Made by a program: the position numbers and the translations under genes. Shown here in pieces: positions 1-42,142 of a stretch of DNA of 42,142 nucleotides. Below the pieces are notes generated by a model, which was not told where the DNA came from, ran no database searches, and worked only from the letters and a program-made list of their open reading frames with translations. The stretch is taken from contig JAFSGB010000040.1 of the NCBI GenBank assembly GCA_017434895.1, positions 1 to 42,142 of the forward strand, given 5' to 3'. Source of the DNA: Clostridia bacterium (lineage in GTDB: Bacteria > Bacillota > Clostridia > Oscillospirales > Acutalibacteraceae). How positions within the stretch are numbered: the first letter of the stretch is position 1; each line of letters begins with the position of its first letter.

Positions 1-860
1 ATATACGATGCTAAAGCAATCAAACGATTGCGGTTAATTTCAGTACCGTCTGCTCCAACACAGCCCGCCCTGTCAACATCGGTATCAAAAATAATGCCCA
101 AATCAGCTTTGTTTTTAATAACTGCCGAGCAAATGCTTTCCATTGCCGCCTTATCCTCAGGGTTTGGGATGTGATTTGGAAACATTCCGTCGGGCTCCAA
201 AAACTGACTGCCAGAAATATCTGCACCCAGTTTTTCCAAAACCTCTTTGGCGTAAAATCCGCCGGCACCATTGCCCGCATCTACAACAATTTTTAAGCCC
301 TTAAGGGGTAAATCAACCTCGGTTTTATTGGTTGCAACGCATATCATACGGCGAAGTCTGTCGGCGTAACCGCTCATATAATCAACAGGAATCACAATAC
401 CCCTTGAATCAGAAATTACAGATTCTCCGTTGTCAGCAAGCTCCACAATTTCAGAAATATCCGTGCCATTGAGACCGCCCGAGGGAATGAAGAATTTTAA
501 ACCATTGCGGTCAAATGGGTGGTGACTGGCAGTAATCTGAATTGCACAGTCGGTTTTCAAATCTACCGTTGTCATAAACATTGCAGGGGTTGAAGCCATT
601 GAGCAATCAATAACAGTAACACCGGAATTTACAAGTGCATCTTTAACCTTTTCGGCAATTTGTGGACCGGTAATCCTAGAGTCTCTACCAACTGCAATTT
701 TAAGATTAGCAGGGTCACGGGAAAATTTGTTACAGTACCAAACAACAAAAGCGGATGTAATATCATATACCGCAGTATCATTTAAATTTACCTCTTTGCC
801 TCCTTTATCTGAGGCAATACCTCTTATATCTGTGCCGCTTTTAAGATTTTTATAACTCAT
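1..860 (-). CDS. Phosphomannomutase/phosphoglucomutase (alpha-D-phosphohexomutase), 3' end cut by the window
   Basis: About 286 residues of the N-terminal part are present; the C-terminus lies beyond base 1. The protein should interconvert hexose-1- and hexose-6-phosphates through a phosphoserine. The start reads MSYKNLKSGTDIRG, the usual opening of this superfamily. The phosphoserine loop TASHHP is at about residues 110-115 (Ser112), and the metal-binding loop DTDVDRAG follows near residue 260. The ATG at 858-860 overlaps the end of rpe by 11 bases, and an AAGGAG site lies inside rpe, so the two are probably co-translated. Substrate preference (glucose, mannose or glucosamine) cannot be decided from the part seen. 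Confidence 0.9.
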   Translation of the reverse strand, partial: MSYKNLKSGTDIRGIASDKGGKEVNLNDTAVYDITSAFVVWYCNKFSRDPANLKIAVGRDSRITGPQIAEKVKDALVNSGVTVIDCSMASTPAMFMTTVDLKTDCAIQITASHHPFDRNGLKFFIPSGGLNGTDISEIVELADNGESVISDSRGIVIPVDYMSGYADRLRRMICVATNKTEVDLPLKGLKIVVDAGNGAGGFYAKEVLEKLGADISGSQFLEPDGMFPNHIPNPEDKAAMESICSAVIKNKADLGIIFDTDVDRAGCVGADGTEINRNRLIALASY

Positions 861-1512
861 TGTATCTAAGCTCCTTGATCTTTGCAATTCTTTGCGCCAT
901 TTCTTCTTTGGCAAAAACATAGCTTCCCGCAACCAAAACATTGGCGCCGGCTTTGTAAGCCAATTCTGCGGTTTCGCCGTTGATGCCGCCGTCAATTTCA
1001 AGGTCAATATCAAGACCTAAGCGGTCAATCTCTTTTTTGAGTGCCTGTAATTTAGGCAAAGCGGACGGCATAAAGCTTTGTCCTCCAAACCCAGGCTCAA
1101 CCGACATTACAAGTACCATATCACAAAGTGGTAAAAATTCAAATATATCCTCTGCGGCGGTGCAAGGTTTGATTGTAAGACAGGATTTACAGCCCAAAGT
1201 CCTAATTTCCTTTAAAGTTTCGGCAACATCACTGCCCGCCTCGTAATGAAAACCTAAAATGTCCGCATATTTTGCAAATTCTTTTATGTAACGGTGAGGT
1301 CTGTCAATCATTAAATGTACATCAAGCGGTATATTAGTATTTTCCTTTAACGCTTTAGCAATTGGAATTCCAAATGAAATGTTGGGAACAAAAATACCAT
1401 CCATAACATCAACATGGAGTAAATCCACCCCATATTCCTCTAGCTTTTTAACGTCAGCTTTTAAATCAAAAAAGTTGGCAGATAACACCGAGGGAGCTAA
1501 CTTTACTAACAT
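850..1512 (-). CDS. rpe: Ribulose-phosphate 3-epimerase
   Basis: Interconverts ribulose 5-phosphate and xylulose 5-phosphate in the pentose phosphate pathway; cytoplasmic TIM barrel. The protein has 220 residues, normal for the family. Recognisable motifs are LAPSVLSANF at the N-terminus, HVDVMDGIFVPN, LDVHLMI, MSVEPGFGGQ and EIDGGI near the C-terminus, which hold the metal ligands and phosphate-binding loop. I chose the ATG at 1510-1512 because GGAGG ends 8 bases before it; a TTG 15 bases upstream overlaps that ribosome site and is unlikely. It lies 37 bases after mgtE and overlaps the next gene, so the three probably share a transcript. Confidence 0.95.
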   Translation of the reverse strand: MLVKLAPSVLSANFFDLKADVKKLEEYGVDLLHVDVMDGIFVPNISFGIPIAKALKENTNIPLDVHLMIDRPHRYIKEFAKYADILGFHYEAGSDVAETLKEIRTLGCKSCLTIKPCTAAEDIFEFLPLCDMVLVMSVEPGFGGQSFMPSALPKLQALKKEIDRLGLDIDLEIDGGINGETAELAYKAGANVLVAGSYVFAKEEMAQRIAKIKELRYNEL

Positions 1513-1549
1513 GAATTTTACCTCCAAAATTTTACATATCCATAGTGTA

Positions 1550-2908
1550 TTACATTAACAATAAAATTGCAATAGAAAAATATATTAGTAATGACAAAGC
1601 GTCCAAAATCGTTGTAACTAAGGGACTTGCCATAACTGCGGGGTCAAAGCCCAGCTTTTTAGCAATAATAGGCAAAACCGAGCCAACGAGCTTTGCAATA
1701 ATTACAACAAAAACAAGCGTCAAGGATACAGCGGTCATTTCAAGGAGCAGAACACCCTCGTCAAAGCTTTTAAGAATTAAGTAGTCCACCAAATAAAGTT
1801 TTACAAAGTTAACCGCACCTAAAACTATACCGCAAATCACCGCAACACGTAGTTCTTTCCAAATAACACGCCAAATATCCTTGAAATCAATGTCCCCAAG
1901 CGACAAAGCACGAATAATCGTTACAGAGGATTGACTCCCCGAGTTGCCGCCTGTACCCATAAGCATTGGAATAAAAGCAATAAGTCCAATCCATTTACTA
2001 AGCCTATCCTCAAAAGAAGAAATAATTGCCCCTGTAAAAGTTGCAGAAATCATTAGAAACAAAAGCCATGGTATACGGGACTTAAATGTGCTGAAAACAC
2101 CCGTTTTAAGGTAGCTTTTTTCACTCGGTAGTATGGCGGCCATTTTTTCAATATCTTCAGATGCTTCCTCTTGCATTACATCAATGGCATCGTCAACTGT
2201 TATAACACCGACAAGCCGGTTTTCCGTATCAACTATTGGTAATGTATAAAGGTCGTATCTCTCAAAAAGATTTACAACCTCTTCCCTATCATCTAAGGTT
2301 CCTGCCGATATAATGTTGGTATCCATTATATCCTCAATAAGTGTATCAGAATAACTCAGCAACAGTTCTCTTACTGTTACAACACCTAAAAGCTTTCGGC
2401 CTCGGTCGGTAACATAACAGGTATAAATCGCCTCAGTATCAACTGCATTTTTGCGAATACGGTTAAAAGCCTCGTCAACCGTCATACTTTTCTTAATATT
2501 GATGTACTCTGTGGTCATAATACTTCCGGCACAGGTATCGGGATAAGCCAGAAGCTTATTTATCATTTGTCGGGTTTTAGCATTAGTTTGTTTGAGAATT
2601 CGCTTAGCGACAGAGGCGGGCATTTCCTCAATTATATTAACCATATCGTCCATAAATAGCTCGTCAATGACATCTTTGAGTTCTGAATCACTAAAGGATT
2701 CAATAAGATGCTGCTGCATATCACTATCCATTTGAACAAAAACCTCTGCGGCAAGCTCTTTGGGCAAAATTCTGAAAACTACAGGCAGGTCTTTTTTATC
2801 CGCTTCCTCTAAAAATTCAGCAATATCGGTAGGATTTAAGTCAGAAAGAGTCTCTCGCAAACGCAAGAACTTTTTCTCACTTATTAATGATAAAATTTCG
2901 GTTTGGAT
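1550..2908 (-). CDS. mgtE: MgtE-type magnesium transporter, probably starting at ATC
   Basis: Homodimeric Mg2+ channel. Visible in order: a cytosolic N domain with NPTDIAEFLEE, two CBS domains (MTTEYINIKKSMTVDEAF and MDTNIISAGTLDD), a plug helix and five membrane segments. The pore signature GTGGNSGSQ and the late TTILDALSLLIYF segment with the conserved Asp are intact. The first ATG/GTG/TTG in frame is a TTG at 2866, which would cut 14 residues from the conserved N-terminus and has no ribosome site. The frame stays open upstream to an ATC at 2906-2908, nine bases after a strong AAGGAGG. From ATC the protein has 452 residues, very close to the usual length of about 450. Start call is inference; family call is firm. 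Confidence 0.93.
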   Translation of the reverse strand: MQTEILSLISEKKFLRLRETLSDLNPTDIAEFLEEADKKDLPVVFRILPKELAAEVFVQMDSDMQQHLIESFSDSELKDVIDELFMDDMVNIIEEMPASVAKRILKQTNAKTRQMINKLLAYPDTCAGSIMTTEYINIKKSMTVDEAFNRIRKNAVDTEAIYTCYVTDRGRKLLGVVTVRELLLSYSDTLIEDIMDTNIISAGTLDDREEVVNLFERYDLYTLPIVDTENRLVGVITVDDAIDVMQEEASEDIEKMAAILPSEKSYLKTGVFSTFKSRIPWLLFLMISATFTGAIISSFEDRLSKWIGLIAFIPMLMGTGGNSGSQSSVTIIRALSLGDIDFKDIWRVIWKELRVAVICGIVLGAVNFVKLYLVDYLILKSFDEGVLLLEMTAVSLTLVFVVIIAKLVGSVLPIIAKKLGFDPAVMASPLVTTILDALSLLIYFSIAILLLM

Positions 2909-2940
2909 TTTATTCGCCCTCCTTAAAAAAATTCCATATT

Positions 2941-2949
2941 ATTATACCA
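2941..2949 (-). promoter_or_regulatory. Extended -10 promoter of mgtE
   Basis: On the minus strand TGG precedes a perfect TATAAT, an extended -10 arrangement. No good -35 hexamer is found at 17 bases. The leader to the proposed ATC start would be only about 25-30 bases, leaving no room for a magnesium riboswitch. Confidence 0.5.
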
Positions 2950-2981
2950 TACTTTTTTCTATTTATCTACTGTTAAATAAC

Positions 2982-3008
2982 AAAAAAATAGCAGGGATTA
3001 TACCCTGC
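2982..3008 (-). terminator. Intrinsic terminator of mgtC
   Basis: A perfect 6-bp stem GCAGGG/CCCTGC with a 6-base loop (2991-3008) is followed on the minus strand by a T-rich run (complement of 2982-2988). It lies 33 bases after the mgtC stop and separates mgtC from mgtE. Confidence 0.7.
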
Positions 3009-3041
3009 CGTAAAAATAATATTATACACTGTACTACGAAA

Positions 3042-3737
3042 TCATGGATTAATTTCACTAATCATCATTGCTACATTTGCATTTTTGCATATAGTTATTT
3101 TAAGCTCATCAAATATCTGAGAATCACGGATTGTCAGTGTAATACCAACATTATCTGCATGACCGCTTTTTGGTGGGATAATTTCATATGTAGCAAGCGT
3201 ATCTCCGATATTTAAGATTTCATTTATAACCGTCTCTGTATCGGAAATATTAGCAAGCTCGATATAAATATTTATGGCATTTTTTTTGATTTTTTCCAAT
3301 CTGCTTAATACAGTTACGCTGAAAATACAAATAAGCGTTGCAATTATTGCACCGGAATAAAAACCAAAACCTACGGAAATTCCAATGGCTGCGGTTGCCC
3401 ACATTCCAGCGGCAGTTGTAAGTCCTGTTACTATTGATTTATTTCTAATCAGAATAGTACCAACACCTAAGAAACCAATACCTGAAATTACCTGAGCGGC
3501 CATTCTAGTGACATCGACACTCAGACCCAAACACTCATTTAAATATACACCGGTAAGCGAGCTCATAGCAGCACCTATGGCAATTAAAATATGTGTGCGA
3601 AGACCTGCAGGTCTACCGTGACGACCACGTTCAATACCTATAAGTCCGCCCATTATAGCAGCAGCTACTAATCTTACAAATGATGTAATGAGTGCGTAGT
3701 CCTCCAATAAAACTAAAAAATCAATCACATTTTTCAT
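3042..3737 (-). CDS. MgtC/SapB family inner-membrane protein
   Basis: About 231 residues. The N-terminal MgtC domain has four or five hydrophobic segments and the family signature GGLIGIERGRHGRPAGLRTH near residues 30-50. The C-terminal ~80 residues look like the soluble ACT-like domain of longer MgtC proteins. In pathogens MgtC aids survival at low Mg2+ and inhibits the F-type ATPase; the role in commensals is unclear. I prefer the ATG at 3735-3737 over the one at 3755, because an AGGGG ribosome site lies between them at correct distance from the inner one. It sits next to mgtE but has its own promoter and terminator. Confidence 0.88.
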   Translation of the reverse strand: MKNVIDFLVLLEDYALITSFVRLVAAAIMGGLIGIERGRHGRPAGLRTHILIAIGAAMSSLTGVYLNECLGLSVDVTRMAAQVISGIGFLGVGTILIRNKSIVTGLTTAAGMWATAAIGISVGFGFYSGAIIATLICIFSVTVLSRLEKIKKNAINIYIELANISDTETVINEILNIGDTLATYEIIPPKSGHADNVGITLTIRDSQIFDELKITICKNANVAMMISEINP

Positions 3738-3766
3738 TATACTTACCCCTGTCATTTTATAGTATT

Positions 3767-3795
3767 ATTGTAACACATAAATAATATCTTTTCAA
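3767..3795 (-). promoter_or_regulatory. Sigma-A promoter of mgtC
   Basis: TTGAAA (complement of 3790-3795), 17-base spacer, TACAAT (complement of 3767-3772). The predicted start of transcription is near 3760, about 23 bases before the chosen ATG. Confidence 0.7.
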
Positions 3796-3804
3796 GCATT
3801 TAAA

Positions 3805-3843
3805 ATAAAACGTTACCTCTGTCTCTTGAGCGACAGAGGTAAC
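3805..3843 (-). terminator. Terminator of the glycosidase-like gene
   Basis: A perfect 12-bp stem, GTTACCTCTGTC (3812-3823) and its complement (3832-3843), with an 8-base loop. On the minus strand it is followed by a T-rich tail. It begins 14 bases after the stop of the 3858-6344 gene. Confidence 0.8.
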
Positions 3844-3857
3844 AGAGAAAACTTAAA

Positions 3858-6344
3858 TTATTTTATACCGTAAACGTAAATCGGAGAACCTGAAACTTCA
3901 ATGGAAACCTTGCCGTTTTCAGCCTTAAGGATTTTTTCATTACCCATAATGTCAACAATTTTAACAGTATTACCAACTGCTTCAAACTCGCGGGTTTCAG
4001 TGGTAGTCCAGCGATTCTCCCAAGCGGGAGCCGGAATACGCTTAACCTTATCAACACGTCCTTGAACAGAGGTGTTAGGCAACTGATAGATATTTGACCA
4101 AAGGACTGCAAATTTATCGTCCTCGGTTTCAACTTGAAATGCTCTTAAAGTACCAAATTCGTCCTCATCATACTTATCAATGAAGGATACCTTTTTATGA
4201 CCGTCAAAACGTCTGGTTAAATTAGCGAATGCAGCAGCCCATGGCTTCGGCATATAAACTCCGTAGTAATCGTAGTTATACATAGCACCGAAATACATTT
4301 CGTTCCAATCACTTGAGCCATTAAACGCAGTTGTGCGGTCGTAGAGACAATAGTAGATGATATCCTCACAGCCGGCCTCAAATAAGAACAGAGCAATACG
4401 AACATTAAAATCCGCACCGGTTCTAATGTCGATTTCTTTGGTATCAGAACAGTGAGCAGGAGTTGGATAACCGGTTTCACCTACAAGAAGTTTCTTATTG
4501 GGATCATAACGGCGACGAAGTCTCTTAAAACGCTCCATTGCATATTCATTTGAGAATGAATTGGCATGCATACTGTAAAGACTGTTAGCGTAAAGCTTAT
4601 CAGGACCGGAAGGACTTGAATATGTGTGAATATCGATGAATTCGGATTTATCCCAAATACCGCTTTCATGAAATGCCTCAAGCCACTCGGTTGTACCGTG
4701 ACAGTTACTTTGCCAAATCATTTTGGGTAGCATTTCGGGGAATTCCTTTGATACAACCTCATAAGCAGGATTAAAGGTGTATGGAACAAATGTCTCTTCA
4801 AGGAATCTTTTACTTTTTCCGTAGTTTGCTTTTGACTTTGCATCAACCTCGTTAGCGAAAAGAATGTATTTAGCGTCAGGGAACGTCTTTAAGATGTTTC
4901 TAACCTTTTCTTTCCAATCGTCAATACCGGCTTCGGTCTGGTTCCAGCCAATACCGGTAGCATAAGAGATTTTGTTATTTCTTAAGCGCTGAACAAAATC
5001 CAGTCGGTCGTATGAAGCACCCAAACGAACAACAGAAATACCAAGCTTATTACATACACAAATGGTAGAAGCTCCTTCACCGCTTGTTTCGGTATGGGTA
5101 GCACACATACCTAAGCGGTTTTCAAATCTGTGTTTGTACTCGTAATCTTCGAGAATAGCGAATGGGTAACATTCCCTATATTCATTATCCTTGGTACAAA
5201 CATATAAATTCAAGTAATACATACCGTATTTCGGCAAATCAAGTTCGATATTGTGGTTTGCCTGTGCAAAGCCGTTAAGTATATTTGTGTAATAGATTGC
5301 TGAATCAACACATTCATTATCATAACTGATAATATTGTATCTTACAGAAAAATTAATATCGTTAGCAGAAAGATTTGTAACATTTACATTAAGCTTTAGG
5401 TGTTTATCTAAAAACAGTGTGGTATTATCCGTTTCATTTACAGCAGCAATACCGGTGGCGAATTCCATATTGCGAGCCTTGAATAGGCCCTCATAACCTT
5501 CACGTTCATTGTTTTTTGTAACAGAAACAGAATACTTAGCACAACCCTCATAACCTAAATCGGTATCCTTTAAAAATGCGCCCATAGTCTCACCGGCAGA
5601 ACCGGGGATATGATATTTATGCGAACTGTTTGGGTCATGCTCTGCATAGTGAATTACATAATCACCGTAGGTTTCGGAAATAACAAAACGGTCGCACTCT
5701 TTATAAACGAAATCGTTATTTTCAGGATAAAGCCAGTTCATTGCAAGTCTTCTGGCAATACTGTTGGAATCATTTATGTAATGACTTGTTGTTGAACATG
5801 TATAAACAGGAACTGTTTTATCACAAATCATTTCGAAATCGGTGTCAATATCTAAACAAAACTCTTTAAAAATATAGGTGGAGCTATTTCTTAAAACGGC
5901 CTCATTTTTGCCCTCGGCGTTGTAGTTTACCTTTACTGCCTTGTAGCCGTCAACCTCGGTAACCTCGAAATCCTTGAAACCGGTGCTTTGGCATAGCGTA
6001 TCGCCGGGGCGAGTTTTTGCATTGTAACCGCCAATTCCAGCTCTGGTCGGGATAAGTTTACCGTCGTCAGTTACGATAGCAATCACCTCAGTGTTTTCAT
6101 TTGTGATACCGTAAAAATATCCATTTCCCACAAACGAAAACTGATAGTCAGCCTCAACAAAATCAATAGGTGTGTAAACAGCATCAGGATTTTTGTCACA
6201 ACGATAAATGCTGTCTCCTGCGCGTTGACCGGGAAAAATGCCGTCATTTGCAATGTCTTTAACATTATCAAATTTGCCGACATAAACCTTTTCGTCGGAA
6301 TTAAGTGTCCAATTGCCAATACTTACTGATGTTTCTTTCTGCAT
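3858..6344 (-). CDS. Large cytoplasmic glycoside-hydrolase-like protein, clan GH-A type barrel
   Basis: 828 residues, no signal peptide or membrane segment, so probably cytoplasmic. The N-terminal ~400 residues look like beta-sandwich domains. The C-terminal half resembles a clan GH-A (alpha/beta)8 barrel: ILFANEVDAK (Glu499) matches the end-of-strand-4 Asn-Glu acid/base pair, and LLVGETGYPT (Glu623) matches the strand-7 nucleophile. I cannot assign a GH family or substrate. A GTG at 6351-6353 is possible, but the ATG at 6342-6344 has the better-spaced AAGGA site. The gene stands alone with its own promoter, operator-like palindrome and terminator, suggesting substrate-controlled expression. 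Confidence 0.65.
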   Translation of the reverse strand: MQKETSVSIGNWTLNSDEKVYVGKFDNVKDIANDGIFPGQRAGDSIYRCDKNPDAVYTPIDFVEADYQFSFVGNGYFYGITNENTEVIAIVTDDGKLIPTRAGIGGYNAKTRPGDTLCQSTGFKDFEVTEVDGYKAVKVNYNAEGKNEAVLRNSSTYIFKEFCLDIDTDFEMICDKTVPVYTCSTTSHYINDSNSIARRLAMNWLYPENNDFVYKECDRFVISETYGDYVIHYAEHDPNSSHKYHIPGSAGETMGAFLKDTDLGYEGCAKYSVSVTKNNEREGYEGLFKARNMEFATGIAAVNETDNTTLFLDKHLKLNVNVTNLSANDINFSVRYNIISYDNECVDSAIYYTNILNGFAQANHNIELDLPKYGMYYLNLYVCTKDNEYRECYPFAILEDYEYKHRFENRLGMCATHTETSGEGASTICVCNKLGISVVRLGASYDRLDFVQRLRNNKISYATGIGWNQTEAGIDDWKEKVRNILKTFPDAKYILFANEVDAKSKANYGKSKRFLEETFVPYTFNPAYEVVSKEFPEMLPKMIWQSNCHGTTEWLEAFHESGIWDKSEFIDIHTYSSPSGPDKLYANSLYSMHANSFSNEYAMERFKRLRRRYDPNKKLLVGETGYPTPAHCSDTKEIDIRTGADFNVRIALFLFEAGCEDIIYYCLYDRTTAFNGSSDWNEMYFGAMYNYDYYGVYMPKPWAAAFANLTRRFDGHKKVSFIDKYDEDEFGTLRAFQVETEDDKFAVLWSNIYQLPNTSVQGRVDKVKRIPAPAWENRWTTTETREFEAVGNTVKIVDIMGNEKILKAENGKVSIEVSGSPIYVYGIK

Positions 6345-6433
6345 TTTACTCACTTTCCTTATTGTAAAATTTTATAATCAACTGCATTTTTGCAGCTTAG
6401 CGAGCTTTATTTAATAATTAACTTAATAGTAAC

Positions 6434-6463
6434 ACAATGAAACACTGAATTTTGTTTCATTGT
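6434..6463. promoter_or_regulatory. Operator-like 11-bp inverted repeat over the glycosidase promoter
   Basis: ACAATGAAACA (6434-6444) and TGTTTCATTGT (6453-6463) form a perfect inverted repeat with an 8-base spacer. It overlaps the -10 box and the predicted transcription start, the classic place for a repressor. No regulator gene of obvious match is adjacent. Confidence 0.65.
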
Positions 6464-6487
6464 ACAGCCTAAGTAATTGAAAGTCAA
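6459..6487 (-). promoter_or_regulatory. Sigma-A promoter of the glycosidase-like gene
   Basis: TTGACT (complement of 6482-6487), 17-base spacer, TACAAT (complement of 6459-6464). Transcription would start near 6452, giving a leader of about 108 bases to the ATG at 6344. Confidence 0.75.
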
Positions 6488-6732
6488 GAATAACTTGAGA
6501 CTTTTCAAGATAATAATTAGTGCATTTTTGATAAATTAAATAAGATGCAGTTCTCGATGAACCGTCTAAAAATCAATCATCAGCAATCTAATAATACAAA
6601 AATTATGCCCCTAATCCTTATGATTGGGGTTTATAACTTAAAAATAGCAAACGAGTATTTGCGAGTAAAACAGAGCATTTAAGAGAAAAACAGAGTTATT
6701 GAAAAATAAATCAATATTTGCAAAATTTAGTG
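6488..6732. other. Non-coding stretch between the glycosidase and rplM promoters
   Basis: No credible open reading frame. The one clear structure is a GC-containing hairpin at 6608-6629 (CCCC-T-AATC, 5-base loop, GATTGGGG) followed by a weak T-rich stretch; no gene directly upstream explains it as a terminator. AAAACAGAG occurs twice around 6665-6705. The rest is AT-rich with no recognised motif. Confidence 0.4.
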
Positions 6733-6761
6733 TTGACAAAGAAAATTGAGTGTGGTATTAT
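6733..6761 (+). promoter_or_regulatory. Sigma-A promoter of rplM-rpsI
   Basis: Perfect TTGACA (6733-6738), 17-base spacer ending in TGG, TATTAT (6756-6761). Expected start near 6768. Confidence 0.85.
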
Positions 6762-6780
6762 ATTCAAGCTGATTACTAAA

Positions 6781-6806
6781 GAAATACTCAAATTTTGAGG
6801 TATTTC
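6781..6806 (+). promoter_or_regulatory. Leader hairpin before rplM (possible L13 leader)
   Basis: GAAATA-CTCAA, loop ATT, TTGAG, one bulged G, TATTTC forms an 11-bp imperfect hairpin in the 5' leader, ending 8 bases before the GGAGG site. L13 leaders are a known autoregulatory RNA class in Firmicutes; whether this hairpin belongs to that class is inference from position only. Confidence 0.4.
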
Positions 6807-6827
6807 AATATTTTGGAGGTTAATAAT

Positions 6828-7256
6828 ATGTCTACATTTATGGCAAAACCTGCTGAAGTACAGCGTAAATGGTACATCATTGATGCGGCTGACAGACCTT
6901 TAGGCAGAACAGCTACCAAGGTTGCGGATATTCTTCGCGGTAAATTAAAGCCCGAGTTTACTCCCCATGTTGACTGTGGTGACCATGTTGTTGTTATAAA
7001 CGCTGAAAAAGCAGTTCTCACAGGCAAGAAGTTGGAAAACAAATATTATCGCCGTCACACCGGTTATATCGGCGGTCTTAAAGAGGTTAAGTATTCTACC
7101 CTTATGAAGACCCGTCCCGAACTTGCTATGGAATTAGCAGTAAAAGGTATGGTTCCCGATACTACAATCGGCCGCAAGGCTCTTACCAGACTTCACATTT
7201 ACAGTGGCACTGAGTATGCTCAAGTAGCTCAAAAGCCTGAAAAGCTTGAATTTTAA
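6828..7256 (+). CDS. rplM: 50S ribosomal protein L13
   Basis: 142 residues, the normal size. [20 protein letters not shown] is the characteristic L13 start, and [35 protein letters not shown] and VKGMVP follow in the expected order. The ATG at 6828 has GGAGG eight bases upstream; in-frame codons further upstream fall within the leader hairpin. L13 binds 23S rRNA early in large-subunit assembly. It forms the conserved two-gene operon with rpsI, 17 bases downstream. Confidence 0.98.
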
Positions 7257-7273
7257 GAAGGGAGACAGTAACT

Positions 7274-7672
7274 ATGTTTGAAGCTAAACCATATTTATAC
7301 GGAACAGGCAGAAGAAAAAGTTCTGTTGCCCGTGTTCGTCTTTATACCGGTACCGGTAAAATCACAATCAATGACAGAGATATCGACGATTACTTCGGTC
7401 TTGAGACCTTAAAGCTTATCGTTCGTCAGCCTCTAACCCTTACTGAGACTACCGATAAGTTTGATATCGTTTGCCGTGTAGCCGGCGGCGGTGTTACCGG
7501 TCAAGCCGGTGCGATCCGTCACGGTATTGCCCGTGCACTTTTACAACATGACGAGGCTTTAAGACCCGCTCTTAAGAAGGCCGGACTCTTAACCCGTGAC
7601 CCTCGTATGAAGGAAAGAAAGAAGTACGGACTCAAAGGTGCCCGTCGTGCGCCCCAGTTCTCAAAGAGATAA
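7274..7672 (+). CDS. rpsI: 30S ribosomal protein S9
   Basis: 132 residues. The N-terminal [14 protein letters not shown], central [21 protein letters not shown] and the basic C-terminal tail RRAPQFSKR, which reaches the P-site tRNA, are all present. A GGGAGA ribosome site precedes the ATG. It is the second gene of the rplM operon and ends 23 bases before a strong terminator. Confidence 0.98.
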
Positions 7673-7695
7673 TCACCTATCTTACAGAGTATTCA

Positions 7696-7729
7696 AAAAC
7701 CCCGAAAGCATTGTGCTTTTCGGGGTTTT
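7696..7729 (+). terminator. Terminator of rplM-rpsI
   Basis: AAAACCCCGAAAGCA, loop TTG, TGCTTTTCGGGGTTTT with one bulged T gives a GC-rich stem flanked by A and T runs; it could also work on the minus strand. Confidence 0.88.
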
Positions 7730-7791
7730 CATTTTGCATTAATTTTTGCTTTGGTGCAAATTATAAAACAGACCGACAAATTGGAAGTGGT

Positions 7792-8403
7792 TTATTCCTT
7801 GTTCAACACTTTTTTCTGCCAAGACTTTTGGTTGCACTTGGGGCAACGCATATGTCTTGTTCTGTTGATGTGAGCCGCTATAAGTACACTTTTGTATGTG
7901 GGAACATATCGGTGTCCACATTTGGCACATTTATAGTATCCTGCCGTCTGCTCAATTCTTATAGCGTAAGCAATGCCTATCGCAAACGGAATGAAACCTA
8001 TAATTATAAGAACGATTCTCAGCCAATCTGCCATTTGAACATAGGCGGCAACAAAGACCAAGGCAAAAAGGATTACTGATACCACAACGCCTACGAAAAT
8101 CTCCAAAGACAGTAATCTTTTATCTGCCAGTTCTTTCTGCTCAATCATTTCAAGCAAGTTAGTTTCTAATTCTTTGTTGTAATTATCCATTGTAACTACC
8201 TCCCCACATAATAAATCATTTACGCTGATTTTGAGAACATCACACAGTTCAAGCATAATAGAGGAATCCGGCATGGCTTTACCCGTTTCCCATTTTGATA
8301 CCGCCCTATCGGTGATGTTCAGTTTTTCTGCCAACTGCATTTGAGTTAAGTTTGCATTTTTTCTGCACTCGGCAATGAACTTTCCTATTTTTATCTGGTC
8401 CAT
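7792..8403 (-). CDS. XRE-family regulator with membrane helices and a C-terminal zinc ribbon
   Basis: 203 residues. Residues 7-65 form a Cro/CI-type helix-turn-helix (LTQMQLAEKLNITDRAVSKWE). A short linker is followed by two hydrophobic segments (about 100-120 and 128-148). The C-terminal ~50 residues carry a zinc-ribbon-like pair of cysteine motifs, CAKC and CPKC. It is therefore a DNA-binding protein likely tethered to the membrane. A GGAGG site lies 8 bases before the ATG. A perfect 11-bp palindrome lies 53 bases upstream and may be its operator. The signal is unknown. No partner gene is adjacent. Confidence 0.8.
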   Translation of the reverse strand: MDQIKIGKFIAECRKNANLTQMQLAEKLNITDRAVSKWETGKAMPDSSIMLELCDVLKISVNDLLCGEVVTMDNYNKELETNLLEMIEQKELADKRLLSLEIFVGVVVSVILFALVFVAAYVQMADWLRIVLIIIGFIPFAIGIAYAIRIEQTAGYYKCAKCGHRYVPTYKSVLIAAHINRTRHMRCPKCNQKSWQKKVLNKE

Positions 8404-8423
8404 AGGTTGCCTCCTTCTCTTTT

Positions 8424-8429
8424 AGTATA
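8424..8429 (-). promoter_or_regulatory. Possible -10 box of the XRE regulator gene
   Basis: TATACT on the minus strand, about 20 bases before the start codon. No convincing -35 box stands at 17 bases, so the promoter may be weak or need activation. Confidence 0.35.
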
Positions 8430-8455
8430 GACGATTCGGAGAGAAAAGAACACGA

Positions 8456-8490
8456 ACCGATGGTTGAGTGGGGAAAAAACAACCATCGGT
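8456..8490. promoter_or_regulatory. 11-bp inverted repeat upstream of the XRE regulator
   Basis: ACCGATGGTTG (8456-8466) and CAACCATCGGT (8480-8490) are perfect complements separated by 13 bases. A related half-site, GACCATCAA, follows near 8502. There is no T run, so it is more operator-like than terminator-like. It lies just upstream of the putative promoter; self-regulation is inferred. Confidence 0.55.
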
Positions 8491-8655
8491 AGAGTGAAAA
8501 TTGACCATCAAATTTACGTCTGTCAAAGTAATGTAAAATAACCGCACTCACTTTTGTGCAGGCATAACCGCAATAGAGGGGTGTTTTTAATATCGATAAG
8601 ACAAGCATTACGAAAAAATTCCCTCACATGTAATTTTTTATAAAATTACCTTAAT

Positions 8656-9453
8656 TTATTTTATTAAATCAATTATTTCCCCGCAATCTGCTAGTACAAT
8701 ATCGGGCTTATCAGCAGAAGTACGTAAAATTTCCTCATCCGTTTCTCCGCTCATTACAAGCACCGAAACACAGCCCGCATTAATTCCGCTTTTAACATCG
8801 GTATAAATTCTGTCGCCGATTACTGCGGTTTCATTTTTTTGACAATTGGCAATATCCATTGCAATCAGAGGCATAGCAGGTTCCGGTTTTCCGATAAATA
8901 TAGGACGTTTAGAAGTAGCATTATAAATCATATCGCAAACGCTTCCGCAATCGGGAACGCTGCCATATTCGGTAGGGCAAACATAATCGGGATTTGTAGC
9001 AATATATTTTACTTTTCTTGTGCATAAAAGCTTTGATACATCATCAAGCTTTTTAAAGGTAAGCTCGGTGTCATTTCCCATTACAATACAGTCGACCTCG
9101 TCTAAATTTTCCGTAATAACAAAACCATTTTGCTCAAGTTCTTTTTTGAGAGAATTTGTCCCACAAACATAAAGACGGTCATTCGGGCAATTTTTCTTTA
9201 AATATAATGCAGTTGCTTGGGAAGATGTTATGAAATCTTCAATCTCAGCGTCAATCCCTAATTTTTCAAGTTTTAGTATGTAATCCTCAACGCTTTTTGA
9301 AGAATTATTGGTCATAAACATATAGCGTTTTCCCTGTTTTTTTATGAGGCTTAAAAGTTCTTTTGTAAAGGTGAAAAGCTGATTTCCGAGATATAGAGTA
9401 CCATCCATATCAAATAGAAACAATTTAACGTTTTTTAAATAATTTTTTTCCAT
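8656..9453 (-). CDS. HAD-superfamily phosphatase, subfamily IIA (NagD/phosphoglycolate-phosphatase-like)
   Basis: 265 residues, cytoplasmic. Motif I is FDMDGTLYLG at about residues 14-23 (Asp nucleophile and general acid), motif II is MTNNSS, and motif IV is VIGDRIYTDVKSG. The cap inserted between motifs II and III marks class IIA, which includes NagD and nucleotide or glycolate phosphatases. The substrate cannot be told from sequence. GGAG stands six bases before the ATG. Its promoter overlaps that of malQ on the other strand. Confidence 0.85.
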   Translation of the reverse strand: MEKNYLKNVKLFLFDMDGTLYLGNQLFTFTKELLSLIKKQGKRYMFMTNNSSKSVEDYILKLEKLGIDAEIEDFITSSQATALYLKKNCPNDRLYVCGTNSLKKELEQNGFVITENLDEVDCIVMGNDTELTFKKLDDVSKLLCTRKVKYIATNPDYVCPTEYGSVPDCGSVCDMIYNATSKRPIFIGKPEPAMPLIAMDIANCQKNETAVIGDRIYTDVKSGINAGCVSVLVMSGETDEEILRTSADKPDIVLADCGEIIDLIK

Positions 9454-9474
9454 AATAACTCCATAATTCTGTAA

Positions 9475-9502
9475 TTGAAAATCTGTAATTTTATGTTATA
9501 AT
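9475..9502 (+). promoter_or_regulatory. Sigma-A promoter of malQ
   Basis: TTGAAA (9475-9480), 16-base spacer ending TGT, TATAAT (9497-9502). The -10 shares bases with the minus-strand -10 of the HAD gene. Confidence 0.6.
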
Positions 9503-9529
9503 TATAATATAATTATAAAAAAATTTCAA
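9501..9529 (-). promoter_or_regulatory. Sigma-A promoter of the HAD phosphatase gene
   Basis: TTGAAA (complement of 9524-9529), 17-base spacer, TATAAT (complement of 9501-9506). Start near 9494, about 40 bases before the ATG. Confidence 0.6.
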
Positions 9530-9559
9530 CATATTCTTTACAAATTTTAAGGAGTCATT

Positions 9560-11038
9560 ATGAGAAGTTGCGGAATTTTAATGCCTATTTTCTCCCTGCC
9601 GTCAAAATATGGTATCGGAACCCTCGGAAAGGAAGCTTTTCGTTTTATTGATTTTTTAAACAAAGCAGGTCAAAGCTATTGGCAAATTTTACCTTTAAAC
9701 CCCACTAACTACGGCGACTCACCATACCAATCCTTTTCTAGCTTTGCCGGTAATCCGTATTTTATTGATATTGAGCTTTTAATCGAAGAAAATCTGATTA
9801 CAAAAGAACTGGCCGACAGTTTTTCTTTTGGAGAAGACCCCGAAATAATTGATTATAATCTCCTTTACGAAAACCGATTAAAGCTTTTAAAACTGGCATT
9901 TGCCAATTTTAAGGCAAATAACAGTTACATATCCTTTTGCGAGAAAAATGCCTTTTGGTTAGACGATTATGCCTTATTTATGGCGCTCAAAAAAGCCCAT
10001 AACGATATTTCGTGGACTGAATGGGAAAATGAATTAAGATTGCATGAGACCAATGCAATAAATAAAGCTTCTAGGCAATACGAAACAGAAATTGAGTTTT
10101 ATAAATTTATTCAGTTTAAATTTGACGAGCAGTGGAAAAAGCTTAAGGCATATGCCCAAAAAAAGAATGTTTCAATTATCGGTGATATTCCTATTTATGT
10201 TGCCCTTGATTCTGCAGATGTTTGGGCAAATCCCAAACAATTTTTACTTGATAAAGATTTACAGCCCACTGTCGTTGCAGGTTGTCCTCCCGATGCTTTT
10301 TCAGAGGACGGTCAGCTTTGGGGAAATCCGATTTACGATTGGGAATATATGAAAAAAGACGGTTTTAGCTGGTGGAAAAGGTATTTCGGAAACGCACTAA
10401 AACGCTACGATATGGTAAGAATTGACCATTTCAGAGGTTTTGAATCATATTATGCAATCCCTTACACAGAAAAAACAGCCATTAACGGTAAGTGGGTTAA
10501 AGGCCCTAATATTGCTCTATTTGATTCTTTAACGGAGGAATTCGGCAAAAACCTACCTATCATTGCTGAGGATTTAGGCTACCTTACACCCGCAGTGAAA
10601 AAAATGCTTAAAGCCACCGCTTTCCCCGGAATGAAGGTTTTACAATTTGCTTTCGACCCCTCCCTTTCGAGCGATTATTTGCCTCATAATTTTAACAGAA
10701 ATTCTGTTGTATATATTGGCACGCATGATAACGACACTATTCTTGGTTGGTTAACCTCCGCTTCGAGTGAAGAAATCGAAATTGCCAAAAATTATATAAA
10801 TCTGCAACCAAATGAAAATTTTAGCTGGGCAATGATTAAGCTTGCTCTAATGTCTGTTGCAGATACCTGCATTTTAATGATGCCGGATATTCTTAGTCTT
10901 GATTCAAAAGCCAGAATAAACACACCTTCAACACTCGGCGGAAACTGGCAATGGCGAATGAAAGGCGAATGCCTTAATCATTGGCTTGCAGAAATTATTT
11001 ATAAAAACACCGAGATTTACGGTCGACTACCCTCTTAA
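9560..11038 (+). CDS. malQ: 4-alpha-glucanotransferase (amylomaltase, GH77)
   Basis: 492 residues, no signal peptide, cytoplasmic. It disproportionates malto-oligosaccharides during maltodextrin and glycogen use. The catalytic residues of GH77 are visible: RIDHFRGFE with the nucleophile Asp289, IIAEDLG with acid/base Glu337, and IGTHDNDT with Asp390. N-terminal RSCGILMPIFSLPSKYGIG and the YQSFSSFAGNPYFI substrate loop are typical. AAGGAG precedes the ATG. The gene is monocistronic: its own promoter upstream and a strong terminator 12 bases after the stop. Confidence 0.96.
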   Translation: MRSCGILMPIFSLPSKYGIGTLGKEAFRFIDFLNKAGQSYWQILPLNPTNYGDSPYQSFSSFAGNPYFIDIELLIEENLITKELADSFSFGEDPEIIDYNLLYENRLKLLKLAFANFKANNSYISFCEKNAFWLDDYALFMALKKAHNDISWTEWENELRLHETNAINKASRQYETEIEFYKFIQFKFDEQWKKLKAYAQKKNVSIIGDIPIYVALDSADVWANPKQFLLDKDLQPTVVAGCPPDAFSEDGQLWGNPIYDWEYMKKDGFSWWKRYFGNALKRYDMVRIDHFRGFESYYAIPYTEKTAINGKWVKGPNIALFDSLTEEFGKNLPIIAEDLGYLTPAVKKMLKATAFPGMKVLQFAFDPSLSSDYLPHNFNRNSVVYIGTHDNDTILGWLTSASSEEIEIAKNYINLQPNENFSWAMIKLALMSVADTCILMMPDILSLDSKARINTPSTLGGNWQWRMKGECLNHWLAEIIYKNTEIYGRLPS

Positions 11039-11049
11039 AATTCATCAAT

Positions 11050-11094
11050 AAATATGCACCCAAAAGTTTGACACTTTTGTAGGTGCATATTTTT
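11050..11094 (+). terminator. Terminator of malQ
   Basis: AAATATGCACC-CAAAAGT, loop TTGAC, ACTTTTG-TA-GGTGCATATTT: an 18-bp stem interrupted by two unpaired bases, then TTTT. Confidence 0.85.
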
Positions 11095-11146
11095 ATGGCA
11101 AAAAAGTACCATATAAAATTCAAGCAATTTTAAAGTAACATTTTTG

Positions 11147-11175
11147 TTGAATTATCTTATAACTTTTGGTATAAT
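11147..11175 (+). promoter_or_regulatory. Sigma-A promoter of the thyX operon
   Basis: TTGAAT (11147-11152), 17-base spacer ending in TGG, TATAAT (11170-11175). It starts a five-gene run. Confidence 0.7.
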
Positions 11176-11209
11176 CAATGTGTATATAAAAACAGAAAGG
11201 GGCCTTAAA

Positions 11210-11983
11210 ATGCCTAAGGTATATCTATTAGCACACACTCCTAATCCCGAGCACACCGTTGCCGCCGCCGCAAAGCTTTGTTACAGTAGCTCAAAAGTAA
11301 GCGATTTGGCAAATAGTTTGACCGAGGAACAGGCCGCATCCTTTGTTGAAATGCTCAGCGAAATCGGACATGAAAGTCCTATTGAACACGCAAGCTTCAC
11401 CTTTGGAATTGAAGGTGTTTCTCGTTCGCTTTTGGCACAAATCACCCGCCACAGAATGGCATCATTTTCCGTTAAGAGTCAGCGTTATGTAAGAGAAGGC
11501 TCCTTTGAATACATAACCCCTCCCGAAATTGCCGCCGAGCCTGAAGCTTTAGCATTATACGAGGAAATTATGGCAGAGGACCAAAAAAGATATGACCGAC
11601 TGACTGAAATATTAAAGGAAAAGCACAAGGCTACATTTATATCTGAGGGCAAGGATGAAAAAACCGCCGACCGCTTGGCTGAGAAAAAGGCCATTGAGGA
11701 TGCCCGCTTTGTTCTGCCAAATTCCTGTGAAACCCAAATGGTTATGACTATGAATGCACGGTCTTTAATGAATTTTTTTAAAATTCGTTGCTGTAAGCGT
11801 GCTCAATGGGAAATTAGGGAAATTGCAGACCAGATGTTAGCACTGGTTAGTGCGGTCGCCCCAAACATATTTAAAAACGCTGGTCCCTCTTGTCTTAGAG
11901 GCAAATGCAGTGAAGGTAAAATGTCCTGCGGTAAACCCGAGGAAGTTAGAGAATTTTACAAGGAACTTAAAAAGAATGGGTAA
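11210..11983 (+). CDS. thyX: FAD-dependent thymidylate synthase
   Basis: 257 residues. Makes dTMP from dUMP with methylene-tetrahydrofolate and reduced FAD. The ThyX signature RHRx7S is present as [11 protein letters not shown], followed by [20 protein letters not shown] before it and the late [11 protein letters not shown] match the substrate-binding regions. The ATG at 11210 follows an AAAGGGG site; in-frame codons further upstream would put the start inside the promoter. It overlaps tmk by 8 bases, coupling dTMP synthesis to its phosphorylation. No thyA is visible in the window. Confidence 0.95.
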
Positions 11984-12644
11984 ATTAATTGTTATTGAGG
12001 GTCTTGACGGTAGCGGAAAGTCCACCCAATTAGAATTACTTGAAAGCAACTTAAAACAACAAGGCGTTGACTGTAAGGCCGTATCCTTTCCGAATTATGA
12101 AAGTCCGTCAAGTACGCTTGTCAAGATGTACTTGGGCGGTGAATTCGGAAAAAAACCAAACGAAGTGAACGCCTTTGCTGCATCAGTTTTTTACACGGTT
12201 GACAGATACGCCAGCTTTAAATCCGACTGGGGTAAATATTACGAAAACGGAGGTACTGTTGTTTCGGGAAGATATACTACCTCCAATGCTGTTCACCAAT
12301 GTTCAAAGCTACCCGAAAGCGAATGGCAGTCTTTTCTTGACTGGCTTTACGATTTCGAATACAACAAAATTGCCATTCCAAAGCCGGATAAGGTGATTTT
12401 TCTTGATATGCCCATTGAGATTTCGCAAAAGCTACTCACAAAGCGTTACAGTGGAAACGAAAGCAAAAAAGACATTCACGAAAGTGATACCGAATATTTG
12501 GCAAAATGCCGCAAAGCGGCGGTCTTTACTGCCGAATATTCAAATTGGGAAATTATTCCCTGCAGTGAAAACGGCGAGGCAAGAACTATTGATGCTATCG
12601 CAAAAGACGTTTTGGCATGCGTTTTAAAGGTTTACGGAGACTGA
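11976..12644 (+). CDS. tmk: Thymidylate kinase
   Basis: 222 residues. Phosphorylates dTMP to dTDP. Walker [11 protein letters not shown] is at residues 8-17, a VDRYAS motif near residue 75 corresponds to the family DR(Y) dTMP-binding motif, and [11 protein letters not shown] is the usual pre-Walker B strand. The central region ([14 protein letters not shown]) differs from E. coli Tmk and matches a divergent Firmicutes-type form. The start overlaps thyX by 8 bases with AAGGA just upstream. Confidence 0.92.
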
Positions 12645-12646
12645 TT

Positions 12647-13189
12647 ATGGTATATATTTTTTTAGCAAACGGCTTTGAGGAATGTGAAGCATTAGTCCCC
12701 CTTGATATCCTCCTCAGAGGCGATATTGAGGTTAAAACCGTCGGTATTGGCGGATTGGAAATTAAGGGCACACACAACATAACGGTAATTGCCGATATTA
12801 CCGATAGTGAGGTTGTCCTTAAAGATATTGATGCCGTTATTTTGCCGGGTGGAATGCCCGGGACTGACAATCTTGAAAGCAACGAGACCGTAAATAAAGC
12901 AATAGAGTATGCAAATGAAAACGGTAAGCTTGTTTGTGCTATCTGTGCCGCACCTAAAATTTTAGGCGTTATGGGACTTTTAAAGGGCAAGTCTGCGACA
13001 TGCTTTCCCTCCTTTGAAAAAAATTTAATTGGTGCCGAGGTTACCACAAACTCAGTTGTAAAGGACGGCAACATTATTACCGCTAAGGGTGCAGGAGTCG
13101 CTTTTGAATTTGGATTTACTGTCTTAGAAAGTCTAATTGGTACTGATAAAACCGAAGCTCTCAAAAATCAAATGCAGTACGGAGGTTAA
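12647..13189 (+). CDS. DJ-1/PfpI family protein
   Basis: 180 residues, the DJ-1/ThiJ size. The conserved glutamate is in LANGFEECEA and the reactive cysteine in the nucleophile elbow VCAICAAPKILG, near residue 100. VILPGGMPGTDNL is the usual preceding loop. DJ-1 relatives act as glyoxalases, deglycases or redox sensors; the activity here is not decidable. The ATG follows GGAGA and begins 3 bases after the tmk stop. It is in the thyX-tmk-mltG-U32 run, an order that gives no functional clue. Confidence 0.9.
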   Translation: MVYIFLANGFEECEALVPLDILLRGDIEVKTVGIGGLEIKGTHNITVIADITDSEVVLKDIDAVILPGGMPGTDNLESNETVNKAIEYANENGKLVCAICAAPKILGVMGLLKGKSATCFPSFEKNLIGAEVTTNSVVKDGNIITAKGAGVAFEFGFTVLESLIGTDKTEALKNQMQYGG

Positions 13190-13190
13190 A

Positions 13191-14444
13191 ATGGATAATA
13201 ATTTCAAAAATGATGACGATTTTATAATCGGTAAAGGCTTTCAACTTGAAATTCAAGATGAAAAACCAAAAAAACATAAAAAAAGCAAATCCAAAAAGAA
13301 AAATTCCGCCGTTAAAAGTATTGTTTGGATACTCTCAATTATTATTGTGTCGGTGGGACTTTCCGCTGGCATTATTTACGCCGGTGCCGACTTTACGGGC
13401 ATTGGCTTTGGCCGTGGAGATGACACCACAATGGAAATTGAAATGGGTACCCCCACCGCCGATATTGCCGAGCAATTAAAGGAAAGCGGTGCGGTTAAAA
13501 TACCTATGCTTTTTAGGATTTACGCTAAGCTTATGAAATATGATAGTCAGTTTAAGTATGGTGTTTATACCTTTAATACCGAGGCTGGCTACAAGGACAT
13601 TTGCCAAATGCTGATTAGCGACGGTGCAAAGGCAGAAACAGTTCAGGTTACTATTCCGGAAGGAACAGGTATCAACGATTTTACAAAAAACGTTAACGGC
13701 GAAAAGGTTACGGTTAAAGGTATTGCAACCATACTTTCCGAAGCCGGTGTTTGTACCAGAAGTCAATTTTTATCCGCTTTAGACGATGTAAAGCGTGACT
13801 CTAAGCTACTTTCATCTGCGGACGATATTAAGACCTACCACACTCTTGAGGGTTACCTTTTCCCCGAAACTTACAGTTTTTATTCCTTTGATGACGGAGA
13901 AGAATGCGCTCGCTTAGCAGTGAAAAAAATGCTTGAAGAGAGCGAAAAAAGAATTACCGACAGTATGTTTAAGCGTGCTGACGAATTGGGCTACTCTATT
14001 AACCAAATACTTACTATGGCATCTATTATTCAAATGGAGTCGGGTATTGAAGTTAAAACTGAGGAAGCGAAAAACCGCCTTCAAGACAATATGAAGGGCG
14101 TTGCAAGCGTTTTTTACAACCGACTTGATTCTGCCGAAACTGGCGGCACCTTAGGTTCCTCCCCCACCTTGTTTTACGGGGACAGCTTTAATCAGGACGA
14201 CGGACGGTACAACACCCAAGCCGACGATAAGTTTTCTGCTATTAAGGGACTCCCACCCGGACCTATCTGCTCACCCGGTATTGATGCTATTAATGCGGCA
14301 CTTTACCCAAAAACATCCGATTATTACTATTTTGTGACCGATAGCTCGGGTAACTTCTACTTCCACAAAACAATGGCCGAGCAAAATCTAACAATTGCCA
14401 AACTCAAAAAAGGACAACAATGGATTTATGAGTACTTCAACTGA
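13191..14444 (+). CDS. mltG: Endolytic murein transglycosylase MltG (YceG-like)
   Basis: 417 residues. Type II membrane protein: a Lys-rich cytosolic tail (residues 25-42), one membrane helix at about 43-64, then an extracellular part. The YceG hallmarks are present: LEGYLFPETYSF at 219-230, the catalytic glutamate in MASIIQMESG (Glu283, matching Glu218 of E. coli), and VASVFYNRLD. MltG cleaves nascent glycan strands and limits their length. The GGAGG site is at 13181-13185, overlapping the end of the DJ-1 gene; the next gene overlaps by 17 bases. Confidence 0.94.
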   Translation: MDNNFKNDDDFIIGKGFQLEIQDEKPKKHKKSKSKKKNSAVKSIVWILSIIIVSVGLSAGIIYAGADFTGIGFGRGDDTTMEIEMGTPTADIAEQLKESGAVKIPMLFRIYAKLMKYDSQFKYGVYTFNTEAGYKDICQMLISDGAKAETVQVTIPEGTGINDFTKNVNGEKVTVKGIATILSEAGVCTRSQFLSALDDVKRDSKLLSSADDIKTYHTLEGYLFPETYSFYSFDDGEECARLAVKKMLEESEKRITDSMFKRADELGYSINQILTMASIIQMESGIEVKTEEAKNRLQDNMKGVASVFYNRLDSAETGGTLGSSPTLFYGDSFNQDDGRYNTQADDKFSAIKGLPPGPICSPGIDAINAALYPKTSDYYYFVTDSSGNFYFHKTMAEQNLTIAKLKKGQQWIYEYFN

Positions 14445-15666
14445 TTTTCTCACTCTACCCGAGCTTCTTTCCCCAGCGGGTGATTTAACCAGACTTAAAG
14501 CTGCGGTGGATTTCGGTGCAGATGCAGTGTTTTTAGCGGGTGAGGAGTTCGGTATGAGAACTGCCGCAACCAATTTCGGTGAGGCTGATTTAAAGGCGGG
14601 TATTGACTATGCCCACCAAAACAGCGTTAAGGTGCACGTAACCTGTAACACAATACCCCATAACGCCGAAATGCCAAGACTTCCCGCCTTTTTGGAAAAT
14701 CTTAATTCCTTAGGTGCAGATGCAATAATCGCAAGTGACCTTGGAACTATGAATATGGTTAAAAAATATGCACCTGACTGTGATTTGCACATTTCGGTAC
14801 AATCGGGAATTTGCAACTATGAAACCGCAAAAGCTTTTTACGATTTAGGTGCAAAGCGTGTAGTACTTGCCCGCGAGCTTTCCCTTGACGAGATTGCTGA
14901 AATTCGTGCCAAAACACCTAATGACCTTGAATTAGAAGCCTTTGCTCACGGAGCAATGTGTGTCTCCTTTTCGGCAAGATGCTTGCTTTCGAGCTATATG
15001 ACAGGCAGAGACGCTAACCGAGGTGACTGTGCACAGTCATGCCGCTGGAGTTATTCTCTTATGGAGGAAAAACGTCCGGGGCAGTATATGGATATTACCG
15101 AAACCGATAAGGGCACCTATATTTTAAATGCCAACGATTTGTGTATGGCGGAATATTTGGATAAAATGATTGCCGCCGGTGTAGGCAGTTTAAAACTCGA
15201 AGGTCGTGCTAAATCCCACTATTATACCGCAGTTGTCACCAATGCCTACCATGGTGCATTAGATAGTATCAAGGAAAATCCCTTCGGTTGGGAATGCCCT
15301 GCTTGGGTTTTAAAGGAGCTTAATAAAATTAGCCACCGCACCTATTCTACGGGCTTTTATTTGGGAATTCCCGAAAATTCACAGACCTACCAAAATGCCG
15401 GCTATGTCAGAGATTACTCGGTTGCCGCCATTGTGGACGGCTACGAGGAAGGATGCGTTATTGCGACACTTAAAAACAAGTTTTTCTGCGGTCAGGAGCT
15501 TGATTGCTTAGAGCCAAAAGCTCCGCCGTTTATTATCAAGGCTGATAATTTAATGGACGAAAAAGGCGAAAAAATCGAGTCTGCTTTCAGACCGATGATG
15601 AAAATCAAAATTCCCTATGAGCGACCCATTAAGGTCGGTTCACTTTTAAGAATGAAAGCCGAATAA
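14428..15666 (+). CDS. Peptidase U32 family protein
   Basis: 412 residues. The family signature is clear: EAFAHGAMCVSFSARCLLS followed by GRDANRGDCAQSCR, with the cysteines that in related proteins (TrhP, UbiU/V, RlhA) hold an Fe-S cluster. The N-terminal LPELLSPAGDLTRLKAAVDFGADAVF is standard. Members act in tRNA or rRNA hydroxylation or as collagenase-like proteins; tRNA hydroxylation (TrhP-like) is the most plausible in Firmicutes but is inference. It starts at the in-frame ATG 14428, inside the mltG end. It is the last gene before a terminator-like hairpin. Confidence 0.9.
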   Translation: MSTSTDFLTLPELLSPAGDLTRLKAAVDFGADAVFLAGEEFGMRTAATNFGEADLKAGIDYAHQNSVKVHVTCNTIPHNAEMPRLPAFLENLNSLGADAIIASDLGTMNMVKKYAPDCDLHISVQSGICNYETAKAFYDLGAKRVVLARELSLDEIAEIRAKTPNDLELEAFAHGAMCVSFSARCLLSSYMTGRDANRGDCAQSCRWSYSLMEEKRPGQYMDITETDKGTYILNANDLCMAEYLDKMIAAGVGSLKLEGRAKSHYYTAVVTNAYHGALDSIKENPFGWECPAWVLKELNKISHRTYSTGFYLGIPENSQTYQNAGYVRDYSVAAIVDGYEEGCVIATLKNKFFCGQELDCLEPKAPPFIIKADNLMDEKGEKIESAFRPMMKIKIPYERPIKVGSLLRMKAE

Positions 15667-15672
15667 AACCTT

Positions 15673-15709
15673 CACCTCTTGTCAAAATTAAAACAAGAGG
15701 TGTTTTTTT
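15673..15709 (+). terminator. Terminator hairpin that also holds the ribosome site of the PBP gene
   Basis: CACCTCTTGT (15673-15682) pairs perfectly with ACAAGAGGTG (15693-15702) over a 10-base loop, followed by seven T. The 3' arm contains AAGAGGTG, the only ribosome-site candidate for the PBP, whose ATG directly follows the T run at 15710. Confidence 0.75.
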
Positions 15710-17281
15710 ATGAAAAATCGTGCTTTGATTTGCTTCACACTTTGTATTGTGTTATTTTTTGTATCAGTAATGAAGGTGGCAACCGTTGCGACAAGTGATT
15801 TTTACGAGGCAAATAACACACAGAACGGGATTAGGCTTAATATCGGCGACAGTCGCGGTACAATTTACGACTGCAATAATATTCCTTTGACTAACTGTGA
15901 GGAAAAAATCATTGCCGCCGTTTCACCGACACCCAGAGCTATTACTGCTATAAGCCAAGTGCTTGACGGCGATGCACTTGAAAATGTTTTACAACAGCTT
16001 AAAAGCGGAAAGCCTGTGCTTTGCGAGGTGCCTAAAAAGATTGATTGTGACGGAATAGTTTGCACTACTCTTTTCACTGACGAAAATACTCCCTCACGCC
16101 ATATAATCGGCTACACCGACGAGGACTCAAAGGGCGTTAGCGGGCTTCAAAAGGCTTTTGACAGCATTTTAACTTCCGATACGGGTATTTCTGTCTTTTA
16201 TACTACCGACGCAAAGGGACGGATTCTAGAGGGCATAGAGCCAGAGCTTACAAATCCAAACCGTGCCATGACACACGGCATTATTACTACACTTGACAGT
16301 AACATTCAAACCATTGCAGAGAAAAATGCCAATTTTCTGGAAATGGGTGCTATAATTGTCGCAGATGCCAAAAACGGAAAAATCCGTGCCAGTGTCAGCA
16401 AACCCGCCTTTGACAGCAATCATCTTGAAATATTTTTAAATAGTGATAATTCCCCGCTTTTAAACAGAGTAATAAATTCTTACAATGTAGGTTCTATCTT
16501 TAAACCGTGTATTGCGGCGGCTGGAATTGAAAACAACAAAAACGATTTTATTTATAAATGTACTGGCAGTTGCGAAATTATAGACAGGTTTTTTAAATGT
16601 CACAAGCTTGACGGTCACGGCAACCTCGATTTACGCGGTGGCTTAGCCTTTTCTTGTAATACATTTTTTTACAACCTTGCATTTGAAGTTGGATATGAGA
16701 ATATTTATAATACCGCAAAAAAACTCAGTTTTGGTCAAAGTCTTAAGCTTTGCGACGGAATTTACACTTCAAAAAGCAATCTGCCTCAAAAAGAAAGTCT
16801 CAAAAATATTGCTTACCTTGCGAATTTAAGTATAGGCCAAGGTGAACTGCTTTCATCTCCTATTTCGATTTTGCCTCTTTATACGGCAATAGCCTTAAAC
16901 GGAGAATATTATATTCCATCTTTAGTTGAGGGAACTATTGAAAACGGCAAGTTTACTCAATACGATATCGGTGCTCCGACCAAAGCTTTTAGCAGTGAAA
17001 CTGCAGATGTATTAAAGGATTATTTAAAAAGTGTAATTGAGGAAGGAACGGGTGAAAAAGCAAAGCCTAAAACCGTTTCAGCCGCAGGTAAAACTGCGAC
17101 GGCACAAACGGGAAAATTCAGAAACGGCAAAGAAATAAGCGAGAGCTGGTTTTGCGGTTTTTTTCCGGCCGACGACCCCGAATACGTTGTAGTAGTATTT
17201 TCCGAGGACGAACAAAAACAAGAAAAAACCTGCAGTGAAATTTTTAGTTTTCTTGCCGACCAAATAACTGCATTAAAATAA
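15710..17281 (+). CDS. Class B penicillin-binding protein (D,D-transpeptidase)
   Basis: 523 residues, short for the class. An N-terminal membrane helix (about 5-25) is followed by a small dimerisation region with GDSRGTIYDCNNIPL, then the transpeptidase domain. Its motifs are SxxK as SIFK (Ser262, Lys265), SxN as SCN (315-317) and KTG as KTA (461-463) in AAGKTATAQTG. The KTA form replaces the Gly of KTG. Such proteins crosslink peptidoglycan in elongation, division or sporulation; the SpoVD-like ending suggests, but does not prove, the last two. It lies behind a terminator hairpin, so expression may be controlled separately from the mltG operon. Confidence 0.88.
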   Translation: MKNRALICFTLCIVLFFVSVMKVATVATSDFYEANNTQNGIRLNIGDSRGTIYDCNNIPLTNCEEKIIAAVSPTPRAITAISQVLDGDALENVLQQLKSGKPVLCEVPKKIDCDGIVCTTLFTDENTPSRHIIGYTDEDSKGVSGLQKAFDSILTSDTGISVFYTTDAKGRILEGIEPELTNPNRAMTHGIITTLDSNIQTIAEKNANFLEMGAIIVADAKNGKIRASVSKPAFDSNHLEIFLNSDNSPLLNRVINSYNVGSIFKPCIAAAGIENNKNDFIYKCTGSCEIIDRFFKCHKLDGHGNLDLRGGLAFSCNTFFYNLAFEVGYENIYNTAKKLSFGQSLKLCDGIYTSKSNLPQKESLKNIAYLANLSIGQGELLSSPISILPLYTAIALNGEYYIPSLVEGTIENGKFTQYDIGAPTKAFSSETADVLKDYLKSVIEEGTGEKAKPKTVSAAGKTATAQTGKFRNGKEISESWFCGFFPADDPEYVVVVFSEDEQKQEKTCSEIFSFLADQITALK

Positions 17282-17282
17282 A

Positions 17283-17304
17283 AATGCTCCCTTTCGGGAG
17301 CATT
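17283..17304. terminator. Bidirectional terminator between the PBP gene and fprA
   Basis: AATGCTCCC, loop TTTC, GGGAGCATT: a perfect 9-bp stem between convergent genes. On the minus strand it is followed by TTTTATTTTA and on the plus strand by AGTTTTAAAT, so termination is stronger for fprA. Confidence 0.88.
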
Positions 17305-17308
17305 AGTT

Positions 17309-18460
17309 TTAAATCAGTTCCTTTGCCAAGGTTTTGATTTGTGCCACTGTATCGTCGGTCATCGCCGACATAATTTTAACGTTTGTTTCAGTAAAGGTAA
17401 TATTTTTACTCTTTTCAAGCATAGCGGTCATAACCTTAGCGGCAGTTGGCGCCCATGACCCGTTTTCAATTAAACCGACAGTTTTATTTTGAAAATTATG
17501 CTCGGTTAGATGCTCAATAAACTGCTTCATAAAGGGAAAAACATCCCCATTGTAGGTTGTAGTAGCAAGAACAATTTTTCCGTAACGAAAAGCATCCTCC
17601 ACTGCTTCTGCCATATCACATCGAGCAAGGTCATTTACTGCAACCTTTGGGCAACCCAAAGCCTTTAATTCCTCTGCCAAAAGTTCTACTGCCTTCTTTG
17701 TATTACCGTAAACCGAGGTGTAAGCAATAACAACACCCTCACTCTCGGTGCCATAGGACGACCAAATATTATATAAATTTAGGTAGTAATCTAAATTATC
17801 TGATAATACAGGGCCATGCAAAGGACAAATAGTTTTAATATCCAAGGCAGATGCCTTTTTAAGTAAGACTTGTACTTGGGCGCCGTACTTACCCACAATG
17901 CCAAAATAGTAACGACGAGCCTCGCAAGCCCAGTCCTCCTCCGCATCAAGAGCTCCGAATTTACCAAAACCGTCAGCTGAGAAAAGCACCTTGTCGGCAC
18001 TATCGTAAGTAACAATAACCTCAGGCCAGTGCACCATGGGAGCTGTTATAAATGTAAGTACACGGTCACCTAAATTAAGGCTGTCACCCTCCCCTACAAC
18101 AATACGGTTATTGGCAAAATCATTACCGTAAAAATTTTTCATCATTGTAAAAGCATTAGCAGATGCCACAATTTGTGCATTAGGGTACTTTTCACTAAAT
18201 CTTAAAATATTTGAGGAATGGTCCGGTTCCATATGTTGAACAACCAGATAATCGGGAACCCTACCATCCGTTACTTTTTCAATGTTTTGGAGCCATTCGT
18301 CACCGAATTCCTTATCCACACTGTCCATAACAGCAATTTTTTGTCCCAAAACAACATAAGAATTATATGACATACCGTTTGGCACAATGTACTGACCTTC
18401 AAACAGGTCAATTTGATGATCGTTAACACCAACATATTTAATTGAATTAGAGATATTCAT
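17309..18460 (-). CDS. fprA: Flavodiiron protein (FprA-type A flavoprotein)
   Basis: 383 residues, cytoplasmic. Reduces O2 to water and/or NO to N2O. The N-terminal metallo-beta-lactamase-like domain has the diiron ligands: HMEPDHS (His, Glu, Asp, His), the His of PMVHWPE, the Asp of FSADGFG and the His of CPLHGPV. The C-terminal flavodoxin domain begins near residue 250 with the FMN loop YTSVYGNTKKAVE. No rubredoxin domain is attached, so an external donor is needed. AGGTG precedes the ATG. It follows apbE after 8 bases, probably one transcript. Confidence 0.95.
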   Translation of the reverse strand: MNISNSIKYVGVNDHQIDLFEGQYIVPNGMSYNSYVVLGQKIAVMDSVDKEFGDEWLQNIEKVTDGRVPDYLVVQHMEPDHSSNILRFSEKYPNAQIVASANAFTMMKNFYGNDFANNRIVVGEGDSLNLGDRVLTFITAPMVHWPEVIVTYDSADKVLFSADGFGKFGALDAEEDWACEARRYYFGIVGKYGAQVQVLLKKASALDIKTICPLHGPVLSDNLDYYLNLYNIWSSYGTESEGVVIAYTSVYGNTKKAVELLAEELKALGCPKVAVNDLARCDMAEAVEDAFRYGKIVLATTTYNGDVFPFMKQFIEHLTEHNFQNKTVGLIENGSWAPTAAKVMTAMLEKSKNITFTETNVKIMSAMTDDTVAQIKTLAKELI

Positions 18461-18468
18461 TTTTTCAC

Positions 18469-19491
18469 CTATTTTATATAATCTTTAAAGTTCTTTGAAT
18501 AATGCTTTTTGCCATCCTCTGTTATCCACAAAACTTCAGTATTTTCCAATGACTCTACAAATTTTTTGCCATCGTTCAAGTCCATACAAAAAAGTGCGGT
18601 TGAGAGGGCGTCTGCAACGGCAGAGCTTGGATTTATAACCGACACCATTTTATATCCCTTTGCTGGCATAAGTGTTTCGGGATCGATTATATGGTGGTAT
18701 TCCTTACCCTGCACAGTGTAGAACCGTTGATAAGAACCGCTTGTGACTATTGCAGAATCTGTAAGCTCAAGATATTCAGAATATTTTTTAGACTCTTCAC
18801 CGTTAGGATTTTCAAGTCCAATTTGCCACTTTTTTCCGTCAGGTCTATTACCCACAGTACGGATGTTTCCTCCCACATTTAATAGGTAGCCTGTTATTCC
18901 CTCTTTTTCCATCCAAAGTGCGATTTGCTCAGTAGCGTAGCCTTTAGCTATGGCACCAACATCAAGGCGAGATTCTGGGTCAGTTAATGAGACCGTATTA
19001 CCCTTGATTTCCAAGCCTTTAATATCGGTATGCTTTGCAGCTTCTCTTAGTATGTCCATATCGGGCAACCTAGCTTCGAGAGGATTATCAATACCCTGTG
19101 TACGGTAATTATGCCAAATTGAAAGTACACTTCCCATTGCCACATTAACCTTACCGCCAGTCAAATCATACATCTCTTTGGAAAACTGAAGCATTTCGGT
19201 AATTTTACCATCAACCTCAAGAGGTGTGTGGGCAGTATTAATAGAATAAAGATTATTTACTCCGTCATACCGACTGTAAATAGTATATAGCTTATGGTAC
19301 TCACCGAGCTTTGCCTTGATTTTTTCACAGTTCGCTTTAAAAACTGACTCGTCCTTTTCAAAGCCGATGATCGATGTAGCGGTATCAAAATAATCAAAGG
19401 AGTAGTCGGTAAATTTTTCGTACTTTTCCCTACAACCGGTAAAAGTTAAACTCAATAAAAAGGTCAAACACAAACAAATGGCTTTTTTCAT
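18469..19491 (-). CDS. apbE: FAD:protein FMN transferase, lipoprotein
   Basis: 340 residues. Lipoprotein signal with lipobox LTFTGC (Cys19). ApbE attaches FMN through a phosphoester bond to Thr or Ser in exported flavoproteins, typically RnfG, RnfD and FMN-binding lipoproteins. Motifs visible: FDTATS near residue 36, DVGAIAKGYATEQI, LNVGGNIRTVG, and the C-terminal TSGSYQRFY with HHIIDPETLMPAKGY. The neighbouring rnf operon and the duplicated lipoprotein supply likely substrates. AGGA stands 7 bases before the ATG. No promoter was found between it and the terminator upstream, so it may depend on read-through. Confidence 0.94.
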   Translation of the reverse strand: MKKAICLCLTFLLSLTFTGCREKYEKFTDYSFDYFDTATSIIGFEKDESVFKANCEKIKAKLGEYHKLYTIYSRYDGVNNLYSINTAHTPLEVDGKITEMLQFSKEMYDLTGGKVNVAMGSVLSIWHNYRTQGIDNPLEARLPDMDILREAAKHTDIKGLEIKGNTVSLTDPESRLDVGAIAKGYATEQIALWMEKEGITGYLLNVGGNIRTVGNRPDGKKWQIGLENPNGEESKKYSEYLELTDSAIVTSGSYQRFYTVQGKEYHHIIDPETLMPAKGYKMVSVINPSSAVADALSTALFCMDLNDGKKFVESLENTEVLWITEDGKKHYSKNFKDYIK

Positions 19492-19504
19492 ATATTTCCT
19501 GACT

Positions 19505-19533
19505 TAAAAACAGGGAGGTGCAATGCACTTCCC
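19505..19533 (-). terminator. Terminator after the duplicated lipoprotein gene
   Basis: GGGAAGTGCA/TGCACCTCCC on the minus strand forms a 10-bp stem with one G-U pair, then TGTTTTTAAG. It lies 21 bases after the stop at 19555 and before apbE. Confidence 0.75.
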
Positions 19534-19554
19534 TACTTTTAATTGTAAATTAAA

Positions 19555-20544
19555 TTATTTAACAGTTGCAGCCTTAATAGCAGCCTTAACCATATCGTTA
19601 ACATTAATGGTGCAACCGGCAGTTGTTAAATCCTCAGCAGGCTTACCGGTGTCGTCAGCAAATGCGGCAATGCCATCAGCAGTTTTGCCAATTAACTTTG
19701 AATCAAAAGCATCAGCTTGCTCGTACCACTCCTTTGGAGCCTTAGCATAAGCCTTCATACCGTAATTGTCGCCAAGCTCATACTTAGTAGCGATTTCCTT
19801 ACCAAATTCGGTAGTGGAAACGCCCTTATCGTCAAATTTAACTGCGGTAATAACTGCGTCGGTCTTAGCGGCAGTAATTTCCTTCTTAGAATTAAGAGCA
19901 ACGGCAATGGCAGTGGTCATAATCTCGTTAACACCTTCAACGCCGTCAGCTGCATTCTTACCCTCATTTTGAGAGGAAACAACACCTAGCTGAAGTGTAT
20001 CGTCAGCAGTAGCTGCAGAATCCTTAGCACTCTTAACTGCTTTTTCTAAAGCAGGGATAAACTCGGTAATCTTAATTGTGCAACCGGCAGCAGTAACTTC
20101 GTCATTACCCTTATCGCCAACCTGAAGTGCCTTAACCTCATCAATGGTCTTACCAATGATTACAGAAATGAAAGCATCCTTCTGTTCATACCACTCTTTT
20201 GGGGCCTTAGCATAAGCCTTCATACCATATGCATCGCCAAGCTCGGTCTTGGTTTTCATTTCGGCGGGAGCAATAGCCTCGCCCTTGGCGGTGAAATTAA
20301 TCTTGTTTTGTGCAGTGTCGATAGCAGCCTTTACAATCTTACCGTCCTTGTCTAGAAGCACGGCGGCAATAGTTGTAAGAGCTTCTGCTGAGCCGTCGTT
20401 ATCACCATCGGCATTTTTAACCTCAGACAAAGCAGAATACATACCGTAGCCGAGCTTTAGGGTTTCTTTTTGGCCGCAGCCTGCAAGAGAAATCACAGAG
20501 AAAATCATCAATACAGTAAGGATTAAGCATAGAATCTTTTTCAT
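19555..20544 (-). CDS. Duplicated exported lipoprotein, possible degenerate FMN-binding-like repeats
   Basis: 329 residues. Signal peptide with lipobox SLAGC (Cys23). The rest is two tandem copies of a ~150-residue domain: each begins LKLG/LQLG, carries a D/N-K-rich strand, then YGMKAYAKAPKEWYEQ (106-121 and 261-276, identical), a KT-A/I-DEV/GI segment, and ends AGCTIKI (153-159) or AGCTINV (309-315) followed by an amphipathic helix. The end resembles the ApbE target of RnfG, (D)AIAGATIT, with Cys for Ala. Whether the Thr is flavinylated is unknown. It has its own strong promoter and terminator between the rnf operon and apbE. I know no characterised function. Confidence 0.6.
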   Translation of the reverse strand: MKKILCLILTVLMIFSVISLAGCGQKETLKLGYGMYSALSEVKNADGDNDGSAEALTTIAAVLLDKDGKIVKAAIDTAQNKINFTAKGEAIAPAEMKTKTELGDAYGMKAYAKAPKEWYEQKDAFISVIIGKTIDEVKALQVGDKGNDEVTAAGCTIKITEFIPALEKAVKSAKDSAATADDTLQLGVVSSQNEGKNAADGVEGVNEIMTTAIAVALNSKKEITAAKTDAVITAVKFDDKGVSTTEFGKEIATKYELGDNYGMKAYAKAPKEWYEQADAFDSKLIGKTADGIAAFADDTGKPAEDLTTAGCTINVNDMVKAAIKAATVK

Positions 20545-20573
20545 AAAAAATCTCCTTATAATTATTTAATTTT

Positions 20574-20602
20574 ATTTTACTATAAAACTGTATATATGTC
20601 AA
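20574..20602 (-). promoter_or_regulatory. Sigma-A promoter of the duplicated lipoprotein gene
   Basis: TTGACA (complement of 20597-20602), 17-base spacer, TAAAAT (complement of 20574-20579). It begins 4 bases after the stop codon region of the Gx transporter gene; the ATG has TAAGGAG upstream. Confidence 0.75.
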
Positions 20603-20605
20603 ATA

Positions 20606-21109
20606 TTAAAATTTAAATTCAGCAGTATATTTTAACAATATTATTCCACAGAAGCCGACAAATATCCCAGCAACAGTGCCACTTACTGTCAATACAGGCA
20701 TATAAAATCCAATTTCCTTTGTTCCAAGCAAAAAAACTGCAGCAATAATTTGTCCTAAATTATGGCAAACTCCACCGGAAATACTAACTCCTACAACAGA
20801 AAAATGATTTGTTTTTTTTAGTAACCACATAACTGTGAGGCTTAAAACTGCACCGCTTAAGCTATAAAGAAATGTCATAGCATTACCAAAAAGCAAAACC
20901 ACAGTTAAAAGCCTTATAAAAGAAACGGTCGCCGCCTCTTTGATAGAAAACCGATAAAGCAAAAATATTATTATTATGTTCGGCAGCCCCATTTTAATTC
21001 CGGGAACTGCTGACCATATAGGCGGCAAAAGGCTTTCAACAAAGGAAAGAATTATTGCAAAAGCAGAAAAAACTCCAAGAAAGGCTAACCTTTGAGTAGT
21101 ATTTTTCAA
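20606..21109 (-). CDS. Gx transporter family membrane protein
   Basis: 167 residues with five or so hydrophobic segments. MGLPNIIIIFLLYRFS and SISGGVCHNLGQIIAA match the Gx_transp family (sometimes labelled heptaprenyl diphosphate synthase component I), related to ECF S-components. It starts at TTG (21107-21109), which overlaps the stop of the NusG-II gene in a TTGA, with GAGGA upstream. In many clostridia this family sits with NusG-II proteins, ApbE and flavinylated proteins, so a role in flavin or quinone-type cofactor supply to the cell surface is inferred. The last gene of the rnf operon. Confidence 0.85.
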   Translation of the reverse strand: MKNTTQRLAFLGVFSAFAIILSFVESLLPPIWSAVPGIKMGLPNIIIIFLLYRFSIKEAATVSFIRLLTVVLLFGNAMTFLYSLSGAVLSLTVMWLLKKTNHFSVVGVSISGGVCHNLGQIIAAVFLLGTKEIGFYMPVLTVSGTVAGIFVGFCGIILLKYTAEFKF

Positions 21110-21456
21110 GTTTCTTCCTCCCCGTTAATCACAACTACCAGCTTGTGCGGAAGACAAACAATTGTTTCCCCTGATTTGGAAATCGCTTCGTGATGAACGC
21201 ATATTTTATCGCGACAATCCGCGCTAATAATTTGCGCTATACCGCCTTTTATTAAAATTACATTTTCGCCCAGTTCACTTTTAACGGTTTTTTCGGTGTC
21301 GGTATTTAACGGCAGTTTAAAAGCCGTTTCACCGTTAATTGAAATTACGACCATATCCCCTGTTTTTAAACTGAATTTAAAGAATAAAAACAGAATCAAA
21401 GCAACAACTAATATTATGCTGACAAGCATAATGTCATTTTTAAATCTACTTTTCAT
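21106..21456 (-). CDS. NusG domain II-containing exported protein
   Basis: 116 residues. A single N-terminal membrane helix (about 8-27) followed by an extracytoplasmic ~85-residue domain of the NusG_II type, with Cys residues in SADCRDKICVHHEAI and ETIVCLPHKLVVVI. It is not a transcription factor; the name reflects fold similarity. I start it at the ATG 21454-21456, five bases from the rnfB stop codon; longer in-frame starts would lie deep in rnfB. The ribosome site is weak, so translational coupling to rnfB is likely. Confidence 0.82.
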   Translation of the reverse strand: MKSRFKNDIMLVSIILVVALILFLFFKFSLKTGDMVVISINGETAFKLPLNTDTEKTVKSELGENVILIKGGIAQIISADCRDKICVHHEAISKSGETIVCLPHKLVVVINGEEET

Positions 21457-21460
21457 TGCT

Positions 21461-22246
21461 TTAAAGTGAGTGAATACATTTTGTGGGACAAACCTCAACA
21501 CATTTGCCGCATGCAGTACACAAATCATAGTTAACGCGTGCAAGGTTATTTTCCACTTTAATAGCTTTCGTCGGACAGTTATTTTCACACTTTTTGCAGG
21601 CAATACAGGCATTTTTGCAATTTTTAAGTGCTACTGCACCTTTGTCTTCACTTGAGCACATAACCCATACCTTAGCGGTTTGCGGAACAAGTGAAATAAT
21701 GTTCTTTGGGCAGTCACTGACACAAAGGCCACAACCAATGCAAATATTTGGATTAACTCTGGCAATACCGTCCTTCATACAAATAGCATCCACAGGGCAA
21801 GCTCTTGCACAGTCACCGCAACCAAGACAACCAAAGCGGCATTTTCCAGGGCCGCCATAAATAAGATTTGCGGCTCTGCAAGTCATTTGACCGTCGTAAT
21901 GAGCCTTAGAGGATGTGGCATCACAATTGCCGTTACAATGTACATAAGCCACCATTTCCTCTACATCCTTAAACTCAACACCCATAATTTTCGAAATTTT
22001 TTCAGATACTGCATCGGCACCAGGGATACAAAGATTTGTTGCGGCAGCGCCCTCGGCTATTGCCTTGGCATAATCGTCACAACCGACATATCCGCAAGCA
22101 CCGCAGTTAACACCAGGGAGTTCTTCACGCACTTTTTTTACGGTTTCGTCCTCTTTAACACTCATAAAATGAGCGGCTAATGTTAAAATAGCTCCGAGTA
22201 CAAGACCTATAACAGTTACAACCAGAAAACCTAATAAAATGTCCAT
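21461..22246 (-). CDS. rnfB: Rnf complex subunit B, Fe-S protein
   Basis: 261 residues. N-terminal membrane helix (about 4-26), then the 4Fe-4S domain LPGVNCGACGYVGCDDYA. The C-terminal half carries four ferredoxin-type motifs: CRFGCLGCGDCARACP, CIGCGLCVSDCP, CIACKKCENNCP and CTACGKCVEVCP. RnfB is regarded as the entry point for electrons from reduced ferredoxin. The ATG has AGGAGG upstream and follows rnfA by three bases. Confidence 0.96.
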   Translation of the reverse strand: MDILLGFLVVTVIGLVLGAILTLAAHFMSVKEDETVKKVREELPGVNCGACGYVGCDDYAKAIAEGAAATNLCIPGADAVSEKISKIMGVEFKDVEEMVAYVHCNGNCDATSSKAHYDGQMTCRAANLIYGGPGKCRFGCLGCGDCARACPVDAICMKDGIARVNPNICIGCGLCVSDCPKNIISLVPQTAKVWVMCSSEDKGAVALKNCKNACIACKKCENNCPTKAIKVENNLARVNYDLCTACGKCVEVCPTKCIHSL

Positions 22247-22249
22247 TTT

Positions 22250-22852
22250 TTAACCTCCTATTAAGTTTTCCACAATTCCCGCAAAGCCAAAGAATGCAAG
22301 GGAAACAAAGGAAGCGGCAATCAGTGTTACGGGAAGTCCTCTAAAGCTTGGCGGAATTTCGCTTTCCTCAATTTTAGAACGAAGTCCCGAGAAAAGCACC
22401 ATAGCCAGTAAAAAGCCTAAGCCTGCACCAAGGGAACTTATCATTGACTCCAAAAAGCTGTACTTGTCATTAATATTATTAATTGTAACACCCAAAACTG
22501 CACAGTTAGTGGTAATTAGGGGCAGATAGACACCTAGACTCTTGTGAAGAGCGGGTATAAACTTTTTAAGAGCAATTTCAACAAACTGAACCAAAGCGGC
22601 AATAATAAGAATAAATAAAATATTCTGCATATAGCCTAGGTCGTTAGTATCTAGCACGTAGTACTGAATCGGCCAAGTAACAGTGGTAGCCAAGAGCATT
22701 ACAAAAATTACCGAAATGCCCATACCGACTGCCTGATTCAGTTTCTTTGAAACACCTAAGAAGGGACAAATTCCCAAAAAGCGATTCAAAACATAGTTAT
22801 TAACCAGTACAGAGGACATTAAAATTACAATTAAAGTCTTAAAGCTTTCCAT
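22250..22852 (-). CDS. rnfA: Rnf complex subunit A, membrane protein
   Basis: 200 residues with six hydrophobic segments. VLNRFLGICPFLGVSK near the N-terminus and LITTNCAVLGVTINN in the middle are the symmetric Cys-bearing motifs of RnfA/RnfE, which hold a membrane [2Fe-2S] cluster between the two subunits. AAAGGAGG precedes the ATG, and the gene starts one base after rnfE. Confidence 0.96.
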   Translation of the reverse strand: MESFKTLIVILMSSVLVNNYVLNRFLGICPFLGVSKKLNQAVGMGISVIFVMLLATTVTWPIQYYVLDTNDLGYMQNILFILIIAALVQFVEIALKKFIPALHKSLGVYLPLITTNCAVLGVTINNINDKYSFLESMISSLGAGLGFLLAMVLFSGLRSKIEESEIPPSFRGLPVTLIAASFVSLAFFGFAGIVENLIGG

Positions 22853-22853
22853 T

Positions 22854-23540
22854 TTAATTTTCCTCCTTTAATACCTTTTTACAGGTATGGCAAACACCGG
22901 CGGAAGGACAACCCTCACAGGTAAATTCCTTTTTAAAGGGCGCTCTGCCATTAGTGATTTTAGTAACAACTGCAATCATTATACCGTAAACCAACAATCC
23001 TCCGGGTGGCTTAATAAAGAATTCAATTCTGTGGTCGATTATAAAGGGAATTGCCATTCCCGCGAAGGTACCGGCACCTATAACCTCACGGATGAGTGAA
23101 ATTGAAAGGAGTGCCAAGGTAAAGCCGATACCCATACCAATACCGTCTAGAACCGACCTTCCGACTGAATTCTTGCCTGCAAACATTTCAGCTCTGCCGA
23201 GAATGATGCAGTTTACCGTTATAAGGTCAAGGTATACACCCAAGTGACTGAAAATCGAAGGTAAATACGCTTGTATAAACAACTTTACGATAGTAACAAA
23301 ACCGGAAATAATTACAATATAGCAAGGAATTCTTACAGTATCCGGAATAACCTTACGCAAAGCAGAAATTACCGCATTCGAGCAAATTAGCACTACCATT
23401 GCGGCAATACCCATACTAAATGCACCGATAATTGAAGTGGTAGTGGCAAGTGTCGGACAGGTACCCAACACAAGCACAAAAACGGGATTTTCAAGGAGAA
23501 TGCCCTTTAATAGTGCTGACAAATTACTGTTATTTTTCAT
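22854..23540 (-). CDS. rnfE: Rnf complex subunit E, membrane protein
   Basis: 228 residues, paralogue of RnfA with LVLGTCPTLATTTS and LITVNCIILGRAEMFA carrying the cluster cysteines. A C-terminal tail with four cysteines, FTCEGCPSAGVCHTC, is an extra metal-binding-like element absent from the shortest homologues. The ATG overlaps the rnfG stop by one base (TAATG). Confidence 0.95.
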   Translation of the reverse strand: MKNNSNLSALLKGILLENPVFVLVLGTCPTLATTTSIIGAFSMGIAAMVVLICSNAVISALRKVIPDTVRIPCYIVIISGFVTIVKLFIQAYLPSIFSHLGVYLDLITVNCIILGRAEMFAGKNSVGRSVLDGIGMGIGFTLALLSISLIREVIGAGTFAGMAIPFIIDHRIEFFIKPPGGLLVYGIMIAVVTKITNGRAPFKKEFTCEGCPSAGVCHTCKKVLKEEN

Positions 23541-24712
23541 TATCGGGCACCTCCCTCTAAGATTTTAATTGCAGTGAAAACGCTTGAAATTGCTGATTTA
23601 TAGCCGTTAGTTGTGATTGTGGCACCTGCAATGGCATCAATCTCGCCGTAGTTTGCTTCCTCTTTGCCGTTAAACTGACTGTAAAACTCAAGGTTAGCAC
23701 AAGCGTCACCAATACCCTCGCTCTCCTTTTGAGCGGTGGTCTTGCAGACGATAATCTTACCCGCAGGTGTAACACTTACCTTAATTTCAATATACTCATT
23801 TGAACGGGTATATTTGTCCCCGTTAATGCCGTAGCCTGCAGCACGTAAATCAAATACATAATTACCGCCGGAGGTTTTGTAAGCCTTTTGAATGTGAGAA
23901 GGCATATCAGCAAAGCCCGATAGGTCAATTTCTGTCATTGTAGAATTAATAATCTTAGGTGCAACGGCAGAAATTTCATTCTTAATTGCTTCACCAAATT
24001 CGGCAGTAATATCACCGTTAACGTCGGCAGCAACAAAATTTTCACCGATTACAAATACAAAACCTGTATTATTATCCGCTTTATATACTGCCGAAATGTT
24101 ACCAACCTCCTCTGTTATGAAAATCTCGGTAAATTTACCCTCTGCGGAAGGTAAAGCGATACTTAAATTGTCATTGAGAATTGTAGCCTCGTCACGGATA
24201 TCAACCGAGCCACCGCCTAAAATAACGGCAGAATTTAGTGCATCCTTAACGGCATTTTTAAAGGCTGCAGAGGTTTTAGTGGCACCTGCAACGGTTTCAA
24301 CTGCATCTATTGTATCCGATGTAGTATTTACGAGGTTGTCACCATAGGTAACTTCTACACCCAAGGTCTCGTTACCCGAAACATACTTAACACCCTTGAC
24401 TGTACCATCTTTGTCAATTCCGCACATCAGAATTAAATCGGATCCGTAGCCCGCAGTTCTAAGCTTAATAACATAACCGCCGTTCTTTTCGCTGTAAGCT
24501 TCCTCAACGGTTTCGGGAAGTGTGAACTCAGAAAGGTCAAGTGCTTCAAAACCTTCGCCGTTGGGTAATACTTCAACCAAGCCGCTACTTACGGCGGCCT
24601 CTTCTTGCTCCTTGATAATAGGAGCTGCAATGGAGTTTGTAATCGCAAGCAATAAAGCTACAACCGCACAAATCAATGCTAAGGAAAGGACGTTTTTAAT
24701 ATGATTTTTCAT
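23540..24712 (-). CDS. rnfG: Rnf complex subunit G with two FMN-binding modules
   Basis: 390 residues, about twice the usual ~200. One N-terminal membrane helix (about 7-29). The first module ends VAGATKTS (Thr145) and the second ends DAIAGATITTNGYKSAI (Thr365), both matching the ApbE flavinylation motif. The second module also has SEGIGDACANLEFYSQFNGK, the usual RnfG block; in the first this is shortened to ETLG. A ~60-residue region at 195-260 between them looks like a further partial copy. The ATG at 24710-24712 follows GGAGG and overlaps the rnfD stop by one base. An in-frame start further upstream would lie inside rnfD. Confidence 0.92.
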   Translation of the reverse strand: MKNHIKNVLSLALICAVVALLLAITNSIAAPIIKEQEEAAVSSGLVEVLPNGEGFEALDLSEFTLPETVEEAYSEKNGGYVIKLRTAGYGSDLILMCGIDKDGTVKGVKYVSGNETLGVEVTYGDNLVNTTSDTIDAVETVAGATKTSAAFKNAVKDALNSAVILGGGSVDIRDEATILNDNLSIALPSAEGKFTEIFITEEVGNISAVYKADNNTGFVFVIGENFVAADVNGDITAEFGEAIKNEISAVAPKIINSTMTEIDLSGFADMPSHIQKAYKTSGGNYVFDLRAAGYGINGDKYTRSNEYIEIKVSVTPAGKIIVCKTTAQKESEGIGDACANLEFYSQFNGKEEANYGEIDAIAGATITTNGYKSAISSVFTAIKILEGGAR

Positions 24713-25629
24713 TATTTCGTCCTCCCAAACAGCTTGCGTCTTGACCATATATTAATATACGGATTTAAAATGTTCATTAAAAGAATTGCGAAGGAAACAC
24801 CCTCGGGATAAATTCCCCACAAACGGATAAGCACTGTAATTATACCGGCACCAATACCGAAAATAGCTTTGCCCTTTGGTGTGGCGGGTGAAGTCACATA
24901 GTCGGTAGCCATAAAGAAGGCACCGATAAACAGTCCGCCCGAAAGCACCTGATAAAGTGCGGCAGTAAGGCTAAAGTCCTTGACAAGGAAACTGAAAATA
25001 AATACTGTTCCAATAAAAGACATCGGCATTACCCAAGAAATTACTCCCTTAATTATAAGATAAATACCGCCGATAAGTAGTGCCAGCTTTGAGGTTTCGC
25101 CGATAGCACCGCCGCAGTTACCGAGGAATAAATCAAGTAAATTAGGCTCACTTCCCTCTGCTAACTGAACAAGAGGTGTAGCAGTAGCCACACTGTCCAC
25201 CGGAAAAGCCGGCTTTGCCAAATCGGTAAAGGCTATGAGCATAAATACACGGGCGGTGATTGCGGGGTTAACAAGATTGCAACCGATTCCGCCGAAAATA
25301 CATTTTACCAATACAATTGCAAAAATGCTTCCGACTGCCGCTTGCCAAAGAGGTGTTGTTGCAGGCAAATTAAGACCCAACAGAAGTCCCGTTACAACTG
25401 CGGACAAATCGTCGGTGGTATCCTCTTTTTTAACGATTTTGTTGAATAAAACTTCCGAAATAACACAAACGGAAATGCACATCAAGACAATGGAAAGTGC
25501 TTTAAGTCCGAAAATTAAAAATCCGGCAATAGTAGCGGGGAGTAATGCAATGATAACATCAAGCATTATGCTTGTAGTGGTTTTATTTGTATGAATATGA
25601 GGGGATGATGAAATGTGTAGCTGTGACAT
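24712..25629 (-). CDS. rnfD: Rnf complex subunit D, membrane flavoprotein
   Basis: 305 residues, about eight membrane segments. LHISSSPHIHTNKTT is the family start, and GGIGCNLVNPAITARVF is conserved. The flavinylation loop reads VDSVATATPLVQL, corresponding to the SGAT-P-L motif of other RnfD proteins, with FMN expected on a Thr. MATDYVTSPATPKG follows near residue 240. The ATG immediately follows the rnfC stop with no gap, and its GGAGGG site lies inside the rnfC end. Confidence 0.95.
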   Translation of the reverse strand: MSQLHISSSPHIHTNKTTTSIMLDVIIALLPATIAGFLIFGLKALSIVLMCISVCVISEVLFNKIVKKEDTTDDLSAVVTGLLLGLNLPATTPLWQAAVGSIFAIVLVKCIFGGIGCNLVNPAITARVFMLIAFTDLAKPAFPVDSVATATPLVQLAEGSEPNLLDLFLGNCGGAIGETSKLALLIGGIYLIIKGVISWVMPMSFIGTVFIFSFLVKDFSLTAALYQVLSGGLFIGAFFMATDYVTSPATPKGKAIFGIGAGIITVLIRLWGIYPEGVSFAILLMNILNPYINIWSRRKLFGRTK

Positions 25630-26934
25630 TTATTTTCCCTCCTTCTTACTGTGTTCGCGTAATGCTTGCTTTGCCAAGCGGTTATTTGCTACAAGCGGTC
25701 TGCTTGCGGGACAAACGTATGAGCAGCAACCACACTCCATACAAAGAGTGGCACCCGCAGACTTCATTTGCTCAAAATCTTCATTTTTAAGTCCCTTTGC
25801 AATGGCAGGAGGATTAATACCAAATGGGCAGGCATTAATACAAGCACCGCATCTGATGCATGCAGTGGTTTTCGAAATAATGGTTTCCTTTTCGTCAAAT
25901 GCCAAAACTGCGTTGGTGTTTTTAATAATTGGATATGACATATTTGGTACGGTAATGCCCATCATAGGTCCGCCGTAAAGAACCTTTTTAGGCTCGGTCT
26001 TAAATCCGCCGGCAAACTCAAATACATCACTTAAAGCAGTACCGATTGGTGCAATAATATTCTTTGGTTCTTTAACTGCACTGCCGTCAACCGTTACGGT
26101 TTTTTCAATAAGCGGCATACCGGTTTTAAGGTATTTACCTATAAATGCGGTGGTCGTACTGTTAAGCACAACACAGCCTACGTCAATCGGTAATTTGCCC
26201 TCGGGCACAACTTTGCCAGTTGTATGGTAAATCAGTACCTTTTCGCCTCCCTGAGGATAAACCGACGGCAAAATTTTAACAGTTATCTTTTCATTATCCT
26301 TAATAGCCGACTGTATAATTTTAATAGCCTTTTGTTTGTTATTTTCAATACCGATAATAACCTTACCGATATCAAAATACTTTAATAGTGTTTCCAATGC
26401 ATAAACAATATCGTCAGAATACTGCTCCATTGTGAGAGAGTCACTTGTAATATATGGCTCACATTCTGCACCGTTAATAACAAGCTCCTCAATTTTACGT
26501 TCAACACTGAGCTTTGCGTATGTGGGGAAACCCGCACCGCCGAGGCCTACAAGACCGCTGTTCTTTATTGCTTTTACAAGGTCCGCTTTGTCGGCAACAT
26601 TAGGCACTTGAATATTTTCGTCGGGAGTCTGCTCACCATCAGCCTCAATTTTAATTGCCGGAGCAGTACTGCCGTTTGACATTAAAAGGTCAAAAATTTC
26701 AATAACTGTACCCGAAACACTTGAATGAATCGGAGCAGAAATACCGTTTCCCGCATCAGCAATTAATGTTCCTACTTTAACACTGTCGCCCTTTTTAACA
26801 ATAGGCATTGCAGGAGCACCAATGTGCATACTTGTAGGAATCGTAACACTTTTTGGAACTGTCATTCTAACCGGCACAAAATTTGCTGTATTCTTTCTGT
26901 GCGGAAGATGAACTCCCTTGAGATAGAAAACCAT
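25630..26934 (-). CDS. rnfC: Rnf complex subunit C, NADH-binding Fe-S protein
   Basis: 434 residues. First gene of the operon; NAD(H) is thought to bind here. NSGLVGLGGAGFPTYAKL is the Gly-rich nucleotide loop, VINGAECEPYITSD is the flavin loop typical of RnfC/NuoF, and the C-terminal part has two ferredoxin motifs: CIRCGACINACP and CMECGCCSYVCPASRPL. Early HIGAPAMPIVKKGD and SVSGTVIEI form the lipoyl-like domain. AAGGG precedes the ATG by about ten bases. Confidence 0.96.
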   Translation of the reverse strand: MVFYLKGVHLPHRKNTANFVPVRMTVPKSVTIPTSMHIGAPAMPIVKKGDSVKVGTLIADAGNGISAPIHSSVSGTVIEIFDLLMSNGSTAPAIKIEADGEQTPDENIQVPNVADKADLVKAIKNSGLVGLGGAGFPTYAKLSVERKIEELVINGAECEPYITSDSLTMEQYSDDIVYALETLLKYFDIGKVIIGIENNKQKAIKIIQSAIKDNEKITVKILPSVYPQGGEKVLIYHTTGKVVPEGKLPIDVGCVVLNSTTTAFIGKYLKTGMPLIEKTVTVDGSAVKEPKNIIAPIGTALSDVFEFAGGFKTEPKKVLYGGPMMGITVPNMSYPIIKNTNAVLAFDEKETIISKTTACIRCGACINACPFGINPPAIAKGLKNEDFEQMKSAGATLCMECGCCSYVCPASRPLVANNRLAKQALREHSKKEGK

Positions 26935-26973
26935 ATTTTATCTACCCTTCTTTTGTAAAATTTTCCACTTTGT

Positions 26974-27002
26974 ATTATAGCTTAATTAACGGCATGTGTC
27001 AA
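26974..27002 (-). promoter_or_regulatory. Consensus sigma-A promoter of the rnf operon
   Basis: TTGACA (complement of 26997-27002), 17-base spacer, TATAAT (complement of 26974-26979): a full match to consensus. Leader of about 33 bases to rnfC. Confidence 0.88.
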
Positions 27003-27085
27003 CTTTTAAGATTAGTTTTCCACATGTCAATTTTTTATACAAAAAGGCAATTTTAATTAACTCGTTTGCTTAAAATTTTCTTCAA

Positions 27086-27118
27086 AACAAAAAAGTGGGC
27101 GGATAAATCCGCCCACTT
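27086..27118 (-). terminator. Terminator of the dockerin-esterase gene
   Basis: AAGTGGGCGGA/TCCGCCCACTT stem of 11 bp (27093-27118) with a short loop, followed on the minus strand by TTTTTTGTTTTG. It lies 17 bases after the stop. Confidence 0.9.
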
Positions 27119-27135
27119 GCATGAATAATTTTGTA

Positions 27136-30100
27136 TTATTGAGCGCCAACTGTAACATCGACTCCATAATACATTTTTTTCTGTCTGAGACAATCTACAA
27201 GATTTATCTTTTTATTCATATCAATATCGGCAACGACAGTTCCGTAGTCAATATCACCTATATTAGTTTTTTCTAAAATAACTTTATGCAACAAGGCAAC
27301 ATCGTGAACGGTAATTTCTTCGCCGGTATCATTTAGATCACCATAATAAGCATACTTAGGTGTAAAGGTCACATCCTTTTCAATGGTATATTTCGCACCG
27401 GAATTATAAAGTGCGGTACCATCATTCCAACCTACAAAATATGCACCTTTCTTTGTAGAACTCGGAAGTGTAATAATACTTTCTGCCAAATGCTTCTCCG
27501 GCAACATTTTTGAAACCTCACCGGCGAAATTAACACTATATTCAGTTGAAGAAGCCGGTGTAAAGCTTACAACGGGGTTAATGTTTATACCGGATATTGC
27601 TGCAGCAGAGTCAAGTGAAAGCGAGTTTGCAGGATCATCAACAGTTGAATAAATTATTGTAACCGTATCAAAGGCATTAACGGTACCGATATCAATAATA
27701 TTTGTTGATGCAATTGTACCGCCGTTATAGACATTGGTAACAGTGTCATTCTTTAAAATGATTATCTTCCCCGGATTTTCATAATCACCTAAAGTCAGCT
27801 TTATATCACCCGCAGAAGGTGCAGTAAAGCGTTGATAATGTCCCAAATTAAGATATACCTTATTGGCGTGATTGCCTGCATAGGGTTGAGAAAGTCCATA
27901 ACTGATTTTAATATCTGTGGTTGTTACATTTGCCACGGTAGTACCGAATATTTTTTCATAATTTCTCAAAGGAGCGGAACTTAACAAAGACCTCTGCGTG
28001 CTATCGTTATTTAAGACAGCTCTCAATTGGCTTTCCTTGATTTGATAAATCCTTTCAGATCTGGCGGTGTAATAATAAACCATTTCAAAAGGCTTTAATG
28101 CTGCCAACAAATCGATCGGGTTGCTTCCGACAACAACATCCTTAACACCTAAAAGATCGTGATTAATAACCGTAACACCGTCCGATACGGCAGCATCATA
28201 AGTCACGTAATATAATGCATTATACTGAGTGCCGCCAACAGTATAAGGATTTATAAAACTGCCGAATTCCCAAGAGCTGGCAAAACCTAAATCGAGTCTG
28301 TCCTCAATACCGAAATATTCATTTGCACTGTATTTTATAACACCTTGGTCTTTATTTTTTTCTATAAAGGTAAATTGCGGAACTCCCAAATCAACGGTAG
28401 CACCTGCAACCTCAGATTTAACTGTCAAGTATACTGTTTCACCTACCGCAAGATTTACATTCATAAGTGAAAAATACTTAGTATCATCAGTATATAACTT
28501 TTCTTGCTGCAGAATAGATACCGCACCAGTAGTAGTTTGCTTAATAACCGAGTAATAAATGTTATTTGCAGAACTGGCAGTTATTGGTGCTGAAATTTCG
28601 TACAAACCGCTCTTTGGTGCAGTGAAGCCAAGCTTCATTACCTCACCCAAAGCAGTAGTAAGCTTAATGCTTGTCGGTGCCCAGTCAGTAGTTTTTTGAT
28701 TATCAATAAAGTAACTTGACTGAACATTACTGTCGGTAAGGGTGTATTCAGCTAAACCGGAATCCTCATCAAGGACATTTTTGTTAATTGTATTCAAATA
28801 AATGTTTGGTAAATAATCTGTACTGCTTGACAGTGCAGAAAGATTAATGTCCGTAAGGTCGCTTGTGTTAATACAAGAATCAACAAACTTATCGTAATCG
28901 GCAATAAAATAGCAATCGGTGTAGTTTAGTGAACGGTCAAATATAGTTTTAATTTCACCTGTAGACTCCGTCTCATAGTCTGTATGTTCCCAATTTAAAT
29001 ACTTCCATACCCAGTTGCCGTTTGTATTTAATTCGTGCTTGGCATAATATCTGTACCTTTGCAATACAATCGGAAGAAAACCAACATTTCTGATAGCAGA
29101 AATTCCGGTTTCACTAATAACATCAAACGGTATGAATACAAAACCGTCGCTTAACATTTGACCCTTCCAACCGGCATCGGTAGTTATTACCGTAGCATCA
29201 ACTGAAGTTGCAACCTTATTTCCCTGAGTAGAAAAATATTTTGCCGTTCTTGTAGCAGAGGTATTATTAATAGATGTGTTATCATTACCTAATACGCCGT
29301 TATTAACAGTAGGTAATTTTAATGTTGTCATAACAGAGATACCTAACTTATCCGAATTTGATTTGATCGGAATATTCTCATAAGCATTATCTAAAAATGC
29401 TTTTGTTCTGCTATCAGAATCATCTATGTATTTAGTAATATTATAATCAACATTAGCTAAATCATCAGACTCAATTTTAAACATTATACCTGCATTATTA
29501 CCTATAAGGTCGATATAATTATCAAGATTAATGTATTTTGTATCAAAGCTTGCGGTAGCAATACTTGTGGATTGATTTTTTGAAGCATTTGTAGTTATTG
29601 TAGGAGCATAAATATGGCTGTAATTAAGTATTTTAGAGGATACATTGCCCTTAGTTATCTGTGCTCTGTATAAACCGCCCAAAGGAATATCGTTAAGGGT
29701 TATGCTGTTCCCAGCAACCTGAATTTCTTTAAAATAATTATCTCCTATTATTTTAAGAGTAGTTTTTCCGCTTGCGCCATCAGGCGGAGTCCAACTAAGG
29801 GTCAATCCGCCACCAGAAATAGGGGTTGCAACCGGTGCAGCAAAATTTGCAGAAGTGGACTTAAAGGTAGCTGCTATATCACTTGAAACGGCAAATTTCC
29901 AAGTGGTAGTAGCATCAGAATTATAAGCCAAAGAATTATTAACTGCAATATCGCCGTCCATAACCTCTTGTGTAACCTTTGATGCATCAGTAGCACGGTA
30001 AATAGTAATCTTTCCATGCTCATATTCTGTTGTTTTAAGACCGTTATAATCTTCGTTTAGTACAATATTATTAATATAATTAGCAAGAATTTCAGAATAT

Positions 30101-31254
30101 GTAGACTGAATGGCAAGTCTCGGGTGCTTACCGCTTGGCTCTAACGGTAAGGATAATGTATAATACCCATTTCTGTATCCGCCGGCTTCTAAAACAACCT
30201 CATTAATTAAATCATCGCCAGCTTTAGTCATCATACCATGAATCCAAACAACTTTAGCATTAGGATTATTTTCGCGGATAAGTTGGAGCATAGTTTGAAA
30301 ACCGAGTTTAATATCGTCTGTTGTCATTCCCTTGTTAGAATAGGTCCAAAAATCGTTGGTACCAAGACCCAATACTACTACATCGGCTTTTCTGTCAAAA
30401 TTATAAGATATGAAATTTGTTTCATCAGCATTATATTCTTGAAAATATCTCTGCATTTCATATATTTCACTCATACTGGCAGAAGCCGTGCCCAAGCCCG
30501 TTGTTGCTGCAATACCCGAGCGGGCAAGTATAGAATAATCAGCATTTAAAGCTCTTGCCGTTTTGTATGCCCAGCCACGTGTGGAATCTTGATATAGTGG
30601 CCAAGCCTGATCACCGTCAGTACCTGCAAGCATACCATAACCTGCAGTAATGGAGTCTCCTATAAATTCAATATATAAATTATTGCTTTGGGGAGCAGTA
30701 TTAACAGTACCGTTTAGTGAAATTTCCTTTATACCGAATGTAGCATATACAGCTTCGGTTTGTCTGTAAATTTCAAAGGTATGGTCACCTTTCGGGAGAT
30801 TTTCAGCAATTTTAAAGGTAGTATCGCCCTTTTGGGTAATATGAAAAGGATAATTTGTATTGTTGGAAATCCAATCTGCAACATTGTTGTTTTTTGGAAT
30901 ACGCATATACTCACTTTGTACAGTACCATCAATAATAACTGTAAAATACGCACCGGTAGCATCCGGTGTTGCATTAAGTGTGGATAAATAAGTTGCATTG
31001 AATGTTACATTTACATCGCCCTCACAGTCGGCCGTAAATATCATGCCGCTTGCCGACCAGTCGAGCATTAATACCCCACCATCAATAAAGGTTCTGCCTT
31101 GGGTTTTATACTTACCGTTCAGCATATCAATAGTGTAGACACTTTCTGCACAAGCATTAAACCCAAATGACAGTACCGAAAAAAATGATAAAATCGGTGT
31201 TAATACTATTGCTATTATTTTGTTTAAAAAGGCACCTTTGATTTTTAGTTTCAT
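27136..31254 (-). CDS. Secreted CE2-like SGNH esterase with fibronectin-like domain and C-terminal dockerin
   Basis: 1372 residues. Signal peptide to about 36 (ending NACA). Residues 45-180 resemble the CE2 jelly-roll. The SGNH domain has FIGDSITAGYG (Ser201), GLGTND (298-301) and SGKHPR (His377), so carbohydrate de-acetylation is likely. A fibronectin-III-like part (about 465-560) follows, then ~600 residues without a recognised fold. GAYFVGWNDG near 1270 resembles an InlB-type repeat. The last ~65 residues are a dockerin: DIDMNKKINLVD fits the calcium loop, while DLNDTGEEITVHD has one extra residue. The gene is likely part of a cellulosome-type system. Confidence 0.8.
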   Translation of the reverse strand: MKLKIKGAFLNKIIAIVLTPILSFFSVLSFGFNACAESVYTIDMLNGKYKTQGRTFIDGGVLMLDWSASGMIFTADCEGDVNVTFNATYLSTLNATPDATGAYFTVIIDGTVQSEYMRIPKNNNVADWISNNTNYPFHITQKGDTTFKIAENLPKGDHTFEIYRQTEAVYATFGIKEISLNGTVNTAPQSNNLYIEFIGDSITAGYGMLAGTDGDQAWPLYQDSTRGWAYKTARALNADYSILARSGIAATTGLGTASASMSEIYEMQRYFQEYNADETNFISYNFDRKADVVVLGLGTNDFWTYSNKGMTTDDIKLGFQTMLQLIRENNPNAKVVWIHGMMTKAGDDLINEVVLEAGGYRNGYYTLSLPLEPSGKHPRLAIQSTYSEILANYINNIVLNEDYNGLKTTEYEHGKITIYRATDASKVTQEVMDGDIAVNNSLAYNSDATTTWKFAVSSDIAATFKSTSANFAAPVATPISGGGLTLSWTPPDGASGKTTLKIIGDNYFKEIQVAGNSITLNDIPLGGLYRAQITKGNVSSKILNYSHIYAPTITTNASKNQSTSIATASFDTKYINLDNYIDLIGNNAGIMFKIESDDLANVDYNITKYIDDSDSRTKAFLDNAYENIPIKSNSDKLGISVMTTLKLPTVNNGVLGNDNTSINNTSATRTAKYFSTQGNKVATSVDATVITTDAGWKGQMLSDGFVFIPFDVISETGISAIRNVGFLPIVLQRYRYYAKHELNTNGNWVWKYLNWEHTDYETESTGEIKTIFDRSLNYTDCYFIADYDKFVDSCINTSDLTDINLSALSSSTDYLPNIYLNTINKNVLDEDSGLAEYTLTDSNVQSSYFIDNQKTTDWAPTSIKLTTALGEVMKLGFTAPKSGLYEISAPITASSANNIYYSVIKQTTTGAVSILQQEKLYTDDTKYFSLMNVNLAVGETVYLTVKSEVAGATVDLGVPQFTFIEKNKDQGVIKYSANEYFGIEDRLDLGFASSWEFGSFINPYTVGGTQYNALYYVTYDAAVSDGVTVINHDLLGVKDVVVGSNPIDLLAALKPFEMVYYYTARSERIYQIKESQLRAVLNNDSTQRSLLSSAPLRNYEKIFGTTVANVTTTDIKISYGLSQPYAGNHANKVYLNLGHYQRFTAPSAGDIKLTLGDYENPGKIIILKNDTVTNVYNGGTIASTNIIDIGTVNAFDTVTIIYSTVDDPANSLSLDSAAAISGININPVVSFTPASSTEYSVNFAGEVSKMLPEKHLAESIITLPSSTKKGAYFVGWNDGTALYNSGAKYTIEKDVTFTPKYAYYGDLNDTGEEITVHDVALLHKVILEKTNIGDIDYGTVVADIDMNKKINLVDCLRQKKMYYGVDVTVGAQ

Positions 31255-31454
31255 AACACACTCTCCAAAACTCTCGTTATAATTTTAAAAAACATAATGT
31301 ACTTTTTTTATAATTATAAACACTTTCATTTGTGTTGTCAATAATTTATGTATAGATAGCATAAAAACCTTTTTTGTAATAGCACAAATCTTTTATTTTT
31401 GCAATGATAAAAATCATCAATGAGAAATGTCGGGAATGAGTCCTGTCAGTGCAT
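31255..31454. other. Intergenic stretch upstream of the dockerin-esterase gene
   Basis: Holds the ribosome site (TTGGAGAG) and promoter of the esterase gene, then AT-rich sequence up to the ppdK terminator. A small ATGAT/ATCAT palindrome occurs near 31402-31416. No reading frame looks real. Confidence 0.5.
31313..31341 (-). promoter_or_regulatory. Consensus sigma-A promoter of the dockerin-esterase gene
   Basis: TTGACA (complement of 31336-31341), 17-base spacer, TATAAT (complement of 31313-31318). The spacer contains a small inverted repeat, AACAC and GTGTT, separated by 8 bases. Confidence 0.88.
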
Positions 31455-31491
31455 AAAAAAAGACCCTGCATACCCGAAGGTATACAAGGTC
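31455..31491 (-). terminator. Terminator of ppdK with UUCG tetraloop
   Basis: On the minus strand GACCTTGTATACC, loop TTCG, GGTATGCAGGGTC (two G-U pairs), then TTTTTTT. It is 110 bases after the ppdK stop, so the transcript has a long 3' tail (31492-31600), which includes a second imperfect hairpin at 31541-31568. Confidence 0.85.
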
Positions 31492-31600
31492 GATTTTCTT
31501 GTTTTTTCCGTTTTCCTTCAATCTCTTTCACGCTAAAAAAGTTTGTCCTTTTTGAGCGATTTGGGGATAAAAGGGTTTAACAGGAGACAATTAGCTGTGA

Positions 31601-34231
31601 TTATTTCATATCAGCAATAGCAGCTTGCGCGGCAGCTAAGCGAGCTACAGGCACACGGAAGGGTGAGCAAGATACATAATCAAGACCAATCTTGTGGCAG
31701 AACTCAACAGATACAGGGTCGCCGCCGTGTTCACCGCAGATACCGCAATGAATTTCGGGACGAGTAGCCTTACCCATGGTTACAGCCATTTCCATTAGCT
31801 TACCAACACCTGTCTGGTCGAGCTTAGCAAAGGGGTCGTTCTCGTAAATCTTACGGTCATAGTAAGCATCTAAGAACTTACCGGCATCGTCACGGCTGAA
31901 GCCGAAGGTCATCTGAGTCAAATCGTTAGTACCGAAGCAGAAGAACTCAGCCTCCTTAGCGATTTCGTCAGCAGTAAGACAAGCTCTGGGGATTTCCATC
32001 ATTGTACCAACTTCGTACTTAAGCTCAACGCCTGCAGCAGCGATTTCTGCATCAGCAGTAGCAACAACAACATCCTTAACGAACTTTAATTCTTTAAGCT
32101 CGCCGGTTAGAGGAATCATAATCTCGGGAACGATATTCCAGTCAGCGTGTGCTTTCTTAACATTGATAGCGGCACGGATAACTGCAGTGGTCTGCATCTT
32201 AGCAATTTCAGGATAAGTAACTGCAAGACGGCAACCACGGTGACCCATCATGGGATTGAACTCGTGTAGAGAAGAAATGATATTCTTAATATCAGCAACA
32301 GTTTTGCCCTGAGCCTTAGCTAAAGCCTCGATGTCGGCTTCCTCGGTAGGAACAAACTCATGAAGCGGGGGGTCTAAGAAACGGATGCAAACGGGGTTAC
32401 CCTGAAGAGCTTCATAAAGCTTCTCAAAGTCGCCTTGCTGATAAGGCAGAATCTTTTCAAGTGCTGCCTCTCTGCCCTCAACTGTGTCAGAGCAAATCAT
32501 TTCACGGAAAGCGGCAATTCTGTCAGCCTCAAAGAACATATGCTCAGTACGGCAAAGACCGATACCTTCAGCACCAAGCTCAACAGCCTTCTTAGCATCG
32601 GCAGGTGTGTCAGCATTGGTACGAACCTTAAGAGTTCTGAACTTGTCAGCCCAATCCATAATAGTCTTGAACTCACCAACGATTTCAGCATCAACAGTGG
32701 GGATAATACCGTCATAGATATTACCGGTAGAACCGTCGATAGAGATATAATCACCCTCATTATAGGTCTTACCTGCAAGAGTGAACTTCTTGTTTTCTTC
32801 ATCCATAATGATGTCGCCGCAACCTGAAACGCAGCAAGTACCCATACCACGGGCAACAACGGCAGCGTGAGAGGTCATACCGCCACGAACGGTTAAAATA
32901 CCTTGAGAAGCCTTCATACCGGTGATGTCCTCGGGTGAAGTCTCAAGACGAACGAGAACTACTTTCTCGCCACGGTTGTTCCATTCAACTGCATCCTCTG
33001 CGGTGAATACAACCTTACCGCAAGCAGCTCCGGGAGAAGCACCTAAGCCCTTACCGGCAGGAGTAGCAGACTTAAGAGTCTTAGCATCAAACTGGGGATG
33101 TAAAAGAGTACCAAGGTTGCGGGGGTCAATCATAGCAACTGCTTTCTTCTCGTCAATCATGCCCTCAGCAACTAAATCACAAGCGATTTTAAGAGCAGCC
33201 TTAGCGGTTCTCTTACCGTTACGGGTTTGAAGCATATAAAGCTTACCGTGTTCAACAGTGAACTCCATATCCTGCATATCGCGATAGTGGTTCTCAAGAG
33301 TTGCACAAACCTTGTTAAACTCAGCAAAAGCCTCTGGGAACTTATCAGCCATCTCAGCAATAGGCATAGGAGTACGAACGCCTGCAACAACGTCTTCACC
33401 CTGAGCGTTGGTTAAAAACTCACCCATAAGACCCTTATCACCGGTAGCGGGGTCACGTGTAAAGGCAACACCTGTACCGCAATCGTCACCCATATTACCG
33501 AATGCCATCATCTGTACGTTAACAGCGGTACCCCAAGAATAAGGAATATCGTTGTCGCGACGGTAAACGTTGGCACGGGGGTTGTCCCAAGAACGGAAAA
33601 CTGCTTCAACAGCACCCATTAACTGCTCTTTGGGGTCTGAGGGGAAATCCTTGCCGATTTTATTCTTATATTCAGCCTTGAACTGCTCTGCTAATTCCTT
33701 AAGGTCGTCAGCAGTAAGCTCAACGTCGAGGGTTACGCCTCTGTCAGCCTTCATTTTGTCGATAAGTTCTTCAAAATACTTTTTACCAACTTCCATAACA
33801 ACATCAGAATACATCTGAATGAAACGGCGGTAGCAGTCGTAAGCCCAACGAGCATTACCGGACTGTTTAGCCATGGTCTCAACAACGTCCTCATTAAGGC
33901 CGAGGTTAAGAATAGTATCCATCATACCGGGCATAGAAGCGCGTGCACCTGAACGAACGGAAACGAGAAGAGGATTTTCCTTATCACCGAACTTTTTACC
34001 GGTGATAGCCTCCATCTTGTCAATTCCTACCATAATTTGCGCCATGATTTCGTCATTAATTTTTCTGCCGTCATCATAATACTGTGTGCAAGCCTCGGTA
34101 GAAACGGTGAAGCCTTGAGGAACAGGAAGACCAATTTTGGTCATTTCTGCAAGGTTGGCACCCTTACCGCCAAGAAGCTCACGCATGCTTGCGTCGCCCT
34201 CTGAGAAAAGGTAAACATACTTGTGACTCAT
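31601..34231 (-). CDS. ppdK: Pyruvate, phosphate dikinase
   Basis: 876 residues, normal length. Interconverts pyruvate + ATP + Pi and PEP + AMP + PPi; in anaerobes it often runs towards pyruvate in glycolysis. The N-terminal ATP-grasp part starts KYVYLFSEGDA and has LLGGKGANLAEM and LVSVRSGARASMPGMMDT. The swivelling phosphohistidine is in GGMTSHAAVVARGMG (near residue 455). The C-terminal barrel carries GIGLCRTEHMFF, FLDPPLHEF, CFGTNDLTQMTFGFSRDD and the catalytic cysteine in HCGICGEHGGDP. AGGAGG lies about 10 bases before the ATG. No PPDK regulatory protein gene is adjacent. Confidence 0.98.
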   Translation of the reverse strand: MSHKYVYLFSEGDASMRELLGGKGANLAEMTKIGLPVPQGFTVSTEACTQYYDDGRKINDEIMAQIMVGIDKMEAITGKKFGDKENPLLVSVRSGARASMPGMMDTILNLGLNEDVVETMAKQSGNARWAYDCYRRFIQMYSDVVMEVGKKYFEELIDKMKADRGVTLDVELTADDLKELAEQFKAEYKNKIGKDFPSDPKEQLMGAVEAVFRSWDNPRANVYRRDNDIPYSWGTAVNVQMMAFGNMGDDCGTGVAFTRDPATGDKGLMGEFLTNAQGEDVVAGVRTPMPIAEMADKFPEAFAEFNKVCATLENHYRDMQDMEFTVEHGKLYMLQTRNGKRTAKAALKIACDLVAEGMIDEKKAVAMIDPRNLGTLLHPQFDAKTLKSATPAGKGLGASPGAACGKVVFTAEDAVEWNNRGEKVVLVRLETSPEDITGMKASQGILTVRGGMTSHAAVVARGMGTCCVSGCGDIIMDEENKKFTLAGKTYNEGDYISIDGSTGNIYDGIIPTVDAEIVGEFKTIMDWADKFRTLKVRTNADTPADAKKAVELGAEGIGLCRTEHMFFEADRIAAFREMICSDTVEGREAALEKILPYQQGDFEKLYEALQGNPVCIRFLDPPLHEFVPTEEADIEALAKAQGKTVADIKNIISSLHEFNPMMGHRGCRLAVTYPEIAKMQTTAVIRAAINVKKAHADWNIVPEIMIPLTGELKELKFVKDVVVATADAEIAAAGVELKYEVGTMMEIPRACLTADEIAKEAEFFCFGTNDLTQMTFGFSRDDAGKFLDAYYDRKIYENDPFAKLDQTGVGKLMEMAVTMGKATRPEIHCGICGEHGGDPVSVEFCHKIGLDYVSCSPFRVPVARLAAAQAAIADMK

Positions 34232-34284
34232 TTAAGTCAACCTCCTGATTTTTATTATGGGTAAACCCACTTTTAACTATTTAC

Positions 34285-34319
34285 ATACTTAAAGCATTTT
34301 AAGTATCCGCTACATTATA
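34285..34319 (-). promoter_or_regulatory. ppdK promoter with a palindrome at the transcript start
   Basis: Extended -10 TGG-TATAAT (TATAAT is the complement of 34314-34319) without a good -35. ATACTTAAA (34285-34293) and TTTAAGTAT (34298-34306) form a perfect 9-bp inverted repeat with a 4-base loop at about +1 to +22. It could be an operator or a 5' mRNA hairpin. A second palindrome, TGGGTAAACCCA, is at 34258-34269 in the leader. Confidence 0.55.
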
Positions 34320-34441
34320 CCACTTTGCATTTAAAAAATAAAGTATTTTTTTGGAAAAAGCTTAAATTTTCTAAATAAGTAATTTTTGTCAACAAAAATA
34401 TGATTTAAATTATGCAAATTTACGAATAATTTAAAAAATCC

Positions 34442-34470
34442 TTGCTTTATTTTAATGTTTTTGTTATTAT
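34442..34470 (+). promoter_or_regulatory. Promoter of the DivIVA-like gene
   Basis: TTGCTT (34442-34447), 17-base spacer, TATTAT (34465-34470). A GGAGG site follows at 34490-34494. Confidence 0.55.
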
Positions 34471-34503
34471 ATGTTTGTATTTCCGTTATGGAGGAATTTA
34501 AAA

Positions 34504-35052
34504 ATGGCAGTAGGATTCAGAAAAAGTCTCTTTGGCTACAACCAAGACGATGTTATTGAATATGTTAAAAAGCTTCACGCTTCCTTTAGCGAAAAGGAGG
34601 CTATCTTTAAAGCACAAATTTCTGAGCTTGACGGTAAAATTAATGCTTTAATAGAAAACGAAACTAAACTCGAAAACGAAAAAGCAGAGCTTAATTCAAA
34701 GCTTAGCGAATATGAAAGTAAAAAGGCTGAAATGGAGCGCTTGGGAGAGAATATCGGCAAGCTTTATTTAGTTGCGCAAACCAACGCTAAAACAATCATG
34801 ACCAATGCCGAGGAAAATTCCAAAATTGCTGACGAGGAAATCGGGAAAAACGTTTCTGCTATTGAGGAGACTCATATAGCCCTTGATAATCTCAGAAAAA
34901 GCATACTTGAAACCTCCGAAAACTTTAATAAAGAGGTTACAGCTTTAATGGAATCTCTTGAAGCCACCAAGGCAAAAATTGCCGACGATGCTATTGAAAA
35001 TACAAAAGCAAATAAACAGTTTGTCACACTTTTAGAGTCAATTTCAAAATGA
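34504..35052 (+). CDS. DivIVA-like coiled-coil protein
   Basis: 182 residues, cytoplasmic. The N-terminal GFRKSLFGYNQDDVIEYVKKL is close to the DivIVA/GpsB membrane-binding motif (FRKSxFGYxxxDV). Residues 25-90 and 110-175 are heptad-rich coiled coil, high in Glu and Lys. Such proteins mark cell poles or division sites and recruit partners. The ATG at 34504 has GGAGG nine bases upstream. It overlaps the next gene by four bases (ATGA), an unusual partner. Confidence 0.8.
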   Translation: MAVGFRKSLFGYNQDDVIEYVKKLHASFSEKEAIFKAQISELDGKINALIENETKLENEKAELNSKLSEYESKKAEMERLGENIGKLYLVAQTNAKTIMTNAEENSKIADEEIGKNVSAIEETHIALDNLRKSILETSENFNKEVTALMESLEATKAKIADDAIENTKANKQFVTLLESISK

Positions 35053-35579
35053 GTGAATTAAAGGTTTCTACCGAAAATCTAAGACAAATTATCCCCGACT
35101 TAAAGGTTGGGGATAAAATATATTTAAGCGGAACGGTTTACACTGTCCGAGATGCCGCACATAAACGAATTTTCGAGTTAATTGAAAAAGGAGAAGCTCT
35201 CCCCTTTCCTATTGAAAATGCAGTAATTTACTATGCAGGTCCGACACCCACACCGGAAAATATGCCGATTGGTAGCTGTGGGCCTACAACAAGCGGCAGA
35301 ATGGATACCTTTGCTCCCGCCCTTTATAATATGGGACTAACTGCTACTATCGGAAAAGGTGAGCGTTCTAAAGCGGTTATCGACTCAATAGTAAAAAATA
35401 ATGCAATTTACCTTTGTGCCATTGGCGGCGCAGGTGCCTTGGCAGCTTTAAGCATTACCGAGTGTGAAATTATCGCTTTCGAGGATTTAGGTTGTGAGTC
35501 GGTCAAAAAGCTTACCTTTAAGGATTTCCCCCTTTATGTGGGAATTGACTCTGAGGGTAACAGTATATTCAAAAATTAA
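35049..35579 (+). CDS. Fumarase/L-tartrate dehydratase-type beta subunit, without an adjacent alpha subunit
   Basis: 176 residues, the size of a stand-alone beta subunit of class I Fe-S hydro-lyases. LKVGDKIYLSGTVYTVRDAAHKR, YAGPTPTPENMPIGSCGPTTSGRMD and AIGGAGALAAL are the diagnostic motifs. With an alpha subunit holding the [4Fe-4S] cluster it would form fumarase or tartrate dehydratase. No alpha gene lies beside it: upstream is the DivIVA-like gene, overlapping by four bases, and downstream a terminator. The alpha subunit may be elsewhere, or this protein may act alone. Confidence 0.87.
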   Translation: MSELKVSTENLRQIIPDLKVGDKIYLSGTVYTVRDAAHKRIFELIEKGEALPFPIENAVIYYAGPTPTPENMPIGSCGPTTSGRMDTFAPALYNMGLTATIGKGERSKAVIDSIVKNNAIYLCAIGGAGALAALSITECEIIAFEDLGCESVKKLTFKDFPLYVGIDSEGNSIFKN

Positions 35580-35580
35580 A

Positions 35581-35601
35581 GGCAAGGTTTTAAACCTTGC
35601 C
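35581..35601. terminator. Bidirectional terminator between the beta-subunit gene and the lipoprotein gene
   Basis: GGCAAGGTTT, T, AAACCTTGCC: a perfect 10-bp palindrome between convergent genes. T-rich tails follow on both strands (TTACTTATTTTA on plus, TTTAATTTTTG on minus). Confidence 0.85.
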
Positions 35602-35610
35602 TTACTTATT

Positions 35611-36468
35611 TTAGGAAGCATCCATTGGAAATATTTGATATAGACCGTTAACTCCCGCCCAGCCTCTTACATAATAGACACTGCCGTCCTTTTGTTTTAG
35701 AAAATAATCAAAATTTCCGTTTTCGTCCTTTATATGTCTTAATGCAACCTCATTATCGGCAATAATACTCTCTACGGAAACACCGTTTAAATGCCACTTT
35801 CCGTTGGTAATGCCTTTAAAATCATCCTTAGTTATTTTAAATTCTTCTAATTTGCAAATTTCATACCATTCTTTAATTACGTTTGAACTATTAAATGCCT
35901 TTGAATATAGAGTATTATCTTCACCCAAAAAGTATGTTATAGGTGTATCATTAAGCACAACAGTTTCATTATGAGTCCAAACCGCATTTGAAGCAGTTAA
36001 AACAGCGCCTGCTGTCTTGCTTCGATCAATCTCAAAATCAAAATATACGCTATATGTGTCGCTATGGCCTTCTATTCTATACTGTTTAATCAATCTGTAG
36101 GTTATATTTTCTTTTAAATCAAAATCGCCTAATTCAAAGATTTGGCTACTTTCCTCACTTGGCTTTAGGGTAGTTGAAATTGCCGGCCAACTTAGAGTTT
36201 CGGTGGGTTTTATCTCATTTATACCATTATAAATTAAAAACTGCTGACCATAAATTATTGTGTGTTGGTCACTTTTATTTTTGATTATTGCAGAAATATA
36301 AGGCTTATCACCCTCAAAACCCATTGAATTTACAGTCATCACCACATTATTACTGGTAAGCAACTCTGTTTGAGCCTTCGAAGAAACGGCGCTCTCATTC
36401 TCGGCATCAGAACAACCCGCAAATACAAGTATTAAAAGAAACCCTAAAATTACACATATTTTTTTCAT
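35611..36468 (-). CDS. Lipoprotein with bacterial Ig-like domain
   Basis: 285 residues. Signal peptide with lipobox VFAGC (Cys19). Residues 40-150 resemble the bacterial Ig-like domain found in many clostridial lipoproteins: ISAIIKNKSDQHTIIYGQQF, then a Pro/Ser-rich loop and YRLIKQYRI. The C-terminal ~120 residues (from SNAVWTHNET) resemble a short beta-rich repeat with YYVRGWAGVNG near the end; I do not recognise it. AGAGGT precedes the ATG. It follows the hypothetical gene at 36482 by 13 bases, so it may be the last gene of the murD run. Function unknown. Confidence 0.65.
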   Translation of the reverse strand: MKKICVILGFLLILVFAGCSDAENESAVSSKAQTELLTSNNVVMTVNSMGFEGDKPYISAIIKNKSDQHTIIYGQQFLIYNGINEIKPTETLSWPAISTTLKPSEESSQIFELGDFDLKENITYRLIKQYRIEGHSDTYSVYFDFEIDRSKTAGAVLTASNAVWTHNETVVLNDTPITYFLGEDNTLYSKAFNSSNVIKEWYEICKLEEFKITKDDFKGITNGKWHLNGVSVESIIADNEVALRHIKDENGNFDYFLKQKDGSVYYVRGWAGVNGLYQIFPMDAS

Positions 36469-36481
36469 TGCAATACCTCTA

Positions 36482-37153
36482 TTAAATCACATAAAGTCCC
36501 GATTCTAAAATAACAAATCTGTATCCGTTTACATTAACATACTGTAAAAGTGGTTCCTCAAAGGTTTCATACTCTAAAACATCATAATTTTTAATGCTCA
36601 ATCTTTGAATTTTAGCCGATTTTTTATTACAAATTATAAGTGTATTATCCTCCTCAAACAAATCACAAGGACCGTCAAAAGGAGATGTTTTTCCACCTAC
36701 ACGAAGCTCCTGCTTCATATTTGTAAGGCTGTATTTGAGTATCAAATTACCCTCCGGATAACATGCCCAAAGACCCTCACCGAAAAGAATAATGTCACTG
36801 GGAACAATCCCTCTGTAAACAAGACTACCCGTCCAAAGAGCATCACCCTCAGGGTCAATTAGGTGGGCAGTGCCGTCCTCTAAAAGCAAAAAGACCTTAC
36901 CGCCAGGCAAAATAAGTGATTTTGCTGTAATATAATTTTCACAAAGCCTTTCAACACCCTTGTAGCCGTTGCCGAACTTTGTAATCATATAAATATTTTT
37001 TGCAACATCGGTAATACGGCGATTATCAAAGGAAATCATTTTGTAGGAAACCTCTGTTTTCCCGTCCTCCATTTCACCGCTTAAATAAGAAAAGATTATG
37101 CCGTTTGTGGTGGGTAAAATTTCAAAAACTTTTCCGTTAAATACTTTTTCCAT
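36482..37153 (-). CDS. Probable beta-propeller protein of unknown function
   Basis: 223 residues, no signal peptide or membrane segment. Several short repeating units of the form hydrophobic strand, Gly/Asp turn, hydrophobic strand are visible (for example GGKVFLLLEDGTAHLIDPEGDALW and GEGLWACYPEGNLILKYSL), suggesting a WD40/PQQ-like or partial propeller. I do not recognise a family. It begins four bases after the PLP-enzyme gene, with GGAGAAAGGTG somewhat far upstream. Probably translated with its upstream neighbour; a link to that enzyme is only positional. Confidence 0.5.
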   Translation of the reverse strand: MEKVFNGKVFEILPTTNGIIFSYLSGEMEDGKTEVSYKMISFDNRRITDVAKNIYMITKFGNGYKGVERLCENYITAKSLILPGGKVFLLLEDGTAHLIDPEGDALWTGSLVYRGIVPSDIILFGEGLWACYPEGNLILKYSLTNMKQELRVGGKTSPFDGPCDLFEEDNTLIICNKKSAKIQRLSIKNYDVLEYETFEEPLLQYVNVNGYRFVILESGLYVI

Positions 37154-37157
37154 TTTA

Positions 37158-38435
37158 TTAGTTTATTACACCTTTCTCCAGCATCTTTTGTGCCGCTAAA
37201 AGCACACCCATTTTTGCACTGTGAAAATTAATTCCGCCTTGCATCCAAGCGGCATAGGGTGGTCTAATAGGCCCGTCGGCAGAAAGCTCGATGGAAGCTC
37301 CCAACGTAAAAGCACCCGCCGCCATTATTACAGGATCGGTATATCCTGGCATATCCCAAGGTTCTGGTATTACAAATGAATCAACGGGGGCACCCGACTG
37401 CATGCCTTGGCAAAAAGCAATTAAACCCTCAGCCGAGCCTAAGGTTACACACTGAATAATGTCTCCTCTAATTTCATCGCTTTTGGGAGAAACCTCAAAT
37501 CCCAAAAGCTCAAAAAGGGATGCGGTGTAAACAGCAGTTTTAAGAGCTTCACCTACGACATGAGGTGCCGAAAACAGTCCCATATAAAGCTCCCTTGAGT
37601 GACCAAGCGTTGCCCCTACTTCCCTGCCAACACCCGCGCAGGTTAAACGGTAGGCGCATTTTTCAATTAAATCCTTTCTGCCAGCTATGTAACCGCCCGT
37701 TGGCGCAATTCCGCCACCGGGATTTTTAATTAAAGAACCGGCAATAATATCCGCACCGATTTCGGTTGGTTCTTTTTCCTCAACAAACTCTCCATAACAA
37801 TTGTCAACCATAATAATACTGTTAGGAGAAGCCTCTTTAACGGCAATAATCAGCTTTTCAATGTCGCAAATTCTAAGACTGGGACGGGTAGAATAACCGC
37901 GCGAACGCTGAATGTATGCCATTTTCGGTTTTTCCTTAGCCAAGACACGCTTAATTTCCTCAATATCGGGAGTACCGTCAGGCTTCAAATCGACTTGACC
38001 GTATGAAACGCCAAAATCGGCAAGCGAGCCATCGGTCTTTTCGTCAATGCCAAAAACACCCGTAATAGTATCATAGGGTCTGCCGGTAATACAAATTACC
38101 TTATCGTTAGGTCTTAAAATGCCAAATAAAGCAACAGTTAAAGTGTGTGTACCCGAGACAAAATTATGACGAATCAGGGAATCCTCTGCTCCCATACAAT
38201 CAGCCATTACACGCTCAAGCACCTCTCTGCCTCTATCGTCATAACCATAACCCGTAGAGCCTGCAAAGGAAGCCTCACTAACGCCGTTGTCAATAAAGGC
38301 CTTAAGCACCTTTAACTGGTTATATTCGGTAATTTCGTCAATCCTTTCGAACTGCTCCTTTGAGCGCCCCAATGCCTTTTTATCCAGTTCTAAAAGCTTA
38401 TTGTCAATATTAAAAAAATCAGTCACTTGCATCAT
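37158..38435 (-). CDS. Methionine gamma-lyase-family PLP enzyme (formerly 'aluminium resistance protein')
   Basis: 425 residues, usual length. Fold-type I PLP enzyme of the widespread Firmicutes group. FAGSTGYGYDDRGRE, RHNFVSGTHTLTVALFG, the VDNCYGEFVEEKEP motif and the PLP lysine in AGSLIKNPGGGIAPTGGY are all clear. The group is annotated methionine gamma-lyase-like, but its reaction is not established. The start overlaps the GNAT gene by 17 bases; two ATG codons are adjacent and either could serve. Confidence 0.9.
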   Translation of the reverse strand: MMQVTDFFNIDNKLLELDKKALGRSKEQFERIDEITEYNQLKVLKAFIDNGVSEASFAGSTGYGYDDRGREVLERVMADCMGAEDSLIRHNFVSGTHTLTVALFGILRPNDKVICITGRPYDTITGVFGIDEKTDGSLADFGVSYGQVDLKPDGTPDIEEIKRVLAKEKPKMAYIQRSRGYSTRPSLRICDIEKLIIAVKEASPNSIIMVDNCYGEFVEEKEPTEIGADIIAGSLIKNPGGGIAPTGGYIAGRKDLIEKCAYRLTCAGVGREVGATLGHSRELYMGLFSAPHVVGEALKTAVYTASLFELLGFEVSPKSDEIRGDIIQCVTLGSAEGLIAFCQGMQSGAPVDSFVIPEPWDMPGYTDPVIMAAGAFTLGASIELSADGPIRPPYAAWMQGGINFHSAKMGVLLAAQKMLEKGVIN

Positions 38436-39108
38436 CTTTCACCCAGTAGCCACCAAAGTTCAGGTGGCAAAATCCGTTCTTTTTATAAAATTCAAAGACA
38501 GAATCTCTGCAACAAACAAGAAAATCTCTGCCGTAGTTTTTTTGTAATACACCCTTGAGTGCTACACTGCCCATGCCCTTTTGGTGGCTTGCAATTCCGT
38601 TCATAATCGCCATATCACCGCAGTTAAAGGTCACTGCACAGCATTTATCTTTAATCGCAAAAAAATCGGCAAAGCCGTTATTTAAGCGATGACAGTAATC
38701 AACTGCAAAATAAGGATATTCAGGAAGCGAAAGCCCGTCCACATCCAGTAAATCATAAATTTCCTTGCTTGAAAGGGTATCGCATTTTGCCTCGCCCTCG
38801 ATATCAGCTTTACGGTATACAACGTTAATTCTTTCCTTTGGATTTTTACCTATTGCACAAAGGGTACCGTAATCGCTGAAAACACAGGCAGGATTTATAA
38901 CATTTACAAACTCCGCCAGCTCCTCGGTGTCACCGCCGTTATTGTAAATTATCATATTACCGTCGGTCATTGCTATAACACCCGTTTCGTCCTGAACCCA
39001 AAACATTACGTTTGGGTAATTTGGGTAGGCATTGTAAAGACACTTAATCTTTACCCATTCGGCAGAAATAACACTTAATTCAGGGATTTTATCAACTAAT
39101 TTTACCAC
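38419..39108 (-). CDS. GNAT-type acetyltransferase with an extra N-terminal domain
   Basis: 229 residues. The C-terminal ~80 residues contain the acetyl-CoA loop, ASHQKGMGSVALKGVL (Q-x-x-G-M-G), and the C-terminal VFEFYKKNGF motif of GNAT enzymes. The N-terminal ~110 residues resemble a second, degenerate GNAT-like domain without a recognisable CoA loop. I chose the GTG at 39106-39108, with AAGGG 8 bases upstream, because longer starts fall deep in the upstream gene. It overlaps that gene by 17 bases. Substrate unknown. Confidence 0.75.
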   Translation of the reverse strand: MVKLVDKIPELSVISAEWVKIKCLYNAYPNYPNVMFWVQDETGVIAMTDGNMIIYNNGGDTEELAEFVNVINPACVFSDYGTLCAIGKNPKERINVVYRKADIEGEAKCDTLSSKEIYDLLDVDGLSLPEYPYFAVDYCHRLNNGFADFFAIKDKCCAVTFNCGDMAIMNGIASHQKGMGSVALKGVLQKNYGRDFLVCCRDSVFEFYKKNGFCHLNFGGYWVKDDASD

Positions 39109-40102
39109 TGCAAATACCCTTAAGCATATATTTTGCAAGACTCAAAAGACACTCACAATCATCTTTATCCGCCACCGAGGAGGATGTGTGAATGTAACGG
39201 CAAGGAAGTGACAGTGCCACTGTCCTAACACCTTCTCCGTTGAAATGTATAACGCCCGAGTTGTTGCCACCGGTTACTGCTGCTTTAGGTTGACATTTAA
39301 TTCCGCTTGTTAAGGCGTAATCATAATATTCCTTGTCATAAACGGCTGCTGTGTCCATAAAAGAAACAGCCACGCCTTCACCTAATTTGCAAACCTTATT
39401 TTCCTCACTTACTCCCGAAATATCTGCGGCGGTAGTACCCTCCAGCACAATAGCACTGTCGGGGTTAATTGCAAAGGCGGTTACCTTAGCACCTCTGAGT
39501 CCTACCTCCTCTTGAACAGAGAAGCTTGCGTAAAAATCGTACTCATCATATTCTTTTATGAGTTTAATCAGTACTGCACAACCAATACGGTCATCAAGTG
39601 CTTTGGAAATTATTTTTTCTCCGTTTTCACTGTACTCACCGCACAAAACTGCTCGTGAACCGAGAGAAACACATTTTAAAGCATCCTCTTTCGAGATTGC
39701 ACCAATATCAATATATAAACTGTCCTCTTTAGGCGGTTTTTTTCTCTCGTCACTGCTTATTAAATGTATTGGCTTACCACTAATAACACCGTTAATGTTA
39801 TCGTTAATTTTAATGCTTCTGAACATTAATGCCGAAGCATCAATTCCGCCGACAGTCTTAAATTTTAAAAATCCGTCGGCAGTGACAGAGGTAATAATAA
39901 GACCAACCTCGTCCATGTGAGCATCAAGCATTAGTTTTTTAGCGCTTTTATTTTTACCCTTTTTAAAGGCAATAATGTTACCTAAATTATCGGTTTTCCA
40001 GTCGCAATAATCCTTGATTTCGTTGATAATAAATTCTCTGACCGATATTTCATCACCCGAGGTGGAGTCAAGATTACAAAGTCTTTCCAATATATCAAAC
40101 AT
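39092..40102 (-). CDS. M42 family metallopeptidase (glutamyl aminopeptidase type), copy 2
   Basis: 336 residues, cytoplasmic. The co-catalytic metal ligands are visible: LDAHMDEVG (His), KALDDRIG (Asp), SVQEEVGLRGA (general base and metal Glu), IVLEGTTAADI (Glu) and RYIHTSSS (His). M42 enzymes form dodecameric tetrahedral aminopeptidases that trim peptides. The ATG at 40100-40102 follows GGGAGG and overlaps the first copy by 8 bases; the in-frame start further upstream lacks a site. Confidence 0.92.
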   Translation of the reverse strand: MFDILERLCNLDSTSGDEISVREFIINEIKDYCDWKTDNLGNIIAFKKGKNKSAKKLMLDAHMDEVGLIITSVTADGFLKFKTVGGIDASALMFRSIKINDNINGVISGKPIHLISSDERKKPPKEDSLYIDIGAISKEDALKCVSLGSRAVLCGEYSENGEKIISKALDDRIGCAVLIKLIKEYDEYDFYASFSVQEEVGLRGAKVTAFAINPDSAIVLEGTTAADISGVSEENKVCKLGEGVAVSFMDTAAVYDKEYYDYALTSGIKCQPKAAVTGGNNSGVIHFNGEGVRTVALSLPCRYIHTSSSVADKDDCECLLSLAKYMLKGICSGKIS

Positions 40103-41111
40103 CCTTGACACCTCCCGCAAGGATATACTCACAAAGGCACTGGCAAACGCTTTCTAAATCACTTAAATCCACAATTTCTGCATCGGAGTGCATATTCCTT
40201 AAAGGAATTGAAACGGTGCAGGTGCGTACACCCTCTTTATTTACCGAAATCATATCCGCATTAGTTCCGGTTTTTCCATCCATAACCTCTGTGGTATATG
40301 GGATATTTTTGCTTTCGCAAATATTCATTAATCTTTTTGAAATCTTACTGTCAAGGGTAGGTGCCACACCAATCATAGCGCCGCTACCAAGGGGTGAACA
40401 ATCTTCACTGTCAATGCCAATCCCGTCACCAAAGGAAACATCAACGGCAATAGCCTCGTTCGGATCTATCTTAAAGGTTGCGGCACGAATACCACGAAGT
40501 CCCAATTCCTCCCCGTCACTCAGCACAAATGCTAAATTAAAGGGCAATTTTTTACCCCTTAACATTTCGGCTACAGCTATAAGACAAGTAACCGCCGCGC
40601 GGTTGTCAAAGGAACGGCTGCAAACTCTATTATTAAATAATTCTTTTGGTGTATTGGCAAAGGTTACATAGTCACCAACCGAAACGATTTCCTTTGCCTT
40701 ACTGCCTATTGCAGTGTCAAGCTTAATGCTTTCAATATCGTCATAGGTTACTTCACCTTTTGCAAGGTGGGGCGGTGTGGCAGAAAAAACTGCGGTGATT
40801 TTTTCCTTGCCGTGAACTGTCACTCTGCGTGATGGCAATGCGCGAATATCTATTCCGCCAATATTCTTAACCGTCAAAAAGCCTTTATCGTCAACGCTTG
40901 TAACAACAAAGCCTACTTGGTCAATATGAGCATCAAGCATTAGGGTGTAATCGCTCTCACCCTTCATAAAACCGATAACTGTCAAATTATCGGTTTTAGT
41001 ACATTCACAATATTTTGAAAGCAAATTATATGCTAAATCACTTGCCTCTTTCAAATCACCAACACCGTCAGCATTGGACAGCAAAAAAAGTGTTTCTTTT
41101 AAATCAATCAC
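40095..41111 (-). CDS. M42 family metallopeptidase, copy 1
   Basis: 338 residues. Same layout as the downstream copy: LDAHIDQVG, RSFDNRAA, SDGEELGLRGI, AIAVDVSFGDG and RNMHSDAEIV give a full ligand set. Several residues around the pocket differ (DNR for DDR, Asp for Glu in the fourth ligand), so specificity may differ. It starts at GTG (41109-41111), overlapping the murD stop as GTGA. AAGGAG lies about 13 bases upstream inside murD. Confidence 0.92.
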   Translation of the reverse strand: MIDLKETLFLLSNADGVGDLKEASDLAYNLLSKYCECTKTDNLTVIGFMKGESDYTLMLDAHIDQVGFVVTSVDDKGFLTVKNIGGIDIRALPSRRVTVHGKEKITAVFSATPPHLAKGEVTYDDIESIKLDTAIGSKAKEIVSVGDYVTFANTPKELFNNRVCSRSFDNRAAVTCLIAVAEMLRGKKLPFNLAFVLSDGEELGLRGIRAATFKIDPNEAIAVDVSFGDGIGIDSEDCSPLGSGAMIGVAPTLDSKISKRLMNICESKNIPYTTEVMDGKTGTNADMISVNKEGVRTCTVSIPLRNMHSDAEIVDLSDLESVCQCLCEYILAGGVKDV

Positions 41112-42142
41112 AGTTTATTTACAAGCTCCTTAAAATAGTTGCCTCTGGCGGCAAAATTTGGGAATGCATCAAAGCTGGCACAAGCAGGACTTAAAGAAAC
41201 AATATCCCCAACCTTTGCAGTTTTATGCGCTAATTCTACTGCCTCGGCAATATCCTTAACCCTGATAATTTCAGGGTTGTTGTTATAATTTTCGTTACTG
41301 CTGACAGCCGCTTCAATCTTATCAGCAGTGTCGCCGCAAAGGTAAAGCTTTTCTACCTTTTGCAAGATGTAGGGTACCATTGGCTCAAATGGAATGTGCT
41401 TATCGTAACCGCCAGCAATGAGGTGAATTTTTTTGTCAAAGGCTTTAAGTCCCGCAATAGTGCGAGTAGGACTTGAAGCAATGGAATCGTTATAGTATTT
41501 AACGCCGTTAACCTCGCGGACAAACTCAATTCGGTGCTCGACACCGCCAAACTCTCTTGCCACCTTTTTAATGGAATCAACACCCACATAGCCCCAAACA
41601 GCGGCAATAGCAGTCAGATAATTTGCAACATTGTGTTCGCCTATTATTGCAATTTCCTTTTTGTTAATAATGGGCAAATCCATTCCTCGGTATGACATAT
41701 AAAGCATGCCCTCGTCACTTACCCAAGCGCCGTTGTTAAGCTGACGCTCCATACTAAATCCCAGTGACTGACCGCGAACATCCTTGCGGAAGGACTCGGT
41801 AATCTCGTTATCTCTATTAAGAACAGTACGGGAAAATGCATTTTGGTGTATAATAATGTTTTTCTTAGCCTCAACATATTCGTCCATATCACGATGTACA
41901 TCAAGGTGATTAGGTGCTACGTTTGTAACAACCGCCACATCGGGACTTTTACGCATTGAGATAAGCTGGAAGGAGGAAAGCTCTACAACTACAAAATCGT
42001 CTTTTCTAATATTTTCAATTTCAGGTAGTAAGGGCTTGCCGATATTACCGCCAACAAATACCTTTTTGCCCTCTGCCTCAAGCATTTTGGCAATTAGTGT
42101 TGTTGTAGTAGTCTTACCGTCAGAGCCGGTTACGGCAAAAAT
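41108..42142 (-). CDS. murD: UDP-N-acetylmuramoylalanine--D-glutamate ligase, 5' end cut by the window
   Basis: 345 C-terminal codons are present; the N-terminal Rossmann domain lies beyond base 42142. MurD adds D-Glu to UDP-MurNAc-L-Ala. The ATP loop VTGSDGKTTTTTLIA is at the edge, followed by GGNIGKPLL, ELSSFQL, VVTNVAPNHLDVH, GEHNVANYLTAIA, EHRIEFV and NDSIASSPTRTIAGL, and LSPACASFDAF near the end. These match MurD rather than MurC/E/F. The ATG at 42085 is internal. It heads the run with two peptidases and the downstream genes. Confidence 0.95.
   Translation of the reverse strand: MFAVTGSDGKTTTTTLIAKMLEAEGKKVFVGGNIGKPLLPEIENIRKDDFVVVELSSFQLISMRKSPDVAVVTNVAPNHLDVHRDMDEYVEAKKNIIIHQNAFSRTVLNRDNEITESFRKDVRGQSLGFSMERQLNNGAWVSDEGMLYMSYRGMDLPIINKKEIAIIGEHNVANYLTAIAAVWGYVGVDSIKKVAREFGGVEHRIEFVREVNGVKYYNDSIASSPTRTIAGLKAFDKKIHLIAGGYDKHIPFEPMVPYILQKVEKLYLCGDTADKIEAAVSSNENYNNNPEIIRVKDIAEAVELAHKTAKVGDIVSLSPACASFDAFPNFAARGNYFKELVNKL

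Follow-up and report, generated by a model that had tools for sequence, protein, structure and literature searches.

The lipoprotein gene and its surroundings

The window analysed here, a 42,142-nucleotide stretch of a Clostridia genome (G000), carries on its minus strand the genes rnfC, rnfD, rnfG, rnfE, rnfA and rnfB, followed in order by genes for a NusG domain II protein, an Hpre_diP_synt_I ('Gx') membrane protein, a tandem-repeat lipoprotein, ApbE and a flavodiiron-type protein (Table 1). A first-pass annotation had located the lipoprotein gene between rnfCDGEAB and apbE; this order is correct, with the detail that the NusG domain II and Hpre_diP_synt_I genes separate rnfB from the lipoprotein gene. 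The former is putatively EetA-like and the latter putatively EetB-like. The lipoprotein gene had also been credited with a strong promoter and terminator of its own. A promoter-like site is present upstream of the gene and a hairpin lies at 19512-19534, but the six promoter-like sites of the region are no excess over the mean of 7.7 found in shuffles and, for this reason, a strong promoter is graded as possible, as is a terminator.

Table 1 Features of the lipoprotein gene and its neighbours in the window
Feature	Coordinates	Strand	Basis
Tandem-repeat lipoprotein gene, 329 aa, PplA/FMN-bind2-like	19555..20544	-	ORF, lipobox, family of 79 loci, AF2 model
Lipobox Cys23, predicted lipid attachment	20476..20478	-	LAGC behind hydrophobic stretch; Cys in 69/74 aligned rows
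Repeat 1, residues 27-178	20011..20466	-	45% identity to repeat 2; single-repeat model pLDDT 96.2
Repeat 2, residues 179-329	19558..20010	-	45% identity to repeat 1
Box 1, YGMKAYAKAPKEWYEQ, residues 106-121	20182..20229	-	Trp118 and Gln121 invariant in 66 A1 rows; similar box in SGAT relatives
Box 2, copy identical to box 1, residues 261-276	19717..19764	-	Sequence, A1 alignment
Site 1, VTAAGCT, candidate acceptor Thr156 preceded by Cys155	20077..20097	-	Aligned to DxxSGAT of relatives
Site 2, LTTAGCT, candidate acceptor Thr312 preceded by Cys311	19609..19629	-	Repeat-profile alignment
apbE	18469..19491	-	PF02424 E 4e-69; 1 match in G000; triad invariant in 68/68 ApbE rows
Hpre_diP_synt_I ('Gx') membrane protein	20606..21109	-	PF07456 E 1.5e-38
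NusG domain II protein; start codon likely internal to ORF	21106..21612	-	PF07009 E 9.5e-29, residues 64-165
RnfG, 402 aa, two FMN_bind domains, AGAT in each	23540..24748	-	PF04205, two stretches
Promoter-like site upstream of lipoprotein gene	20574..20602	-	TTGACA-17-TAAAAT, 11/12 bases

The description of a duplicated lipoprotein with a lipobox is borne out by the 329-residue reading frame, in which Cys23 ends the LAGC motif and the two repeats align over 147 columns (45% identity, E 2e-31). The 16-residue box YGMKAYAKAPKEWYEQ is, as had been noted, identical in the two copies. In agreement with the first-pass annotation, both repeats close with AGCTI (Cys155-Thr156 and Cys311-Thr312) which, in an AF2 model of the whole protein (pLDDT 94.9, pTM 0.89), is followed by a short stretch and then a helix. 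The further claim that AGCTI replaces the AGATI flavinylation site holds in that Cys155 and Cys311 occupy the position of Ala in AGATI of RnfG from the same cluster; it requires correction in that the Thr that would bear FMN is still present at both sites. Because this Thr is kept, a Cys residue is not needed as flavin acceptor. The sites, VTAAGCT and LTTAGCT, do not have the form DxxSGA[TS]: the residue at T-6 is Val150 in the first and Leu306 in the second, and the Asp of the motif is absent from both.

Kinship and genomic linkage of the family

The lipoprotein is a member of a family and not a lone oddity. A scan of genome contigs yielded 79 loci with 27 to 54% identity in the best segment, of which 65 were combined with the window protein into an alignment and profile of 66 proteins (A1), and both repeats of 42 of these 66 were used for a second (A2); a plasmid-collection search for the lipoprotein gave one record. 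Profile A1 matches 2kzx_A (E 8.9e-9), a structure that is presumably from Clostridium thermocellum and whose EWHEQ and DAISGATI align to the box and site of the window protein. The single-repeat profile search proposed by the first-pass annotation reached lipoproteins with TDAISGATIHVK and a similar box, intermediates with AGVT and TGVS, and the SGAT tandem lipoproteins L119 and L126. In the profiles, the family and lipoproteins with canonical DxxSGAT have the site in the same column and a YxM...EWxEQ box in common. The window lipoprotein shares both features with 2kzx, L119, L122 and L126, whereas these differ from it in their canonical DxxSGA[TS], and 2kzx, uncharacterised in its PDB listing, also in being a single domain. 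In three proteins, an FMN_bind-type domain bearing GAT or GST is fused to two repeats (L023:7533-8912) or four (L028:6534-8912 and L039:6444-8912); apbE follows each of them, and the domain has a Pfam match in L023 and L028.

The window lipoprotein has no match to PF04205 at E 1, and two among 66 relatives match at E 0.01; Foldseek with the lipoprotein models gave no match at E 0.001, and 2kzx is absent among the matches listed. RnfG, like NqrC an FMN_bind (PF04205) protein, has AGATI and a helix where the lipoprotein has AGCTI and a helix, and it is encoded in the same gene cluster, but the lipoprotein has a larger domain, a predicted lipid anchor and no significant profile match to this group. 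An RnfG paralogue was thus rejected as nearest kin, given the lack of a Pfam match and an hhalign comparison with RnfG at E 0.093 (probability 0.6 on a percent scale). The earlier proposal of a surface electron carrier or FMN-binding relative is supported in part by the homology to SGAT lipoproteins and the linkage to apbE, though not with RnfG as closest relative. The window lipoprotein matches no Pfam or NCBIfam family above its cut-off, which would also suit an unrelated lipoprotein of substrate-binding or immunogen type with apbE as a chance neighbour; the profile link to SGAT lipoproteins, the fusion to FMN_bind and the repeated linkage argue against this explanation, which we regard as highly improbable.

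Linkage to apbE, another check that the first-pass annotation had proposed, was observed in most loci of the family. Of 73 loci offering at least 1.2 kb of room, 62 have apbE on the same strand no more than 700 nt downstream and 5 have it in another part of the locus; in 6 it was not found. Wider sampling drew on two further searches. At class level, 230 of 391 genomes matched at E 0.001, most of the weaker rows covering the signal-peptide end alone, and the best 30 loci were used; at order level, 32 of 295 genomes matched at E 1e-15, and, of the 29 loci besides the window, 28 were taken with flanks. In 40 wider loci (the 28 of the order draw and 12 picked by hand from the class draw), apbE is directly downstream in 33, and among the other seven the contig of L197 ends behind the gene. 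The apbE neighbour recurs also in loci with no Rnf in view. The catalytic triad of FmnB is described as Asp, His and Ser (PMC8906456), to which we matched ApbE residues Ser251, His267 and Asp294; all three are invariant in 68 of 68 ApbE rows, the window included. Some ApbE columns differ between the partners of lipoproteins with and without Cys before the acceptor, a comparison in which descent is not controlled.

A gene for an Ndh2-type NADH dehydrogenase lies near the lipoprotein gene in 21 of the 79 loci, accompanied by genes for a polyprenyl synthase (DmkB-type) in 21 of the 21 and a UbiA-type protein (DmkA-type) in 19, often on the opposite strand; these assignments were made in this analysis by similarity to the genes of L030. 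Ndh2, DmkB, DmkA, PplA and ApbE-type genes are described as the Listeria-type extracellular electron transfer set (PMC8906456, PMC10608574). Judged by gene content, the Ndh2 loci are sets of this type, with the family lipoprotein in the place of PplA. The five genes Ndh2, DmkB, DmkA, lipoprotein and ApbE are consecutive in an Acetoanaerobium noterae record (L116, NZ_CP154629.1). This 2.63-Mb record, which bears the full set, is filed as a plasmid and, given its size, may be a chromosome.

PplA, known here by description, and the cAD1-precursor (Cad) lipoproteins resemble the window lipoprotein in their two repeated FMN-type domains and adjoining apbE (fmnB). PplA is reported to carry FMN on Thr143 and Thr265 (PMC8906456), and the clusters that encode Cad lipoproteins are described as also having genes for NADH dehydrogenase and for polyprenyl/DMK synthesis (PMC7074142). 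In contrast, the window has rnf in place of a PplA-type cluster with ndh2, dmkA and dmkB, although Ndh2 is seen in 21 of 79 relatives. Orthologues of the cAD1 precursor are described with one or two SGAT motifs where the window lipoprotein has AGCT, and Cad-apbE pairs as confined to genomes without rnf, whereas the window lipoprotein adjoins rnf (PMC7074142). A likeness by description is also found to FMN-bind2 proteins, whose domains of ~160 residues often occur in even number and have a predicted face-to-face pairing (Huang et al. 2024, PMC11334425; preprint PMC10979944); as described there, they are framed around a [S/T]GA[S/T]-like site, which the window lipoprotein does not have. Homology to SGAT lipoproteins, a kept hydroxyl, linkage to apbE, the position of PplA in the Ndh2-DmkB-DmkA clusters of relatives and the ApbE triad are the observed features from which we infer lipidation, covalent FMN, an electron path and an external acceptor. 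The window lipoprotein is probably an electron carrier of the PplA kind, with a proposed path and acceptor.

Acceptor and cysteine positions across the family

Sites were compared in three sets: a first set of 74 of 81 matched ORFs, the window included, from which ORFs outside 250-500 aa (fusions and fragments) were omitted; a class draw (n = 30) of the 29 best loci, not counting the window, together with the Acetoanaerobium record; and the 23 order-draw proteins with two aligned sites. The acceptor column holds Thr or Ser at 146 of 148 sites in the first set, 60 of 60 in the class draw and 45 of 46 in the order draw; the sites in the total of 251/254 should not be read as independent, because the sets may share species and consist of best-scoring rows. 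The 74 two-repeat proteins have the acceptor pairs Thr/Thr (55), Ser/Ser (16), Ser/Thr (1) and Asp/Thr (2). A canonical [ST]GA[ST] is observed at one of the 254 sites (L042), the usual site being xVT, xVS or xCT. The residue before the acceptor is variable (V, C, A, I, S, T), and Thr and Ser exchange at the acceptor itself, as in ASVS and AGCS; sites without Cys have mostly Val (ASVS, SSVT and similar). At T-6, Asp is found at 45 and 48 of 74 sites in the first set, in which Val occupies 23 of 74 first sites, and Asp or Glu at all sites of the class draw (n = 30 proteins). A divergent relative (L110:1465-2580) has TSST at both sites, then FGPD. In listings and passages of open-licence papers, no description was found of AGCT or SSVT sites in this family. 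For ApbE motif mutants, a review reports minor effects when Asp is changed to Ala and about 50% when Ala is changed to Val or Gly to Ala (PMC12052999), the tolerance of Val being in favour of a relaxed site; the motif Asp is elsewhere called essential (PMC10722498).

With the constant hydroxyl and its Thr/Ser exchange, the recurrent apbE and genome G394 in favour, Thr156 and Thr312 of the window lipoprotein somewhat more probably carry covalent FMN than lack it. As a tentative alternative, the covalent flavin may have been lost and the fold retained as a non-covalent flavin or quinone binder or as a structural partner of Rnf/EetAB, with Thr capping the turn before the last helix. Thr and Ser are both good helix caps, the motif is degenerate nearly everywhere, its Asp is absent in the window's group, and the acceptor is gone at three of 254 sites. 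In addition, canonical FMN_bind proteins are found in 57 of 61 searched genomes, so that apbE is rarely without an alternative substrate. The box common to SGAT relatives speaks against such a loss, as does the recurrence of the apbE neighbour without Rnf in view and in genome G394, whose single ApbE adjoins the lipoprotein. In G394, a MAG of untold completeness, the search covered FMN_bind (up to E 10) and RnfD/NqrB and found neither; further ApbE substrate families, such as DUF2271 and DUF3570, are described (PMC8238504). The DNA pattern for DxxSGA[ST], with Thr/Ser codons limited to ACN and TCN, has five matches in G394: one in a long FtsH-like ORF, one in a 138-aa ORF, two in short ORFs (about 30 residues) and one across a stop.

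Cys precedes the acceptor either in both repeats (36 of 74 proteins in the first set, 0 of 30 in the class draw, 15 of 23 in the order draw and 51 of 127 in total) or in neither (38, 30, 8 and 76, respectively), with no mixed case. This pairing would fit a function of the Cys residue in the Rnf branch, as a redox-active pair (a disulfide between repeats or molecules, or a flavin-thiol pair) providing an extra thiol step. Consistent with such a function, the Cys state changed at least four times on the tree, a rough count because the bootstrap had yet to stabilise and the tree joins two long branches, and L072 and L077 retain the repeat 1 Cys despite having lost the adjoining Thr. Where 5 kb was seen upstream, Rnf accompanies the Cys form in 24 of 29 loci and Ndh2 in 0 of 29, and the other form has Ndh2 in 18 of 28 and Rnf in 3 of 28; the order draw gives Rnf in 9 of 15 and no Ndh2 for the Cys form, and Ndh2 in 4 of 8 and Rnf in 3 of 8 for the Val form, an association confounded in both samples by descent. 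However, the single-repeat relatives L190 and L191 also have Cys, so a pair within one chain is not required, and an intra-chain disulfide is weakened as the general reason for the residue. The choice between Thr and Ser also agrees between repeats in 71 of 74 proteins, so that part of the Cys pairing is attributable to concerted evolution or to exchange between repeats. A thiol function of this kind is unlikely.

Rnf as a possible electron source

A search of G000 for FMN_bind found no gene besides that of the window RnfG. RnfG frames of at least 361 aa are present in 20 of the 24 Cys-form loci with RnfG, and two FMN_bind matches fall in the long frame in seven of the corresponding genomes (L006, L010, L013, L019, L025, L066 and L074). 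In the wider loci, RnfG has 371-403 aa in five Cys-form loci with Rnf upstream, 172 aa in L183 and, at a contig end, 184 aa in L169. Among the matches listed in a class-wide search, most RnfG frames have about 190-220 aa and six have 340-360, although ranking against a single-domain model biases this list towards single forms; four listed from the window's family without the lipoprotein have 194-208 aa. The doubled RnfG together with an additional surface carrier suggests a branch that would lead electrons from Rnf outwards.

Taken as a whole, the reading that we favour by a modest degree is that of a PplA-kind carrier that is fed by Rnf and would be flavinylated at Thr156 and Thr312, where ApbE would recognise a relaxed motif. 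The neighbouring ApbE would attach FMN through its phosphate to both residues, reading a site that retains position and hydroxyl but not SGA. The Rnf complex with its doubled RnfG would serve as electron source, instead of or besides the Ndh2-quinone route, and the lipid-anchored protein, with two FMN-bind2-like domains on the outer face of the membrane, would donate electrons to extracellular acceptors. If FMN does sit on these threonines, the ApbE motif as now accepted is too restrictive, and Clostridia, often sampled from rumen and gut, have flavin carriers that have gone uncounted, Rnf feeding some of them. If it does not, covalent flavin was lost while carrier and ApbE remained adjacent, which would be equally odd. 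A bolder extension, which we consider doubtful, is that ApbE flavinylates the extracellular electron transfer lipoproteins of a large Clostridia branch at a site unlike the canonical one (mostly [DE]xx[SA]xV[TS], with AGC[TS] in the Rnf branch) missed by motif surveys, and that doubled RnfG and the Cys-form carrier are an Rnf electron outlet tuned or gated by thiols.

Within the order draw, the lipoprotein occurs in G000, in one of the two congeneric genomes also listed and in one other genome of its family, and is absent from the other listed family members; such a patchy distribution suggests that the cluster has been transferred or repeatedly lost. The relative from the window's genus, L183, has the same cluster, with a shortened lipoprotein frame of 252 aa that includes the first AGCT site only.
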